Part shown: piece after piece, positions 1 to 64,000 of the stretch
How positions within the stretch are numbered: position 1 is the first letter of the stretch
How the letters are laid out: each line of letters begins with the position of its first letter
From: Dechloromonas sp. A34
GTDB lineage: Bacteria; Pseudomonadota; Gammaproteobacteria; Burkholderiales; Rhodocyclaceae
NCBI RefSeq assembly: GCF_026261605.1
Contig: NZ_CP102486.1
Coordinates: 1-64,000, forward strand
DNA length: 64,000 bases
Reading direction: 5' to 3'
Program-made: the position numbers and the translations under genes
Notes under the pieces: generated by a model
Told to the model about the DNA's origin: nothing
What the model saw: the letters and a program-made list of their open reading frames with translations, nothing else
The model's database searches: none

Positions 1-1377
1 ATGGCCGGTTTCTGGGAATCCTGTTTGCTGCGTTTTGAGGAGGAATTGCCCGCGCAGCAGTTCAATACCTGGATCAAACCCTTGCGGCTTGAAGGTGAAA
101 ATGCCGCCCTTGAAGAAGGGTTGCGTCTGATTGCACCCAACGGCTTCATCCTGAAATGGGTTCGCGACCGTTATCTCTCACGCATCGAGGACTACAGCCG
201 GGCCTTTTTCGAGGCCCCGGTGACGATCGCGCTGGTCATCGGTAGCGGCCGGTCATCGCCCAGCCGCAGCGAAGCGGGGGCGGACAGTACGGCCAAGGCC
301 ACGCCGCCCAAGGAAGTGCCGGCACCAGACAGATCCCGGGCCAAGGGTGGAAATTACGAGAAATCGCGCCTCTTCCATTCCTTTACCTTCGACAACCTGG
401 TGGTCGGCAAGGCCAACGATCTGGCGCGGGCGGCGGCGATTCAAGTGGCCAACAACCCGGGCGGCGCCTACAACCCGTTGTTCATTTACGGTGGCGCCGG
501 TCTCGGCAAGACCCACCTGATTCACGCCATCGGCAACACCATCCTCGCCGAGAACCCGGAAAAGGTCGTCCGCTACGTTCATGCCGAAGACTATTACTCG
601 GACGTGGTGCGCGCCTATCAGCAAAAATCCTTCGACAGCTTCAAGCGCCTCTATCGCTCGCTCGATGTGCTGTTGCTCGACGACGTCCAGTTCTTCAACG
701 GCAAGAACCGCTCGCAGGAAGAATTTTTCTTCCTGTTCAATGCGCTGATCGAGGCCCGCAAACAGATCATCATCACCTGCGATACCTATCCCAAGGATAT
801 CAACGGCCTCGATGATCGTCTGGTGACCCGTTTCGACTGGGGTCTGACCGTCCAGATCGAACCGCCCGAACTGGAAATGCGCGTCGCCATCCTGAAGAAG
901 AAGGCCGAAGCCGAGGGCATGCAGCTCGACGACGAAGTCGCCTTCTTCATCGCCAAGCATCTGCGCTCCAATGTCCGCGAGCTGGAAGGCGCCCTGAAGA
1001 AGGTGCTGGCCTATTCCTCGTTCCACGGTCGGGTGATCGCCCTCGATCTGGCCAAGGAAGCGCTCAAGGACCTGATCGGTTCGGTGCGCAACGTCGGCAT
1101 GGACAATATCCAGAAGACCGTCGCCGACTATTACAAGATCAAGGTCGCCGACCTGTTCTCGAAAAAGCGCACCCGTGCCATCGCCCGGCCGCGTCAATTG
1201 GCCATGTGGCTATGCCGAGAAGTCACGTCGCACAGTTTTCCGGAAATCGGAGATGCCTTCGGCGGCCGCGATCACACCACGGTCATCCATGCCGTGAAGA
1301 CGATCGATTCCCTGCGCCTGAAAGAGAACGAACTCAATCACGACCTGCATGTTCTGCTGCAGGTGTTGAAAGGATGA
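1..1377 (+). CDS. dnaA: Chromosomal replication initiator protein DnaA
   Basis: This is the AAA+ ATPase that binds DnaA boxes and opens the origin. The 458-residue protein has the normal family architecture. An N-terminal DnaB-interaction domain starts at MAGFWESCLL and is followed by a variable linker (about residues 80-115). The ATPase core has Walker A GGAGLGKTH near residue 164 and Walker B LLLDDVQF near 224. The C-terminal DNA-binding domain carries the signature RDHTTVIHA near residue 423. The gene begins at the first base of the window, so its own promoter and ribosome site are not visible. It is followed by a DnaA-box-rich gap and then dnaN, the classical origin order. Identification is secure. 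Confidence 0.98.
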   Translation: MAGFWESCLLRFEEELPAQQFNTWIKPLRLEGENAALEEGLRLIAPNGFILKWVRDRYLSRIEDYSRAFFEAPVTIALVIGSGRSSPSRSEAGADSTAKATPPKEVPAPDRSRAKGGNYEKSRLFHSFTFDNLVVGKANDLARAAAIQVANNPGGAYNPLFIYGGAGLGKTHLIHAIGNTILAENPEKVVRYVHAEDYYSDVVRAYQQKSFDSFKRLYRSLDVLLLDDVQFFNGKNRSQEEFFFLFNALIEARKQIIITCDTYPKDINGLDDRLVTRFDWGLTVQIEPPELEMRVAILKKKAEAEGMQLDDEVAFFIAKHLRSNVRELEGALKKVLAYSSFHGRVIALDLAKEALKDLIGSVRNVGMDNIQKTVADYYKIKVADLFSKKRTRAIARPRQLAMWLCREVTSHSFPEIGDAFGGRDHTTVIHAVKTIDSLRLKENELNHDLHVLLQVLKG

Positions 1378-1587
1378 GGCCTGTCGATAACGCTGTGGAT
1401 ACCCTGTCCATGCTTTGTGGATCATCAGGGGGTTTCCACTTTGTGGGAAAATTGTCCAGATTTCATCCACAAGCAATTCAGAGGCTTTCCAAGAGCAAAA
1501 TTGCTAGTCCAACACCATGAAAATAAAAGAAATTAGCCAGTTATCAACAGAATTGTTCCCGATATAGTCTTTAAAGGAATTTTATTT
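1378..1587. other. oriC: DnaA-box cluster between dnaA and dnaN (candidate oriC)
   Basis: Five sequences here differ by one base from the DnaA box TTATCCACA or its complement TGTGGATAA: TGTCGATAA (1382-1390), TGTGGATAC (1394-1402), TGTGGATCA (1416-1424), TCATCCACA (1463-1471) and TTATCAACA (1541-1549). A weaker TGTGGGAAA lies at 1442-1450. The right half, about 1495-1587, is AT-rich and could be the unwinding region; it also contains the dnaN leader with ribosome site AAAGGA. Location and boxes fit oriC. The region could also, or instead, autoregulate the dnaA-dnaN operon. Confidence 0.65.
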
Positions 1588-2694
1588 ATGGTTCTTATCA
1601 AAAGCCAAAGAGACACGCTTCTGACCCCTTTGCAGTCGGTTTCGGGAATCGTTGAACGTCGTCATACCCTACCCATCCTTTCCAACGTCTTGCTGGAAAA
1701 GAAGGGCGACCGCCTGACCCTGCTCGCGACCGACATCGAAATCCAGATCACCACGGCGACCGAAGGTGCCGGCGGTGACGGCGATGGCGCAGTAACGGTC
1801 GGTGCCCGCAAGCTGCAGGAAATCCTGCGTTCGCTGCCGGATACTGCCGAAGTCAGCCTGCTGCTCGAAGACAAGCGTCTGCAAGTGCGCGCCGGCAAAA
1901 GCCGTTTCAGCCTGCAAACGCTGCCGGCCGACGATTTTCCGCGGATGACCCTGACCGAAGGCGAAACCAAGCAGTTCTCGATTTCGCAAAAGGCCTTCCG
2001 CCAGCTGCTGAGCAAGACCCAATACAGCATGGCTGCCCAGGACGTCCGCTATTACCTGAACGGCCTGCTGCTATTGGTCGAAGGCAAGGAACTGCGTGCC
2101 GTGGCGACCGACGGCCACCGTTTGGCTTTCGCCAGCGTTGAAATCGATACCGATCTGCCGCGCCAGGAATTGATCCTGCCGCGCAAGACCGTGCTCGAAC
2201 TGAACCGCCTGCTGCTCGACAACGACGAGCCGCTGAACATCACGCTGGCCTCGAATCAGGTGCGCTTCGCCTTTGGTTCCGTCGTGCTGGTCTCCAAGCT
2301 GATCGACGGCAAGTTCCCGGATTACGAGCGCGTCGTGCCGGCAACCCTGAAGAATCACATGTCGGTCAGCCGGCTGACCCTGATTCAGGCCTTGAACCGT
2401 GCCGCCATTCTGACCAACGAAAAGTTCCGCGGCATCCGCGTCGTGCTCGGCGAAAATAGCTTGAAACTGATTGCTGCCAACGCCGAGCAGGAAGAGGCGC
2501 AGGAAGAAATTGAAGTTCAATACACGGGCGACGCCATCGATGTCGGCTTCAATGTCAGCTACCTGCTCGATGTATTGAATAACGTGCATGTCGAAGAAAT
2601 CCAGTGGAGCTTCAACGATGCCAATTCGAGCGCACTGATTTCCGTGCCGGGCAACGACCGCTTCAAGTACGTCATCATGCCGATGCGGATCTGA
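1588..2694 (+). CDS. dnaN: DNA polymerase III beta subunit (sliding clamp)
   Basis: This is the ring-shaped processivity clamp of the replicative polymerase. The 368-residue length is normal for the three-domain bacterial clamp. Recognisable blocks are the N-terminal LLTPLQSVSGIVERR, the central ATDGHRLA near residue 172 and the C-terminal VIMPMRI, which forms part of the partner-binding pocket. The ATG is preceded by AAAGGA. It lies between the candidate origin and gyrB in the standard order and is probably co-transcribed from dnaA or from the gap. Confidence 0.97.
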   Translation: MVLIKSQRDTLLTPLQSVSGIVERRHTLPILSNVLLEKKGDRLTLLATDIEIQITTATEGAGGDGDGAVTVGARKLQEILRSLPDTAEVSLLLEDKRLQVRAGKSRFSLQTLPADDFPRMTLTEGETKQFSISQKAFRQLLSKTQYSMAAQDVRYYLNGLLLLVEGKELRAVATDGHRLAFASVEIDTDLPRQELILPRKTVLELNRLLLDNDEPLNITLASNQVRFAFGSVVLVSKLIDGKFPDYERVVPATLKNHMSVSRLTLIQALNRAAILTNEKFRGIRVVLGENSLKLIAANAEQEEAQEEIEVQYTGDAIDVGFNVSYLLDVLNNVHVEEIQWSFNDANSSALISVPGNDRFKYVIMPMRI

Positions 2695-2705
2695 ACGCCG
2701 GATAG

Positions 2706-5234
<2,529 letters not shown>

Positions 5235-5262
5235 TCCGGTAATTTTTGTCGGATTAAGCTTC

Positions 5263-5286
5263 AAAAGGCTCCGCAAGGAGCCTTTT
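5263..5286 (+). terminator. Intrinsic terminator after gyrB
   Basis: A perfect 10-bp stem AAAAGGCTCC / GGAGCCTTTT with a GCAA loop follows gyrB and ends in a T run. It ends only 22 bases before the dtd ATG, so read-through or a promoter inside the gap must express dtd. A second weaker inverted repeat (TTAATCCG / CGGATTAA) lies just upstream at about 5231-5257. Confidence 0.8.
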
Positions 5287-5308
5287 GTCATTTCGGAGTA
5301 AGAAGCTC

Positions 5309-5761
5309 ATGCGAGTCGTTATTCAGCGTGTTCAAGAGGCTTCGGTTGCGGTAGATGGCCGGGTTTGCGGCGAAATCGGCCGCGGTCTGCTAGTGTTGGC
5401 CGGTTTCGAGGAGGCCGACAGCGAAGCCGATCTCGACTGGATGGCCGGCAAGCTCGTCCGTCTGCGCCTGTTTGCCGATGAGGCGGGGGTGATGAACCGC
5501 AGCGTTCAGGAGAGCGGCGGGGAGATTCTGGCGGTTTCGCAGTTCACGCTCTACGCCTCGGTGAAGAAGGGCAATCGTCCCTCGTGGAGCCGGGCGGCAC
5601 GCGGCGATGTCTCGCAGCCATTATTTGCGCGTTTCGTCGAGCGTCTCTCGGCCGAGTTGGGGCGACCGGTGCCGACCGGGGTCTTCGGGGCCGACATGCA
5701 GGTAAGCCTGATCAACGATGGTCCGGTAACCATCAGCATCGATTCGCGGGCGCCGGAGTAG
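5309..5761 (+). CDS. dtd: D-aminoacyl-tRNA deacylase
   Basis: This cytoplasmic quality-control enzyme hydrolyses D-aminoacyl-tRNAs and glycyl-tRNA(Ala). The 150-residue product starts MRVVIQRV and contains both family active-site blocks: SQFTLYA followed by KKGNRPSW near residues 78-92, and the C-terminal NDGPVTI. The ATG at 5309 is preferred because GGAGTAAG lies just upstream and the family begins at this residue. A TTG eight codons earlier overlaps the terminator hairpin. The gene converges on the sirtuin gene with a 5-base gap. Confidence 0.95.
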
Positions 5762-5766
5762 GGGTG

Positions 5767-6594
5767 TCAGCGTTCGGCGACGGCGGCAAGGAGGCGGGAA
5801 ATTCCCTCGGCTCCGCCCAGCGCCAAGCCGATGCTTTGCGCCGGATCGGGAACTTCCGGCGCGCCGGGGTTGATCCGGATCAGCTTGCCGCCGCAGCTTT
5901 CGGAGAAATGGCGGATGGTTGGGATCTGCGTGCCGGCCCCGATTTCGACACAGACCAGACGGTCGACGCCGGCCAGCCAGTGCTGTAGGCGCTGCTCTTG
6001 CCCGGCGGTTCGGCGCTCGATCCAGCCCGCATCACCGAACATCAGGATATTCGGCCGGGCGAGCCCGCCGCAGCGCGGGCAATGCGGCAGTTCGCCGAGC
6101 AGCCGGCAGTTTTCGCTATCGACGGCGGGCTGAAAGGACTCGGCGGCCCAGATGTTGTCGCCGCAGGCGGCCGAGCATTGCAGGTGGTGAATGGAGCCGT
6201 GGACTTCGCAGACGCGATCGGCGGGAAAGCCGGCTTTCTGGAACTGGCCGTCGACATTACTGGTGACCGCCCAGACCCCGTGTTTCATTCGACTGCCCAG
6301 GTCGAGCAGCAGGCTGAAGCCGGCATGCGGGGTAGTCTGCCGATAGCGTTCGAGGCGGTGTCCGTAGAAGCCCCAGGCCAGCCGCGGATCGTGGGCGAAG
6401 GCGGCCGGGTTGGCGATCGTTTCGAAGGCGATGCGCGCCTTGCCCAAGGCTGGATAAACCGCCCAGAAGCCACCGGGACCGCGAAAATCGGGAAGGCCGG
6501 AGTCGATGCCCATGCCGGCGCCGGCGCTGACCAGCAGTGCATCGGCTTGCGCCAGCCAGGTGGCGGCCCGGGTCAGGCTTTCCGGCAAGGGCAT
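5767..6594 (-). CDS. Sir2-family NAD-dependent protein deacylase (sirtuin)
   Basis: The 275-residue protein is predicted to remove acyl groups from lysines using NAD+. Visible motifs are the NAD-binding GAGMG (residues 25-29) and PDFRG (35-39), the TSNVDGQFQKAG segment in place of the usual TQNID, the catalytic VHGS, and paired zinc-ligand cysteines (QCSAAC and HCPRCGG). The TSN variant suggests one of the less-studied bacterial sirtuin subgroups, so the acyl specificity is unknown. It sits directly downstream of an HD-GYP regulator gene on the same strand with a 16-base gap and may be co-transcribed with it. Confidence 0.88.
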   Translation of the reverse strand: MPLPESLTRAATWLAQADALLVSAGAGMGIDSGLPDFRGPGGFWAVYPALGKARIAFETIANPAAFAHDPRLAWGFYGHRLERYRQTTPHAGFSLLLDLGSRMKHGVWAVTSNVDGQFQKAGFPADRVCEVHGSIHHLQCSAACGDNIWAAESFQPAVDSENCRLLGELPHCPRCGGLARPNILMFGDAGWIERRTAGQEQRLQHWLAGVDRLVCVEIGAGTQIPTIRHFSESCGGKLIRINPGAPEVPDPAQSIGLALGGAEGISRLLAAVAER

Positions 6595-6610
6595 TAGCGG
6601 CGGCTGCAGG

Positions 6611-7705
6611 TCAGTCGTCGTTCTGCTCGTCGTTGAGTTCCTGAATCTTGAACTCGAGATCGGTTAGGGCGCCGTATTCGTCGGCGTAGATGTCCTTGAT
6701 GCGGAAGATTTCCGGTAGCGCCTGTTTGAAGGCAACCATCAATTCCGGATCGAAATGGCGGCCAATCTGGGTTTCCATCAGCGCCAGCGACTGTTCGGCC
6801 GAGTAGGCCGGCTTGTACGGACGCACCGAGAGCAGGGCATCGAAGACGTCGGCGATGGCGACAATGCGCCCGGCCAGTGGAATGTCCTCGCCTTTCAGGC
6901 CGCTCGGATAGCCGCTGCCGTCCCATTTTTCGTGGTGGGAGAGGGCGATGACGCGGGCGGTTTCGAGCAGCTCGTTTTCGTGGGCGCCGATGATTTCCGC
7001 ACCCATGATCGGGTGCTGGTGCATGACTTTCCATTCGTCGGCATTGAGCTTGCCGGGCTTGAGCAGGATGCTGTCGGGGATGCCGATCTTGCCGATATCG
7101 TGCATCGGGGCCGTGCTGAACAGAACGTTCGAGGCTTCCTCGCCGAGACCGTGGCTCTGGGCGATCAGGCGGGTGTAGTGACTCATGCGCAGGACGTGGT
7201 TGCCGGTTTCGTTGTCCTTGAACTCGGCAGCGCGGCCGAGGCGGCGAATGATCTGCTGGCGGGTCGTGACCAACTCATGGGTGCGCTGATGGACCATGCG
7301 TTCCAGTTCGCGCGACTGATCGTAGAGGGCGAGATGGGTGCGCACCCGCGCCTTGACGATGGGCGGGCTGATCGGCTTGGTGATGTAATCGACGGCACCG
7401 ATTTCCAGTCCGCGCTGCTCGTCCTCGATGCTGGTCATGGCGGTGACGAAGATGATCGGAATCCGCCGGCGGTCGGGATTGGCCTTGATCCGCCGGCAGA
7501 TTTCCAGGCCGCTGAGGCCGGGCATCATGATGTCGAGCAGCACGAGGTCGGGTGGTTCGTCGGAATAGACGATCTTCAGCGCCTTTTCGCCCGTGGTGGC
7601 GGCCCGGATGCGGTAGTCATCGGACAGAGTCTTGCTCAGCAGGTCGATGTTTTCCGGCAGGTCGTCGACCACCAGAATGCTTTGTTTGGAGAGCAGCTTG
7701 GACAT
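6611..7705 (-). CDS. Response regulator with HD-GYP phosphodiesterase domain
   Basis: This two-domain, 364-residue protein has an N-terminal receiver domain (phospho-acceptor Asp58 in LLDIMMPG, conserved VVDD near residue 13) and a C-terminal HD-GYP domain. The HD-GYP domain carries HDIGKIGIPD and GSGYPSGLKGEDIPLAGRI. HD-GYP proteins of the RpfG type hydrolyse cyclic di-GMP. All signature residues are present, so activity is expected. No cognate kinase lies next to it, so the input is unknown. The ATG is supported by family alignment. The 125 bases upstream, before apbE, show no clear promoter elements. Confidence 0.92.
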   Translation of the reverse strand: MSKLLSKQSILVVDDLPENIDLLSKTLSDDYRIRAATTGEKALKIVYSDEPPDLVLLDIMMPGLSGLEICRRIKANPDRRRIPIIFVTAMTSIEDEQRGLEIGAVDYITKPISPPIVKARVRTHLALYDQSRELERMVHQRTHELVTTRQQIIRRLGRAAEFKDNETGNHVLRMSHYTRLIAQSHGLGEEASNVLFSTAPMHDIGKIGIPDSILLKPGKLNADEWKVMHQHPIMGAEIIGAHENELLETARVIALSHHEKWDGSGYPSGLKGEDIPLAGRIVAIADVFDALLSVRPYKPAYSAEQSLALMETQIGRHFDPELMVAFKQALPEIFRIKDIYADEYGALTDLEFKIQELNDEQNDD

Positions 7706-7830
7706 CGGGTCTCGGATCCTGTCAGGTAATCGGTTCGCTTCGGTGGTCTGGCCGTGCCACAGGAATGCGTATGGCGTGAATCAGTGCGACGTATACGACT
7801 CGCCGCGGGTAGTGTCAAGCTACCGTTGGA

Positions 7831-8859
7831 TCAAGGGACGACGCTCAGGGCGGGGGACTGGCCGATGAACTGGAGACGCTGATGCAATGCCGCGGTGACT
7901 TCTATCCGGCCGTCCTGGTCGACGCGCAGGACCTGAGCGGTCTCCAGTTTTTGCGCCATCTCCCGCCAATGGCCAGGGCCGGCGACGAAGATCGGCTTGG
8001 ACAGGGCATCGGAGCGGGTGCCGGCTTTTGGCCCAGCCGGGATCAAGATGGTGACGGCCTGGGTATGGGCGGCCGGGTAGCCAGTGCGGGGATCGAGCAG
8101 GTGGGGATAACGTTTGCCCTCGATCTCGAAGAAGCGCTGATAGTCGCCAGAGGTTCCGATCGCTTCGCCGTCGTCAAGTTCGACTGTGGCCATCGGGCCG
8201 GGCTGGCGTGGATGCTGGATGCCGACCCGCCACTTGCGGCCTTCCTTGCTGCCTAGCGCCATGACGTTGCCGCCGATGTTGATCAGCGCGTTCTGGATCC
8301 CCTGACCGCGCAAGATGGCTGCGGCACGGTCGAGGGCGACGCCTTTCAGGTAGCCGCCGAAGTCGAGGGCGACCTGGCGATTGCGGCTGCTGACGGTGGT
8401 GCCGCTGACCGCGATGTCGGCGATCGACGGTTTCCTGGCGAGCCAAGCCTTGATCTCGGCTTCCGGCGGCAACTCGGCCTTGAACTCGTCGGCCTGGAAG
8501 CCCCACAACTTGATCAGCTGGCCGATGCCGGGGTCGAACAGGTAATCGCCCTGGCGGCTGAGTTGCTGCGCTTCGCCGACCAGTTCGGCAAGTTCGGGTG
8601 CAACCTCGAGCGCCCGCCCTTCGCCGATGGCCCGGTTGAGATCGGTCAGTTCGGAGGATTGCCATGCGTGGTAGGCCCGGTGCAGGCGGTCGAATTCGCG
8701 CAGCACGGCGGCGATCGCCTGGCGGCCCTGGTCCGGCGCGGCGCTAACGACGATGACTTCGACCCGGGTCCCGAAGACATAGGCTTGCTGCTCCTGCAGT
8801 GGCGTGCGACCACAGGCCGCCAGCCACAGCGTGGCGAGCAGGATCAGGCAATACCGCAT
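7831..8859 (-). CDS. apbE: FAD:protein FMN transferase, ApbE family lipoprotein
   Basis: ApbE attaches FMN covalently to threonines of exported flavoproteins such as the NQR and RNF subunits. The 342-residue product begins with a lipoprotein signal (LATLWLAAC lipobox, Cys16), so it should be anchored in the inner membrane facing the periplasm. Family blocks include LDFGGYLKGVALDRAA, INIGGNVMALG and HLLDPRTGYPA. The start overlaps the 3' end of gshB by 16 bases, making it the last gene of a gshA-gshB-apbE cluster. No obvious flavinylation substrate is encoded in the window. Confidence 0.93.
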   Translation of the reverse strand: MRYCLILLATLWLAACGRTPLQEQQAYVFGTRVEVIVVSAAPDQGRQAIAAVLREFDRLHRAYHAWQSSELTDLNRAIGEGRALEVAPELAELVGEAQQLSRQGDYLFDPGIGQLIKLWGFQADEFKAELPPEAEIKAWLARKPSIADIAVSGTTVSSRNRQVALDFGGYLKGVALDRAAAILRGQGIQNALINIGGNVMALGSKEGRKWRVGIQHPRQPGPMATVELDDGEAIGTSGDYQRFFEIEGKRYPHLLDPRTGYPAAHTQAVTILIPAGPKAGTRSDALSKPIFVAGPGHWREMAQKLETAQVLRVDQDGRIEVTAALHQRLQFIGQSPALSVVP

Positions 8860-9863
8860 GCGTGCTCGATTGCGGTGATGAAGGCGCCGGCGGCGTCGAA
8901 GCCGGTCTGCTGGCGGATTTCGACCATGCAGGTCGGGCTGGTGACGTTGATCTCGGTCAGGCAGCTGCCGATGACATCAATGCCGACCAGCATCAGGCCG
9001 CGCTTGAGCAGGATCGGAGCGAGTGTGTCGGCGATTTCGCGGTCACGCGGTGAGAGTTCCTGGGCGATGCCGGTACCGCCCACCGCCAGGTTGCCGCGCG
9101 TCTCGCCGGCCTTGGGGATGCGCGCCAGGCTGTAAGGGACGACTTTGCCGCCGATGAGCAGGATGCGCTTGTCGCCCTGGCTGATCTCGGGCAGGTAGCG
9201 CTGCGCCATGACCGTCCGGTTGCCCTCATGGGTCAGCGTTTCGATGATCACGTTGCGGTTGGGGTCATTGCGGTGGATGCGGAAGATCTGGCTGCCACCC
9301 ATGCCGTCGAGCGGCTTCAAAATGACGTCGCGCTGCTCCTCAACGAAATGCTGCAACTGGTGCATGTCGCGGGCGACCAGGGTGGGCGGCGTGAATTGGT
9401 CGAATTCGGCGATCGCCAGCTTTTCCGAGTGGTCGCGCAGGGCGCGCGGCCGATTGAAAACCTTGACGCCGCTGGCCTCGGCCCGTTCGAGCAGCCAGGT
9501 GGCAGTGACGTATTCAAAGTCGAAGGGCGGATCCTTGCGCATGATGACTGCGTCAAACGCCTTGAGCGGCGTCCATTCGCGGCCGGTTTCACGATACCAG
9601 TCGTGGTCGTCGGGGCGCAGGTGGAGATGCACGACCTCGCCGTAGACGCCGCCGGGATGGCCGTTTTCGGGACGACGCCAGGCCAGCGTCGCGCAGTCGA
9701 TGGCGAAGACGTCGTGGCCGTGCTTTTCGGCGGCCCGCATCATCGCCACCGTCGAATCCTTGTAGGCCTTGAGGTGGGGCAGGGGGTCGAGGACAAAAGC
9801 CAGGCGCAGCGACTGGCTGCTGCCGCCGAGCAGGTGCTTTTCGAACTGGAGTTGCTGGGCCAC
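8844..9863 (-). CDS. gshB: Glutathione synthetase
   Basis: This is the ATP-grasp ligase that joins gamma-glutamylcysteine and glycine. Recognisable blocks are LAFVLDPLPHLKAYKDSTVA at the N-terminus, IMRKDPPFD, KPLDGMGGSQIFR and LFGIDVIG-like LVGIDVIG near the C-terminus. The start is uncertain: no ATG lies near the conserved N-terminus. The GTG at 9863, four bases after the gshA stop, is the most plausible start and gives 339 residues with about 20 extra at the N-terminus. Tight spacing to gshA indicates translational coupling. Confidence 0.93.
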   Translation of the reverse strand: MAQQLQFEKHLLGGSSQSLRLAFVLDPLPHLKAYKDSTVAMMRAAEKHGHDVFAIDCATLAWRRPENGHPGGVYGEVVHLHLRPDDHDWYRETGREWTPLKAFDAVIMRKDPPFDFEYVTATWLLERAEASGVKVFNRPRALRDHSEKLAIAEFDQFTPPTLVARDMHQLQHFVEEQRDVILKPLDGMGGSQIFRIHRNDPNRNVIIETLTHEGNRTVMAQRYLPEISQGDKRILLIGGKVVPYSLARIPKAGETRGNLAVGGTGIAQELSPRDREIADTLAPILLKRGLMLVGIDVIGSCLTEINVTSPTCMVEIRQQTGFDAAGAFITAIEHACGIA

Positions 9864-9867
9864 CGGC

Positions 9868-11157
9868 TTATTCAGTCGTTTCGGGCGCCGAGCGCTCGAG
9901 TTCGACCGCCGCCGCCAGACAGGCCAGGCGGCCGACCACGCCATAGGCGTAGAAGCGGTTGGGCGGCGAATCTGGGTTGTTGCAGCCGTAGTCGGGCAGA
10001 TTGCAGCCGGTGTCGAAGGCCAGTGGTTCGAAGTGCATGCCCGGCGCGTTGAGGTTTTCGTCCTTGCCGCGCCCGGTATGGACGCGGTAGAAGCCGCCGA
10101 CGACGTAGCGGTCGATCATGTAGATCACTGGCTCGGCGACCGCCTCGTTCAGTGTCTCGAAGGAATGAACGCCTTCCTGAATGAGGACTTCCGAAACCTC
10201 CAGGCCTTCCTTGCCGACGCTCATTTTGTTGCGCTGCTTGCGGTTCAGGGCGATCACCTCGTCGGCGTCGCGCACCGTCATCACACCCATGCCGTAGGTG
10301 CCGGCGTCGGCCTTGACGACGACGTAGGGGGTCTCGTCGATGCCGTATTCCTTGTACTTCTCGCGCACGATGTCGAGCACCGCGGCGACGTTGGCGGCCA
10401 GGCATTCCTCGCCCTGGCGCTCGTGGAAATTGACGCTGCGGCAGACCGAGAAGGCGGGGTTGATGCGCCACGGATCGATGCCGATTTCCTTGGCGAATTC
10501 GTTGGCCACCTGGTCGTAGGCGGCGAAATGGTTGGACTTGCGGCGCACCGCCCACCCGGCGTGGAGCGGCGGCAGCACGAACTGCTCGTGGAGGTTCTGC
10601 AGGATGGCCGGGATGCCGGCCGAGAGGTCGTTGTTGAGCAGGATGGCGCAGGGGTCGAAGCCCTCCAGGCCGAGGCGGTAGTCGGTGCGGACCAGCGGTT
10701 CGAGCAGCAGGCTTTGGCCGTTGGGCAGTTCGATCGTGGTCGGCTTGTCGATTTCCGGCAGCATCGTGCCGAGGCGGACGTTGAGCCCGGTCTGCTTGAG
10801 GATGGCGGCGATCTGCGCGACGTTCTGCAGGTAGAACTGGTTGCGCGTGTGGTTTTCCGGAATTAGCAGCAGGTTGCGCGCTTCCGGGCAGATCTTTTCG
10901 ATGGCGACCATCGCCGCCTGCACGCAGAGCGGCAGGAAGGCCGGATTCAGGTTGTTGAAGCCGCCGGGAAAGAGGTTGGTATCGACCGGCGCCAGCTTGA
11001 AGCCGGAATTGCGCAGGTCGCACGACGAGTAGAAGGGCGGCGTGTGTTCCAGCCACTGGCCGCGCAGCCATTGTTCGATCTGCGTGCTGTTGGCGAGGAA
11101 ACTCCGCTCAAGTTCGAGCAGGGGGCCGGTCAGGGCCGTGGTGAGGTGGGGAACCAT
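9868..11157 (-). CDS. gshA: Glutamate-cysteine ligase, betaproteobacterial/Thiobacillus type
   Basis: This enzyme makes gamma-glutamylcysteine, the first step of glutathione synthesis. The 429-residue protein belongs to the ligase family first defined in Acidithiobacillus and common in Betaproteobacteria, which is unrelated in sequence to E. coli GshA. Typical blocks are LVRTDYRLGLEGFDP, ILLNNDLSAGIP and VKADAGTYGMGVMTV. The ATG at 11157 is chosen because AGAGG precedes it by about seven bases; further upstream starts have no ribosome site. It is the first gene of gshA-gshB-apbE and is divergent from ybiT across a 149-base promoter gap. Confidence 0.94.
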   Translation of the reverse strand: MVPHLTTALTGPLLELERSFLANSTQIEQWLRGQWLEHTPPFYSSCDLRNSGFKLAPVDTNLFPGGFNNLNPAFLPLCVQAAMVAIEKICPEARNLLLIPENHTRNQFYLQNVAQIAAILKQTGLNVRLGTMLPEIDKPTTIELPNGQSLLLEPLVRTDYRLGLEGFDPCAILLNNDLSAGIPAILQNLHEQFVLPPLHAGWAVRRKSNHFAAYDQVANEFAKEIGIDPWRINPAFSVCRSVNFHERQGEECLAANVAAVLDIVREKYKEYGIDETPYVVVKADAGTYGMGVMTVRDADEVIALNRKQRNKMSVGKEGLEVSEVLIQEGVHSFETLNEAVAEPVIYMIDRYVVGGFYRVHTGRGKDENLNAPGMHFEPLAFDTGCNLPDYGCNNPDSPPNRFYAYGVVGRLACLAAAVELERSAPETTE

Positions 11158-11306
11158 GTGCTGCCTCTCAATCCAGTGGGCTTTTATTGTGGCTGCAAAT
11201 CTTACACCGCAGTGCACAAATTTGGCTCGCGGCAGCGCGGTCAACCCTTTGAAAGAAGGTAAAATTCTGCCCTTCGTTTTACCGCTTTCAGCAGATCGGA
11301 ATCGCC

Positions 11307-12929
11307 GTGCTTGTCGCCGCCAATATCACCATGCAGTTTGGGGCCAAACCCCTGTTCGAGAACGTCAACGTCAAGTTCGGCGAAGGCTATCGCTATGGCC
11401 TGATCGGTGCCAACGGGGCGGGCAAATCCACCTTCATGAAGATCCTCTGCGGCGCGCTCGACCCGTCGGCCGGCAACGTCTCGAAAGACAAGCACGAGCG
11501 CATGGCCTACCTGAAACAGGACCAGTTCGCCTACGAAGACATGCGCGTCCTCGACGTCGTGCTCATGGGCCACGAGGAAATGTGGGCCTGCATGAGCGAA
11601 CGCGACGCCATCTACGCCAATCCGGAAGCGACCGAAGACGACTACATGAAGGCCGCCGACCTCGAACACCAGTTCGCCGAGTACGACGGCTACACTGCCG
11701 AATCCCGCGCTGGCGAACTGCTGCTCGGCGTCGGCATCCCGACCGAACAGCACAACGGCCCGATGAGCCAGGTCGCTCCCGGCTGGAAGCTGCGCGTGCT
11801 GCTCTGCCAGGCGCTGTTCGCCAACCCGGACATCCTGCTGCTCGACGAGCCGACCAACAACCTCGACATCAACACCATTCGCTGGCTCGAGGACATGCTG
11901 AACAATCGCGAGTCGACGATGATCATCATCTCGCACGATCGCCACTTCCTGAACCAGGTCTGTACCCACATGGCCGACTTGGACTACGGCAAGATCACGA
12001 CCTACGCCGGCAACTACGACGACTTCATGGAGGCCGCCCAGCAGGCTCGCGAGCGCCAGTCGAACGCCAATGCCAAGGCCAAGGAACGGATCGCCGAACT
12101 GCAGACCTTCGTCCGTCGTTTCTCGGCCAATGCCTCCAAGGCCAAGCAGGCGACCAGCCGCGTCAAATTGATTGAAAAGCTGAAGCCGGAAGACGTCAAG
12201 CCGTCCTCCCGCCAGTACCCGTGGATTCGCTTCGATTACGACGAGAAGGCCAAGCTGCACCGCCAGGCGGTGGAGATCGAGAATCTCTCCTTCACCTACG
12301 AAGGCGGCGAGCGCAAGATCTTCAACAACCTGACGCTGACCATCAACGCTGGCGAGAAGATCGCCGTGATCGGCGAGAACGGCGTCGGCAAGACGACCTT
12401 CCTGAAGCTGCTGATGGGCGAACTGCAACCGCAATTCGGGACGCTGAAGTGGGCCGAAAAGGCCAATCCCGGCTACTACGCGCAGGACCACAGCGCACAG
12501 TTCGCCGGCGAGCAGAGCCTGACCGAGTGGATCGCCGGCTACGCCCGGGCCACGATCGACGAAGGCGGCGACCTGGAAACCCTGATTCGCGGCACGCTCG
12601 GCCGCCTGCTGTTCTCCGGCGACGAGGTCAAGAAGCCGGTCAACGTCATTTCCGGCGGCGAACAGGGCCGCATGCTGTTCGGCAAGCTGATGCTCTCCAA
12701 GCACAACGTGCTGATCATGGACGAACCGACCAACCACCTGGACATGGAATCGATCGAGGCGCTGAACAGCGGCCTGGAGAAATTCCCCGGCACGCTGGTC
12801 TTCGTCTCACATGACCGGGAATTCGTTTCCTCGCTGTCGACCCGCGTTTTGGAAGTCAAAAACGATGGCCGGATCATCGATTACCTCGGCGGCTACGAGG
12901 ACTACCTGGCCAGCCAGGGCGTCGACTAA
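11307..12929 (+). CDS. ybiT: ABC-F family ATPase, YbiT type
   Basis: This is a soluble protein with two ABC ATPase domains and no membrane segments (540 residues), closely resembling E. coli YbiT. ABC-F proteins bind the ribosomal E site and relieve stalled or slow translation. The first domain has Walker [10 protein letters not shown] near residue 33 and [11 protein letters not shown] near 178. The charged inter-domain linker spans about 235-325. The second domain has GENGVGKTT near 356, SGGEQGRM near 449 and [10 protein letters not shown]. Translation starts at GTG (11307), giving [12 protein letters not shown], which matches the family N-terminus. Confidence 0.93.
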
Positions 12930-12937
12930 CTCGTCAC

Positions 12938-12960
12938 ACCCTCCCTTTCAAGGGGAGGGT
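12938..12960. repeat. GC-rich hairpin ACCCTCCC...GGGGAGGGT
   Basis: A near-perfect inverted repeat of about eight paired bases with an AT loop lies in the 44-base gap between convergent ybiT and the DUF1857 gene. A G-rich tail (TTGGTGGGGATGGG) follows. It could serve as a bidirectional terminator, but no T run follows. Similar intergenic hairpins recur in proteobacterial genomes; this last point is from general knowledge and was not checked here. Confidence 0.55.
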
Positions 12961-12973
12961 TGGTGGGGATGGG

Positions 12974-13444
12974 TTACTGAACTTCCCCGCCGGCGGCGAG
13001 CGTGCGGATGATCCGCACGCAATCGACGTCGGACTGGTGATAGGCCGACTTGACGTACTCGATATAGGCCCGCTCTTCCGAGTTCGGGTTGGTGGCCAGC
13101 GTGGTCTGGTAGGCGAAGCGCAGGAACAGGAAGGTCGGTTCCGGCTCCTCGATGCTGATCGTCAGGCTGCCGCCGGCATGGGTCTCGGACGGCACGATGT
13201 CGAAGCGCACCCAGTGGGCTTCGGTCAGCGTCACCCGGTCCTGGATCGCAGCCGGGCCGAAATCCAGTTCGCGCAGCAGCTCATTAGCCTGGCGTTCGAG
13301 GATGGTGCAGGATTCCAGCCCTGGCAAAAAGGGAATGGGATTTTCGACGCGGTGCAGCAAGCCTTGCCAGAGCTGGTCGCGGGTCAGGGAGTCGACCAGC
13401 GGGTTTTCCGGGTCGTTGATCTGGATGAGATGTTCGAAATTCAT
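12974..13444 (-). CDS. SRPBCC-family protein (DUF1857, AtaL-like)
   Basis: This 156-residue cytoplasmic protein matches the overall pattern of DUF1857/AtaL proteins. It starts with FEHLIQIND and DQLWQGLLHRVENP, followed by the alternating strands of a START-like hydrophobic-ligand fold (TEAHWVRFDIVP, SLTISIEEPEPTFLFLRFAYQT). The molecular role of the family is not established; ligand binding or polyketide-like chemistry is only a family-level guess. It is divergent from rsuA with just 23 bases between start codons, so the two share a very compact promoter region. Confidence 0.75.
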   Translation of the reverse strand: MNFEHLIQINDPENPLVDSLTRDQLWQGLLHRVENPIPFLPGLESCTILERQANELLRELDFGPAAIQDRVTLTEAHWVRFDIVPSETHAGGSLTISIEEPEPTFLFLRFAYQTTLATNPNSEERAYIEYVKSAYHQSDVDCVRIIRTLAAGGEVQ

Positions 13445-13467
13445 GGCCGAATGTTAGCATTCCCACC

Positions 13468-14175
13468 ATGCAACTCGAACGCCTCCTCCAAAAGCACGGA
13501 TTCGGTACCCGCAAGGGTTGCCGGTCACTCATCCGGAACGAACGCGTCGCGGTCAATGGTCAGATCTGCGACGATCCCTTTGCTGAAATCGATACTACCG
13601 GGCTGATTTTCACGGTCGACGGCGTCGACTGGCCCTATGCCGAATTTGCCAGCCTGCTGCTCTACAAGCCGGCCGGTTACGAGTGTTCGCGCAAGCCGGT
13701 GCATCATCCCAGCGTTTTGACGCTGCTCCCGGTGCAACTGCGCGAACGCGACGTGCAGCCGATCGGCCGCCTCGACGAAGACACCACCGGCCTGCTGCTG
13801 ATCACCGACGATGGGCAACTGAATCATGTGCTGTCGTCGGCCAAGCGCAAGGTTCCGAAGGTCTATCTTGCGACCACCAAGCACCCGGTCGACCAGGCGC
13901 TGATCGATCAACTGCTGGCCGGCGTGCTGCTCACCGACGAACCCGAGCCGATCGCCGCCGCGGCCGCCGAAAAGGCCGGCGACAATCTGCTGCGGCTGAC
14001 GCTGACCAGCGGCAAATATCATCAGGTCAAACGCATGGTGGCCGCCGCCGGCAATCGGGTCGAAGCGCTGCACCGCGAAGCGGTTGGCGATCTGAGCCTG
14101 TCGGCCGATCTGAAGCCGGGCGAGTGGCGCTGGCTGACGGCCGATGACCTGCAAAAACTGGGCTATTCGGCATGA
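13468..14175 (+). CDS. rsuA: 16S rRNA pseudouridine(516) synthase RsuA-like
   Basis: The 235-residue protein has an N-terminal S4-like RNA-binding domain (LERLLQKHGFGTRKGCRSLI) and the RsuA/RluB/E/F catalytic domain. The catalytic aspartate lies in the signature GRLDEDTTGLLLIT near residues 101-114, and GKYHQVKRMVAAAGN near 190 is also typical. Size and domain order fit RsuA better than the longer RluB. It overlaps oxyR by four bases (ATGA), so the two are translationally coupled. Confidence 0.87.
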   Translation: MQLERLLQKHGFGTRKGCRSLIRNERVAVNGQICDDPFAEIDTTGLIFTVDGVDWPYAEFASLLLYKPAGYECSRKPVHHPSVLTLLPVQLRERDVQPIGRLDEDTTGLLLITDDGQLNHVLSSAKRKVPKVYLATTKHPVDQALIDQLLAGVLLTDEPEPIAAAAAEKAGDNLLRLTLTSGKYHQVKRMVAAAGNRVEALHREAVGDLSLSADLKPGEWRWLTADDLQKLGYSA

Positions 14176-15086
14176 CCCTGACCGAAATGCGCTACATCGT
14201 GGCCCTGGCCCGCGAGCGCCATTTCGGCAAGGCGGCGGAAGCCTGCCATGTCAGCCAGCCGACGCTGTCGGTGGCCCTGAAGAAGGTCGAAGGCCAGCTC
14301 GGCGCGGCGCTCTTCGAGCGCACCGCTTCCGACGTGCGGATCACGGCGCTCGGCGAACGCATCGTCGTGCAGGCCAAACGGGTGCTCGACGAGGCGGTCC
14401 GCCTGGAAGAAATCGCCGGCACCGTTGGCGACCCGATGAGCGGCCCGCTGCGCGTCGGGGTCATCTACACCATCGCGCCTTACCTGCTGCCGCAGTTGAT
14501 TCCGGCCCTGCACCAGCATGCGCCGGCGATGCCGCTGTTCCTCAAGGAAGACTTCACCGCCAACCTGATCCCGGCGCTCAAGGCCGGCGAACTGGACGTC
14601 ATCGTTATCGCGCTGCCTTTCGCCGAGCCCGGTCTGGTCGCGCAGGCGGTGTACGAAGAGCCGTTCCGGGTGGTCGTACCGGCCGCCCATCCCTGGGTCA
14701 ATCGGACGGATATCGAGGCCGATGAACTGGACGGCCAGGACCTGTTGCTGCTCGGTCAGGGCAACTGTTTTCGCGATCAGGTGCTGGAGTCCTGTCCTCA
14801 ACTCGGCGCGCCCGACGCGCTGGCCCATTCGCTGGAAGGCAGTTCGCTGGAAACCATCCGCTACATGGTGGCGAGCGGCGCCGGCGTGGCGGTGATGCCG
14901 AGTACGGCGGCCGACCCGCTGATCGGCAAGGAAGCGCTGGTCAGGGTGCTGCCGTTTGCCGGCGTTCAGCCGAAGCGGACGGTCGGCCTGGTCTGGCGGG
15001 TGACCTTTCCGCGGCCGCAGGCGATCGATGCCGTGCGGGCGGCGGTGCTGTCCTGCCAGTTGCCGGGAGCCACGGCGACGCGCTGA
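14172..15086 (+). CDS. oxyR: Hydrogen-peroxide sensor LysR-type regulator OxyR
   Basis: This LysR-family regulator (304 residues) has an N-terminal helix-turn-helix (LARERHFGKAAEACHVSQPT) and a substrate-like domain. The peroxide-sensing cysteines are present with the spacing seen in E. coli: the motif GNCFRDQVLESC places them at residues 199 and 208, the same numbers as in the E. coli protein. The conserved SSLETIRYMVASGAGV follows. This supports a true OxyR rather than a generic LysR protein. It is coupled to rsuA upstream. A perfect parS palindrome lies just after its stop. Confidence 0.93.
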   Translation: MTLTEMRYIVALARERHFGKAAEACHVSQPTLSVALKKVEGQLGAALFERTASDVRITALGERIVVQAKRVLDEAVRLEEIAGTVGDPMSGPLRVGVIYTIAPYLLPQLIPALHQHAPAMPLFLKEDFTANLIPALKAGELDVIVIALPFAEPGLVAQAVYEEPFRVVVPAAHPWVNRTDIEADELDGQDLLLLGQGNCFRDQVLESCPQLGAPDALAHSLEGSSLETIRYMVASGAGVAVMPSTAADPLIGKEALVRVLPFAGVQPKRTVGLVWRVTFPRPQAIDAVRAAVLSCQLPGATATR

Positions 15087-15088
15087 GG

Positions 15089-15102
15089 TTTCACGTGAAA
15101 CC
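15089..15102. promoter_or_regulatory. parS: parS site 2 (perfect GTTTCACGTGAAAC)
   Basis: This perfect 14-bp ParB palindrome (16 bp symmetrical with the flanking G and C) lies in the 33-base gap between the convergent stops of oxyR and topB, where it cannot act as a promoter operator. The position favours a chromosome-segregation role. Confidence 0.85.
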
Positions 15103-15119
15103 CCGGCGCGATCGGTGAA

Positions 15120-17639
15120 TCAGGCTTCGGCTTTCTTCTTCGGCGCCGCCTTGGGCTTGGCGACTTTCTTTTCGAACTCGAAGCCGACCTTGCCGTCCTG
15201 GGCGACCAGATAGGCCGAGAATTTCCGCCGCGTGCGGTTGGAGACGAACTCCTTGAGCAGGTCGGTCTTGCCGCCGGTGAGCAGCTTTTTCATTTGCTCG
15301 CCATCGATCGGCTGCTGCAGGATGACCTTGCCTGAGCGGAAGTCGCAGGTCTTTTCCGGGCCGACTGATTTTTCGCAGACGTAGGCGTTGCCATGCTCGT
15401 AGACGTTGGCCTTGCATTTCGGGCAGTTGCCGAGGCTTTGCTGGGCGGAAAAGTCCACCGGTTCGGCTGACTCGGAATCCGCCTTGTCCTGGCCGAAATC
15501 GAACTCCGGTTCCATCTTGTCGTTGAGCTTGATGGCGGCAGCGAAGGTGCGGCCCATCTTGTTGCGGAAGCCAGTCAGCGGCCCGATCTGCTTTTCGTTG
15601 ATCAGGGTGTCGATTTCGGCCGGTTCGAACTGGCGGCCGGCGACGATCTTCCACAGCGAGTAGTCGCAGCCACCGCACTGGAATTTCTTGTAGGTTTCGC
15701 GAATCTGGCCGCCGCAGCGCGGGCAGGGCGCCGTCAAAACGCCAAAATCGCCGGGGATCGTGTCGCTGTCGAAGGTCTTGGCGCGCTCGACGATGTGGCG
15801 CGTCATCTCGGCGATTTCACGCATGAATTCGTCGCGAGTGAATTCACCTTTTTCGATGCGCCCGAGTTTCCATTCCCAGTCGCCGGTCAGTTCCGGCTGG
15901 GTCAGTTCGGTGATGCCGAGGCCGTTGAGCAGCGTCATCAGTGAGAAGGCCTTGGCGGTGGGCACCAGGTCGCGGCCTTCGCGCAGCATGTACTGCTCGC
16001 CGATCAGGTTTTCGATGATCTGAGCCCGGGTCGCCGGGGTGCCGAGGCCGCGGCCGGCCATCGCCGCCTTCAGTTCCTCGTCGTCGACCATCTTGCCGGC
16101 GCCTTCCATGGCGGAGAGCAGGGTGGCTTCCGAGTAGCGCGGCGGCGGCTTGGTTTCGTTGGCCTTGACGATGACGTCCTCGGCCTTGACCTTCTCGTCT
16201 TTAGCGACGGCGACCAGGTTGCCTTCGGTGCCTTCCTGGCCTTCCTTGCCATGCACGGCCAGCCAGCCCGGATTGACCAGCACCTTGCCCTCGGTTTTGA
16301 AGGGATGGCCTTCGACGCGGGTGATGCGGGTGGTCACCAGATATTCGGCGGCCGGGAAGAAGACGGAGAGGAAACGGCGGACGACGAAGTCGTAGAGCTT
16401 CTGTTCTAGCTCGTTGAGGTTCTTCGGGGCCTGCGGCGTCGGGATGATCGCGAAGTGATCGCTGATCTTTGCATTGTTGAAGATGCGCTTGTTTGGCAGC
16501 ACCCAGTTGCGCGCCAGGATCTGATGGGCGAAGGGTGAGTAGCGGGCGAGCAGGACTTCGTCGTGGCCCTTGCCGGCGCCTTCGCCGGTCAGGATGGTCA
16601 GGGTTTCCTTGACCGTCGGCAGATAGTCTTCCGGCAGGCAGCGCGAGTCGGTTCGCGGGTAGGTCAGGACCTTGTGTTTTTCGTACAGCGACTGGGCCAG
16701 CGACAGCGTGGTCTTGGCTGAAAAGCCGAAACGGCTGTTGGCTTCGCGTTGCAGGCTGGTCAGGTCGAAGAGCAGCGGCGAGAGGCGGGTTTCGGGCTTG
16801 GCCTCTTCGCTGACGATGCCCGGCTTGCCGTGCGTGGCAGCGCGGATGGCGTCAGCCTTGGCTTGTTCCCAGAGGCGGTCGGCGCGGGCATGCTCGTCGT
16901 CTTCCTTGCCCTTGTAGCCTTCATCGAACCACTTGCCGGTGTAATTGCCGGCCTTGGCGGCGAAATCGGCTTCGACCTCCCAGTAGGAGCGCGGCTTGAA
17001 TTCGCGGATTTTCTTTTCACGTTCGACGACGATGGCCAACGTTGGCGTCTGGACGCGGCCGACGGTGGTCAGGTGGAAACCACCTGTTTTCGAGTTGAAG
17101 GCGGTCATCGCCCGCGTGCCGTTGATGCCGACCAGCCAGTCGGATTCGGAGCGGCAGACGGCGGCATCGCCCAGACCCTGCATTTCCTGGCCATTGCGCA
17201 GGCGGGTGAAGCCGTCGCGGATCGCACCCTGGGTCATCGACTGCAGCCACAGGCGCTGTACCGGCTTGCCGGACTTGGTGTGCTGGGCAATGTAATTGAA
17301 GATCAGTTCACCCTCGCGCCCCGCGTCACAGGCATTGATCAGGCCGCTGACATCCTTGCGCTTGATCAGCTTGGCGAGCACCTTGAGACGGGATTCGGTC
17401 TTTTCGATTGGCGACAGCGCGAAGTGCGGCGGGATCACCGGGAGGTGAGCGAAAGACCATTTGCCGCGCTTGACTTCGAATTCTTCCGGACAGGACAACT
17501 CCAGCAGATGGCCGACGGCTGACGAGAGAACGTGCGTTTCGCTTTCGAAGTAGTCGTCGTGCTTGGTAAAGCCTCCCAGCGCCTTGGCGATGTCGGCGGC
17601 GACGGAAGGTTTTTCAGCGATTATCAGCTTTTTTGTCAT
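15120..17639 (-). CDS. topB: DNA topoisomerase III
   Basis: This is a type IA topoisomerase that decatenates single-stranded or gapped DNA. The 839-residue protein has an N-terminal TOPRIM domain (LIIAEKPSVAADIAKALGG; CDAGREGELIF near residue 108). The catalytic tyrosine lies in LTYPRTDSRCLP near residue 327, and GLGTPATRA follows. Beyond the core are two C-terminal cysteine clusters (CPRCGG...CGGCD near 645, CPKCKANVYEHGN near 745), typical zinc ribbons, and a Lys/Ala-rich tail. It is longer than E. coli TopB (653) because of this tail. It lies 80 bases downstream of dprA on the same strand. Confidence 0.95.
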   Translation of the reverse strand: MTKKLIIAEKPSVAADIAKALGGFTKHDDYFESETHVLSSAVGHLLELSCPEEFEVKRGKWSFAHLPVIPPHFALSPIEKTESRLKVLAKLIKRKDVSGLINACDAGREGELIFNYIAQHTKSGKPVQRLWLQSMTQGAIRDGFTRLRNGQEMQGLGDAAVCRSESDWLVGINGTRAMTAFNSKTGGFHLTTVGRVQTPTLAIVVEREKKIREFKPRSYWEVEADFAAKAGNYTGKWFDEGYKGKEDDEHARADRLWEQAKADAIRAATHGKPGIVSEEAKPETRLSPLLFDLTSLQREANSRFGFSAKTTLSLAQSLYEKHKVLTYPRTDSRCLPEDYLPTVKETLTILTGEGAGKGHDEVLLARYSPFAHQILARNWVLPNKRIFNNAKISDHFAIIPTPQAPKNLNELEQKLYDFVVRRFLSVFFPAAEYLVTTRITRVEGHPFKTEGKVLVNPGWLAVHGKEGQEGTEGNLVAVAKDEKVKAEDVIVKANETKPPPRYSEATLLSAMEGAGKMVDDEELKAAMAGRGLGTPATRAQIIENLIGEQYMLREGRDLVPTAKAFSLMTLLNGLGITELTQPELTGDWEWKLGRIEKGEFTRDEFMREIAEMTRHIVERAKTFDSDTIPGDFGVLTAPCPRCGGQIRETYKKFQCGGCDYSLWKIVAGRQFEPAEIDTLINEKQIGPLTGFRNKMGRTFAAAIKLNDKMEPEFDFGQDKADSESAEPVDFSAQQSLGNCPKCKANVYEHGNAYVCEKSVGPEKTCDFRSGKVILQQPIDGEQMKKLLTGGKTDLLKEFVSNRTRRKFSAYLVAQDGKVGFEFEKKVAKPKAAPKKKAEA

Positions 17640-17719
17640 GGGTTCTGCCTGTTAGGTGCCGGGGCATGATAAGTGCCCGGCGAGCGGCTTGGCAAGCCAT
17701 CTCTATATATGGGAGTGAT

Positions 17720-18796
17720 TCAGGCGAGGCGCTGGTAGCGGTTGCCCGGCAGCGTGGCTATTTGGCCGGCGAGTTCGAGCGTCAGCAGTTCGCCGAGCAG
17801 GTGATCGGCGGCAAATCCGGTCCGCTCGGCGAGGTCGTCGAGGCCACATGGGCCGTGGCCGAGCGCGCCGAGCAGGGCGCTTTCCTGGCTGGTTGGCGGC
17901 GGCGCGGTGGCGGCCACCGTTTCGTCATAATTGCCGAGTTCTTCCAGAATGTCCTGAGCGGTCTCGACCAGTTTTGCCCCTTGCTTGATCAGCTTGTGAC
18001 AACCGCGGGCGACCACCGAATGAATCGAGCCGGGAATCGCGAAAACTTCGCGGCCCTGTTCGGCGGCAAGCCGGGCGGTGATCAGCGAGCCGCTTTCGGG
18101 GGCCGCTTCGACGACCAGTACGCCCCGCGACAGGCCCGAAATGATGCGGTTGCGGCGCGGAAAGTTGGAGGCAATGGCTGGCGTGCCGAGCGGAAATTCG
18201 GAAACGATGGCACCATGTTCGGCAATCGCCAGGGCGAGCTCCCGGTTGCGGGCCGGGTAAAGCCGGTCGGCGCCGGTACCGATGATTGCGATCGTTTCGC
18301 CGCTGGCGGCTAGCGCACCGCGGTGGGCTGCGGCGTCGATGCCGAGGGCAAGGCCGCTGATGATGCCGAACCCCTTGGCGGCAATGGCACGGGCAAAGCT
18401 TTCGGCGGTTTGCACGCCTTGCGGCGTCGCGTTGCGACTGCCGACCACGGCCAGTCCGCGCTTTTGCAACAGCGCCGGATTGCCGCGCACATAAAGCACG
18501 CAAGGCGGATCGGGGATTTCGAGAAGAGCTGCGGGATAAGCCGCGTCGGCCAGGGTGATGACGGATTGCCCGGGCTGGCTGGCCCAGGCCAGGCTACGGT
18601 CGATTGTTTCAGAGGGGTCGAAATCGAAGAGGGGATCGGCCCGATCGCCGATGACACCGCGTACCGCTAGCCGTCCGGCCGCGAAAATGGCTTCGGGTAA
18701 ACCGAAAGCGGCGAGAAGCTTTCGTTGCGTCTCGCCGCCGATACCGGGGATCAGGGTCAGCCGCAACCAGGCGGCCAACCCGTCGGTGTCGTTCAC
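17720..18796 (-). CDS. dprA: DNA-processing protein DprA
   Basis: DprA binds incoming single-stranded DNA and loads RecA during natural transformation. The 358-residue protein has an N-terminal helix-hairpin region (LRLTLIPGIGGETQRKLLAAF), the extended Rossmann fold (VVGSRNATPQG near 117, then GLALGIDAAAHRGAL, and GSLITARLAAEQGREVFAIPG) and a C-terminal winged-helix-like segment. The start is GTG at 18796, overlapping the LysM gene stop by four bases. The order LysM-dprA-topB is common in Betaproteobacteria next to def-fmt. Confidence 0.95.
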   Translation of the reverse strand: MNDTDGLAAWLRLTLIPGIGGETQRKLLAAFGLPEAIFAAGRLAVRGVIGDRADPLFDFDPSETIDRSLAWASQPGQSVITLADAAYPAALLEIPDPPCVLYVRGNPALLQKRGLAVVGSRNATPQGVQTAESFARAIAAKGFGIISGLALGIDAAAHRGALAASGETIAIIGTGADRLYPARNRELALAIAEHGAIVSEFPLGTPAIASNFPRRNRIISGLSRGVLVVEAAPESGSLITARLAAEQGREVFAIPGSIHSVVARGCHKLIKQGAKLVETAQDILEELGNYDETVAATAPPPTSQESALLGALGHGPCGLDDLAERTGFAADHLLGELLTLELAGQIATLPGNRYQRLA

Positions 18797-19827
18797 GGAT
18801 TTCGTGCCGAATCGCCGACAATGACCGACTTGGAGGATTCGACGACCAGCGCGTAGGCAATGCCGTCAAAAACCCGGAATACGAAGGCCAAGGCGTAACG
18901 CTCTTCCGGGATCGGCGTCGAGGTGCGGCGGCCATCGAAATCCACATTGACCGAGGCCCGATTGCGGAACAGGGCCAACACATGGCCGATTTCCAGGCCA
19001 TTGTTCTTGCCACGATTGAGGGCAACGACCGAGTTGGCACCGCCTTCGTTTACGCCGCCATAGATCGAGACGACCCTGGCGCTGACTTCCTGTTCCGGGC
19101 GATGCGGGACGTAGGAAATGATTTCAGGTGCCGGGGCGGGCAGCAGGCGATCTCCGCGCCCGATTTCCTGCTTGGCCTGGACGATCCTGATGCTGGCCGG
19201 TTCGCCGGGTTTGACCAGCCGGGCCGAGCCGAGGAAAAACGCTTCATGGGCGATAACGGCACCCGTCTCGGGATCCTTCAGCGGCTTGCCGGGACGGAAG
19301 ACGTTCCATTTTTCGATGCTGGCATCGGGAATGCCGGTGACGAAGGCTTCGTCACCATTGCCGACCACCATACGGTCTTCCTGGGTGGCGACGATGCGCG
19401 GCTGGCCGTCATGGGCGCCGGGTTCGATGACCAGCGGCTTCGATATGAAGGGATCGATGACGTTCGGCGGAATGCTCGGGATGACCTGCTGGACCGCTTC
19501 GCTGTATACCTGCGGTTGCAGCTTGCCACTGCCACCTCTGCCGACTCCCTTGCCGAGGCGCAGGCGCGGACTGCCGTCGGAGGTGTCGAGGAGGACGACA
19601 TCGCCGGGATAGATGAGATGCGGGTTCTTGATCTGGTCGCGGTTCATGCGCCAGATTTCCGGCCAGCGCCACGGCTGCTTGAGGAATTTTCCGGATATGC
19701 CCCACAGTGTGTCACCGCGCACGACGATGTGCCGGTCAGGCGGATTGTCCACAAGCTTGAGGGGCTCGGCGGCGAATGCGCAGGTGGCCGTCACGGCCAG
19801 GATGAGCGCGGATATAATGCGAACCAT
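18793..19827 (-). CDS. Exported LysM-domain protein
   Basis: The 344-residue protein has a cleavable signal peptide (ALILAVTATCAFAA, cleavage near residue 20) and one LysM module at about residues 33-80 (HIVVRGDTLWGISGKF, NPHLIYPGDVVLL). LysM modules bind peptidoglycan. The remaining roughly 250 residues have no catalytic motif I recognise and are probably beta-rich. The position, divergent from def-fmt and upstream of dprA, is a conserved neighbourhood in Betaproteobacteria, where this protein is usually annotated only as LysM-containing. A cell-wall-associated role is an inference. Confidence 0.85.
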   Translation of the reverse strand: MVRIISALILAVTATCAFAAEPLKLVDNPPDRHIVVRGDTLWGISGKFLKQPWRWPEIWRMNRDQIKNPHLIYPGDVVLLDTSDGSPRLRLGKGVGRGGSGKLQPQVYSEAVQQVIPSIPPNVIDPFISKPLVIEPGAHDGQPRIVATQEDRMVVGNGDEAFVTGIPDASIEKWNVFRPGKPLKDPETGAVIAHEAFFLGSARLVKPGEPASIRIVQAKQEIGRGDRLLPAPAPEIISYVPHRPEQEVSARVVSIYGGVNEGGANSVVALNRGKNNGLEIGHVLALFRNRASVNVDFDGRRTSTPIPEERYALAFVFRVFDGIAYALVVESSKSVIVGDSARNP

Positions 19828-19971
19828 AGTCGTAACCTCACGTGCCGGTGGAACGCGGTGCGTTTGTGATTGTCTCAGCGACAGCCAACAAATCCGCTTC
19901 CATATCTCGAGAATTGCTTTAGATTCTGCACGTAATAACCTAAGCGAGCAAGCTTTTATTCCGGTCCACCC

Positions 19972-20475
19972 ATGGCACTGCTACCCATTTTGCGTTTCCC
20001 CGATACCCGCCTGAAAAAAGTGGCGGCCCCCGTTGTCAATGTCGATGACAGCATCCGAAAACTGGTCGCCGACATGGCGGAAACGATGTATGAAGCGCCG
20101 GGCATTGGCTTGGCTGCAACCCAGGTCGATGTGCACAAGCGCGTGGTGGTGATCGACACCTCGGAAGATAAGAACGATTTGCGCGTGTTCATCAACCCGA
20201 CTCTGGAAAGCTGCGATGGATCGCAGATCGGTGAGGAAGGCTGCCTGTCGGTGCCCGGCATCTATGACAGGGTCGAAAGAGCCGAGCGCGTCACCGTGCG
20301 TTACCTCGATCTGGCAGGTAAGAAGCAATCGCTGACTACCGATGGGCTGCTTGCCGTGTGCATTCAGCACGAAATCGACCATCTGAACGGCACAGTATTC
20401 GTCGATCACCTGTCACAACTGAAACAGACCCGAATCCGCTCGAAGCTGGCCAAGCAGGCCCGGGTAACCGCATGA
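19972..20475 (+). CDS. def: Peptide deformylase
   Basis: This enzyme removes the formyl group from the N-terminal methionine of new proteins. The 167-residue protein has the three metal-site motifs: [10 protein letters not shown] near residue 44, EEGCLSVPG near 89 (Cys metal ligand), and QHEIDHLNG near 132 (two His ligands and the catalytic Glu). It overlaps fmt by four bases (ATGA), giving the usual def-fmt operon. A 144-base divergent promoter gap separates it from the LysM gene. Confidence 0.97.
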
Positions 20476-21394
20476 AGGTGATTTTTGCAGGGACACCGGA
20501 GTTCGCCGCGCAGGCGCTCAAGGCGATTGTCGAGGCCGGTCACGAAGTGCCGCTTGTACTGACCCAGCCGGATCGGCCGAGCGGTCGGGGCATGGCCCTG
20601 CAGCCTTCGGCAGTCAAGAAACTGGCCCTGGAAAAAGGGATCGAGGTCTTCCAGCCGCTGAGTCTGAAGGACGTCGCAGCACAGCAGAAGATTGCGGCGT
20701 TGGGCGCCGAGGTCATGGTGGTCGCCGCCTATGGTCTGATCCTGCCGCAGGCCGTACTCGACCTGCCGCGCTTTGGCTGTCTCAATATTCACGCTTCGTT
20801 GTTGCCGCGCTGGCGCGGGGCGGCACCGATCCAGCGGGCTTTGCTTGCCGGCGACGCGGAAACTGGCGTGTGTATCATGCAGATGGAGGCTGGACTCGAT
20901 ACCGGGCCGGTGTTGTTGCGTGGCGCTTTCCCGATCGTGGAGGAGGACACTACGGCCAGCCTGCATGACCGTCTGGCCGAACTCGGGGCGCAGCTGATCG
21001 TTGAGGCGCTGGGCAAGTTGCCGCTGAAGGCCAGCGTTCAGCCAGATGCCGGCGTGACTTATGCCCACAAGATCGAGAAGGCCGAAGCCGTCATCGACTG
21101 GCGCCGCAGCGCAGTGGAACTCGATCGGCACATCCGCGCCTTCAACCCCTTCCCCGGGGCGCAGGCGCTGTTGGGCGGGCAAACCGTCAAATTGTGGCAG
21201 GCGATGCCGGTGGCGGGAGCGGTGAGGTCGGGCAGATTCTGGCGGTCGACCGTAAAAGCCTGCTCGTCGCTTGCGGCGAGGGCGCCCTGGCGATCAGCGA
21301 ATTGCAGAAGGCCGGCGGCAAGCGCCTGCCGGTGCAGCAATTCCTGGCCGGTAATCCGTTGAAAGTGGGCGATCGATTCGATCCGCCGGCTTGA
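20472..21394 (+). pseudogene. fmt: Methionyl-tRNA formyltransferase, frameshifted (probable sequence error)
   Basis: Fmt formylates initiator Met-tRNA. The first frame encodes [16 protein letters not shown], the folate site [19 protein letters not shown] and the start of the C-terminal domain as far as [10 protein letters not shown]. The reading frame then shifts. The rest of the C-terminal domain ([20 protein letters not shown] to the stop at 21392-21394) lies one base out of phase. Adding one G to the GGG run at 21215-21217 restores a single frame of about 307 codons, the normal family length. Since fmt is nearly always kept and every domain is intact on both sides, a missed base in the assembly is the likely cause. 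Read literally, the first frame ends at 21362 with a nonsense tail. Confidence 0.88.
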
Positions 21395-21448
21395 AATAGG
21401 GGCGGCCCGGCATCATCTTGGTACTCGAGCGATAGCCACGAGGAGGTC

Positions 21449-22297
21449 ATGATGTTCAACTGGGTCAAGACAGCCATGCTGATGGCGGCCATCATGGCGC
21501 TGTTCGGCATCGTCGGCGGCATGATCGGCGGCCAGTCCGGCATGTTGCTGGCGCTGGTCTTTGGCGGTGCGATGAACCTGTTCTCGTACTGGTTCTCCGA
21601 CGGCATGGTGTTGAAGATGTACAACGCCCAGCCGGTCGATGAATTCAGCGCTCCGCAGTTCTACGCCATGATCCGCGATCTGGCGCAGCGCGCCGATCTG
21701 CCGATGCCCAAGGTGTACATCATCAACGAGGCCCAGCCGAATGCCTTTGCTACCGGGCGCAACCCCGAGCATGCGGCGGTGGCGGCGACCACCGGCATCA
21801 TCCAGCTGCTCTCGGCGCGCGAACTGCGAGGCGTGATGGCCCATGAATTGGCTCATGTCAGGAACCGCGACATCCTGATTTCGACCGTCTCGGCGACGAT
21901 GGCCGGGGCGATTTCGGCACTCGCCAATTTCGCGATGTTCTTCGGCGGTCGCGACGAGAATGGACGTTCGGTCAATCCGCTGGTCGGCATCCTGGTGGCG
22001 ATTTTGGCCCCTCTGGCGGCCAGCCTGATCCAGATGGCGATCTCCCGGGCCCGCGAGTTCGAGGCCGACGCCGGCGGTGCGGCGATCAGCGGCGAACCGC
22101 AGGCGCTGGCCGATGCCCTGGGCAAGATCCAGATGTATGCCGAAGGGCGCATTCCGATGGCGCCGGCCGAGGCGCACCCGGAAACGGCCCAGATGATGAT
22201 CCTCAATCCCTTGTCCGGCGGCGGCATTCGGGGCCTGTTCTCGACCCATCCGCCGACCGAGGAGCGCATTGCCCGCTTGCGGGCGATGGGACGTTAG
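21449..22297 (+). CDS. htpX: Membrane protease HtpX
   Basis: This inner-membrane zinc metalloprotease of the M48 family takes part in membrane-protein quality control with FtsH. The 282-residue protein has two N-terminal transmembrane segments (about residues 6-26 and 28-46). The catalytic HELAH motif lies near residue 132 in [13 protein letters not shown]. Two more hydrophobic segments follow (about 150-205), then [10 protein letters not shown], which supplies the third zinc ligand. The ATG has a nearby GAGG. It converges with speD, overlapping by four bases at the stops. Confidence 0.96.
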
Positions 22298-22686
22298 GCG
22301 CCCTGCAGCAAACCGAGGTGGCCGCGCGCCACCTCTTGTTTTTCCAGCCTGGCCGGGGCGAAGGCGGCGACGATTTCGGCGAATAAGGTATGGGCCCGCC
22401 GGCTGTTGTCACCGCTGAAATTGCAGACATAGACGTCGAGCGTGACGCTGCCGATTTCCGGCCAGGTGTGCACGGCGAGGTGCGATTCGGCCAGTACCAC
22501 CGTGCCGGTGACACCGGCTGGCTCGCCGGTCGCGTCGCGGAAGGCATGAAACAGCCGGCCGACCACGGTCAGGCCATGGCGGGTGCAGGCGTCTACACAA
22601 AAGGCTTCCAGCCTGATGGCATCGAGCAGGAAGCTCGGCTGGCAACGGCAGTCGTGCAGATCGGCAATCAGGTGCAGGCCATTCAT
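22294..22686 (-). CDS. speD: S-adenosylmethionine decarboxylase proenzyme
   Basis: This pyruvoyl enzyme makes decarboxylated SAM for spermidine synthesis. The 130-residue proenzyme is the short class 1B type. The self-cleavage site is Ser68 in [13 protein letters not shown], where Glu67-Ser68 splits into beta and alpha chains and Ser68 becomes the pyruvoyl group. The downstream [13 protein letters not shown] is also conserved. A spermidine synthase gene is not in the window. Confidence 0.94.
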
Positions 22687-22695
22687 GGGTGGATT

Positions 22696-23583
22696 TTAGG
22701 GCGTTTCACGTGAAACGCGGGTCTGGTAAATCGTCTCGAGCAGTCGCCCCAGACGGTAACCAGCCTCGACAAGGCGCCGGTTGGCGATCGCTCTGCTCTG
22801 TTGATGGAATTCTTCGCTGATCATGGGCAGCAGGCTGCCCTCGGTTTTCGGGTAGGCGCGGGCGAGCAGGCGATGGCTTTCGTCGCGCCACAGCACCACA
22901 TCGCCTTGCTGCGGAGCCGGGAAATCTGCCATTAGGCGCTGCGCATTTTTCTCCAGCCGCTTGCCGCGCAGCCAGGGCGGGCCGGGCAGGTCGTCCCAGT
23001 ACGTATGCAGGCTGGAGAAGGGCAGGCGTTTGTTGAACGGGTTCTCGATTTCGAAATCGTTGCCGCCTTCGTCCCCGTGGCGGCCGACATGCAAGGGTTG
23101 GTGGATGTCGGCGACGAGGTGCAACAGCCAGGGCAGGGCGGAGGTGAGCTGGTCATTCTGGCGCGCCGTAACCAGCAAGCGGCTCAATTCCTCGATCCGG
23201 CCGTCAAGTTCGCCGGCCTGCACTTTGCCGTTGCGGTCAAGGTCCATGTAATGCCAGCGCTTGTGGCGGGCAGTGTCGGCCAGTCCGGGCAGCGAGGGTG
23301 TCGGCGGTTCGCGACCGGGGTCGTAGAAGCGCGGGTCATGACGGATGTCGTCCGGCCAGGTCGCGGCTTCGGCAAAGATATCGGCGGCTTCGGCGGAATG
23401 CCCTTTCTTGACCCAGCGCTCGTGATCAGGATGACGCCCCAGAACTTCGGCAAAGAATTTCTGGCCGGCCGGTGACAGTTGCTGCCAGGCAATGACCGCC
23501 ACCAGGCGGTGGCCGGCGGCATTCCAAGCGTGCGCCAGAATGGGGAAGGAGCAGAAACAGAAGGCAATCAGGAATCGGCGCAT
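22696..23583 (-). CDS. Exported S1/P1-type nuclease
   Basis: This is a predicted zinc-dependent single-strand nuclease. The ATG at 23583 gives a clean signal peptide (RRFLIAFCFCSFPILAHA) and a mature N-terminus at Trp (WNAAGHR), the family rule because the new N-terminal Trp binds zinc. Further metal-binding blocks are HYMDLD near residue 140 and HLVADIHQPLHVG near 180, followed by GDEGGND. Length is 295 residues. The last codons (TRVSRETP) are written by a perfect parS palindrome. It is divergent from rsmB with a 34-base gap. Confidence 0.9.
   Translation of the reverse strand: MRRFLIAFCFCSFPILAHAWNAAGHRLVAVIAWQQLSPAGQKFFAEVLGRHPDHERWVKKGHSAEAADIFAEAATWPDDIRHDPRFYDPGREPPTPSLPGLADTARHKRWHYMDLDRNGKVQAGELDGRIEELSRLLVTARQNDQLTSALPWLLHLVADIHQPLHVGRHGDEGGNDFEIENPFNKRLPFSSLHTYWDDLPGPPWLRGKRLEKNAQRLMADFPAPQQGDVVLWRDESHRLLARAYPKTEGSLLPMISEEFHQQSRAIANRRLVEAGYRLGRLLETIYQTRVSRETP
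22703..22716. promoter_or_regulatory. parS: parS site 3 (perfect GTTTCACGTGAAAC)
   Basis: This perfect parS palindrome (16 bp symmetrical with flanking C and G) lies inside the last eight codons of the S1/P1 nuclease gene and 16 bases upstream of the speD start on the same strand. It is the second exact copy in the window. Confidence 0.85.
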
Positions 23584-23617
23584 TGCGCCATTATGCCGCG
23601 TGCGATAATCGCGGCCT

Positions 23618-24877
23618 ATGTCCAGATTACCGCTCGATTCACTGGCTTTTTCCCTGCTCCAGGCGGCGCGCATCGATGCCGCCATTTTTGCCGGGCAAAG
23701 CCTGGCCGATGGCCTGCTCGCCCGGGTTGATTCCGCTGCCCGGCCGGCGGTGCAGGATCTCGTCTATGGTAGCTTGCGCGCCTACGGGCGGGGCGATTTC
23801 TTCTTGAGCCGGCTACTCACCAAGCCGCTGGCCGACGAGGAAGTTCGGGCCTTGTTGCTGGTTGCGATCTATCGCCTGGAAACCCGGCCCGATGCCGAGC
23901 ATACGGTGGTCGATCAGGCTGTTGTGGCGGCAGGGGAATTGGCTGAAGGGCGGTTTCGCGGCCTGGTCAACGGTGTGCTGCGCAACTTCTTGCGCCAGCG
24001 CGACACCTTGAGTGCGGCGCTGGCCGACGATGCCGTCGCCCGTGCCCAGCATCCGGACTGGTGGCTGGCGCATCTGCAGGCCGCCTACCCGCAGGATTGG
24101 CCAGCGATCGTGACGGCCGGCAACGAACCGCCGCCGATGGCCCTGCGGGTCAATCTACGCCGGTGCTCGCGCGACGCGTATCAGGCCCGGCTGGTCGCCG
24201 CCGGCATTCCGGCAACGACGGTCGGCGAGGCCGGGCTGGCCCTGGCCAAACCGCTGCCGGTGGAACGGTTGCCCGATTTTGCCGCGGGGCTGGTCTCGGT
24301 GCAGGACCCCGGTGCCCAATTGGCCGCCAGCCTGCTCGATCCGGCCGCCGGCAGCCGGGTCCTCGACGCCTGTGCCGCGCCGGGCGGCAAGACGGCGCAT
24401 CTGCTGGAACGGGCCGACCTCGATTTGCTGGCGCTCGATCTCAAGCCGTCGCGCTGTCGGCGGGTTAGCGAAAACCTCGAACGCCTGGGGCTCACGGCCG
24501 AGGTGCGGAGTGCCGACTGCGCCAAATTGAATACCTGGTGGGACGGTCAGCCCTTCGATGCCGTGCTCGCCGACGTTCCGTGCACGGCCAGCGGCGTGGT
24601 GCGGCGCAATCCGGACGCTAAATGGCTGCGCCGCGAGACCGACATCGCCAGTTTTGCCGCGGCCCAATCGCGCATTCTCGAAGCCTTGTGGCAGGTCGTT
24701 CGGCCCGGCGGTAAACTGCTGTATGTCACCTGCTCGGTGTTCCCGGCTGAGAATGGCGAGCAGATCGATGCTTTTCTGGCGCGCCAGCCACAGGCCCGAC
24801 GTTGTCATGAGGAACAGCTTCTTCCGACTGCCGAACATGATGGCTTTTTCTACTGTCTTCTCGAAAAGCATGCCTGA
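23618..24877 (+). CDS. rsmB: 16S rRNA (cytosine(967)-C5)-methyltransferase
   Basis: This rRNA methyltransferase acts on C967 using SAM. The 419-residue protein has an N-terminal NusB-like RNA-binding domain (about 1-140) and a Rossmann methyltransferase domain (VLDACAAPGGKTAHLLE near 247). The two conserved cysteines lie in LADVPCTASGVVRRNPD and VTCSVFPAENGEQ; Cys372 in the latter is the predicted nucleophile. It overlaps the DUF4390 gene by eight bases and heads an rsmB-DUF4390-ntrYX-trkAH cluster. Confidence 0.95.
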   Translation: MSRLPLDSLAFSLLQAARIDAAIFAGQSLADGLLARVDSAARPAVQDLVYGSLRAYGRGDFFLSRLLTKPLADEEVRALLLVAIYRLETRPDAEHTVVDQAVVAAGELAEGRFRGLVNGVLRNFLRQRDTLSAALADDAVARAQHPDWWLAHLQAAYPQDWPAIVTAGNEPPPMALRVNLRRCSRDAYQARLVAAGIPATTVGEAGLALAKPLPVERLPDFAAGLVSVQDPGAQLAASLLDPAAGSRVLDACAAPGGKTAHLLERADLDLLALDLKPSRCRRVSENLERLGLTAEVRSADCAKLNTWWDGQPFDAVLADVPCTASGVVRRNPDAKWLRRETDIASFAAAQSRILEALWQVVRPGGKLLYVTCSVFPAENGEQIDAFLARQPQARRCHEEQLLPTAEHDGFFYCLLEKHA

Positions 24878-25466
24878 ACGCCTGCGCCATTGGCTGTTGT
24901 TGCTGCTATTCATCCCGGTGCTGGGATGGACAGCCGAAATCGACGTCGCCAATGTCCAGCTTTCGCCCGGCGATGACGGCTACGTGCTGTCAGCCGATTT
25001 CCGCTTCGAGCTGAACCCGCGCCTCGAGGAAGCGGTAAGCAAGGGGGTGGTGCTCTATTTTGTGCTTGATTACGAAATGAGCAAGGCACGTTGGTATTGG
25101 CTCGATGAGAAACTGGTCAGCCGCAGTCTGACCTACAGCCTTTCTTACCACGCATTGACCCGGCAGTACCGCCTGTCCACGGGGATGGGTGGCCTGCACC
25201 AATCATTCCCGACGCTGACCGAGGCCTTGGCAGTTCTTGCGCGCCTGCGCAACTGGGTGGTGATTGAGAAGGGCGACAAGACGGTGCGGACCGGCGAGCT
25301 CTACCTGGCAGCCCTGCGCCTGCGCCTCGACATTACCCAGTTGCCGCGCCCCTTCCAGATCAGCGCGCTCGGTAACAAGGATTGGAGCCTGGCCTCCGAC
25401 TGGAAGACCTGGCAGGCCGCCTTGCCGGCGCTACCATCGCCGACGGCTTCGGCGGAGGTCAAGTGA
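24870..25466 (+). CDS. DUF4390 exported protein
   Basis: The 198-residue protein has an N-terminal signal or anchor segment (MPERLRHWLLLLLFIPVLGW). A beta-rich body typical of DUF4390 follows (FRFELNPRLEEAVSKGV near residue 46, then YRLSTG and HQSFPTLTEALAVL). It overlaps rsmB by eight bases and ends on the ntrY GTG (GTGA overlap), so it is translationally coupled on both sides. The function is unknown. The conserved link to the ntrY-like kinase suggests a periplasmic partner or sensor accessory, which is an inference. Confidence 0.82.
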   Translation: MPERLRHWLLLLLFIPVLGWTAEIDVANVQLSPGDDGYVLSADFRFELNPRLEEAVSKGVVLYFVLDYEMSKARWYWLDEKLVSRSLTYSLSYHALTRQYRLSTGMGGLHQSFPTLTEALAVLARLRNWVVIEKGDKTVRTGELYLAALRLRLDITQLPRPFQISALGNKDWSLASDWKTWQAALPALPSPTASAEVK

Positions 25467-27618
25467 AGCGTTTTCTCGCCGCAGGCGGGGCGTTTGCAGC
25501 AGCGGTCGGGGGCATCCTGTGGTTTCTGCTGCTCATGTCGACGGCCGCCGACACGGTCATCTTTTCCCGTAACTATCCGCTGCTGATTGGTCTTAATGTC
25601 GTGCTCGCCCTCAGCATGCTTGGGCTGGTCGGCTGGCAACTGCGCTCGCTGTGGCGCGACTACCAGGCTCAGGTTTTCGGTGCCCGCCTCAAGCTGCGTC
25701 TGATGCTGATGTTCGGCTTCATCGCCGTATTGCCCGGGGCGCTTGTATACGGGGTTTCGGTGCAATTCGTGACGCGCTCGATCGAAAGCTGGTTCGACGT
25801 CCGGGTCGAGAAGGCGCTGGAGTCCGGACTCCATCTCGGCCGCTCGGCCCTCGATTCCCTGCTCGTCGATCTCGGCGACAAAGCGCGCAGCATGGCGACT
25901 GAATTGTCCGACATCCAGGAAGTCTCGCGCCGCTCCGCGCTGCTTCGTTTGCGCGAGGAAAAAGGGGTGCAGTCGGCAGCCCTGTTCTCGGTCGGTGGCC
26001 AGCTGTTGTCGAGCGCGACGACCGAGTTGGCCAGCGTCCTGCCTGATCTACCCAGCCAAGCCCAGCTCAAGCAGGCGCGCAACACGCGCGCCGTCAGTAC
26101 GGTGGAGGCCGGCGAGGGCCAGCTCTACCTGCGCGTCCTGGTCCCGGTCTCGGCGCGTGATGTCTTCGAGGAGCCGCGCATCCTGCAACTGACCAATCCG
26201 GTTCCCGAGGGTCTGGCCTACGATGCCGAGGCGGTGCAGGGGGTCTATCGTGATTACCAGGAATTGCAGCTGGCGCGCGAGGGGTTGACCCGGATCTATG
26301 CCTTGACCCTGACCCTGACCATGTTGGTCGCCCTGTTCGGCGCCTTTGCGCTGGCCTACCTGATGGCGCGCCGGCTGGCGGCACCGCTCTACATCCTGGC
26401 CGAGGGCACCCAGGCCGTGGCGCAGGGCGACTTCTCGCCGCGCCAGGCGATCTACAGCGGCGACGAACTCGGCGTGCTGACCCAGTCCTTCAACCAGATG
26501 ACCCGCCAGCTCGACGAGGCGCGCCGTGAAACCGAGCGCCACCGGGCCGAGCTAGAGTCGGCGCGCGGCTATCTGGAATCGATCCTGGCCAATCTGTCGG
26601 CCGGGTGCTGGTTTTCGACCGGCGCTATGTGCTGCGCACTGTCAATGAAGGCGCGCTGACCATTTTGAATGACGACTTCAACGGCCTGATCGGTGTCGCC
26701 GTCGACCGCTGGCCGCGCCAGCATGTGCTCGGCGAGTTCATCCGTCAGCATTTTGTGTCGAATGACGAGTCGGAATGGCAGACCCAGCTCGAACTGGAGC
26801 GCCCCAACGGCATGCCGCAGGTCCTGCTCTTGCGCGGCTCGCGACTGCCGGAGGCGAGCGGCGGTGGCGACGTCGTCGTCTTCGACGATGTGACGCGGAT
26901 CATCGCCGCCCAGCGCAGCGCGGCCTGGGGCGAAGTCGCCCGTCGCCTGGCCCACGAAATCAAGAATCCGCTGACCCCGATCCAGCTCTCCGCCGAGCGC
27001 CTGCAGTTCAAGCTCGCCGACAAGCTCGGCAACGGCGATGCCGACATGCTGGCGCGCGGCACCCAGACCATCATCAACCAGGTGCAGTCGATGAAGCGCA
27101 TGGTCGACGATTTCCGCGACTATGCCCGCCTGCCGGCGCCGGAGGTGGCGCCGCTCGAACTCAACGACCTGATCGGCGAAGTGCTGGGCCTTTACGAGAG
27201 TTCGTCGGCGACATTCGAAACCCGGCTGGCCGAGGATCTGCCGCCGGTGCTGGGCGATGCGACCCAGCTCCGGCAGATTATCCACAACCTGCTGCGCAAT
27301 GCCGAAGATGCCCTGGAAGGCCGGCCCGCCGGTCGGATCCGCATCGTCACCGAAGTCGCCGGACGCAATGCCCGCCTGATGATCGGCGACAATGGCCCGG
27401 GCTTTCCCGCCGAGTTGCTGCCCCGCATCTTCGAACCCTATGTCACCACCAAGGCGCGCGGCACCGGCCTTGGCCTGCCCATCGTCAAGAAAATTGTCGA
27501 GGAACACCTGGGCACCATCGAAATCAGCAATGCACCGGAGGGTGGTGCGCGGATCGATATCCGTCTACCCCTGGTGAAGGAGGAGGAAGCCAAGCATGGC
27601 AATCATTCTGGTCGTTGA
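25463..27618 (+). pseudogene. ntrY: NtrY-like membrane sensor histidine kinase, frameshifted (probable sequence error)
   Basis: This is a multi-domain kinase. The N-terminal membrane segments lie at about residues 7-30, 33-55 and 75-97, followed by a periplasmic region, another segment near 285-305 and a HAMP domain. A PAS domain, the phosphorylation helix (RRLAHEIKNPLTP) and an ATPase domain (NAEDAL, GDNGPGFP, GTGLGLPIVKKI) complete it. Two frames are needed. The first runs from GTG 25463 through ILANLSAG, then goes out of phase at the GGG run 26603-26605 and stops at 26659. The second resumes with VLVFDRRYVLR and ends at 27618. One added G gives GGG-GTG-CTG and a continuous protein of about 718 residues. 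The GTG start overlaps the DUF4390 stop. Downstream it overlaps the ntrX-like gene by 23 bases. Confidence 0.88.
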
Positions 27619-28861
27619 CGACGAGGTCGGTATCCGCGAGTTGCTCTCGGAAATCCTGATCGATGAAGGCTACGACGTTCGCCTGGCCGAAAATGCCGGG
27701 GCGGCGCGTCGTATCCGCCAGGAGCTGCGCCCGGATCTGGTGCTGCTCGACATCTGGATGCCCGACATGGACGGCATCTCGCTCTTGAAGGAATGGCATG
27801 CGGCCGGGCATCTCAGCATGCCGGTGGTGATGATGTCGGGCCACGGCACGATCGACACGGCGGTCGAGGCGACTCGCTTTGGCGCCTTCGATTTCCTCGA
27901 AAAGCCGATTGCCCTGCAGAAACTGCTATCGACGGTGCAAAAGGCGCTCAAGCACGATACGCCCCCGCCGCGCCCGCCCTTGACGCTGGACGCCTTCGGA
28001 CGCTCGGTCTTCATCAAGGAGTTCAAGCGGCGTCTCGAGCAGGCCGCTGCCAAGGCGGCGGTGGTACTGCTGCGCGGGGCCACCGGTGGCATGGCGGAAA
28101 TTTGCGCCCGCACGCTGCTGCCTCCGCGCGCGCCCTGGCTCGACCTGTCCGGGGTAAGCAGTGCGCTGACCCAGGAAATGCTCGAAAAGCTCACTGGCGG
28201 CATTCTGTTCGTGCCCGATCTGGCGGCACTCGGCAAGATGCAGCAGATGAACCTGGCGTTTGCCGTCGAGCGTCTGGAGAAACTCCATCTGCAATTGGTG
28301 GCGGCGACCGTCGCGCCACTGGGGGCGCTTGGCGAAGCGGGCTGGGATAGCAAGCTGCTGGCCCGCCTCGGCGAGGTTTGGGTGGCGATGCCGTCGCTCG
28401 CCGGCCACGCCGACGAACTGCCCGAGATCGCCGGGTTGCTGCTGACCAATTTTGTCGAACGGGGCGAGGTCCAGCCCCGGCGGTTTTCCACCGGCGCACT
28501 GAATGCGCTGCGCACCTTGCCCTGGAAAAACCTGCCGGAAGCGAGCTGGACCGATCTCTATGTACTGGTCCGCAATCTGGCGCTGACTGCGCTCGATGAG
28601 GAGATCTCCGCCGACGACGTGATGCGCGTGTTGCCGCAGGAAGAGGGGGGCAACCGCGAGCTCGACTCCCTGTTGCCGATGCTCGACCAGCCGCTGCGCG
28701 AAGCGCGCGATGCTTTCGAGAAACTCTATTTCGAACATCACCTGCGGTTGGAGGGGGGCAACATGACCAAGCTGGCTGAGCGCTCCGGGTTGGAGCGCAC
28801 CCACCTCTACCGCAAGCTGAAACAGCTCGACGTCAAGCTAGGCAAGCGCGGCGAAGAATAA
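27596..28861 (+). CDS. ntrX: NtrX-like response regulator with degenerate AAA+ domain
   Basis: The 421-residue partner of the upstream kinase has a complete receiver domain (VVDDE at 6-10, phospho-acceptor Asp52 in LLDIWMPDMDG). The C-terminal Fis-type helix-turn-helix is also intact (MTKLAERSGLERTHLYRKL). The middle domain occupies the place of the sigma-54 activator ATPase but lacks its functional motifs. Where Walker A should be the sequence reads LLRGATGGMAEI, and no GAFTGA loop is visible. It should therefore not activate sigma-54 polymerase by ATP hydrolysis; DNA-binding repression or activation of sigma-70 promoters is more likely (inference). It precedes trkA by 23 bases. Confidence 0.87.
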   Translation: MAIILVVDDEVGIRELLSEILIDEGYDVRLAENAGAARRIRQELRPDLVLLDIWMPDMDGISLLKEWHAAGHLSMPVVMMSGHGTIDTAVEATRFGAFDFLEKPIALQKLLSTVQKALKHDTPPPRPPLTLDAFGRSVFIKEFKRRLEQAAAKAAVVLLRGATGGMAEICARTLLPPRAPWLDLSGVSSALTQEMLEKLTGGILFVPDLAALGKMQQMNLAFAVERLEKLHLQLVAATVAPLGALGEAGWDSKLLARLGEVWVAMPSLAGHADELPEIAGLLLTNFVERGEVQPRRFSTGALNALRTLPWKNLPEASWTDLYVLVRNLALTALDEEISADDVMRVLPQEEGGNRELDSLLPMLDQPLREARDAFEKLYFEHHLRLEGGNMTKLAERSGLERTHLYRKLKQLDVKLGKRGEE

Positions 28862-28884
28862 GCCGGCAGTCAATCGGGGGTTAT

Positions 28885-30318
28885 ATGAAAGTGATCATTC
28901 TGGGGGCCGGCCAGGTCGGTGCCAGCGTTGCCGAAGGCCTGGTTTCCGAAGAAAACGACATCACGGTGGTCGACTATGACGCCGTGCGCCTCGCCCAGTT
29001 GCAGGATCGCCTGGATCTACGGACGGTGGTCGGCAACGCGGCGACGCCCTCGGTGTTGCGCGAGGCGGGGGCCGACGACGCCGACATGGTGATCGCCGTG
29101 ACCCAGAGCGATCAGTCGAATCTGGTGGCCTGTAAACTGGCGCACGGCGTCTTCAACGTCCCGAAGCGGATTGCCCGCCTGCGCTCGCGCGACTTTCTCG
29201 AAGACGCCAGCTTGTTGTCGACCGACAACTTTGCCGTCGATTTCGCGCTCTGCCCGGAACAGGTGATCACCGAATACATCCGGCGCCTGATCGAATTTCC
29301 TGAAGCGCTGCAGGTATTGAATTTTGCGCGCAACCGGGTCAGCCTGGTTGCAGTCCGTGCCTACGAGGGCGGCTTGCTCGTCGGCAAGCAGATCAAGGAG
29401 ATGCGGGACTTGCTGCCGCCCGAAATGGATGCCCGGATCGCCGCCATTTTCCGTGGCGACCAACCGGTATTTCCCGAGGGCGAAACGGTCGTTCAGGCCG
29501 GTGACGAGGTATTCCTGCTGGCTGCTGCCGAGCACATCCGTCCGGTGTTGCGCCAATTGCGCCGGATGATGAATCCGGTCCAGCGGATCATGATCGCGGG
29601 GGGCGGCAATATCGGTTTGCGGCTCGCCAAGAGCCTGGAAAAGCGTTACGAGATCAAACTCCTCGAAGGGCGCAAGGATCGCGCTGAACTCCTGGCCGGC
29701 GAGCTCGACAATACGCTGGTACTGCTCGGCGATGCTACCGACGAGGAACTGCTAGAGCGGGAAAATATCGCCGAGATGGATCTTTTTCTGGCGATGACCA
29801 ATGACGACGAGGACAACATCATGTCCGGCAGCCTGGCCAAACGCTTGGGTTGCAAGCGGGTCGTCGCGCTGATCAACCGCCGTGCCTATGCCGAAATGAT
29901 CGAGGGCGGACCGATCGATATCGGTATCTCGCCGGCTCACGTCTCGATCGGCACCTTGCTGGCCCATGTCCGGCAGGGCGATGTGGCGGAAGTCCATTCC
30001 CTGCGCCGGGGGGCGGCCGAAGCGCTGGAGATCGTCGCCCACGGCGATGCCGCGACTTCCAAGGTAATCGGCAAGCGGATCGATCAGATCGACTGGCCGC
30101 ATGGGGTAACGGTCGCCGCCATCGTCCGCCATTTCGACCGGGCCATCGTGATCGGCCAAACTGACGACTGGACGGCGATCACCCGCCACGGCGAGGTGGT
30201 GATCGCGCACCACGACACGGTCATCGAGGCGGACGATCACGTGATCGTCTTCTGTACGCGCAAGAAGGTAGTCCGCAAGGTCGAGAAGCTGTTCCAGGTC
30301 GGCTTCCACTTCTTCTAA
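28885..30318 (+). CDS. trkA: Trk potassium uptake regulatory protein TrkA
   Basis: This is the cytoplasmic NAD-binding subunit that gates the TrkH potassium channel. The protein has two tandem RCK units, each with a Rossmann domain (KVIILGAGQVGASVAEGL near residue 2; RIMIAGGGNIGLRLAKSL near 233) and a TrkA-C ligand domain. The length of 477 residues is slightly above E. coli TrkA (458) because of a longer C-terminus. It is followed by trkH after nine bases, forming a trkA-trkH pair that may be controlled by the upstream two-component system. Confidence 0.95.
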   Translation: MKVIILGAGQVGASVAEGLVSEENDITVVDYDAVRLAQLQDRLDLRTVVGNAATPSVLREAGADDADMVIAVTQSDQSNLVACKLAHGVFNVPKRIARLRSRDFLEDASLLSTDNFAVDFALCPEQVITEYIRRLIEFPEALQVLNFARNRVSLVAVRAYEGGLLVGKQIKEMRDLLPPEMDARIAAIFRGDQPVFPEGETVVQAGDEVFLLAAAEHIRPVLRQLRRMMNPVQRIMIAGGGNIGLRLAKSLEKRYEIKLLEGRKDRAELLAGELDNTLVLLGDATDEELLERENIAEMDLFLAMTNDDEDNIMSGSLAKRLGCKRVVALINRRAYAEMIEGGPIDIGISPAHVSIGTLLAHVRQGDVAEVHSLRRGAAEALEIVAHGDAATSKVIGKRIDQIDWPHGVTVAAIVRHFDRAIVIGQTDDWTAITRHGEVVIAHHDTVIEADDHVIVFCTRKKVVRKVEKLFQVGFHFF

Positions 30319-30327
30319 AGGGCCGCC

Positions 30328-31782
30328 ATGACACGTTTCGCTCCGGTCTACCGTGCCCTGGGCATGATCATCATGCTTTTCGGCCTGACCATGCTGGCTC
30401 CGCTGGTCGTCTCCTATGTCACCAATGACGGTGCCCAGTCGGCCTACGACGAGGCCTTCCTGCTGACCATGTTGAGCGGTGCCTTCCTCTGGTATCGCTA
30501 CCGCAATTGCAAACGCGACCTGAATATCCGGGACGGCTTCCTGATGGTCGTGCTGGTCTGGTCGGTCTTGCCGGCCTTTGCCGCCGTTCCGCTGATGATC
30601 CATCTCGGCATCAGCCATACCGATGCCTATTTCGAGACGGTGTCCGGCCTGACCACCACCGGTTCGACCGTGCTCAGCAATATCGACCGCCTGCCGATGT
30701 CGATCAACCTCTGGCGCCATCAGCTGGTCTGGGTCGGCGGCATGGGCCTGATCGTGCTGGCCATCGCCATTCTCCCATTGCTCGGGATCGGCGGTCGGCA
30801 GATGTTCAAGGCGGAGACACCGGGGCCGATGAAGGACGCGAAGATGACCCCGCGCATCGCCGAGACGGCGAAGGGCCTGTGGTTGGTCTATCTCGGCGTT
30901 TCCGTCGCCTGCATTCTCGCTTTCCGCTGGGCCGGCATGAGCTGGTTCGATGCGGTTTGCCATGGCTTCTCAACCATGGGTCTCGGCGGTTTTTCAACCC
31001 ACGATGCCAGCTTCGGTTTCTTTGATTCGCCGGCCATCGAGGCCGTCGCCATCGGTTTCATGCTGATGGCCGGGATGAATTTCGGCACGCTGTTCCTCGC
31101 GGTCAACGGGCGTTCGCTGCGTCCGTATCTGCGGGATCCCGAGGCCGGCTGGTTCCTCGGCGTGACGCTGCTCAGCGTCCTGGTCGTGGCGATGTACATC
31201 TGGAAGGATGGGGTTTATCACGACTTCGACACCGCACTCCGCCATTCGGCGTTCAACCTGGTGTCGATCGCCACGACCACCGGCTACGCCAGCGTCGATT
31301 TCGCCTTGTGGCCGATCTTCGCGCCCCTCTGGATGTTGTTTCTCTCCAGTTTCGTGACCAGTGCGGGCTCGACTGGCGGCGGCATCAAGATGATGCGGGC
31401 GCTCCTGCTCTACAAGCAGGTCTATCGGGAACTGCTGCGTGCCATGCATCCGAGTGCGGTCTATAACGTCCGGATCGGTGGCCAGGTGGCGCCGCAATCC
31501 ATCCTCTTCGCCGTGCTGGCCTTTGCCTTCATGTACATGGTCTGCATCGTCTCCCTGACATTGGTCATGGCCTTTACCGGGCTGGATATCGTCTCGGCGT
31601 TTACGGCGGTGGTGGCCAGCATCAACAATACTGGCCCGGGCCTGGGGGTGGTCGGCCCCGCGACGACTTACGAGGTTCTGGAAGACTTCCAGACCTGGAT
31701 CTGCATCTTCGCCATGCTGCTCGGCCGTCTCGAAATCTTTACCTTGCTGGTCGTGCTGACCCCCGCCTTCTGGCGGAAGTGA
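30328..31782 (+). CDS. trkH: Trk potassium transporter membrane subunit TrkH
   Basis: This is the inner-membrane K+ channel subunit, with 484 residues, at least ten hydrophobic segments and four pore-loop repeats. The selectivity-filter-like turns are visible as TTTGSTVL near residue 110, TMGLGGFSTHD near 217, TTTGYASVDF near 315 and NNTGPGLG near 433. The conserved TSAGSTGGGIKMMR block near residue 345 is also present. It is translated from an ATG nine bases after trkA. A strong terminator follows. Confidence 0.95.
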   Translation: MTRFAPVYRALGMIIMLFGLTMLAPLVVSYVTNDGAQSAYDEAFLLTMLSGAFLWYRYRNCKRDLNIRDGFLMVVLVWSVLPAFAAVPLMIHLGISHTDAYFETVSGLTTTGSTVLSNIDRLPMSINLWRHQLVWVGGMGLIVLAIAILPLLGIGGRQMFKAETPGPMKDAKMTPRIAETAKGLWLVYLGVSVACILAFRWAGMSWFDAVCHGFSTMGLGGFSTHDASFGFFDSPAIEAVAIGFMLMAGMNFGTLFLAVNGRSLRPYLRDPEAGWFLGVTLLSVLVVAMYIWKDGVYHDFDTALRHSAFNLVSIATTTGYASVDFALWPIFAPLWMLFLSSFVTSAGSTGGGIKMMRALLLYKQVYRELLRAMHPSAVYNVRIGGQVAPQSILFAVLAFAFMYMVCIVSLTLVMAFTGLDIVSAFTAVVASINNTGPGLGVVGPATTYEVLEDFQTWICIFAMLLGRLEIFTLLVVLTPAFWRK

Positions 31783-31791
31783 CCTGCGGCC

Positions 31792-31824
31792 CGGAAAGGC
31801 GGATAATCCCGCCTTTCCGATTTT
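31792..31824 (+). terminator. Intrinsic terminator after trkH
   Basis: A perfect 11-bp stem CGGAAAGGCGG / CCGCCTTTCCG with a six-base loop is followed by ATTTT. It ends 16 bases before the hemE GTG, so hemE depends on read-through or on a promoter that overlaps this hairpin. Confidence 0.8.
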
Positions 31825-31839
31825 CTGGCGGAGTCCCCC

Positions 31840-32907
31840 GTGAGCCGACCCAAGAACGACAATTTCCTGCGCGCCCTTCTCAAAGAGCCGACCGATTACA
31901 CCCCGCTCTGGCTGATGCGCCAGGCCGGCCGCTATCTGCCGGAATACTGCGAAACGCGCAAACGCGCCGGCAACTTCCTGAACCTGTGCAAGACGCCGTC
32001 GCTGGCCTGCGAAGTCACGCTGCAGCCGCTGGCGCGTTATGACCTCGACGCAGCCATCCTGTTCTCCGACATCCTGACGGTGCCGGATGCGATGGGGCTC
32101 GGCCTCTATTTCGCGGAGGGCGAGGGCCCGAAGTTCGAGCGGCCGCTGCGCGAGGAATGGGCGATCAACGACCTGACGGCGCCCGATCCTTACGATCATC
32201 TGCGCTACGTGATGGATGCCGTGGTCGAGATCCGCCGCGCCCTGGACAATTCTGTGCCGCTGATCGGCTTCTCCGGCAGCCCGTACACGCTCGCCTGCTA
32301 CATGGTCGAAGGGCAGGGCTCGAGCGATTTCCGCCATATCAAGGGCATGATGTACAACCGCCCGGATCTGCTGCACCGCATCCTGTCGGTGACCACCGAC
32401 TCGGTGATTTCCTACCTCAACGCCCAGATCGACAGCGGCGCCCAGGCAGTGATGATTTTCGATACCTGGGGCGGTTCGCTCTCTGCCGCCGCCTACCCGG
32501 AATTCTCCCTGCAGTACATGCAGCGCATCGTCGCCGGACTGAAGAAGGAAAAGGACGGCCAGCGCATTCCGAGTATCGTCTTCACCAAGAATGGCGGCCT
32601 CTGGCTTGAACAGATTGCCGGCATCGGCTGTGACGCAGTGGGCCTCGACTGGACCATCGACATCGGGGAAGCTCGCCGTCGCGTTGGCGACAAGGTGGCG
32701 CTGCAGGGCAACCTCGATCCGAATGTGCTCTTCGCCCAGCCGGAAATCGTCGCTGCCGAAGCGAAGAAGGTGCTCGACAGCTACGGTCCTGGTAACACCG
32801 GCCATGTTTTCAATCTCGGCCACGGTATCTCCCAATTCACGCCGCCGGACAGCGTGACGGCCTTGGTCGAGGCGGTGCACTCGCACAGTCGCCAATCGCG
32901 TAAGTAG
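31840..32907 (+). CDS. hemE: Uroporphyrinogen decarboxylase
   Basis: This heme-pathway enzyme converts uroporphyrinogen III to coproporphyrinogen III. The 355-residue protein carries the family N-terminal signature [15 protein letters not shown] near residue 24 and the second signature [16 protein letters not shown] near 143. The catalytic aspartate lies in [13 protein letters not shown]. The start is GTG at 31840 ([14 protein letters not shown]); the in-frame upstream bases belong to the trkH terminator. No other heme gene is adjacent. Confidence 0.96.
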
Positions 32908-33204
32908 TATCCATAAACCGGGGGCAGAGCTTGACTTATACACAGAGTTTTGCCCTCCGGAAAAAATAAATGGCGAAATTGGCTTGACAGCGGCGATCCT
33001 GCATAAGCTGTTGAAATATAAGCAAACTTTGTTTTTCATGATATTTCGGAAAAAAGACAAAATCCTTTAATCACCGCTACTTAGCGTAACTTCCCCAGAA
33101 AAATCCACAAAGTTATCCACAGGTTTTGTGGTGGGTGAAATTCTCCGTTTTAATCGCGCCGCTCGCTGAATTTTGGAGAAACGACGGCCCCTGCCGGCAA
33201 AACC
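32908..33204. promoter_or_regulatory. AT-rich hemE-priA gap with DnaA boxes
   Basis: This 297-base gap is markedly more AT-rich than its neighbours. It contains a perfect DnaA box TTATCCACA (33113-33121) enclosed by the inverted repeat CCACAAA (33105-33111) / TTTGTGG (33125-33131), and a one-mismatch box TTATACACA (32936-32944). A TTGACA hexamer occurs at 32984-32989 but no convincing -10 follows at the right distance. It probably holds the priA promoter under DnaA influence; a secondary DnaA-binding locus is also possible. Confidence 0.5.
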
Positions 33205-35187
<1,983 letters not shown>

Positions 35188-35238
35188 CGGGCATGGCCCT
35201 TGCAGTGAGGTGAGTCCAAACACCGTACGGAGGTTGTC

Positions 35239-36222
35239 ATGAAAATCCAGGATTCGTCGGTTCAACTGTCGGCCAGCCATGAAGCGAGCCGCAGCCAGAC
35301 TGTGGAAATCACCCACGAGCAGGGCTTTCGCAAGCTATTCGACAGCCTCGCCGCTCCGCGCAGCGACGAGCAGAGCGAAGCCCGCCAGCGCGTCCAGAAG
35401 CTCTTGCAGTCGCTGATCGACGCCATCCTGGCGGCCATGGACGGCAAGAAATGCGAGGCAGACTTTGCCGCCTGCGATGCCGCCCCGCCGCTCGCCGAAG
35501 CGCCGCCCGGCCGACCGGAAATTGCCTGGCAACGGACGACGACCGAAAGGCTCAGCGAATCGGAAAAGACCACCGTTTGCGGCAAGGGGCAGGTCAATAC
35601 CTGTGACGGCCGGCAGATTGACTTCGATTTCTCGATGGCCATGGCGCGTGACTTTACCAGCACGAAAATAACCGACGAGAGCGGTACCGTCGCCTTGCGC
35701 GATCCGCTAATCCTCAGTTTCGACGGCAAGGCCTGCGAATTGACGGAAGAGGGCATCGCCTTCGACCTCAATGCCGATGGCAGCGCCGAGCAGATTCCCG
35801 GCCTCGGTAGCGGCAGCGCCTTCCTAGTCTTCGACCGCAACGGCAACGGCAAGGCCGACAACGGCAGCGAACTGTTCGGGGTCGCCAGTGGCAACGGCTT
35901 TGCCGACCTTGCCCAGCTCGACGGCGATCACAATGGCTGGATCGACGAGGCGGACCCGGCCTTCAAGCAACTCGCCGTATGGTCCGGTAGTGATTTCGCC
36001 TCCCTGACCGAGCGCGGGGTCGGGGCGCTGTACACCGGTTCGGTCGATGCCCCGTTCTCACTGAAAACCGGGGCCAACGAACTGCTCGGCCAGATCCGGG
36101 CGGCCGGGGTCTATCTGACCGAGGCCGGCGAGGTCGGCCATATGCAGCAGGTCGACCTCGCGGTTTCAGCCTCGCCGGGCGGAGACAAACAGCCAGCCGA
36201 GGGCCAGCAGCTGGCCGCCTAG
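35239..36222 (+). CDS. Uncharacterised protein with EF-hand-like calcium motifs
   Basis: This 327-residue protein has no signal peptide. The N-terminal third is polar and helical. The C-terminal half contains a run of Asp/Asn/Gly calcium-loop motifs: FDLNADG near residue 175, FDRNGNGKADNGSELFG near 197 and LDGDHNGWIDEAD near 228. This pattern is seen in cytoplasmic or type-I-secreted proteins related to RTX/hemolysin C-terminal modules. The ribosome site ACGGAGG is strong. The last 57 bases overlap the 3' end of the convergent MFS gene, so the tail may be poorly constrained. Calcium binding is a motif-based inference; the biological role is unknown. Confidence 0.7.
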   Translation: MKIQDSSVQLSASHEASRSQTVEITHEQGFRKLFDSLAAPRSDEQSEARQRVQKLLQSLIDAILAAMDGKKCEADFAACDAAPPLAEAPPGRPEIAWQRTTTERLSESEKTTVCGKGQVNTCDGRQIDFDFSMAMARDFTSTKITDESGTVALRDPLILSFDGKACELTEEGIAFDLNADGSAEQIPGLGSGSAFLVFDRNGNGKADNGSELFGVASGNGFADLAQLDGDHNGWIDEADPAFKQLAVWSGSDFASLTERGVGALYTGSVDAPFSLKTGANELLGQIRAAGVYLTEAGEVGHMQQVDLAVSASPGGDKQPAEGQQLAA

Positions 36223-37383
36223 CAGGGTAAAGAAGGCGGCGCGGAAGGCGGCGTCGGTCGCCCAGCCGGCCGCCTGCAGCGCATCAACCAGTCCGCCGAT
36301 ACCCCATTGCAAGCCGAAGGCGCCGGCAAAGACCAGCAGGTTGAGGGCGGTGTTGGCGCGTCCCGAAAGGTTGCTGGGAAAGGCCTGGGAGACCAGCGAA
36401 TAGGAAATGTTGGACAGCGAGAAGCAGATGCCGAGGACCGGCCACAGCAGGTTGCCGGCAAAGGTCGGTCGGCTGCTGATCAAGGCGAGCAGGGCGATAG
36501 CGACGACCATGGCCCCGAGGTAGACGCGTTCTAGCTTGATCCCGCGGTGGACCAGCTTGGTGGCGAAGAAGCCCATGAACAGGAAACCGGCGAGCATGGC
36601 GCCGCTCAGCCAGGTCAGGCGGATGGCGATGGCGGCGCCGTCCATGCCTTCGAGGACGGTCATCCAGCGCGAGGCCCACAGGCCCTGGACGGCCATGAAG
36701 CCGCCGGTGAACCAGAAACCCATTGGTGCATAGCGCCAGAAATGGCGGCTCGAGAAGACGGTCTTGACGCCGGCCAGTTGCGCCGCGATGCCGGTACCTT
36801 TTTCCTCGCTCTCCTTGTCGGGGGCGAGGAAGCCGATCAGCGCGGCGACTGCCAGCGTCGCCACGGCCAGGCCGAGGGCGATTTCGCGCCAGCTGGCGAA
36901 GCCGAGCGCCAGTTCCAGCGGCTTGGAGGCGGCCAGCGCGCCGAGTCCGCCGGAAGCCATGATCCAGCCGGTCAAGGACGCCTGGCGTTCGGGCGGAAAC
37001 CATTGGGCGAAGGCCTTGAACGACGCCATCAGGCAGGCCGAGACGCCAAGGCCGATCAAGGCGCGGCCGAGCGCCAGGCCGCCCAGGCCGTCGGCCAGGC
37101 CGAAGCTGGCAGCGCCAGCAGCCGCGATCAGCAGCAGTCCGGCTTCGACCCGGCGCGGCCCGAAGCGGTCGAGCAGCATGCCCAGCGGCAACTGGGCGGC
37201 ACCGAAGGCGAGGAAATAGGTGCTGGTCAGCAGGCCGAGCGCGTTGTCGCCGAGATCCAGCTCGCGAGCGAGGACCGGGCCGATCACGGCATTGGCGGTG
37301 CGATAGAGGTAGGATAGGAAATAGCCGGCCGCAAACGGCAGGAAGAGCCTGATCCACAGGCTGCGGGCATCGGGGTAAGTCAC
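36166..37383 (-). CDS. Major facilitator superfamily transporter
   Basis: The 405-residue protein has 12 predicted hydrophobic segments and MFS signatures: LDRFGPRRVEAG between segments 2 and 3 and ASFKAFAQWFPPERQASLTG between 4 and 5. The N-terminus (FAAGYFLSYLYRTANAVIGP) is like that of bacterial nitrate/nitrite-, glycerol-3-phosphate- or organic-anion-type carriers, but no motif fixes the substrate. A parS-like site lies 11 bases upstream of the start. The 3' end overlaps the calcium-motif gene on the opposite strand. Confidence 0.87.
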   Translation of the reverse strand: MTYPDARSLWIRLFLPFAAGYFLSYLYRTANAVIGPVLARELDLGDNALGLLTSTYFLAFGAAQLPLGMLLDRFGPRRVEAGLLLIAAAGAASFGLADGLGGLALGRALIGLGVSACLMASFKAFAQWFPPERQASLTGWIMASGGLGALAASKPLELALGFASWREIALGLAVATLAVAALIGFLAPDKESEEKGTGIAAQLAGVKTVFSSRHFWRYAPMGFWFTGGFMAVQGLWASRWMTVLEGMDGAAIAIRLTWLSGAMLAGFLFMGFFATKLVHRGIKLERVYLGAMVVAIALLALISSRPTFAGNLLWPVLGICFSLSNISYSLVSQAFPSNLSGRANTALNLLVFAGAFGLQWGIGGLVDALQAAGWATDAAFRAAFFTLLGGQLLALGWLFVSARRG

Positions 37384-37393
37384 GGGTTCTCCG

Positions 37394-37407
37394 GTTTCAC
37401 GTGGAAC
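37394..37407. promoter_or_regulatory. parS: parS-type site 4 (GTTTCACGTGGAAC)
   Basis: The sequence is identical to site 1 and differs by one base from the perfect palindrome. It lies in the 42-base gap between the MOSC and MFS genes, both on the minus strand. Confidence 0.75.
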
Positions 37408-37425
37408 GGCTGGTCGGGCCGGCGG

Positions 37426-38082
37426 TTATTGTTGGGCTTGTTGAGCGAGCCATCTGACCCGGTTCTCGATCTTTTGTTTCCACTGGCCGGCGATACCGGG
37501 TAACGCAGCCAGTTTTTCGAGATCGGCCAGCGGCGGGCGATGGGCCTGCCAGAGCAGCATCGCTTCGGCCAGCGAGCAGGCAGCGGCTGCTTGTTCCAGC
37601 AGCAGCGGGTCGCCGGGGGCGACCTGGCCGGGCGTCAGAACCCGCCAGTACCAGCCGGTCAGCCGCTCCTCGGCGATGAAGGCGGCCATGCCATCGCAGG
37701 CGAAACGTTCGTCGATTTTCCAGCACGGGCTGCGTGGCTGGCAGACCTGCAGGCGGGCGCCGCCGAGTTGCCAGATGTCGCCGATCCGGACGTCGCTTTC
37801 GTCGAGATCGGGGGTCGAGATGTTTTCGCCCATGCTGCCGGGGACGAGTTGCGGCGCAGCCTCGGGGAAGCGGGCGGCGAGCCGAGCGAAATGGCCGGCG
37901 GGGTAGAGATGGACGGCCTTTTCCGGACCGCCATGGACACGGCGGTCGGCCTGCTGGTCGCCGGCCAGACCGTCGACGCCGATGGTCAGCGCCTGGTGGA
38001 CCGCTTGCTTGTAGATGCCGCTCGGGCGGCCGGATTCAGGGAGCGGCCGGATGCCGCCGATAAACAGGGAGATATGTGCCAT
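37426..38082 (-). CDS. MOSC domain protein, YiiM-like
   Basis: MOSC proteins bind molybdenum cofactor and in YiiM reduce N-hydroxylated substrates. The 218-residue protein has the family opening (GIRPLPESGRPSGIYKQAV), then VDGLAGDQQADRRVHGG and MGENIST. The conserved cofactor-binding cysteine lies in QPRSPCWKIDERF near residue 120. A C-terminal helical 3-alpha extension of about 60 residues is also typical of YiiM. It precedes the MFS gene and follows the ROK kinase gene with an 18-base gap. Confidence 0.88.
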   Translation of the reverse strand: MAHISLFIGGIRPLPESGRPSGIYKQAVHQALTIGVDGLAGDQQADRRVHGGPEKAVHLYPAGHFARLAARFPEAAPQLVPGSMGENISTPDLDESDVRIGDIWQLGGARLQVCQPRSPCWKIDERFACDGMAAFIAEERLTGWYWRVLTPGQVAPGDPLLLEQAAAACSLAEAMLLWQAHRPPLADLEKLAALPGIAGQWKQKIENRVRWLAQQAQQ

Positions 38083-38100
38083 GGTCGCGAAATTGTGCCA

Positions 38101-38997
38101 TCAATCCCACAGCCACGCCGCGCCGCGTACTCCCGATGAGTCGCCATGGCTCGGCGGCACGATACGGGTTAGGCAGGTATCCGAAAAAACGTACGGCCAA
38201 CAGGCGGCCGGCAGGTTGCTATAGAGGCGCTGCAGGTTGGACAGGCCGCCGCCGAGCACGATGACCTGCGGGTCGAGCAGGTTGATGACGCCGGCCAGCG
38301 CTTTTCCCAGGCGCGCTTCGTAGCGTTGCAGCGACGCTTCACAGGCTGCATCGCCGCTGGCAGCGTGGGCGGCGATGGCCACGGCATCGAGCGATTGTCC
38401 CGTCCGCACCCAATGGTCGACGGCCAGTGCCGGGCCGCTGAGATAGGTTTCGATGCAGCCTTGCCGGCCGCAGTAGCACGGCGGTAGCGGCAAATCGTCG
38501 GGCCCGGGCAGAGGCAGGGGGTTGTGCCCCCATTCGCCGGAAATGGCGTTGGCGCCGCTCAGCACCTGCCGGTTGACGACGATGCCGCCGCCAACCCCGG
38601 TGCCGAGGATGACGCCGAAGATGACCTCCGCATCGTGCCCGCTGCCGTCGACGGCTTCGGAGAGCGCAAAGCAGTTGGCGTCGTTGGCCAGACGGACCGG
38701 GCGCTGCAGAACGGCCTGCAAATCCCGGCGCAGGGGCTTGCCGATCAGGCAGGTCGAGTTTGCATTCTTGATCAGGCCGCTGGCCGGTGACTCGGCTCCC
38801 GGGATGGCGATGCCGACCGAGCCGCGCCGACCAAGTTCGTTCTCGACCGTTTCGACCAGCCCGGCCACGGCCATCAGCGTTGCCATGTATTCGCCCTGTG
38901 GCGTTGGGATGCGGCGGCGCAGCAAGGCCTGGCCGTCATCGGCCAGCGCGACGACTTCTATCTTCGTTCCCCCAAGATCGATCCCGATACGTAACAT
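38101..38997 (-). CDS. ROK-family sugar kinase (fructokinase/N-acetylglucosamine kinase-like), 5' end replaced by integrative element
   Basis: This is an ATP-dependent hexose kinase of the ROK family, 298 residues from the ATG at 38997. Motifs are IGIDLGGTKIE (ATP phosphate loop) and the ROK zinc site CYCGRQGCIETYLSGPA near residue 178, preceded by GEWGHNPLP; VILGTGVGGGIV and VIVLGGGLSN are also present. The substrate cannot be fixed from sequence. The first 13 codons (MLRIGIDLGGTKI) use AT-rich codons and belong to an inserted element. The displaced native 5' end, encoding LRIGVDLGGTKI, is found 6.1 kb away at 45073-45109. No clear ribosome site precedes the new ATG. Confidence 0.87.
   Translation of the reverse strand: MLRIGIDLGGTKIEVVALADDGQALLRRRIPTPQGEYMATLMAVAGLVETVENELGRRGSVGIAIPGAESPASGLIKNANSTCLIGKPLRRDLQAVLQRPVRLANDANCFALSEAVDGSGHDAEVIFGVILGTGVGGGIVVNRQVLSGANAISGEWGHNPLPLPGPDDLPLPPCYCGRQGCIETYLSGPALAVDHWVRTGQSLDAVAIAAHAASGDAACEASLQRYEARLGKALAGVINLLDPQVIVLGGGLSNLQRLYSNLPAACWPYVFSDTCLTRIVPPSHGDSSGVRGAAWLWD
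38956..38997. other. attL: Element left junction (att-like), recoded kinase 5' end
   Basis: This stretch and 45071-45112 encode the same peptide core (LRIG-DLGGTKI) on the minus strand with many synonymous differences. They share the uninterrupted core TATCTT (38959-38964), after which the kinase body continues on this side only. This is how a tyrosine-recombinase element looks after entering the 5' end of a coding gene and carrying in a substitute start. The exact crossover lies within a few bases of the core. Confidence 0.65.
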
Positions 38998-39035
38998 ATT
39001 GAAATAAAACAAATATTAATAATTTCGTTATTAAT

Positions 39036-39055
39036 TAGCTACGCAATTGGCTACA
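39036..39055. repeat. Left arm repeats TAGCTACG / GGCTACA
   Basis: TAGCTACG (39036-39043) and GGCTACA (39049-39055) are repeated in the same orientation near the right end of the element. They are candidate arm-type integrase binding sites and lie in the leader of the regenerated kinase gene. Confidence 0.5.
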
Positions 39056-39235
39056 ATAATACTTTAGCGTGCAACCGAGACATAGTGTTGACTGTGAGGT
39101 GATTGCAAGCGATTTCAATTTTATAGCTGGAGAAAGGCGAGTTGTCCTTGTTTTTCATTGACGGGCTCGATTGAGAACAAAACCTATTGCAGTAAAAAGA
39201 TTGGTGGCTATAAAAAGATAGTTGCCCCTCTTTCA

Positions 39236-40459
39236 TTAAAGCTTCTGAAGTTCTGCAAGTTCCCGTTTAAGTTCTTCGAGTTTAAGTCGTTGGTTCAAAT
39301 ACTTGTTGTCATAAGCGGTTTTTGCAGATGCTCGTGCTCTGCCGCACACTAGCAGTTCTGGCATTGGAATATTATCGGCTCTGCATTCTGGCGCTGGACG
39401 ATAGATTGCATCAAAGTCCGGGATCTTTTTGGCCAAGGAATCAATGTCGGCAATCAATGCAGCTCGCCTTTCGAGTCGATCTAATCTAATTTCATTACGA
39501 ACCCGTTCGTTTTGCCGTCGAATTTCTTCCCCTTTCGCTAAAGCAATAGCAACCTCAGTATCGTGTATGCGCTTATTTACATCTTCAAGGCTAGTTTTCG
39601 TTCTCAGAACCTTTTCTACAATGCTCGTAAAACCAAATATTGGCTCCACACAGTATTTGCAGTTGGCCTCTATATTCAATATATTGTTATTGGTGAGTAT
39701 TATTCTGTCTTGATTTGTAGTCGTGTTAACGTACAGCATCCAGCGATATTTTTCTTCTCCGCCAAAAAAAACAAGTCTGTTTGTTTGAGCGCTAACGATA
39801 TAGCTTCCAGGAGGGAGCTTGATTGAAAAATTACCGTTTGAATCGGTTACACTGGATGCAATCGGTTTTAAAAGTGTTTCTGCTTTATATTCGTAGGGAT
39901 TCTCTAAGTAGGTTTTGTAAAACTTAATTAACGAAATCAATTCATCTCTGTATTCATACAGGGATAGCAAATCTGCTGATTTGACTCTCTGCTGAAGTGT
40001 TTCCTCCTCCGCTATTGCTGATGAGCGCTGCCGTCGGATTAAATATTCCATTTCGTTAGCTGAGTACGCATTCACCTCAACGGCACCAAGTCTAATGTTC
40101 TCGCGACCTCTTGTTGAAACGAAAATCTCGCCTTTAATTGACGCGGGCGATTGGCTATTTTCATAGAGTACTACTGCGAAAACAAAAACTATCAGAGTAA
40201 TAACGAAGGCAGTGACTTTAAGCTTGGATAGTTGACGAAAATATAAAGATAGCTTGGTATAAAGTCCAATTTCGTCGGAAATGTCCAGAGATATTAAATC
40301 GTTCTCGGATGATTTATCTGCGGTGCTGCCATATGGTTTTGACGGAATGCAGGGAGCTACGGCTTTGCTATAGATTACCCCGCAGTGTGGGCACTCTTCG
40401 TTAGCCGCGCTGTCTCTCTCTTGCCGTTCATAGCCACATTTGACGCAAACCTTGTCCAT
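39236..40459 (-). CDS. Unknown zinc-ribbon, single-pass membrane protein (element cargo)
   Basis: I do not recognise a named family for this 407-residue protein. The N-terminus has a two-pair cysteine ribbon (CVKC at 5-8, CPHC at 23-26), followed by a polar linker and one transmembrane helix at about 82-99. Beyond the membrane a beta-sandwich-like segment resembles a carboxypeptidase-regulatory/transthyretin fold (TDSNGNFSIKLPPGSYIVSA, about 208-227). A long charged coiled coil (about 285-350) and a second Cys pair (CRADNIPMPELLVC) come next, then a helical Leu/Glu/Lys tail. The ribbon would face the cytoplasm and the coiled coil the periplasm, or the reverse. Codon use is AT-rich like the rest of the element. 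It is the only evident cargo gene. Confidence 0.7.
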   Translation of the reverse strand: MDKVCVKCGYERQERDSAANEECPHCGVIYSKAVAPCIPSKPYGSTADKSSENDLISLDISDEIGLYTKLSLYFRQLSKLKVTAFVITLIVFVFAVVLYENSQSPASIKGEIFVSTRGRENIRLGAVEVNAYSANEMEYLIRRQRSSAIAEEETLQQRVKSADLLSLYEYRDELISLIKFYKTYLENPYEYKAETLLKPIASSVTDSNGNFSIKLPPGSYIVSAQTNRLVFFGGEEKYRWMLYVNTTTNQDRIILTNNNILNIEANCKYCVEPIFGFTSIVEKVLRTKTSLEDVNKRIHDTEVAIALAKGEEIRRQNERVRNEIRLDRLERRAALIADIDSLAKKIPDFDAIYRPAPECRADNIPMPELLVCGRARASAKTAYDNKYLNQRLKLEELKRELAELQKL

Positions 40460-40878
40460 ATCACGCTTTATCCATCGTCAATAAGTTAGAACTATAGCAT
40501 GTTGAGCGGAGCTTGATTTTTGGGGGCGTGGATTAGTGGGTGGCAGATTAGTTAGTGTTAAGGGGTGACCAGAAGCGTCGTTAGTAGATCGCTTAGGTGG
40601 TCCTCCCTAGCGCATGTAACGGCAAGCCTTAGCGGTGTAAAACATGAATTATTGCTAGTGGGGCGCCGTAGCTTCCAGCCTGGTCTCTATGGTTGGCGAG
40701 CTATTAGATGGCTCTTCAAAAAATCCTTGTGGGGCGATTATTTAGTCATGTTAACGATAAAAAGCTGTTGCGCCACCTTTAAGAATTTGACACAAATCTC
40801 CACGGTCGATTTTTTGTGGGAATTATCTTAAATTCTCATAAGGTGACGATTTGGTTCGCTTCTGTGTTTAATGTTGGT
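40460..40878. other. Gene-poor AT-rich stretch between cargo gene and IS-interrupted rep-like gene
   Basis: I see no convincing gene on either strand. A plus-strand frame at 40565-40831 lacks a ribosome site and any recognisable motif. The stretch presumably holds the promoter of the minus-strand cargo gene (a TATAGT hexamer reads on the minus strand near 40493-40498). Confidence 0.4.
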
Positions 40879-40886
40879 TTAGCTAT

Positions 40887-41894
40887 TTAACTGGTAGACG
40901 CGATCAATTGAATCGCCCCGGTTTCCGTGGAGGCCGGTTGGTTTAAGTCAGGCCACGATGGCGGCCTGATCGGCGAGTTGCCTGTAGTAGTTTGCCTCAG
41001 CTTCTGCGGGGGGATATAGCCAATCGGTTCAAGCAGCCTGTGGTGGTTAAACCAAGACACCCATTCCAGAGTTGCCAGCTCCACGGATTCCCTGGTTTTC
41101 CAAGGGGCGCGCCGGTGGATCATCTCCGCCTTGTACAAGCCATTAATCGTCTCGGCTAGCGCGTTGTCGTAGCTGTCGCCCTTGCTGCCGACTGATGGCT
41201 CAATCCCGGCTTCGGCCAGTCGCTCGCTGTAGCGGATCGAGACGTACTGCGAGCCCCTGTCCGAGTGGTGGATCAAGGCCTCGTCGGGACTCGGCTGACG
41301 GGCGTACAGCGCCTGTTCCAGCGCATCGAGCACGAAGTCCGTATGCATGGAACTGCTCACTCGCCAACCCACGATACGGCGGGCAAAAACGTCGATGACA
41401 AAAGCCACATATAACCAGCCTTGCCAGGTCGAGACATAGGTGAAGTCCGAGACCCACAACTGATTGGGACGGTCGGCCTTGAACTGTCGATTGACCCGAT
41501 CCAGCGGGCAAGCCGCTTTGCTGTCGCTGATCGTGGTGCGCACCACCTTGCCGCGCATGACTCCGCGCAAACCTTGACGCCGCATGAGTCGCTCGACCGT
41601 ACAACGGGCCACCGCGATGCCTTCGCGGTTCAGTTGCCGCCAGACCTTGTCGGCACCATAGACCTGCAGGTTGGCCTGCCAGACGCGCTTGATCTCGGGC
41701 ACTAACACCTCGTCACGCCGCACTCTCTGACTGCGCTGTTCAGGATTGCGCCGCCGAGCGACATGACGCCGGTAGCCCGACGGGGCAATCTGCAATTGCC
41801 TGCAGATCGGCTCGACCCCGAAGGCAGCACGATGCTCGTCGACGAAAGACCTCAAGACTTGAATCGGCGGTCGAGCTCCGCCTGGGCGAAAAAC
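40887..41894 (-). CDS. IS3-family transposase OrfB (catalytic, DDE)
   Basis: This is the integrase-core transposase, expressed as an OrfAB fusion by -1 frameshifting. The likely slippery run is GTTTTTC on the minus strand at 41888-41894, inside the orfA end. Catalytic acidic residues lie in [21 protein letters not shown] and [11 protein letters not shown]. An HTH_21-type segment ([18 protein letters not shown]) precedes the core. The reading frame has no stop inside the IS and runs 22 bases past its end into the interrupted host gene, stopping at 40887. Confidence 0.88.
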
Positions 41895-42225
41895 GCGCTG
41901 GCAAGCTTGAGGATCTCGTTGGCTTTGCGCAGCTCTTTGACCTCGCGCTCCAGTTCCTTGACACGCTTCTGGTCCGCCGTGGTCGGCCCTTCGCGCTGGC
42001 CGGCATCTCGTTCGTGCTGACGCACCCAGGTCAGCAGCGTCTGCGGCGTGCAACCGATCTTGACCGCAATGGATTCAACGGCTGACCACAGCGACGGATG
42101 ATCGGCACGGCTTTCGGCAACCATGCGCACGGCGCGCTCACGAAATTCGGGGGAGAACTTAACTGACTTCTTCATGGCTCTATCTTCTCAAGAGTTAGAG
42201 CCTCCACCAAACCCGGGGCGATTCA
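40909..42225 (-). mobile_element. IS3-family insertion sequence, 1317 bp
   Basis: The terminal inverted repeats are about 26 bp, starting TGAATCGCCCCGG at both ends and continuing to TGGAGGC with about four mismatches. Inside are the standard overlapping orfA and orfB with DDE transposase motifs. Only a 2-bp AT repeat flanks the element, with no clear 3-4 bp target duplication. It is inserted near the 3' end of the replication-protein-like gene. With the IS removed, that gene continues in frame as IDRVYQLNS before a stop at 40879-40881. Confidence 0.9.
41852..42175 (-). CDS. IS3-family transposase OrfA
   Basis: The 107-residue DNA-binding subunit has a helix-turn-helix ([21 protein letters not shown], split here as positions 33-53) and a C-terminal leucine-zipper coiled coil ([20 protein letters not shown]) that leads into the frameshift site. 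It starts at ATG 42175, 50 bases inside the right inverted repeat, and overlaps orfB in the -1 frame. Confidence 0.9.
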
Positions 42226-42923
42226 ATGCTGGTCAGTTGGCATAGGCGAAGCTCTCTATAAGTAGGGGTGCGGTTTAGTCTTCGCCTTGCTTCCACGCGC
42301 AAATACGGGCCTCGCCGCAAATGTTTCTGCTGATCCCAATCGGCTTGTCTTTTGTCGTACAAGCAAAATGAGCAGGGCCGTCCTAGCCGACCATCATTAA
42401 GAACAATGGTTCTTGAATTTCCGTTGTGGGAGGTATACAAAACTTCAGTCATTAGCGGGTTGTACGTGTCTATCGTATTGACATCAATGCCATAGAAATC
42501 AGCTGCAAACTCTACTTTATTAACGTACGCATCTTCCAATAGGGAAGAGTATCCCCCGTTAGGGACTAGATCACCGATTACTTGATGAAAGCGTTCGCAC
42601 GCAATAGGGTTGGTAATTAGTTGCTGAGCGTTGTAGGCAAACTTTGCATACGGATGCAATGCCCCTTTCCTATCTCTTGCTATTCCAGTTTCTACTATGA
42701 GGTTCAGCTTTCTTTTGGTGAGTAAGGGAAACCGGGTTATAAATGAAGGGTTGCGATTGTTTGGGTAATGGTTTGCTCCAGCGTTAAATGCCTCCTTCGA
42801 ATCTTTATACATTTTAATAATGTCGTTGATGATTTGCAGTGAAACAAAATTATTTTTTCCGTAACGTAGACTTACTTCGATTCTGTCCACTTTTAGATCT
42901 CTTCTAATGATTTCATTTGCCAT
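42195..42923 (-). pseudogene. Replication-initiator-like protein of the element, 3' end cut by IS3
   Basis: This protein has about 232 native residues, beginning MANEIIRRDLKVDRIEVSLR at ATG 42923 with GGTGG upstream. A central VEFAADFYGIDV, a later SFCLYDKRQADW and a basic RVEARRRLNRTPTYRELRL loosely resemble rolling-circle or phage-type replication initiators (acidic metal site plus YDK block). This is a weak family guess and no HUH motif is evident. The IS interrupts codon 233, and the frame then reads IS sequence to a stop at 42195. The original tail (IDRVYQLNS) survives on the other side of the IS. The loss is only about nine residues, so residual function is possible. Confidence 0.55.
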
Positions 42924-43102
42924 GACGTTACCCACCGTAAACCTAGTAACGACAATGATTTCAATGTTATCTATCTATTAATCCTATAACTTGTTAGATG
43001 AGATTTTGAAATCGATTTCAAAACAATATTGGTTGCACTGTCGGCGTGCCAGTCCTAAAAATTTCGGATTTGCTGCCGAAAATCTTAGAGTAATGTGATT
43101 CT

Positions 43103-43139
43103 CTAGGGGGTCCCTAGTAGCACGCCTAAACGAGTGCTA
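43103..43139. repeat. Adjacent inverted repeats upstream of rep-like gene
   Basis: CTAGGG-GGT-CCCTAG (43103-43117) is followed at once by TAGCAC-10 nt-GTGCTA (43118-43139). They sit just below the stop of the AlpA-like gene and about 180 bases upstream of the replication-protein-like start. A replication origin, an operator or a terminator are all possible. Confidence 0.45.
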
Positions 43140-43149
43140 ACTTAATTCG

Positions 43150-43446
43150 TTACGCTTTGAGAGTGTTTGTCGATGATAGGAATGCACGAATGGTTTGTGT
43201 ATTCCAATAATTCATCTTTCCATCCCTGCCATCCGGGGGAGGGAAGTTGCCTGCTTTCAACCGGGAGTAAAGAGTTGAATGGGCTATGCCACATAGCGCT
43301 AATACGTGCGCAGTCCTCAATCGACCGGGACCGGATAGATCAATTAAAGGGCGTTGTGGAGATACATGAGAAGATCGCCTAACCCTGTTAGGTACTTCAT
43401 CTTTTGAGCGATCCCGAGTTCGACGGATCCGGTTTAACTGTAGCAT
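43150..43446 (-). CDS. AlpA-like helix-turn-helix regulator/excisionase
   Basis: The 98-residue protein has a basic N-terminus (LQLNRIRRTRDRSK) and a MerR/AlpA-type winged helix: LRTAHVLALCGIAHSTLYSR, then KAGNFPPPDGRDGKMNYWNT and IRAFL. AlpA proteins act as excisionase or integrase regulators in P4-like satellites and islands. The ATG at 43446 is chosen because AAGGAG lies eight bases upstream; the frame extends nine codons further without a ribosome site. An inverted repeat operator candidate lies in its leader. Confidence 0.8.
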   Translation of the reverse strand: MLQLNRIRRTRDRSKDEVPNRVRRSSHVSPQRPLIDLSGPGRLRTAHVLALCGIAHSTLYSRLKAGNFPPPDGRDGKMNYWNTQTIRAFLSSTNTLKA

Positions 43447-43503
43447 AGCTATTTCTCCTTGGTTTGGAATCAATAAGCCACGCCCAATGTGGGATCGCGA
43501 TTT

Positions 43504-43523
43504 ATCCTATTGGTTGATAGGAT
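43504..43523. promoter_or_regulatory. Operator-like inverted repeat ATCCTAT-6-ATAGGAT
   Basis: A perfect 7-bp inverted repeat with a six-base spacer lies about 60 bases upstream of the AlpA-like start, within an AT-rich leader (43474-43669) that separates it from the integrase stop. It is a likely binding site for an element-encoded regulator. Confidence 0.5.
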
Positions 43524-43669
43524 TTGATTATTATATCCAGTTAAATCTATATGTCAACCGATTGATATTTTTGAATCCAGGTGAGTGAATATTTATTAAG
43601 TTGATGATGGTTTCGCATAACGCTAACTAATATCCGACATTTATTACAACGATTATCCTTAATGCCGAA

Positions 43670-44899
43670 TTATGCAATGCCGTGTAACGAGATAACATTG
43701 GACCTGTCAGATTTTTCCCCTGTTTCGCAATCTTGCAGAAAAGTTGCCCATGTCTCCAATGCACGGCGGCGTTCATCGAGGTAGTCGTGTTTGTCGTAGA
43801 TTGATATTAGGTTTCCTAAGTCATGATTGAGGCAGCGCTCGGCTACTATGATGTTTACCCCCATCGCAGCTAAGTGGCTTCGCGCGGTTGAGCGCAGGTC
43901 GTGCGGTGAAAATTCCCTTACGCCAAGTTGTATTCGATCAAGGGCGGCGTTAAGTGTGCTTGTGGAAATCGTATCGCGCTTTTTTCCATAACCATTTTTT
44001 CGTGCGGGCAACACAAATTTGCTGTTTTCCGCGAAGGTGCGCAATTCATCAAACCAACCAGAGACGGTAGGGGCAAGAGGTATTACAAACGCTTTCTTGT
44101 TCTTTGCGTTTTCTGCTGGGATGGTCCAAAGGCCATTGTCGATATCTTGCCACCTTGCTTTTATTAGCTCACTTTTGCGAGTACATGTCGCTAACAATAT
44201 TTTGATAGCTAGCGCATTTTCCTTGCCGAGTTCCTGTGCCATTGGAAGGATGATTCGAAGCTCTTCTTCGCTTAGATTTACGCGTGGCCGTCTTGGCTTT
44301 GCTTCCCCAATAATTGCAGCCACCTTGAGGTCGGCGCATGGGTTTCTTGGCACTGCGTACCGTGCAACGCCAAATGAGAAGATGACTGATAGGGTTTCAA
44401 AGGTGCGCCGGGCCACTGAATGGGAACGTTTGGCAACTTGCTCGACAACATAGACGATTTCCCTAGCCGTAATTTCCGCTGCTGGAGTTTTTCCGATTCG
44501 GGGAAGGATGTCTTTATCAATATAGCGAGCGACTTCTTTCTTGGTGCTTTCCTTTAGCTTTGGGCCTGCAAGTTCCAGATATTGCAGGGCAAGGTTTTCA
44601 ACGCTTTGCGCTGTACGCTGCGCTAACTTCTCTTTGCGCTTCTCTGAAGCAACGTCAATTCCGCGATCAACTTTGGCGCGTAGCAATGCGGCTTCGCTTC
44701 TCGCTTCACTGATCCCCAAATCTGGGTAGTTCCCAATGGTGCATTCCTTGGCCTTGCCACCATAGCGGTAACGAAGAACCCATGAGTTTGTACCAGCTTC
44801 GGAGCGGGTGAAGGTGAGGCCGTCGCCGTCACTTTTTCCGGCTATTGGCTTTTCAGCCCTAATCCAAGCCTTGATCTGTAGATCAGTTAGTTTTCCCAT
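43670..44899 (-). CDS. int: P4-type tyrosine site-specific integrase
   Basis: The 409-residue recombinase has an N-terminal arm-binding domain of the DUF4102 type (KLTDLQIKAWI; YRYGGKAKECTIGNYPDLGI), a core-binding helical domain (about 100-195) and the catalytic domain. Catalytic residues visible are Arg241 (TCTRKSELIKARW), His333 and Arg336 (SPHDLRSTARSHLAAMG), His359 (CLNHDLG) and nucleophile Tyr368 (ISIYDKHDY). It lies at the right end of the element and reads inward, with the junction 170 bases upstream of its start. It should catalyse insertion into the ROK kinase gene. Confidence 0.93.
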   Translation of the reverse strand: MGKLTDLQIKAWIRAEKPIAGKSDGDGLTFTRSEAGTNSWVLRYRYGGKAKECTIGNYPDLGISEARSEAALLRAKVDRGIDVASEKRKEKLAQRTAQSVENLALQYLELAGPKLKESTKKEVARYIDKDILPRIGKTPAAEITAREIVYVVEQVAKRSHSVARRTFETLSVIFSFGVARYAVPRNPCADLKVAAIIGEAKPRRPRVNLSEEELRIILPMAQELGKENALAIKILLATCTRKSELIKARWQDIDNGLWTIPAENAKNKKAFVIPLAPTVSGWFDELRTFAENSKFVLPARKNGYGKKRDTISTSTLNAALDRIQLGVREFSPHDLRSTARSHLAAMGVNIIVAERCLNHDLGNLISIYDKHDYLDERRRALETWATFLQDCETGEKSDRSNVISLHGIA

Positions 44900-44915
44900 A
44901 CCCCTCCCGATGTGT

Positions 44916-44959
44916 GGCTAGATAGCGACTACAGAACTAAGGCTACATATCTAGCTACG
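44916..44959. repeat. Right arm repeats GGCTACA / TAGCTACG
   Basis: GGCTACA (44941-44947) and TAGCTACG (44952-44959) repeat motifs found near the left end. A related GGCTAGA lies at 44916-44922. These are candidate integrase arm sites and also overlap the integrase promoter region. Confidence 0.5.
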
Positions 44960-45070
44960 TAAATTTACCGGGTTGTTATGGATAGATCAAGATCGATGTG
45001 AATAAATAAACCAATAAATACATGCAGTTGCTATATGGTCGTGGGTTGTGTCGGATTGATATGGATTTGG

Positions 45071-45112
45071 TTTTATCTTTGTACCACCGAGATCAACGCC
45101 GATCCGCAAGTT
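45071..45112. other. attR: Element right junction with displaced native kinase 5' end
   Basis: Read on the minus strand, a TTG start (45109-45107) follows the methyltransferase TGA stop by two bases and encodes LRIGVDLGGTKI, then diverges from the kinase sequence at the shared core (TATCTT on the plus strand, 45074-45079). This is the original start of the ROK kinase, once coupled to the upstream methyltransferase gene and now orphaned. The remnant frame runs into the element and has no function. Confidence 0.65.
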
Positions 45113-45762
45113 CAGACCCGGACGCCGACGCCCTTGACGTTGCCGTAGGTGGTGGTCAGCGTGCGTAGCACGCTGGCGCCGGCTTCGAGCAACAGCATGA
45201 AGAGGTTGCGTTCGGTATAGAGGCAGACCGGGCCATCGATGGCGTATTTTTTCGCGAGCGGTGGCGCCAGCCGGGAAAAACGCTGATCGACGGGCTGGAT
45301 ATGGTCGGCGTAGCCTTCGCCCAGTTCGGAATGCAGGCCGAGGATGGAGACGTACATCTTGCCACCGATCTTGAGCCTGAGCAGCAGGCTGCGGATCACG
45401 ATGCGGGCTTCCTCGTAGGGCATGTTGCACAACCCGCGACGGACGAAGATGATGTCGTAGGGCTCGTCCGGCAGATCTTCCGGCAGTTCGCTCAGGGTGG
45501 CGGCGGCGAAACCGATGTCGTCGGAAAAGCCCGCGGCCAGAACGCGGCCGGTGATATCGCGGTGCAGGGCAGCCGCGTCGGCCGCCGTCACATGCGCGCC
45601 GAGACGAGCGAATTTGACGGCGATTTCGCAGTGTCCGGCGGGGATGACCAGCACCGAAACCCGACGGTCAAGACGCTGGCGTTTGACGCATTCTTCAAGG
45701 GCCTGCCGCTCATTCTCGTCATTCCCCACCTCGAGCGGATTGGCGGTAGTATCTTTTTTCAT
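45112..45762 (-). CDS. Class I SAM-dependent methyltransferase-like protein
   Basis: The 216-residue protein has a Rossmann-like pattern: VSVLVIPAGHCEIAVKFARL in place of the usual glycine-rich motif I, an acidic end of strand 2 (HVTAADAAA), and strand 4 YDIIFVRRGLCNMPYEE. The LLRLKIGGKMYVSIL strand 5 block completes it. Motif I is degenerate (PAGHCE instead of GxGxG), so SAM binding is plausible but not certain. The ATG at 45762 follows AGGAG by about eight bases. The gene was formerly translationally coupled to the ROK kinase now 6.1 kb downstream. Confidence 0.7.
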   Translation of the reverse strand: MKKDTTANPLEVGNDENERQALEECVKRQRLDRRVSVLVIPAGHCEIAVKFARLGAHVTAADAAALHRDITGRVLAAGFSDDIGFAAATLSELPEDLPDEPYDIIFVRRGLCNMPYEEARIVIRSLLLRLKIGGKMYVSILGLHSELGEGYADHIQPVDQRFSRLAPPLAKKYAIDGPVCLYTERNLFMLLLEAGASVLRTLTTTYGNVKGVGVRV

Positions 45763-45844
45763 AGGGTGTCTCCTGCTGCGCTCCATTCTGCATGAATGCC
45801 GTGCACTATGACAACCCGAAACGACGAAGCCAAAGGAGGATTCC

Positions 45845-46168
45845 ATGCTGGTGACATTTACTTCAAGCGAGACCGGCGAGATCCTGATGTTTGCCGAAGC
45901 GGCGCGCCCCCTGTTGCAGGCGATGGGCAAGGCGACGACGGCGCGTGGGACCTTTACCCGGGATGAAATGGCGGCCGCGGCGGAGCGCTTGCGCCAGGCC
46001 GTCAAAGGCCATGAAACGCCGCCGCCGGACCGCGAAAACGCCGATGGCACCAAGGAACCGGTCGTCGTCCTCGGTCAGCGGGCCTGGCCGCTGATCGACA
46101 TGCTCGAGCGCACGGCCCGTGGTGGCCCGAAGGCCAATATCGTCTGGAAGGCGGCGGCTGATTTCTGA
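45845..46168 (+). CDS. DUF1840 family protein
   Basis: The 107-residue cytoplasmic protein matches the DUF1840 pattern: MLVTFTSSETGEILMF at the start, the central GTFTRDEMAAAAERL and the C-terminal RAWPLIDMLERTARGG. The ribosome site AAAGGAGG is unusually strong, which suggests high expression. The function is unknown. The family is largely confined to Proteobacteria, especially Beta- and Gammaproteobacteria. It is divergent from the methyltransferase gene (82-base gap). Confidence 0.82.
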   Translation: MLVTFTSSETGEILMFAEAARPLLQAMGKATTARGTFTRDEMAAAAERLRQAVKGHETPPPDRENADGTKEPVVVLGQRAWPLIDMLERTARGGPKANIVWKAAADF

Positions 46169-46216
46169 GGCGCCGGCTTCACCAGTCGCCTAGCACCACA
46201 AAAGCAAAGGCTGGCG

Positions 46217-46780
46217 CTAGAAGAGTTCGATGTCGTCGGTCCTGACCTTCTTGTCGGCCATGAACTTGCCGATAGCCTGATGCACCGGGACGCCCTGCAT
46301 GACCGCCTCGAACATGGCGACCTCATCCGCGGTGGAGTACTTGGCCTTGATCCGCTGTTGCAGGGCTACCCATTCATTGGGGTTGAACAGACGGCGACCG
46401 TCGGCAACCAGATCGCTCAGTTCACCCAGGCTGAGTCCGACGTGCGACAGCCGCTGGACCAGCTTGTCGTAAAACTGGAAGGCGATGATCGCCTGCTGCA
46501 TCATGCCCGACACGTCGTCGGAAACGCCGCTCAGACGTTGCTTGGCGGCGCCGACTTCGCCTTGGTCGGGCAAGGTTTTGACCGTTTCGGAGATCATCTG
46601 CATGAAGCCGGCCATGGTCGTGAATGAATGGGCCAGGACGTCGACCGAAGCATTGCTGTCGGTCATCGCCGTTTCGATCTGTACCGCCGCCAGCTCGAGC
46701 ATCAGCACCGTTTCGCGGACCTGACTCCAGTTCAGGTCGGGCTGATGGGCCGTGGTGCCGCGGACAATTTCTGGTTCCAT
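46217..46780 (-). CDS. Conserved helical protein of unknown function (CheZ-like pattern)
   Basis: This 187-residue protein is soluble and almost entirely helical. The region DVSGMMQQAIIAFQFYDKLV followed by QRLSHVGLSLGELSDLV (about 95-130) recalls the long helical hairpin of CheZ-type and related chemotaxis-associated proteins. The C-terminal tail (KVRTDDIELF) ends in the acidic-hydrophobic way CheZ tails do when they bind CheY. This is a weak resemblance and not a family assignment. No chemotaxis genes lie nearby. The start MEPEIVRG has GAGGAG upstream. Confidence 0.6.
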   Translation of the reverse strand: MEPEIVRGTTAHQPDLNWSQVRETVLMLELAAVQIETAMTDSNASVDVLAHSFTTMAGFMQMISETVKTLPDQGEVGAAKQRLSGVSDDVSGMMQQAIIAFQFYDKLVQRLSHVGLSLGELSDLVADGRRLFNPNEWVALQQRIKAKYSTADEVAMFEAVMQGVPVHQAIGKFMADKKVRTDDIELF

Positions 46781-46827
46781 TTTTATCTCCTCGGGGGCCG
46801 CAAACTATAGCGCAAATCCCGCTGCGG

Positions 46828-47202
46828 TCAGTCTCGAGGCTGGCGCCGGGCATTGGCCTTGCGGCGCCAGCGTGCGATGTCGGCCGCCGTGGGCTCGACA
46901 AATTTTCCGCCGCCGGCGTTGGCCATGTAGATCACCCCGCGCGCCACTTCGAGGTCGCTCAAGGCCGGATTGCCGCCTTTTGCCGGCATTTTGCGGAGGC
47001 CACCGAGCGCTGCCGGAACCAGATCGTCGAGGCCTTCCCGAACCAGCTTGCGCCAGACCTTGGCATCGCCGTAGCGGGGCGCATGGTGTTTGCCGCTGGC
47101 GTGGCATTCGTGACAGGTCGATGCGTAAACTTCGGCACCGGATTGGTCATCGGCGCTGGCCGGTAGGCAAAACATCAAGAACAGCAAGGGCAGGAGGCGC
47201 AT
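46828..47202 (-). CDS. Exported c-type cytochrome (c5-like)
   Basis: This small monoheme cytochrome, 124 residues from the ATG at 47202, has a signal peptide (RLLPLLFLMFCLPASA), one heme site CHECH near residue 30 and a later MPAKGGNP that supplies the axial methionine. That pattern is typical of cytochrome c5/CytC_3-type electron carriers. The Trp-lysine-rich tail (RWRRKANARRQPRD) is unusual. The start is chosen for the signal peptide; the ribosome site is weak. It is divergent from the amidase gene by 58 bases. Confidence 0.83.
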   Translation of the reverse strand: MRLLPLLFLMFCLPASADDQSGAEVYASTCHECHASGKHHAPRYGDAKVWRKLVREGLDDLVPAALGGLRKMPAKGGNPALSDLEVARGVIYMANAGGGKFVEPTAADIARWRRKANARRQPRD

Positions 47203-47260
47203 GGGAAATTCTGAGGGGGCGAGGGTGTCGGGCATCTTAAATTGCCGCGATAATTTGCGC

Positions 47261-47983
47261 ATGGTTTTAATCCGAACAATGACCCTCGCGGTCCTCCTGG
47301 CGGCCAGCGCGGCCAGCGCGGCATGCGCCGGTGCGCCGACAGTGGCGGTGGATGTCGGCCACGGCCTGAAAGATGGCGGCGCCAGCAGTGCCCGTGGGCG
47401 TTCCGAGTTTGCCTTCAATCAGGCGCTGGCCGTTCGTCTGGCCGAGGCATTGCAAGGGCGCGGGCTGGGGGTGCGCGCCGTGAATTTTGCCGGCGCCATT
47501 TCGAGTCTCGCCGAACGCCCGCAGCAGGCGGCGGGCAGCGATTTTTTCATTTCCATCCATCACGACTCGATCAGCCAGTCCCATCTCCAGTTCTGGGACT
47601 GGGATGGCAGCGAAGCGAGCTATACCGAGGTCAAGCGTGGCTTCGGAATTTTCGTTTCGGCCCGGAACCCCGATCTGGCCACCAGCTTGCGCTGCGCCTC
47701 GAGCGTCGGCGCCGTGCTACGCCGGGTCGGCTTCGTGCCGACACCGTGGCATGGCCGCAAGCATCTGGCGGCCGATGCCGAAAACGGCGTCTGGTATTAC
47801 GACAATCTCGTCGTGCTTTACCGGACCACGCTGCCGGCGCTGCTGTTCGAGGCCGGGGTGATCAAGCATCGCGACGAGGAGCTGGAACTGCTTGATCCGG
47901 CGCGCCAGGAACGCATGGCCGATGCCCTGGCCACCGGCCTGGCCGCCTGCCTGTTCGTTACAGAAAAATCGGTTCGGGAGTGA
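47261..47983 (+). CDS. Exported N-acetylmuramoyl-L-alanine amidase
   Basis: This amidase_3-family zinc hydrolase cleaves the peptide from peptidoglycan glycans. It has 240 residues with a signal peptide ([16 protein letters not shown]). Catalytic blocks are VAVDVGHG (zinc His) near residue 29, [12 protein letters not shown] (second zinc His) near 94 and [15 protein letters not shown] (catalytic Glu) near 205. Compared with AmiC it lacks an AMIN domain and has an internal insertion around the active site. The start could instead be the ATG at 47279. The 3' end overlaps convergent murB by 26 bases. Confidence 0.85.
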
Positions 47984-48971
47984 GATTGACGTCGAAGCGC
48001 GCCTTGACTGCAGCCTGAACCGCCGCCATGGTGCGCCGGACATCGGCGCCGGTGGCGCCGCCATGATTGACCAGGACCAGCGCCTGCTTTTCGTACATGC
48101 CGACCGGGCCGAGTTTTTTGCCTTTCCAGCCGGCTTGCTCGATCAGCCAGCCGGCGGCCAGTTTGACCCGGCCATCGGGCTGCGGGTAGCTCGGCAGCCC
48201 AGGGTGTTTGGCGACCAGAGTGGCGGCCCTATCGCTATCGAGCAGCGGATTGTGGAAGAAGCTGCCGGCATTGGGGATGCTTGCCGGGTCCGGCAGCTTG
48301 CGCTGGCGCACGGCCACGATGGCATTGGCGACATCTTGCGGGCTGGGGGTTGCGATCTGCTGCGCTGCCAGTTCATTGGCCACATCCGCATAGCGGCAGT
48401 TGGCTACCCAGGCCTTGGGCAAACGGAAAATGACTGAGGTAATCGCCATGCGCCCGCTCAAATGCCAGCCTTGCTGCTTGAATAGGCTGTCGCGGTAGGC
48501 AAAGCGGCATTGGTCGGCATCCAGGGCGATGAATTCCCGTTTTTCGAAATCCCAGGCGTTGAGGCTGTGCAGCCTTTCGCAAACCTCCAGGCCGTAGGCG
48601 CCGATATTCTGGATCGGCGCGGCACCGACCATCCCGGGAATCAGGCTGAGATTTTCCAGCCCGGGCCAGCCCTGTTGCAAAGTCCATTGCACGAAGTCGT
48701 GCCAGTCCTCGCCGGCGCCAGCTTCGATGTACCAGGCCGTGTTGTCCTCTTTGACCAGGCGTTTGCCGGGGATGGCCATGTGGAGGACCAGGCCGGCGAA
48801 GTTGCCGGTCAGGACGAGGTTGCTGCCGCCACCGAGGATAAAGCGCTTGTCGTTGGACAGTTCCGGTTCAGTTAACTGCTCGGGGGCGGTGATTTTTTGG
48901 TAGCGGGCGGCCTGGACGGGGAGAGCCAGCGTGTTGAAGGGGGTCAGGTCGACGTTTTGTTCGGTGTTCAT
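47958..48971 (-). CDS. murB: UDP-N-acetylenolpyruvoylglucosamine reductase
   Basis: This FAD enzyme makes UDP-MurNAc for peptidoglycan. The 337-residue protein is the E. coli-like type I MurB. Blocks are [13 protein letters not shown] near residue 12, LGGGSNLVL near 49, [21 protein letters not shown] near 110 (split here as positions 106-125), and NAGSFFHNP near 230, which contains the catalytic Ser. The C-terminal [14 protein letters not shown] and [13 protein letters not shown] follow. The ATG at 48971 gives the usual N-terminus; extra upstream codons lie next to the repeat element. Confidence 0.95.
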
Positions 48972-49040
48972 GGTCTTGATTTTCGTCGATTTTTGGGTGG
49001 TTTGCATGGTTTGAGCTTGTTTTCCGCCCTTGCGGGGCGG

Positions 49041-49506
49041 CTTACTTTCTTTTGCTTCGCCAAAAGAAAGTAAGCAAAGAAAAGGCGACCCTGGGTCGGT
49101 GCCGGCTACGCCGGTTCCCTGCGCTACTCGGTGGGCCGGGCGGCTTGCTAAACTCGCCTGCGGCTCAGACAACGCAAGCCGAAGGCCCCCGGCCCGCCTG
49201 CGTTGCTCAGCACCTCTCAAGGGGCCCGGAGAAACGATCCGGTTTGAAGCAGTGATGCGACTGCAAGTATGTTCGTGGGAATGAAGGCTGGAGTCTGGCT
49301 CGGTGTTGATTCTCGGGTCCCTGTGTGCAGCGCCGAGCAACGGAGCTGCTGGCGGATAAAGGGCGAGGACTGTCTGAGGCCCACATGGCCGAGTTCCGCA
49401 GCCCCCCCCAGTAGCGAGTAGCGCAGGGAAGTCGGCAACGCCGACCGCGCAACCGGGGCCGCCTCTTCTTTGGCTAATTTCTTTTGGCGAAGCAAAAGAA
49501 AGTAAG
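49041..49506. repeat. Inverted-repeat element in the murB-metH gap
   Basis: The 582-base gap (48972-49553) holds no gene but a symmetrical element. The left end is a perfect 15-bp hairpin GCTTACTTTCTTTTG / CAAAAGAAAGTAAGC (49041-49055, 49062-49076) with loop CTTCGC. The right end is a similar hairpin with the complementary loop GCGAAG (49478-49501). Inside, TTCCCTGCGCTACTCG (49115-49130) recurs inverted at 49415-49430, within arms of roughly 150 bases that share many short blocks. It has no transposase. It is likely one copy of a dispersed intergenic repeat family; copy number cannot be judged from this window. Confidence 0.75.
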
Positions 49507-49553
49507 CCCGCCAACAAGGCGGAACCCCAAGCTCAAACAATCACTAAAGCCAA

Positions 49554-52500
49554 TTACAGCAACGGCGCCAGCCAGTACTCCGCATCCTTCACCGACATCC
49601 CCTTGCGCTTCGCCCAATCCTCCAGTTGATCCCGTCCAATTTTCGGAATCGCGAAGTAGGAAGCGCCTGGATGCCCGATGTAGAAGCCCGAGACGGCTGC
49701 CGCCGGCGTCATGGCGCAGGATTCGGTGAGGTGCATGCCGGCGTTGGCCGGGGCGTCGAGCAGGGCGAACAGTTCGCGCTTGGCGGTGTGGTCCGGGCAG
49801 GCCGGGTAGCCGGGGGCGGGGCGGATGCCCTTGTACTGTTCATTGATCAGCGCATCGTTGTCGAGCTTCTCGTCGCTGGCGTAGCCCCAGTAGTCGGTGC
49901 GCACGCGCAGGTGCAGCCATTCAGCGGCAGCTTCGGCAAGGCGGTCGGCCAGCGATTTGAGCATGATCGCCGAGTAGTCGTCGTTGGCCGCCTCGAATTC
50001 GGCGACCCGGGTTTCGATGCCGAGGCCGGCGGTGACCGCGAAGGCGCCGACGTAATCGCGCTGGCCGACGAAATCGGCGAGGGCCAGGTTGAAGCGTCCG
50101 GCGGGTTGCTTGTGCTGCTGGCGCAGGCCGACCCAGCGGGTCAGCTCGGTCGTCCGGCTTTCGTCGCTGTAGATGATGATGTCTTCGTTTTCGCTGCTCG
50201 CCGGGTAGAGGCCGAACACAGCACGAGCCCTGAGCCAGTTTTCGCCGACGATCTTGGTCAACATTTCCTTGGCGTCGGCGAACAGTTGGCGGGCGGTTTC
50301 GCCGACCGTTTCGTTCTCGAGGATGGCCGGATAGCGGCCGGCCAGATCCCAGCTCTGGAAGAAGGGCGACCAGTCGATGAGCAGCGCCAGGTCGACCAGG
50401 TCGAGGTTGATGGCGTGCAGTCCGGGCTGGTTGGGCACGGTCGGCGCGAAGCTGTCGTTCCACGTGAAACGGTTGGCCCGGGCTTCTTCCAGGCTGACCA
50501 TGGTGGCACCCTTGCGGCCGGCGTGTTCGCTGCGGACAGCGGCGTATTCGCTGACGATTTCCGCCATGTAGCCGTCGCGTTGGTCGGCGGAAAGCAGCTT
50601 GGTGGCGACGCCGACGGCGCGCGAGGCATCCGGCACGTAGACGACGGCGCCTTCGGTATTGGGCGCGATCTTGATCGCGGTGTGGGCGCGGCTGGTCGTT
50701 GCACCGCCGATCAGCAGCGGCTGCTTCATGCCCTGGCGCTGCATTTCGCCGGCAACGTGGGCCATTTCCTCGAGCGACGGGGTGATCAGGCCGGACAGGC
50801 CGATGATGTCCACCTTGTGCTCGTGGGCGGCCTTCAAGATGTTGTCGCAGGAGACCATGACGCCGAGGTCGATGACATCGTAGCCGTTGCAGCCGAGGAC
50901 GACGCCGACGATGTTCTTGCCGATGTCGTGCACATCGCCCTTGACCGTGGCCATCAGGATCTTGCCCTTGCTGCCCAGGCCGGTGCGGGTCTTCTCGGCT
51001 TCGATGTAGGGCAGCAGGTGGGCCACCGCCTGTTTCATGACGCGGGCCGACTTGACGACCTGGGGCAGGAACATCTTGCCGGCGCCGAAGAGGTCGCCGA
51101 CGTGGTTCATGCCGGCCATCAGCGGGCCTTCGATGACTGCGAGCGGCGGTTTGCCTGCGGCGGCCAGTTGGGCGCGGACTTCTTCGGTGTCGGCGACGAC
51201 GAAGTCGGTGATGCCCTTGATCAGCGCGTGTTCGAGGCGTTTCTCGACCGATTGCTCACGCCAGGAAAGATCGGGACCGGTATCCTTGGCCTTGCCTTCC
51301 TTGACGGTCTGGGCGAAGTCGACCAGCGCTTCGCCGGCATCCGGGTTGCGGTTGAGCACGACATCCTCGACTTTCTGGCGCAACGTCGGTTCCAGGTCGT
51401 CGTAGATGCCGAGCATGCCGGCATTGACGATGCCCATGGTCATGCCGGCCTGGATGGCGTGGTAGAGGAAGACGGTGTGGATCGCTTCGCGCACGGCGTC
51501 GTTACCGCGGAAGCTGAACGAGACATTGGAAACGCCACCGGAAATGTGGGCATGCGGCAGGTTCTGCTTGATCCAGCGCACCGCTTCGATGAAATCGACG
51601 GCGTAGTTGTCGTGTTCCGGGATGCCGGTGGCGATCGCGAAAATGTTGGGGTCGAAAATGATGTCTTCGGCCGGGAAATTGGCTCCGCCTTGCTCCGGCG
51701 ATGCTGTCAGCAGGTCGTAGGCGCGCTTGCAGATTTCGGTCTTGCGGGCATAGGTATCGGCCTGGCCCTTCTCGTCGAAGGCCATGACGATGACCGCCGC
51801 GCCGTAGCGACGGGCGAGCCTGGCCTGCTCGATGAACTTGGCTTCGCCTTCCTTCATCGAGATCGAATTGACGATGCCCTTGCCCTGGATGCACTTGAGG
51901 CCGGCTTCGATGACTTCCCATTTCGACGAGTCGATCATGATCGGCACGCGGGAAATATCCGGCTCGGAGGCGATCAGCTTCAGGAAACGGTCCATGGCGG
52001 CGATCGAGTCGAGCATCGCCTCGTCCATGTTGATGTCGATGACCTGGGCACCGTTCTCGACCTGCTGACGGGCGACGGCCAGCGCGTCGTCGAAGCGGCC
52101 TTCGAGGATCATGCGGGCGAAGGCTTTCGAGCCGGTGACGTTGGTCCGCTCGCCGACATTGACGTACAGCGAATCGGCGCCGACATTGAAGGGCTCCAGG
52201 CCGGAGAGACGCAGCTTCTTTTCGACTTCAGGGAAAGCGCGCGGCGTGACGGTGGCAACCCGCTCGGCGATGGCGTTGATGTGTTCCGGCGAGGTGCCGC
52301 AGCAGCCGCCGACGATATTGACGATGCCGGACTTGGCCCAGCTCTCGATTTCGTCGGCCAGCATTTCGGCCGTTTCGTCGTAGCCGCCGAAGGCGTTGGG
52401 CAGGCCGGCGTTGGGGTGGGCCGAGACGTAGCAGTCGCAGACGCGCGACAGCTCTTCGACATACTGGCGCAGTTCCTTGGCGCCGAGTGCGCAGTTCAGG

Positions 52501-53237
52501 CCGAAGCTCAAGGGTTTGATGTGGTTAAGCGAATTCCAGAAGGCTTCGGCGGTCTGGCCGGACAATGTGCGGCCAGAAGCGTCGGTGATGGTGCCCGAGA
52601 TCATCACCGGCCAGCGGCGGCCGGCGCGCTCGAAGAAGGTCTCGATGGCGAACAGCGCGGCCTTGGCGTTGAGAGTGTCGAACACGGTTTCGACCAACAG
52701 GATGTCGGCGCCGCCGTCGACCAGGCCCTGGATCGCGGCGAGATAGTCGGTGACCAGTTCGTCGAAAGTGACATTGCGGTAGCCCGGATCGTTCACATCC
52801 GGCGAAATCGAGGCGGTGCGGCTGGTCGGGCCGAGCACGCCAGCGACGAAACGCGGCTTGGCCGGGTTGGCGGCGGTGAATTCGTCGCACAGTTCGCGGG
52901 CCAGGCGGGCGCCCTCGAAATTCAGTTCATGGACCAGTGCTTCGAGTTTGTAGTCGGCCTGCGAGACGGCGGTCGAGTTGAAGGTGCAGGTTTCGAGGAT
53001 ATCGGCACCAGCCTCGAGGTAGGCCCGGTGGATGCCGCCGATGATGGTGGGCCGGGTCAGGACCAGCAGGTCGTTGTTGCCCTTGAGGTCGTGCGGGTGA
53101 TCCTTAAGGCGCTCGCCGCGATAGTCCGCTTCCTGCAGGCCGTGGCGCTGGATCATGGTGCCCATCGCGCCGTCGAGGACGAGCAGGCGCTGTTGAAGGA
53201 GGGCGGAGAGTTCGGCGGAACGGTCAGGTTGCATCAT
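49554..53237 (-). CDS. metH: Cobalamin-dependent methionine synthase
   Basis: The four-module enzyme has 1227 residues. The homocysteine domain (about 1-330) has zinc cysteines in GLNCALGA and [10 protein letters not shown]. The folate domain spans about 350-620 ([27 protein letters not shown] [10 protein letters not shown]). The cobalamin domain carries [10 protein letters not shown] near residue 768, whose His binds cobalt, with [15 protein letters not shown] after it. The SAM-dependent reactivation domain fills the C-terminus ([15 protein letters not shown] near 1155). GAGG lies five bases before ATG 53237; a second ATG follows directly. Expression is governed by an SAH riboswitch in the leader. 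A parS-like sequence lies inside the gene. Confidence 0.97.
50457..50470. promoter_or_regulatory. parS: parS-type site 5 (GTTCCACGTGAAAC), inside metH
   Basis: The reverse complement is identical to sites 1 and 4 (GTTTCACGTGGAAC). It lies inside the metH reactivation-domain coding sequence, where it encodes FTWN plus flanking bases. It is the site farthest from dnaA in this window. Confidence 0.7.
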
Positions 53238-53273
53238 GATCACCTCGGCAAAGCGGGAATACCGGGGACGCCG

Positions 53274-53321
53274 CAAAAACAAACGGCGCCACAAACCGGC
53301 TTATGGTTTGCGAGCGCCGTT
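53274..53321 (-). terminator. Riboswitch-controlled intrinsic terminator before metH
   Basis: On the minus strand AACGGCGC (53321-53314) can pair with GCGCCGTT (53289-53282), around an inner hairpin CAAACC / GGTTTG, followed by TTTGTTTTTG. The 5' half of this stem is also the 3' half of the SAH aptamer pseudoknot, so the two structures exclude each other. Confidence 0.75.
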
Positions 53322-53370
53322 GATCATTGCCGAGCCTGGCCCCATCGCAGGGTCGCAGCGCTCCTCGGCA
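53311..53370 (-). ncRNA. S-adenosylhomocysteine (SAH) riboswitch upstream of metH
   Basis: The minus strand reads GCCGAGGAGCGCTGCGACC, a short variable loop, CCAGGCTCGGC, an AATGATC linker and AACGGCGCTCG. This is the conserved SAH aptamer: a P1 stem GCCGAG / CTCGGC, the GAGCGCTGC strand and a pseudoknot partner GGCGCTC. In the known class, SAH binding stabilises the aptamer and turns expression on, here by preventing the overlapping terminator. Placement before methionine synthase fits removal of SAH-derived homocysteine. Confidence 0.88.
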
Positions 53371-53378
53371 GAGGCTGT

Positions 53379-53407
53379 AGTTTACCGGCCATGGTCCCGA
53401 CTGCCAA
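53379..53407 (-). promoter_or_regulatory. Sigma-70-type promoter for the riboswitch-metH transcript
   Basis: On the minus strand TTGGCA (53407-53402) and TAAACT (53384-53379) are separated by exactly 17 bases. Initiation about seven bases downstream would start the RNA just before the SAH aptamer. Confidence 0.6.
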
Positions 53408-53421
53408 GCGCCTTGATTTAT

Positions 53422-53919
53422 CTAGCCTTTCGTCGCTACCCGCTGCGAGGTCTTCTTGACGCCGCCGTGGGTCGTGTCGAAATGGACCATGAAGTAGGTT
53501 TCCTCGATCGGGGGAACGCCTTCGACCCGCCATTCCCAGATTTCTTCCTGCAGGTTGTCGAAAACCACTTTGGAGCCGGGGGCGCCGAGCAGGCGGCGGA
53601 CATCATCCTTGGCCATGCCGTCGCGGACGCGGGCAAAATTGGCCGCATTCAGGACCTGTTCGACCTTGCTGACGACCTGCTGGCGGTCGAAGCTGATCAT
53701 GTAGCAATGGACGCCGCTCGGCTGTCGGCTGTATTCCCAGGTTGCCGTGCCGTCATCGTTCCAGTGTTGAAACCCGGGCTCGCCCATGCGGGTACGGACT
53801 TCGGCGGCAGTCGTCAGGCCGGGTTTTATTTCCCGGAGATTGACGACATCGCAGGCCGGCAACAGGGCGGTGACGATGGCGGCAGCAGTGGTGGCGATCC
53901 TGACAGGAAGTTTCATCAT
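53422..53919 (-). CDS. BamE-like (SmpA/OmlA) lipoprotein
   Basis: The 165-residue protein has a lipoprotein-like N-terminus (AAAIVTALLPAC, Cys near residue 23). Two repeats of the SmpA/OmlA fold follow: LREIKPGLTTAAEVRTRMGE with TWEY, and RVRDGMAKDDVRRLLGAPG with IWEWRV. BamE proteins stabilise the outer-membrane beta-barrel assembly machine but normally have one such domain of about 110 residues. This two-repeat protein is therefore probably a paralogue and not the main BamE. It has its own 86-base upstream gap, divergent from the rhodanese gene. Confidence 0.8.
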   Translation of the reverse strand: MMKLPVRIATTAAAIVTALLPACDVVNLREIKPGLTTAAEVRTRMGEPGFQHWNDDGTATWEYSRQPSGVHCYMISFDRQQVVSKVEQVLNAANFARVRDGMAKDDVRRLLGAPGSKVVFDNLQEEIWEWRVEGVPPIEETYFMVHFDTTHGGVKKTSQRVATKG

Positions 53920-54005
53920 GGCTCCGGGATTGATTATGACGAGAGTTTACGTCGAGCTCGGCTTACTTTCATAATATCGCCAGACTCTAATTTACGGACT
54001 GTCCC

Positions 54006-54398
54006 ATGCACCACCTCGATCCCGGCGCCGCCCATGCCCTGCTCCAGAAAAACCCGCAGGCGGTGCTGGTCGATTGCCGGACGGAAATCGAACACATGTA
54101 TGTCGGCCACCCGATCGGAGCCGAACATGTCGCCTGGCAGGAGGGGCCGGATTGGGAGGTCGATCCCGAATTCGTCGACAAGGTGAAACGCCTGGTCAAG
54201 CGCGACCTGAGCTGCCCGGTGCTGCTGATCTGCCGCAGCGGCCATCGCTCGTTGTATGCCGGCGAGGCGCTGGAGGCGGCGGGGTTCAGTGCGGTGATCA
54301 ATGTGCTGGGAGGCTTCGAGGGACCGCTCGACGAGAATTTCCACCGCGGCACCCTCGGCGGCTGGCGCCAACGCGGCCTACCCTGGCAGCAGTCGTGA
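54006..54398 (+). CDS. Rhodanese-like sulfurtransferase, single domain
   Basis: The 130-residue cytoplasmic protein has one rhodanese domain. The N-terminal VLVDCRTEIEHMYVGHPIGA and the active-site loop CRSGHRS (catalytic Cys near residue 77) are clear, followed by INVLGGFEGPLD. It can transfer sulfane sulfur; the donor and acceptor are unknown. The 3' end overlaps the convergent MFS gene by 21 bases. Confidence 0.88.
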   Translation: MHHLDPGAAHALLQKNPQAVLVDCRTEIEHMYVGHPIGAEHVAWQEGPDWEVDPEFVDKVKRLVKRDLSCPVLLICRSGHRSLYAGEALEAAGFSAVINVLGGFEGPLDENFHRGTLGGWRQRGLPWQQS

Positions 54399-55583
54399 TT
54401 TCTGGTGGGCGAGGGCAGCGCAACCGCCCACGGCCATCAGGCCGGCCATGCCGAGGGCCAGACTGAGTGTCGATCCCCACAGCGCCGGCGCGATCAGGGC
54501 GGCAGCCAGGCTGTTGAAGCCGGACTGGAAGAAGGTCTGACAGGAGGCGGCCAGACCACGCTGGGCCGGAAAGGGATCGAGGGCCAGAATGGTCAGGCAG
54601 GGCATGGCCAGGGACATCCCGCTGGTGTAGATGAATAGCGGCATGACGCTCCACGGCAAGGCGGGCGGCAGGGCGAAGTTGAGGCCGAGGTTGATGGTCG
54701 CCGCACTGCCCATCACCAGATAGCCGAGGGCGATGGTGCGGCCCAGTGAAATCCTGCCGGCCAGGCGACCGGAGAGCCAGGCGCCGGTCATCAGGCCGCC
54801 CATGGCCGGACCGAACAGCCAGAGAAAGCCGGTTTCCGGGACGCCGAGGTGCTGCATCAGGAAAACCGGGGCCGACAATACATAGATGAAAAAGCCGGCA
54901 AAATTCAGCGACAGCGCGGCGCAGGCGAACAGGAAAGCGGGCGAGGTCATCACCTTCCAGTAGCTGCGGCCGAGGTAGGCGGGGCGCAGGGACTGGCGCT
55001 TTTCCGGCGGCAGGGTCTCGGGCAGCAGTTTCCAGCAGGCCAGCCAGAGGGCGACGGTGGCCAGCACCAGAAAGACAAACACCGAGCGCCAGCCGAAGAA
55101 GGTCTGCAGCCAGCCGCCGATGACCGGTGCGATGGCCGGGGCCAGGGCGAACATCATCGTGATTTGCGACATCAGGCGCTGGGCCGAAGCGCCGTCGAAG
55201 AGGTCGCGGACGATGGCGCGGCTGATGACGATGCCGGCGCCGGCGGTGATGCCCTGCATCGCCCGCCAGAACCACAGGTGTTCGATGCGGGTAGCGAAGG
55301 CGCAACCGGCCGAAGCCACTCCGAACAGGGCGAGGGCGATCAGAATGACGCGACGGCGCCCGAAACGGTCCGATATTGCGCCGTGCCACAGGGTCATCAC
55401 GGCAAAGGCGAGCAGGTAGGCGGACAGCGTCTGCTGCACCTCGAGTTGGCTGGCACCGAGCTTTTCGGCGATGTCGTGAAAGGACGGCAGGTAGGCGTCG
55501 ATCGAAAACGGGCCGAGCGCCGACAGTGCAGCCAGCAGCAGCGCGATGCCGCGCGTGCTGGTCCGAGCTTCCGGCTCAGCCAC
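54378..55583 (-). CDS. Bcr/CflA-type MFS drug efflux transporter
   Basis: The 401-residue protein has 12 hydrophobic segments and the drug/H+ antiporter (12-segment) signatures. These are ALGPFSIDAYLPSFHDIA in segment 1, WHGAISDRFGRRRVIL between segments 2 and 3, and RAMQGITAGAGIVISRAIVR in segments 4-5. This matches the Bcr/CflA family, which exports bicyclomycin, sulfonamides and other compounds. Substrates here are unknown. The start is GTG at 55583, overlapping the comM stop by eight bases. Confidence 0.9.
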   Translation of the reverse strand: MAEPEARTSTRGIALLLAALSALGPFSIDAYLPSFHDIAEKLGASQLEVQQTLSAYLLAFAVMTLWHGAISDRFGRRRVILIALALFGVASAGCAFATRIEHLWFWRAMQGITAGAGIVISRAIVRDLFDGASAQRLMSQITMMFALAPAIAPVIGGWLQTFFGWRSVFVFLVLATVALWLACWKLLPETLPPEKRQSLRPAYLGRSYWKVMTSPAFLFACAALSLNFAGFFIYVLSAPVFLMQHLGVPETGFLWLFGPAMGGLMTGAWLSGRLAGRISLGRTIALGYLVMGSAATINLGLNFALPPALPWSVMPLFIYTSGMSLAMPCLTILALDPFPAQRGLAASCQTFFQSGFNSLAAALIAPALWGSTLSLALGMAGLMAVGGCAALAHQKSRLLPG

Positions 55584-57069
55584 GGGCGAACCGGCGATAC
55601 TGGATGGCTTCGCCGACGTGCGCGGCGCGAACGCTGTCGCTGCCGGCTAAGTCGGCGATGGTGCGGGCAACTTTGAGGATGCGGTGCCAGGCTCGGGCCG
55701 AGAGATCGAGCTGGCTGGTCGCCTGTTTGAGCAGTTTGCTGCCGGCTTCGTCCGGGGTGCAACAGGCATCGACTTCGGCAGCACTCAGCCGGGCATTGGG
55801 TTTTTGCTGACGGGCCCGTTGCCGGCCCTGGGCGATTTCCACCCGGGCGCGGACAGTGGCCGAGGCTTCGCCCTCCGGCTTGCCGGCCAAGGCATCGGCA
55901 GGTAAGGCCGGGACTTCGATCAGTAGGTCAATGCGGTCGAGGAAAGGCCCTGACAGCTTGCCGCGATATCGGGCAATCTGATCCGGCGTGCACCGGCATT
56001 TGCCGTTCCCGTGACCCATGAAGCCACAACTGCAGGGATTCATCGCGGCAACCAGTTGAAACTCGGCAGGAAATTCAGCCTGGCGGGCGGCGCGGGCGAT
56101 ATGGATCCGCCCGGTCTCAAGCGGTTCGCGCAGGGTTTCGAGCACCTTGCGGTCGAACTCGGTCAGCTCATCGAGAAAAAGCACCCCTTGGTGGGCCAGA
56201 CTGATCTCGCCTGGTCGCGGCGGGTTGCCGCCGCCGACCAGGGCTACCGCTGAGGCAGTATGGTGTGGCTGGCGATAGGGACGAATTCCGAAACATTCCG
56301 GTCGGAACTGGCCGACCAGCGAGAGGACCGCAGCCGAAGACTTGGCGGCGTCACCGTCGAGTGCTGGCATCAGGCCGGGCAGGCGGGCGGCAAGCATCGA
56401 TTTGCCCGAACCGGGTGGGCCGACCATGAGGAGCGAGTGAGATCCGGCGGCGGCAATCTCCAGTGCCCGTTTGGCTTGAGCTTGCCCGCGTACTTCGGCG
56501 AGGTCCGGGAAGCCCAGGGTTTCTGGGCTGGCGACTGCGGTTGCCGGCGCTAGTGTGCTCCGGCCCGCCAGATGGGCGCAGACCTCAAGCAGTGATTTGG
56601 CGCCAAGGATTTCGCCGGAACCAGTCAGAGCGGCTTCCCGGGCGCTGGCTTCGGGCAGGATGAACGCCTTGCCGTTGCCCGCCGTTTGCAGCGCCATGGC
56701 GAGCGCACCGCGGACCGGCCGCAACTCGCCGGAAAGCGAGAGTTCGCCGGCAAATTCGTAATCGGCCAGGGCCTTGGTGGGGGTCTGGTTGCTGGCGGCG
56801 AGAATGCCGAGGGCGATCGGCAGGTCGAAACGACCGGATTCCTTGGGCAGATCGGCTGGGGCCAGGTTGACCGTAATGCGCTTGCTGGGAAATTCGAAAC
56901 CGGAATTGACAATCGCCGCCCGCACCCGGTCACGCGCTTCCTTGACTTCGGTGTCGGGCAGGCCGACCAGGGTGAAGCTGGGCAGGCCGCTGGCGAGATG
57001 GACTTCGACCAGGACCGGCGGCGCGTTCAGGCCATCCAGCCCGCGGCTGTGAGCGATGGCCAGCGCCAT
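55576..57069 (-). CDS. comM: ComM/YifB-family AAA+ ATPase
   Basis: This Mg-chelatase-like AAA+ protein of 497 residues is a hexameric helicase that promotes branch migration during natural transformation. The N-terminal S5/Lon-type domain (PVLVEVHLASGLPSFTLVGL) precedes Walker A GPPGSGKSMLAARLPG near residue 217 and Walker B VLFLDELTEF near 295. A zinc-like CSCGFMGHGNGKCRC near 350 and the C-terminal Mg_chelatase_C domain (SARAWHRILKVARTIADL) follow. With dprA elsewhere in the window it suggests competence genes are kept. It lies six bases after ubiK. Confidence 0.92.
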   Translation of the reverse strand: MALAIAHSRGLDGLNAPPVLVEVHLASGLPSFTLVGLPDTEVKEARDRVRAAIVNSGFEFPSKRITVNLAPADLPKESGRFDLPIALGILAASNQTPTKALADYEFAGELSLSGELRPVRGALAMALQTAGNGKAFILPEASAREAALTGSGEILGAKSLLEVCAHLAGRSTLAPATAVASPETLGFPDLAEVRGQAQAKRALEIAAAGSHSLLMVGPPGSGKSMLAARLPGLMPALDGDAAKSSAAVLSLVGQFRPECFGIRPYRQPHHTASAVALVGGGNPPRPGEISLAHQGVLFLDELTEFDRKVLETLREPLETGRIHIARAARQAEFPAEFQLVAAMNPCSCGFMGHGNGKCRCTPDQIARYRGKLSGPFLDRIDLLIEVPALPADALAGKPEGEASATVRARVEIAQGRQRARQQKPNARLSAAEVDACCTPDEAGSKLLKQATSQLDLSARAWHRILKVARTIADLAGSDSVRAAHVGEAIQYRRFARG

Positions 57070-57075
57070 GCCGGG

Positions 57076-57318
57076 TTACTGGCCCGCGCGGGCTTTTTCC
57101 AGCGCGTCGACGCGGGCTTCCAGTCCCTTGAGTTTTTCGCGGGTGCGGGCCAGTACTTCGGCTTGCACATCGAATTCCTCGCGGGTGATCAAATCGAGTT
57201 TGGAAAATACGCCGCTCATCACTGCCTTGGCATTCTTTTCAATGTCTTTGGCCGGCGAGTTGGCCAGCAGGGCGCTCATCTTGGCACCGAATTCTTCCAG
57301 GATTTTGGGATCAAGCAT
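57076..57318 (-). CDS. ubiK: Ubiquinone biosynthesis accessory factor UbiK
   Basis: The 80-residue BMFP-family protein forms a coiled-coil trimer that supports aerobic ubiquinone synthesis with UbiJ. The sequence opens MLDPKILEEFGAKMSALL. It has the central KAVMSGVFSKLDLITREEFD and ends with a heptad-patterned coiled coil (REKLKGLEARVDALEKA). GGAGG lies just before the ATG. It is co-directional with comM. Confidence 0.9.
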   Translation of the reverse strand: MLDPKILEEFGAKMSALLANSPAKDIEKNAKAVMSGVFSKLDLITREEFDVQAEVLARTREKLKGLEARVDALEKARAGQ

Positions 57319-57408
57319 GGGGTTCCTCCGTGATATGACCAGTGTATCACAGGGAGAAATTTCGCCTTTCTGAGCGCTGCTCGCGTCTGGTGCGTAACAT
57401 TATGTAAC

Positions 57409-57438
57409 CGCACAGCTTTGGTGCGCGAACTTGGTGCA
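57409..57438 (+). promoter_or_regulatory. Two overlapping NtrC-type binding sites
   Basis: CGCACAGCTTTGGTGCG (57409-57425) has the exact NtrC pattern GCAC-N7-GTGC. TGCGCGAACTTGGTGCA (57422-57438) is a near match. They lie 50-80 bases upstream of a sigma-54 promoter, the usual enhancer position, and upstream of torF-glnK-amtB. Confidence 0.72.
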
Positions 57439-57488
57439 TTACCAGCGATGCGAAACAAAAGCCTTTGATTGTTATCAAGAAAACAAGC

Positions 57489-57504
57489 TGGCACAGCTCA
57501 TGCT
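57489..57504 (+). promoter_or_regulatory. Sigma-54 promoter (TGGCAC...TGCT)
   Basis: TGGCAC at 57489-57494 and TGCT at 57501-57504 give the invariant GG-N10-GC spacing of -24/-12 promoters. Initiation near 57515 would leave a leader of about 48 bases before the torF ATG, which has AGGAG upstream. Confidence 0.72.
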
Positions 57505-57562
57505 ATCGCTGTATTGCACAATTCAATTTTTTGCATTCGCATCATTCAACAGGAGAGAAACC

Positions 57563-58384
57563 ATGAAGAAATCCCTTATCGCCTTGGCCCTCGTCGGCGC
57601 TTTCGCCGCTCCCGCCTTTGCCCAGACGGCCGCCCCGGCTGCTGCCGAAGCCAGTCCGCACACGCTGACTGCCAACGTTGGCTTGTTCAGCGAATACCGT
57701 TTCCGCGGCATCGCCCAGACGGCTTCCCACCCGGCCATCCAGGGCGGCTTCGATTACAGCCACTCCAGCGGCCTCTATGTCGGTAACTGGAACTCCAACG
57801 TCGATTCTTCCGCCGGCTTCCCCGACGGCAACATCGAAATGGACCTCTACGGTGGTTACAAGGCTGCGTTCGGCGACTTCGGCCTGGATGTCGGCGGTAT
57901 CTTCTATTACTACCCGGGCAGCAGCGTTAACGGTGGCAAGAACAACGGCGACACCGTCACCAACAAGGAACTTTACCTGGGTGCTTCCTGGAAGTTCATT
58001 TCCGCCAAGGTTTACTACTCGGTGGACGACTATTTCTCGATGCGCGGCTTTGATAACACCGGTACCGCCACCTCCAAGGGTACGCGTGGCTCGATGTACG
58101 GTGACCTGTCAGCCAACTTCGACCTGGGTAGCGGCTGGGGCATCAACGGCCATGTCGGTTACATGGACGTCAAGAATCAGGCCAATGCTGACTACACCGA
58201 CTGGAAGCTCGGCGTGACCAAGGACATCAACGGCTGGGTGATCGGGGCCGCCTACATCGGTACCGATGCCAAGGGTAGCAAGAACGCCTCTTCCTACCAG
58301 CCCTACCTGTTCACCAAGGCCAGCGGCTACCAGTACGACTCTGGCAAGGACACCGTTGTGGTTTCCGTTTCCCGCACTTTCTAA
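57563..58384 (+). CDS. torF: TorF-family putative porin
   Basis: This outer-membrane protein has 273 residues, a signal peptide (KKSLIALALVGAFAAPAFAQ) and an Ala-rich start. The beta-barrel pattern opens with LTANVGLFSEYRFRGIAQT, the TorF/Gcw_chp signature, and ends in the aromatic VVVSVSRTF that outer-membrane insertion needs. The family is often found next to glnK-amtB. A sigma-54 promoter with NtrC sites lies directly upstream, so a role in nitrogen-compound uptake under limitation is likely (inference). A GC-rich hairpin separates it from glnK and may reduce read-through. Confidence 0.9.
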   Translation: MKKSLIALALVGAFAAPAFAQTAAPAAAEASPHTLTANVGLFSEYRFRGIAQTASHPAIQGGFDYSHSSGLYVGNWNSNVDSSAGFPDGNIEMDLYGGYKAAFGDFGLDVGGIFYYYPGSSVNGGKNNGDTVTNKELYLGASWKFISAKVYYSVDDYFSMRGFDNTGTATSKGTRGSMYGDLSANFDLGSGWGINGHVGYMDVKNQANADYTDWKLGVTKDINGWVIGAAYIGTDAKGSKNASSYQPYLFTKASGYQYDSGKDTVVVSVSRTF

Positions 58385-58397
58385 TCATCTTTAGACC

Positions 58398-58435
58398 TTC
58401 CCCCGCAGGCGTACCGGCCGGAGCCGGCGGGGGAA
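58398..58435 (+). terminator. Hairpin between torF and glnK
   Basis: A 9-bp stem TTCCCCCGC / GCGGGGGAA encloses an inner CCGGC-GCCGG repeat and is followed by CGAAAATTT. It has few T residues, so it is more likely a partial terminator or an mRNA-stabilising structure than a full stop. Confidence 0.55.
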
Positions 58436-58455
58436 CGAAAATTTCAATCCTTTGA

Positions 58456-58806
<351 letters not shown>

Positions 58807-58816
58807 GGAGCGACCC

Positions 58817-60283
58817 ATGAAACGCCTATTTGCCTTGCTCGCTCTGGTCGGCGCCGTCAGTTTCGGCGCCCCGGCCTGGGCTGAAGAAAAAGTTGCCGAG
58901 CCGGTAGTGGCCGCGGCAGTTGCCGCCGCTCCTGCTGCGGCTGAAGCGGCCGCTCCGGCTGCCGCTCCTGCACCCGTTGTCAACAAGGGCGACAACGCCT
59001 GGGTCATGGTTTGCGCCGCGCTGGTCATCCTGATGTCCATCCCCGGTCTGGCCCTGTTCTACGGCGGCCTCGTCCGCACCAAGAACATGCTCTCGGTGCT
59101 GATGCAGGTCTTCGTCACCTTCTCGCTGATTTCGGTGCTCTGGGTTATCTACGGATACTCGGCGGCCTTCACCGAAGGCAACGAGTTCTTCGGGGTTCTC
59201 GACAAGCTCTTCCTGAAGGGCGTGACGGTCGAATCGGTTGGTGCCACCTTCTCCAAGGGCGTGGTCATCTCCGAACTGGCCTTCGTAATCTTCCAGGGCG
59301 CTTTCGCGGCCATCACCTGCGGCCTGATCGTCGGTGCCTTCGCCGAACGCGCCAAGTTCGCCGCCGTCCTGGTCTTCATGGTGATCTGGTTCACGCTCTC
59401 CTACATCCCGATGGCCCACATGGTCTGGTACTGGGCAGGTCCTGATGCCTACATCGATGCCGCCGCTGGCGAAGCTGCCGGCAAGACCGCTGGCTTCCTG
59501 TTCCAGAAGGGCGCTCTCGACTTCGCAGGCGGTACCGTGGTGCATATCAATGCCGCGATCGCCGGCCTGGTCGGTGCCTACATGATCGGCAAGCGGACCG
59601 GTCTGGGCAACGTCTCGATGGCCCCGCACTCGCTGACCTTCACGATGATCGGTGCTTCCCTGCTGTGGTTCGGCTGGTTCGGCTTCAACGCTGGCTCCGC
59701 TCTCGAAGCCTCCGGCGGTGCTGCTTTGGCCATGGTCAACACTTGGGTTGCGACGTCCTGCGCCGCGCTGTCCTGGATGTTTGCGGAATGGATCCTTAAG
59801 GGCAAGCCTTCCATGCTGGGTGCTGCTTCCGGTGCGGTTGCCGGTCTGGTGGCGATTACCCCGGCTGCCGGCTTCGTCGGTGTCATGGGCGCCATCATCA
59901 TCGGCCTGCTGGCTGGCGTGATCTGCCTGTGGGGCGTCAATGGTCTGAAGAAGATGCTCGGTGCCGATGACTCCCTTGACGTCTTCGGCGTCCATGGCGT
60001 CGGCGGCATCCTCGGTGCCATGCTGACCGGTGTCTTCGCCGACCCGGCGCTGGGTGGCACGGGTGTCTATGACTACGTCGCCAACGCCGTCGGTGCCTAC
60101 GACATGACCGCTCAGGTCATCTCCCAGGCTTGGGGCGTGGGCACCGTGATCGTCTGGTCCGGTGTGGTCTCGGTAGTCGCCTTCAAGCTGGTGGATATCG
60201 TGATCGGCCTACGGGTGCCGGAAGAGGAAGAGCGCGAAGGCCTCGACCTTACCTCGCACGGCGAAACCGCCTATCACCACTAA
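58817..60283 (+). CDS. amtB: Ammonium transporter AmtB
   Basis: This inner-membrane trimeric ammonium channel has 488 residues. A signal peptide (RLFALLALVGAVSFGAPAWA) is followed by an Ala/Pro-rich linker (about 25-55) and 11 hydrophobic segments. Pore residues are recognisable: AHMVWYWAG with the first conserved His near residue 200, and DVFGVHGVGGILGAML with the second His near 393. AAGFVGVMGAIIIG and the entry-gate Phe segments are also present. AAGGAG lies before the ATG. It forms the glnK-amtB pair and ends at a strong terminator. Confidence 0.96.
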   Translation: MKRLFALLALVGAVSFGAPAWAEEKVAEPVVAAAVAAAPAAAEAAAPAAAPAPVVNKGDNAWVMVCAALVILMSIPGLALFYGGLVRTKNMLSVLMQVFVTFSLISVLWVIYGYSAAFTEGNEFFGVLDKLFLKGVTVESVGATFSKGVVISELAFVIFQGAFAAITCGLIVGAFAERAKFAAVLVFMVIWFTLSYIPMAHMVWYWAGPDAYIDAAAGEAAGKTAGFLFQKGALDFAGGTVVHINAAIAGLVGAYMIGKRTGLGNVSMAPHSLTFTMIGASLLWFGWFGFNAGSALEASGGAALAMVNTWVATSCAALSWMFAEWILKGKPSMLGAASGAVAGLVAITPAAGFVGVMGAIIIGLLAGVICLWGVNGLKKMLGADDSLDVFGVHGVGGILGAMLTGVFADPALGGTGVYDYVANAVGAYDMTAQVISQAWGVGTVIVWSGVVSVVAFKLVDIVIGLRVPEEEEREGLDLTSHGETAYHH

Positions 60284-60363
60284 GACCTTGGGCGCAGAGG
60301 CTGGTCCAGCTACCAGCCTCTGGCTCAACGGTACTTAGCAGAGGACTTAGTCTCTCTCCCTTC

Positions 60364-60389
60364 GGGCACCTTCGGGTGCCCGTTTTTTA
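60364..60389 (+). terminator. Intrinsic terminator after amtB
   Basis: A GGGCACC / GGTGCCC stem with a TTCG tetraloop is followed by GTTTTTTATT. It reaches the stop codon of the convergent GGDEF gene. Confidence 0.9.
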
Positions 60390-61664
60390 TTCGCCGCCGA
60401 ATTGCGGATGAATGCAGTTTCGTCCCGCCGCCTTGGCCATGTAGAGCGCTGCATCAGCGCGTTTGGTCACCTCGTCCAGGCTTTCGTCGCCCGGCAGGCA
60501 GGAGCAGATGCCGGCGCTGATCGTCAGGGTCGTGCTGCCGCGTGGGCTGTCGATCGCTAGCTGGCTGACCGCGCTACGGATGCGTTCGGCGACCAGCGCG
60601 GCGCCCGCCGTTTGGGTTCCGGGCAGCAGGATGCGGAATTCGTCGCCGCCGGCCCGGGCAAAGATGTCTTGGTCCCGCAGGTTTTCCTTGACCGCCCTGA
60701 CCAGTTGACGCAATGCCTCGTCACCGATGGCATGCCCGAAGTTGTCGTTGATTTCCTTGAAATAATCGAGATCGATCACGATCAGCGACAGGCTGCCGCC
60801 ATTGCGAACGAAACGCTTGAATTCGTGGCTCGCCAGATCGTAGAAGGTTCGCAGATTGTAGATGCCGGTCAGGAAATCGGTTGATGCGGCGACCGCCAAC
60901 TGCTGCTCCAGGCGTTTGCGCTCGCTGATGTCCAGCATGGTGCCGGAAATGCCATCAACTTCCCCGGCGGCGTTCCGGAAAACCGATTTGTGGAAGATGA
61001 CGTCGTGATGCGTGCCGTCGGCATAGCACACGTTGGCTTCGTAAGATTGGGTGCCACCGGTCTGCATCAGCTCCTGGTCGGCCTTTTCATAGACCTGGGC
61101 CAGTTCGTGCGGGGCAACGTCATAGACCGTGCGGCCGATGATCTGCGCGCGCGCGAGGCCGAGGTAAGCCTCGAAGGCCTTGTTGCAGCCTATGTAGCGG
61201 CCTTCGCGGTTCTTGATGAAGATTGGGCTGGGCAGCGTGTCGAGGGTGGTCTGCAGGCGGAAAGACAAAGCCAGCTCGTCGGTTTCCGGATCGCCGCGTG
61301 CATTTTCCCGGGATTGCCGTTTGAGGCGCGCGACAATCAAGGCCATGCGTTCGAGATCCTCGAGCGCACAGCAGTCGGCGGCATCGTCGTTCAGCGCCCG
61401 GCGCGCCAGATCCGGACAATAGGGATCGAGCAGGACGACATGCGGAAAGGCATCCGGGCACATCGGATGAAAGCGTTGCCGCCAGTCCTGATAGGCAGCA
61501 TCGCCGTCGACCGCGACGAAAACTGCCAGTGCGGCCTTGGCGGCCTGACATTCGCCGTTCGCCGATGGATTGACCGGTTCCAGGCCAGGGAGTCCGGGCT
61601 GCGCGAGTCGCTTACTGCTGCGCAGATCGAGAAACAGAAGGCGGGATGGTCTGGAAGTGGGCAA
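60387..61664 (-). CDS. PAS-GGDEF diguanylate cyclase
   Basis: This 425-residue predicted c-di-GMP synthase is cytoplasmic, with no membrane segments. An N-terminal region of about 120 residues without a known motif precedes a PAS domain (about 130-245: LDTLPSPIFIKNREGRYIG, ending DISERKRLEQQL) and a GGDEF domain. The active site is intact (RAGGDEFRI near residue 355). A product-inhibition I-site RDQD lies five residues before GGDEF. The start is TTG at 61664, supported by GAGG eight bases upstream and the absence of any ATG before the PAS domain. Confidence 0.9.
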   Translation of the reverse strand: MPTSRPSRLLFLDLRSSKRLAQPGLPGLEPVNPSANGECQAAKAALAVFVAVDGDAAYQDWRQRFHPMCPDAFPHVVLLDPYCPDLARRALNDDAADCCALEDLERMALIVARLKRQSRENARGDPETDELALSFRLQTTLDTLPSPIFIKNREGRYIGCNKAFEAYLGLARAQIIGRTVYDVAPHELAQVYEKADQELMQTGGTQSYEANVCYADGTHHDVIFHKSVFRNAAGEVDGISGTMLDISERKRLEQQLAVAASTDFLTGIYNLRTFYDLASHEFKRFVRNGGSLSLIVIDLDYFKEINDNFGHAIGDEALRQLVRAVKENLRDQDIFARAGGDEFRILLPGTQTAGAALVAERIRSAVSQLAIDSPRGSTTLTISAGICSCLPGDESLDEVTKRADAALYMAKAAGRNCIHPQFGGE

Positions 61665-61766
61665 CCGCGAACCTCACCTGGGATGGGGGCGACCGGAGGG
61701 GTCCGGACGATGGGCTGGCAGCGATGCTAACAGATTATTCCGCGGGTTGCCGGCCCCCCGGTGATC

Positions 61767-62309
61767 CTACTTGATCAGCGGGAGAACGCTGCGGAACTCG
61801 TCGGTTCCCGCTTTTTCCAGCCACTCGAAAAGTACCATTTCGCTGGTCACGATGCGGGCGCCGCCGGCCCGCATCCGCTCGATTGCTGCCGAGCGATTCT
61901 CCGGCGAACGCGACGAAGCGGCGTCGGCCACCAGGAAAACGGTAAAGCCGGCGTCGATCAGCCCGAAGGCGGTTTGTAGGACGCAGACATGGGCTTCCAT
62001 GCCGGTCAGGACGATCTGCCGACGGCCGGTGGCGCGCAGCATGTCGACCACCCCGGGTTCGCCGGTACAGGAGAAATGCATTTTCTCGAAGAAACGGGCC
62101 GTGCTTCCGGCGCTACGGATTTCTGGCAGGCTCGAACCGAGGCCGCGTACGTACTGTTCCGAGGCGAAACTCGGAACGCCGAGCAGACCTGCCGCGGTTA
62201 GCAGGCGGACAGTGTTGGCCACCGCCGCTTCTCGCTCGAAGATGGCCGGCGCCAGCTTGGCCTGGACATCGACCACTAGCAACAGCGACTCGTTACGGCG
62301 GATCAGCAT
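61767..62309 (-). CDS. Isochorismatase-family cysteine hydrolase
   Basis: The 180-residue protein has the cysteine-hydrolase triad of the family: Asp in LLLVVDVQAKL (Asp14), Lys in RFFEKMHFSC near 76 and Cys in TGMEAHVCVLQTA near 109. The family includes nicotinamidases and hydrolases of unknown substrate; the short length and sequence are closest to YcaC-like proteins. It is three bases downstream of purU and last in a thrH-purU-hydrolase run. Confidence 0.86.
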   Translation of the reverse strand: MLIRRNESLLLVVDVQAKLAPAIFEREAAVANTVRLLTAAGLLGVPSFASEQYVRGLGSSLPEIRSAGSTARFFEKMHFSCTGEPGVVDMLRATGRRQIVLTGMEAHVCVLQTAFGLIDAGFTVFLVADAASSRSPENRSAAIERMRAGGARIVTSEMVLFEWLEKAGTDEFRSVLPLIK

Positions 62310-62312
62310 GGC

Positions 62313-63176
62313 TTAGCGGAAAACCACGGTCTTGTTGCCATGGACCAGCACCCGGTCTTCCAGGTGGTAGCGCAGGCCGCGGGCGAGCACGGTCTTCTCG
62401 ATGTCCTTGCCGTAGCGCACCATGTCTTCCGGCGAGTCCGAATGGTCGATGCGGATCACGTCCTGCTCGATGATCGGCCCGGCATCGAGCTCGCTGGTCA
62501 CATAGTGGCAGGTCGCACCGATCAGCTTGACGCCGCGCGTGTAGGCCTGGTGGTAAGGCTTGGCGCCGGCGAAGCTGGGCAGGAAAGAATGGTGGATATT
62601 GATGATCTTGCCGGCCAGCGCGTCGCACAGCGCCGGCGACAGCACCTGCATGTAGCGGGCGAGCACCATCGAATCGCCGCGCACGTCGTCGAAAATGCGC
62701 TGGATCTCGGCGTAGGCCCCGGCCTTGTTGTCGGCAGTAACCGGCACATGGTGGAAGGGGATGCCGTGCCACTCGACGAAACCGCGGAAGGTGTCGTGGT
62801 TGGAAATGACGCAGGGAATCTCGATGTCGAGTTCCCTGGCCTGCCAGCGCGCCAGCAGGTCGTAGAGGCAGTGCTCCTGCTTGGATACCAGCACCACGAC
62901 GCGCTTCTTGACCGCGCTGTCGTTGATCTGCCAGGTCATCGACAGCGGCTCGGCGACTTCCGTGCGGAAGCGTTCGCGGAATTCGGCGAGCAGGAAAGGT
63001 AGCGAATCGGCCTTGATCTCGATGCGCATGAAATAGCGACTGGTCAGCACGTCCGAATGGAAACTCGATTCGAGAATCCAGCCGCCATTGCCGGCAATGA
63101 AACCGGATACCTTGGCAATGATCCCGACCTGATCGGGACAGGAGGCTGAGAGCGTGTAGAAACGGTCGCTATGCAT
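62313..63176 (-). CDS. purU: Formyltetrahydrofolate deformylase
   Basis: This enzyme hydrolyses 10-formyl-THF to formate and THF, balancing one-carbon pools. The 287-residue protein has an N-terminal ACT domain (YTLSASCPDQVGIIAKVSGF) and a formyltransferase-like catalytic domain (KIINIHHSFLPSFAGAKPYH near residue 200). The conserved HYVTSELDAGPIIEQD follows. The ATG at 63176 starts at the conserved ACT domain. It lies between thrH and the isochorismatase gene, with gaps of 10 and 3 bases. Confidence 0.95.
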   Translation of the reverse strand: MHSDRFYTLSASCPDQVGIIAKVSGFIAGNGGWILESSFHSDVLTSRYFMRIEIKADSLPFLLAEFRERFRTEVAEPLSMTWQINDSAVKKRVVVLVSKQEHCLYDLLARWQARELDIEIPCVISNHDTFRGFVEWHGIPFHHVPVTADNKAGAYAEIQRIFDDVRGDSMVLARYMQVLSPALCDALAGKIINIHHSFLPSFAGAKPYHQAYTRGVKLIGATCHYVTSELDAGPIIEQDVIRIDHSDSPEDMVRYGKDIEKTVLARGLRYHLEDRVLVHGNKTVVFR

Positions 63177-63186
63177 GGGCTTTGAC

Positions 63187-63798
63187 TCAGGCGGCCTTGA
63201 CGAATGCCTTGTCGATCTCGCTGCGCAGGTCGTCGTAATTGAGCACGACCGGATACTGCGGGAATTCGCGGATGACGTTTTCCGGCGGGTGGAACAGGAT
63301 GCCGCCATGCGCTTCGCCGAGCATCGCGGTATCGTTGTACGAATCGCCGGCGGCGACGATCTTGAAATTCAGTTCCTTGAAGCGCTTGACCGCCTCGCGC
63401 TTCTGGTCCGGCATGCGCAGGTGGTAGGCGACCAGCATGCCCTCGGCGTCGTCCTCCAGCGAATGGCAGAACAGTGTCGGCCAGCCGAGCTGGCGCATCA
63501 GCGGGTGGGCGAATTCGTAGAAGGTGTCGGACAGGATGATCACCTGATAATCCTCGCGCAGCTTGTCGAGGAAGGCGCGGGCGCCTGGCATCGGACCCAT
63601 CTCGCCAATCACCTTCTGGATGTCCGGCAGGCCGAGCTTGTGCTGGCGCAGGATGTCCAGGCGATAAGTCATCAGCTTGTCGTAATCCGGTTCATCGCGC
63701 GTCGTGCGCATCAGCTCGGGAATACCCGTGCGCTTGGAGAATTCGATCCAGATTTCGGGGACGAGGACCCCTTCGAGGTCAAGGCAGACGATTTGCAC
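63187..63798 (-). CDS. thrH: Phosphoserine phosphatase/homoserine phosphotransferase ThrH
   Basis: The 203-residue HAD-superfamily enzyme is ThrH-like, as in Pseudomonas. HAD motif I is altered at the nucleophile region as in ThrH (VCLDLEGVLVPEIW). Motif II lies in VIILSDTFYEFA near 88, the Lys motif in RMPDQKREAVKRF and motif IV in VAAGDSYNDTAML near 150. It transfers phosphate from phosphoserine to homoserine or water. The start is GTG at 63798 (MQIVCLDLEG), matching the family N-terminus. It is first in a thrH-purU-hydrolase run. Confidence 0.92.
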   Translation of the reverse strand: MQIVCLDLEGVLVPEIWIEFSKRTGIPELMRTTRDEPDYDKLMTYRLDILRQHKLGLPDIQKVIGEMGPMPGARAFLDKLREDYQVIILSDTFYEFAHPLMRQLGWPTLFCHSLEDDAEGMLVAYHLRMPDQKREAVKRFKELNFKIVAAGDSYNDTAMLGEAHGGILFHPPENVIREFPQYPVVLNYDDLRSEIDKAFVKAA

Positions 63799-63882
63799 GG
63801 TTGGGCTCCAGCGGGCGTGTTCGGAAAAAAGGGATTTTACCTGATGCGGGGTGGGGTTCGGCTGAGCGGAATGGCCAGATGT

Positions 63883-64000
63883 CTAGCGTTTGTTTTTCTT
63901 GGCCTCGATCGCTTGTTGTCGAGCGGCCTTTTTCTGCTGGCGTTGTTCTTCTTTTCGCGCCTGCTTTTCACGCTCCAATCGGTTGTGCTCGTCGATCAGC
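63883..64000 (-). CDS. C-terminal end of a gene running off the window (Lys/Arg/Gln-rich tail)
   Basis: On the minus strand an open frame enters from the right edge and stops at TAG (63885-63883). The visible 38 residues are charged and helical (EREKQARKEEQRQQKKAARQ, then KKNKR). A tail like this is common on ATPases, RNA-binding proteins and cell-wall factors, so no function can be given. The real start lies outside the window. Confidence 0.6.
   Translation of the reverse strand, partial: LIDEHNRLEREKQARKEEQRQQKKAARQQAIEAKKNKR

Follow-up and report, generated by a model that had tools for sequence, protein, structure and literature searches.

An operon of Dechloromonas sp. A34 consisting of a methyltransferase gene and a ROK kinase gene is split near kinase codons 12–13 by a segment of 6,115 bp (core to core). 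This is very probably an integrative element whose P4-type integrase recombines an attP site containing a recoded 5′ end of the kinase gene with an attB site located in the early codons (GIDLGGTKI) of the ROK fructokinase-like gene. The split operon, both gene starts, the empty sites of relatives, the recurrence with different integrases, and the motif pairs at fixed spacing can be read from the sequences themselves. The window, i.e. the whole analyzed stretch of 64,000 nucleotides, belongs to a genome of 4.76 Mb present as a single contig. The mostly AT-rich element contains the integrase, an AlpA-like protein, and cargo, as well as a probably later IS3-type insertion. In the window, the following features were found:

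38101..38997, minus strand: ROK sugar kinase, fructokinase-like, with the first 12–13 codons element-borne (PF00480, E 2e-75)
38959..38997, minus strand: attL-side copy, the element-borne kinase 5′ end, reading ATG TTA CGT ATC GGG ATC GAT CTT GGG GGA ACG AAG ATA, then GAA GTC (ATG at 38997)
38998..39037, minus strand: AT-rich leader of 40 nt separating the new start codon from the arm pair (GC of 0.15 over the 52 nt preceding the core)
39038..39054, minus strand: candidate left arm pair, GTAGC-N7-GTAGC, preceding the GIDLGG core by 69 nt
39236..40459, minus strand: cargo ORF of 407 aa (weak sub-cut-off zinc-ribbon and carboxypeptidase-regulatory-like matches)
40909..42225, unstranded: IS3-type insertion sequence with two ORFs (rve and HTH_Tnp_1 domains)
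42195..42935, minus strand: element ORF with its C-terminal end lost at the IS (homologues of 315–318 aa)
43150..43473, minus strand: AlpA/excisionase-like small DNA-binding protein of 107 aa (phrog_597, E 1.2e-5; PF05930, E 0.0037, below cut-off)
43670..44899, minus strand: tyrosine integrase of P4 type with arm-binding, central, and catalytic domains (PF13356, 6.5e-19; PF22022, 5e-15; PF00589, 2.4e-20; phrog_1)
44942..44958, minus strand: candidate right arm pair, GTAGC-N7-GTAGC, following the right core start by 142 nt
45074..45109, minus strand: attR-side copy, the original kinase start, reading TTG CGG ATC GGC GTT GAT CTC GGT GGT ACA AAG ATA, then AAA CCA (TTG at 45109)
45112..45765, minus strand: methyltransferase-like gene, the upstream partner of the kinase in relatives (family matches below cut-offs)

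The kinase now opens with the element-borne codons ATG TTA CGT ATC… (MLRIGIDLGGTKI), which are in frame with the kinase, and the original start is displaced to the far side of the element. There, on the minus strand of the right end, the methyltransferase stop codon TGA is followed by AC and then by the TTG start of the stranded copy, in which the similarity to the kinase is gone after 12 codons. The first-pass annotation had proposed that the element entered the kinase gene at its 5′ coding end and brought along a recoded start as replacement, and both copies are indeed present in the sequence. Over RIGIDLGGTKI, they differ at 8 of 33 nt (7 of these at third positions) and in 1 of 11 residues. 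The GC content is ~0.6–0.7 in the flanks vs. ~0.38–0.50 inside the element, the GC-rich IS excepted. For the kinase, the only match to which in its own genome is the gene itself, the best NCBIfam model was NF007108 (fructokinase) with 389.5 bits, which is under the model cut-off of 443 bits; solved structures related to it include N-acetylglucosamine kinases.

A kinase match was obtained in 113 of 149 relatives searched, and the upstream side was read for 69 of the best 71 (29 loci from the first kinase search and 40 fetched later), leaving out G016 and G020, which were already known to be occupied. At 57 of these 69 loci, the methyltransferase gene ends within 100 nt of the kinase motif, as in the empty sites for which the first-pass annotation had proposed a search. 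The remaining 12 loci comprise 9 without a methyltransferase match, 2 with a match that failed in the motif search, and 1 with a gap of 835 nt. The arm pair was absent from the 14 loci checked for it, i.e. those without simple adjacency or near its edge. In most of 29 relatives inspected, the methyltransferase stop and the kinase start overlap or almost do so. The junction reads GTCTGAACTTGCG at locus L010, as in the window, and GTTTGAACTTGCG at L025, these two sharing the junction type, and joining of the window flanks gives the same arrangement. Because the empty-site junctions match the joined window flanks, the TTG copy can be assigned as the host start and the ATG-TTA copy as the one that arrived with the element. 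The protein form MLRIGIDLGG alone is no marker of the element, since such a start is also present at the empty site L035. The sequence upstream of the latter is unrelated, so L035 is not the element-free relative with both MLRIGIDLGG and the same upstream sequence that had been named beforehand as contrary evidence.

Occupied sites were found by scanning 84,980 species genomes with an integrase alignment, which yielded 203 relatives, the best 80 of which were examined. The two best integrase matches among these 80 of 203, from Dechloromonas SSB2 (59% identical) and Rhodocyclales GT-UBC (56%), belong to elements that interrupt the same methyltransferase-kinase pair at identical codon positions. 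The kinase of the gammaproteobacterium Hydrocarboniphaga effusa (61% identical; integrase 42%) is split at the same codons as well, with a perfect repeat of 31 bp. Measured core to core, these elements comprise 11,400 bp (SSB2), 23,044 bp (GT-UBC), and 14,102 bp (H. effusa). The four complete cases are the window, SSB2, GT-UBC, and H. effusa. In each, the start brought by the element codes for M(S)LRIGIDLGGTKI, and over RIGIDLGGTKI the displaced copy differs from it at 8, 6, 7, and 3 of 33 nt and in 1, 0, 1, and 1 of 11 residues, respectively. Thus, the two start copies resemble each other more in protein than in DNA sequence, as would fit a replacement part. Another locus, L083 (integrase 47% identical), has a ROK-like fragment upstream, lacks the arm pair, and has its kinase on another contig; it was counted as incomplete. 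A wider search with alignment A2, at an E-value of 1e-80 or below, matched 17 of 399 genomes from the order and 4 of 369 from the class, the own genome included, and the sole further ROK fragment within this order and class (G833, locus L279) was a repeat of the L083 fragment. On viral contigs, a ROK motif was present upstream at 0 of 80 loci with related integrases, 25 of these 80 having at most 200 nt of scored upstream DNA. The sole viral match to the arm-plus-core pattern (L232) is located in an ORF among phage-like genes, with no kinase start, and was taken as chance.

When 81 integrase loci were sorted by target, 26 looked like insertions at the xthA 5′ end, 15 at the zapD 3′ end, 5 at the ROK 5′ end (including the window and the incomplete L083), 3 at one 3′ end, and 1 at the rnr 3′ end; 29 were unassigned and 2 were too short. 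These target labels come from short residue patterns, and four representative loci were confirmed by family search: L071 and L113 (xthA type) as exodeoxyribonuclease III, L113 by Pfam only, L070 as the C-terminus of RNase R, and L082 as the C-terminus of ZapD. The earlier expectation that homologues of the integrase insert next to ROK kinases holds for the two closest from named genomes (59% and 56%) and for that of H. effusa (42%), a distant relative belonging to another class, all at the same codons; most relatives are located elsewhere. The three Rhodocyclales ROK-site integrases form a clade (support 100/99). Holding all five ROK integrase rows together gave a p-AU of 0.096, and since this single grouping was unrejected, one or two origins of ROK targeting are possible. 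The xthA 5′-end integrases resemble those at ROK sites in being homologous and in having the arm-pair motif and an element-borne gene start; in the xthA element L071, the core comprises 23 bp, with the arm pair starting 70 nt ahead of the ATG. They differ in their target motif, MKLATWN, and in falling in other parts of the tree. Both DLGGTK of ROK kinases, which has an ATP-phosphate role, and ATWN of exonuclease III are motifs with catalytic roles. The zapD (L082) and rnr (L070) integrases also share the homology and the arm-pair motif just upstream of the integrase, but their elements are inserted at the 3′ gene end, the usual arrangement for islands in protein genes.

Each of the four complete elements contains GTAGC-N7-GTAGC exactly twice, with one pair near each end, vs. 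0.015–0.06 expected in base shuffles. Counted from its start, the left pair precedes the GIDLGG codons by 69 nt in each of the four, and the right pair follows the right core start by 142, 152, 164, and 142 nt. We scored the left arm at two fixed positions in 101 kinase loci, the core motif being present in 98. At 69 nt, 5 of these 98 loci matched 10/10 bases, namely the window, SSB2, GT-UBC, and H. effusa (included knowingly) as well as G1206 (known before scoring); one (G1212) matched 9/10, and 92 had at least 4 mismatches. Five of the six loci with the arm signature were seen to be occupied, and the contig of G1206 ends before the other side. Also, the paired motif was present within 700 nt upstream of the integrase at 68 of 80 genome loci (best 80 of 203), whatever the target. 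GTAGC-N7-GTAGC is probably the arm-binding site of this integrase family, and the paired motifs in the window would then be the arm sites of the integrase encoded there. Crossover probably takes place within GGNGGNAC-AARATM. Perfect identity at the likely crossover extends over 31 bp in H. effusa and over AAGATA only (6 contiguous bases) in the window. As this is short for a core shared by attL and attR, either the core has a very small size or drift has separated the copies. A mixed picture was obtained for IHF-like sites in the stretch from the arms to the core.

According to the proposed mechanism, attP with its in-frame replacement start would recombine with the early codons of the kinase, and integration would strand the host's own start beside the upstream methyltransferase gene. 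The element's start would thereby be joined to the kinase body, so that an intact kinase could still be made; the host would keep a full kinase and the element would gain a site under protein-level selection. We infer that the integrase of the window performs this recombination and that the kinase is still expressed from the inserted form. Counted against the mechanism were the lack of a close integrase in the G1206 assembly, the failure to find one in the G1212 island, the ROK fragment at just 5 of 81 integrase loci, and the 12 of 69 relatives' loci without simple adjacency.

G1206 and G1212 are relatives of H. effusa that bear the left arm signature, with one mismatch in G1212. In G1206, the arm-to-core stretch is identical to that of H. 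effusa at 87 of 90 nt and the kinase is 84% identical at the DNA level; an identity above that of the kinase is as expected of element DNA. No close integrase was found in the G1206 assembly (best 34%). The G1212 island is located between the displaced kinase start and the kinase, and searching the island and the genome revealed no integrase of the window-integrase family. G1204 yielded no arm pair and, of the integrase, just a C-terminal fragment (61% to H. effusa). Such decay in G1204 and G1212, together with the truncation of one element ORF by the IS3-type copy in the window, would also be compatible with a dead element, i.e. a relic fixed in the lineage whose kinase 5′ end is kept solely by selection on the kinase. 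The IS3-type copy, one of 9 full or near-full copies in the genome besides 4 partial ones, is probably a later arrival and may have disabled part of the element. Yet the integrase is a full-length protein with an open frame and all three domains of the P4 type, both arm pairs are intact, and close integrases (94% and 88%) occur on other contigs. A relic is a conceivable but rather unlikely explanation, and we presume that the element still excises.

Doubtful, too, is the idea that integration doubles as a regulatory switch (regulated gene integrity), in which the inserted kinase would be placed on an element-borne leader and uncoupled from the methyltransferase, and excision would restore the operon. 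The insertion does break the near-overlap of kinase start and methyltransferase stop that is usual in the 29 relatives inspected, and the leader length is fixed in the arm-bearing loci. This fixed length may, however, merely reflect integrase-DNA geometry, and scanning the leader region for a sigma-70-like promoter consensus gave 0 sites vs. a shuffle mean of 0.7. The same scan lends no support to the suggestion in the first-pass annotation that the kinase had been moved to an element-borne promoter. Finally, it is very improbable that the two copies are what remains of two kinase genes or of a duplicated gene, separated by an island unrelated to them. In favor of this, N-terminal motifs of the ROK type are common, and attL differs from attR at 8 of 33 nt; against it, the similarity of the right copy stops after 12 codons, the same break with arm pairs at 69 nt recurs in SSB2, GT-UBC, and H. 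effusa, and the own genome holds one kinase match. We rejected this explanation because most relatives read have a single kinase after the methyltransferase.

Integration into the early kinase codons with supply of a new gene start, the reading preferred here, has a counterpart in the dusA islands. As described for these by Farrugia et al. (2015; PMC4482086), the islands enter a conserved protein gene at its 5′ coding end, the displaced 5′ end is replaced by that of the island, semiconserved att sequences are located within the gene, and excision was demonstrated by PCR. The ROK element likewise has a 5′ insertion, a displaced original 5′ end, and a newly supplied one; in contrast, its target is not dusA but a PF00480 sugar kinase in an operon, and the element is known here from its sequence. 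Also, its replaced stretch holds the DLGGTK motif, whereas the replaced part of dusA is reported in PMC4482086 to be without a known cofactor- or tRNA-binding residue. We regard the element as real and its kind of integration as known; the ROK kinase is a candidate for a new target gene, whose novelty is unproven. A literature search of titles and abstract starts revealed no island in a ROK/fructokinase or xthA gene start, and the survey of Mageeney (2020) may list them. A sugar-kinase gene and, going by the related elements, the xthA start would be added to the protein genes whose 5′ ends are taken over and rebuilt by islands. The fixed arm-to-core spacing of 69 nt provides a sequence rule for finding such elements independently of their cargo, and att sites consisting of codons for a conserved motif could allow insertion in a wide range of hosts.

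Concerning the cargo, the 407-aa ORF matched no Pfam, NCBIfam, or PHROGs family at 1e-3 and has 2 homologues besides itself. The three non-integrase element ORFs gave no PADLOC match at 1e-5. A PHROGs search of four element ORFs gave matches for just the integrase and one DNA-binding protein; phage satellites can lack recognisable phage genes. In the other elements, the putative defence genes are model matches from a search that covered part of the ORFs: AbiEi and AbiEii model matches in both SSB2 and G1204, a DrmD-model helicase, PDC-S06, and a type III restriction enzyme in GT-UBC, CapH- and CapP-model proteins in H. effusa, and type I restriction-modification and a SoFic-model protein in the G1212 island. 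Taken further, one integrase lineage might park on invariant N-terminal catalytic-motif codons and carry an element-tuned copy of the active site, with insertion swapping start, leader, and operon context so that expression of a metabolic gene depends on the element, and with the slot collecting defence-type cargo (AbiE, type I/III restriction, DrmD-like helicase, CapH/CapP regulators); this wider view is speculative and we give it little weight. Defence-model genes are present at 5 of the 6 sites with readable cargo, the element of the window being the exception, and the slot may therefore be a defence-gene hotspot.

At loci L071, L073, L076, L077 and L113, relatives of the P4-type tyrosine integrase of the window use the 5′ end of an exodeoxyribonuclease III-type gene (xthA) as insertion site, and the inserts supply this gene with a new start. 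The core comprises 23 bp in L071, 14 bp in L113 and 8 bp in L073, L076 and L077. The insertion in L071 is located as follows:

L071:12327-12996, xthA-type insertion

At a further locus (L072:17745-18000), an xthA-like start (MNIKIATWDINT) comes after the arm pair, and the sequence beyond this start is, judged by eye, unlike exonuclease III. L072 is possibly a secondary-site insertion.

The kinase start is also interrupted in G1212, a relative of Hydrocarboniphaga effusa:

L325:10527-19891, island of 9.4 kb between the displaced kinase start and the kinase

Its cargo includes type I restriction-modification and Fic-type genes, and an arm variant, GTAGG-N7-GTAGC, is present at 69 nt. No member of the window-type integrase family was found in the island or in the rest of the G1212 genome. 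In genome G056 (locus L238), 835 nt separate the methyltransferase match from the kinase, whose start (ATCATCATGTCGCTACGTATCGGAATC) resembles the element-borne starts; arm motifs were not found at this kinase locus. This arrangement could be an old scar.

Within the window, a mobile element was located:

40909-42225, IS3-type element

Its own genome contains nine full or near-full copies, including that of the window, and four partial ones. Elsewhere in this genome (G000:C1:544412-547976), two more integrase-family genes lie near each other, each with 30% identity to the window integrase; this region is a possible multi-integrase island.
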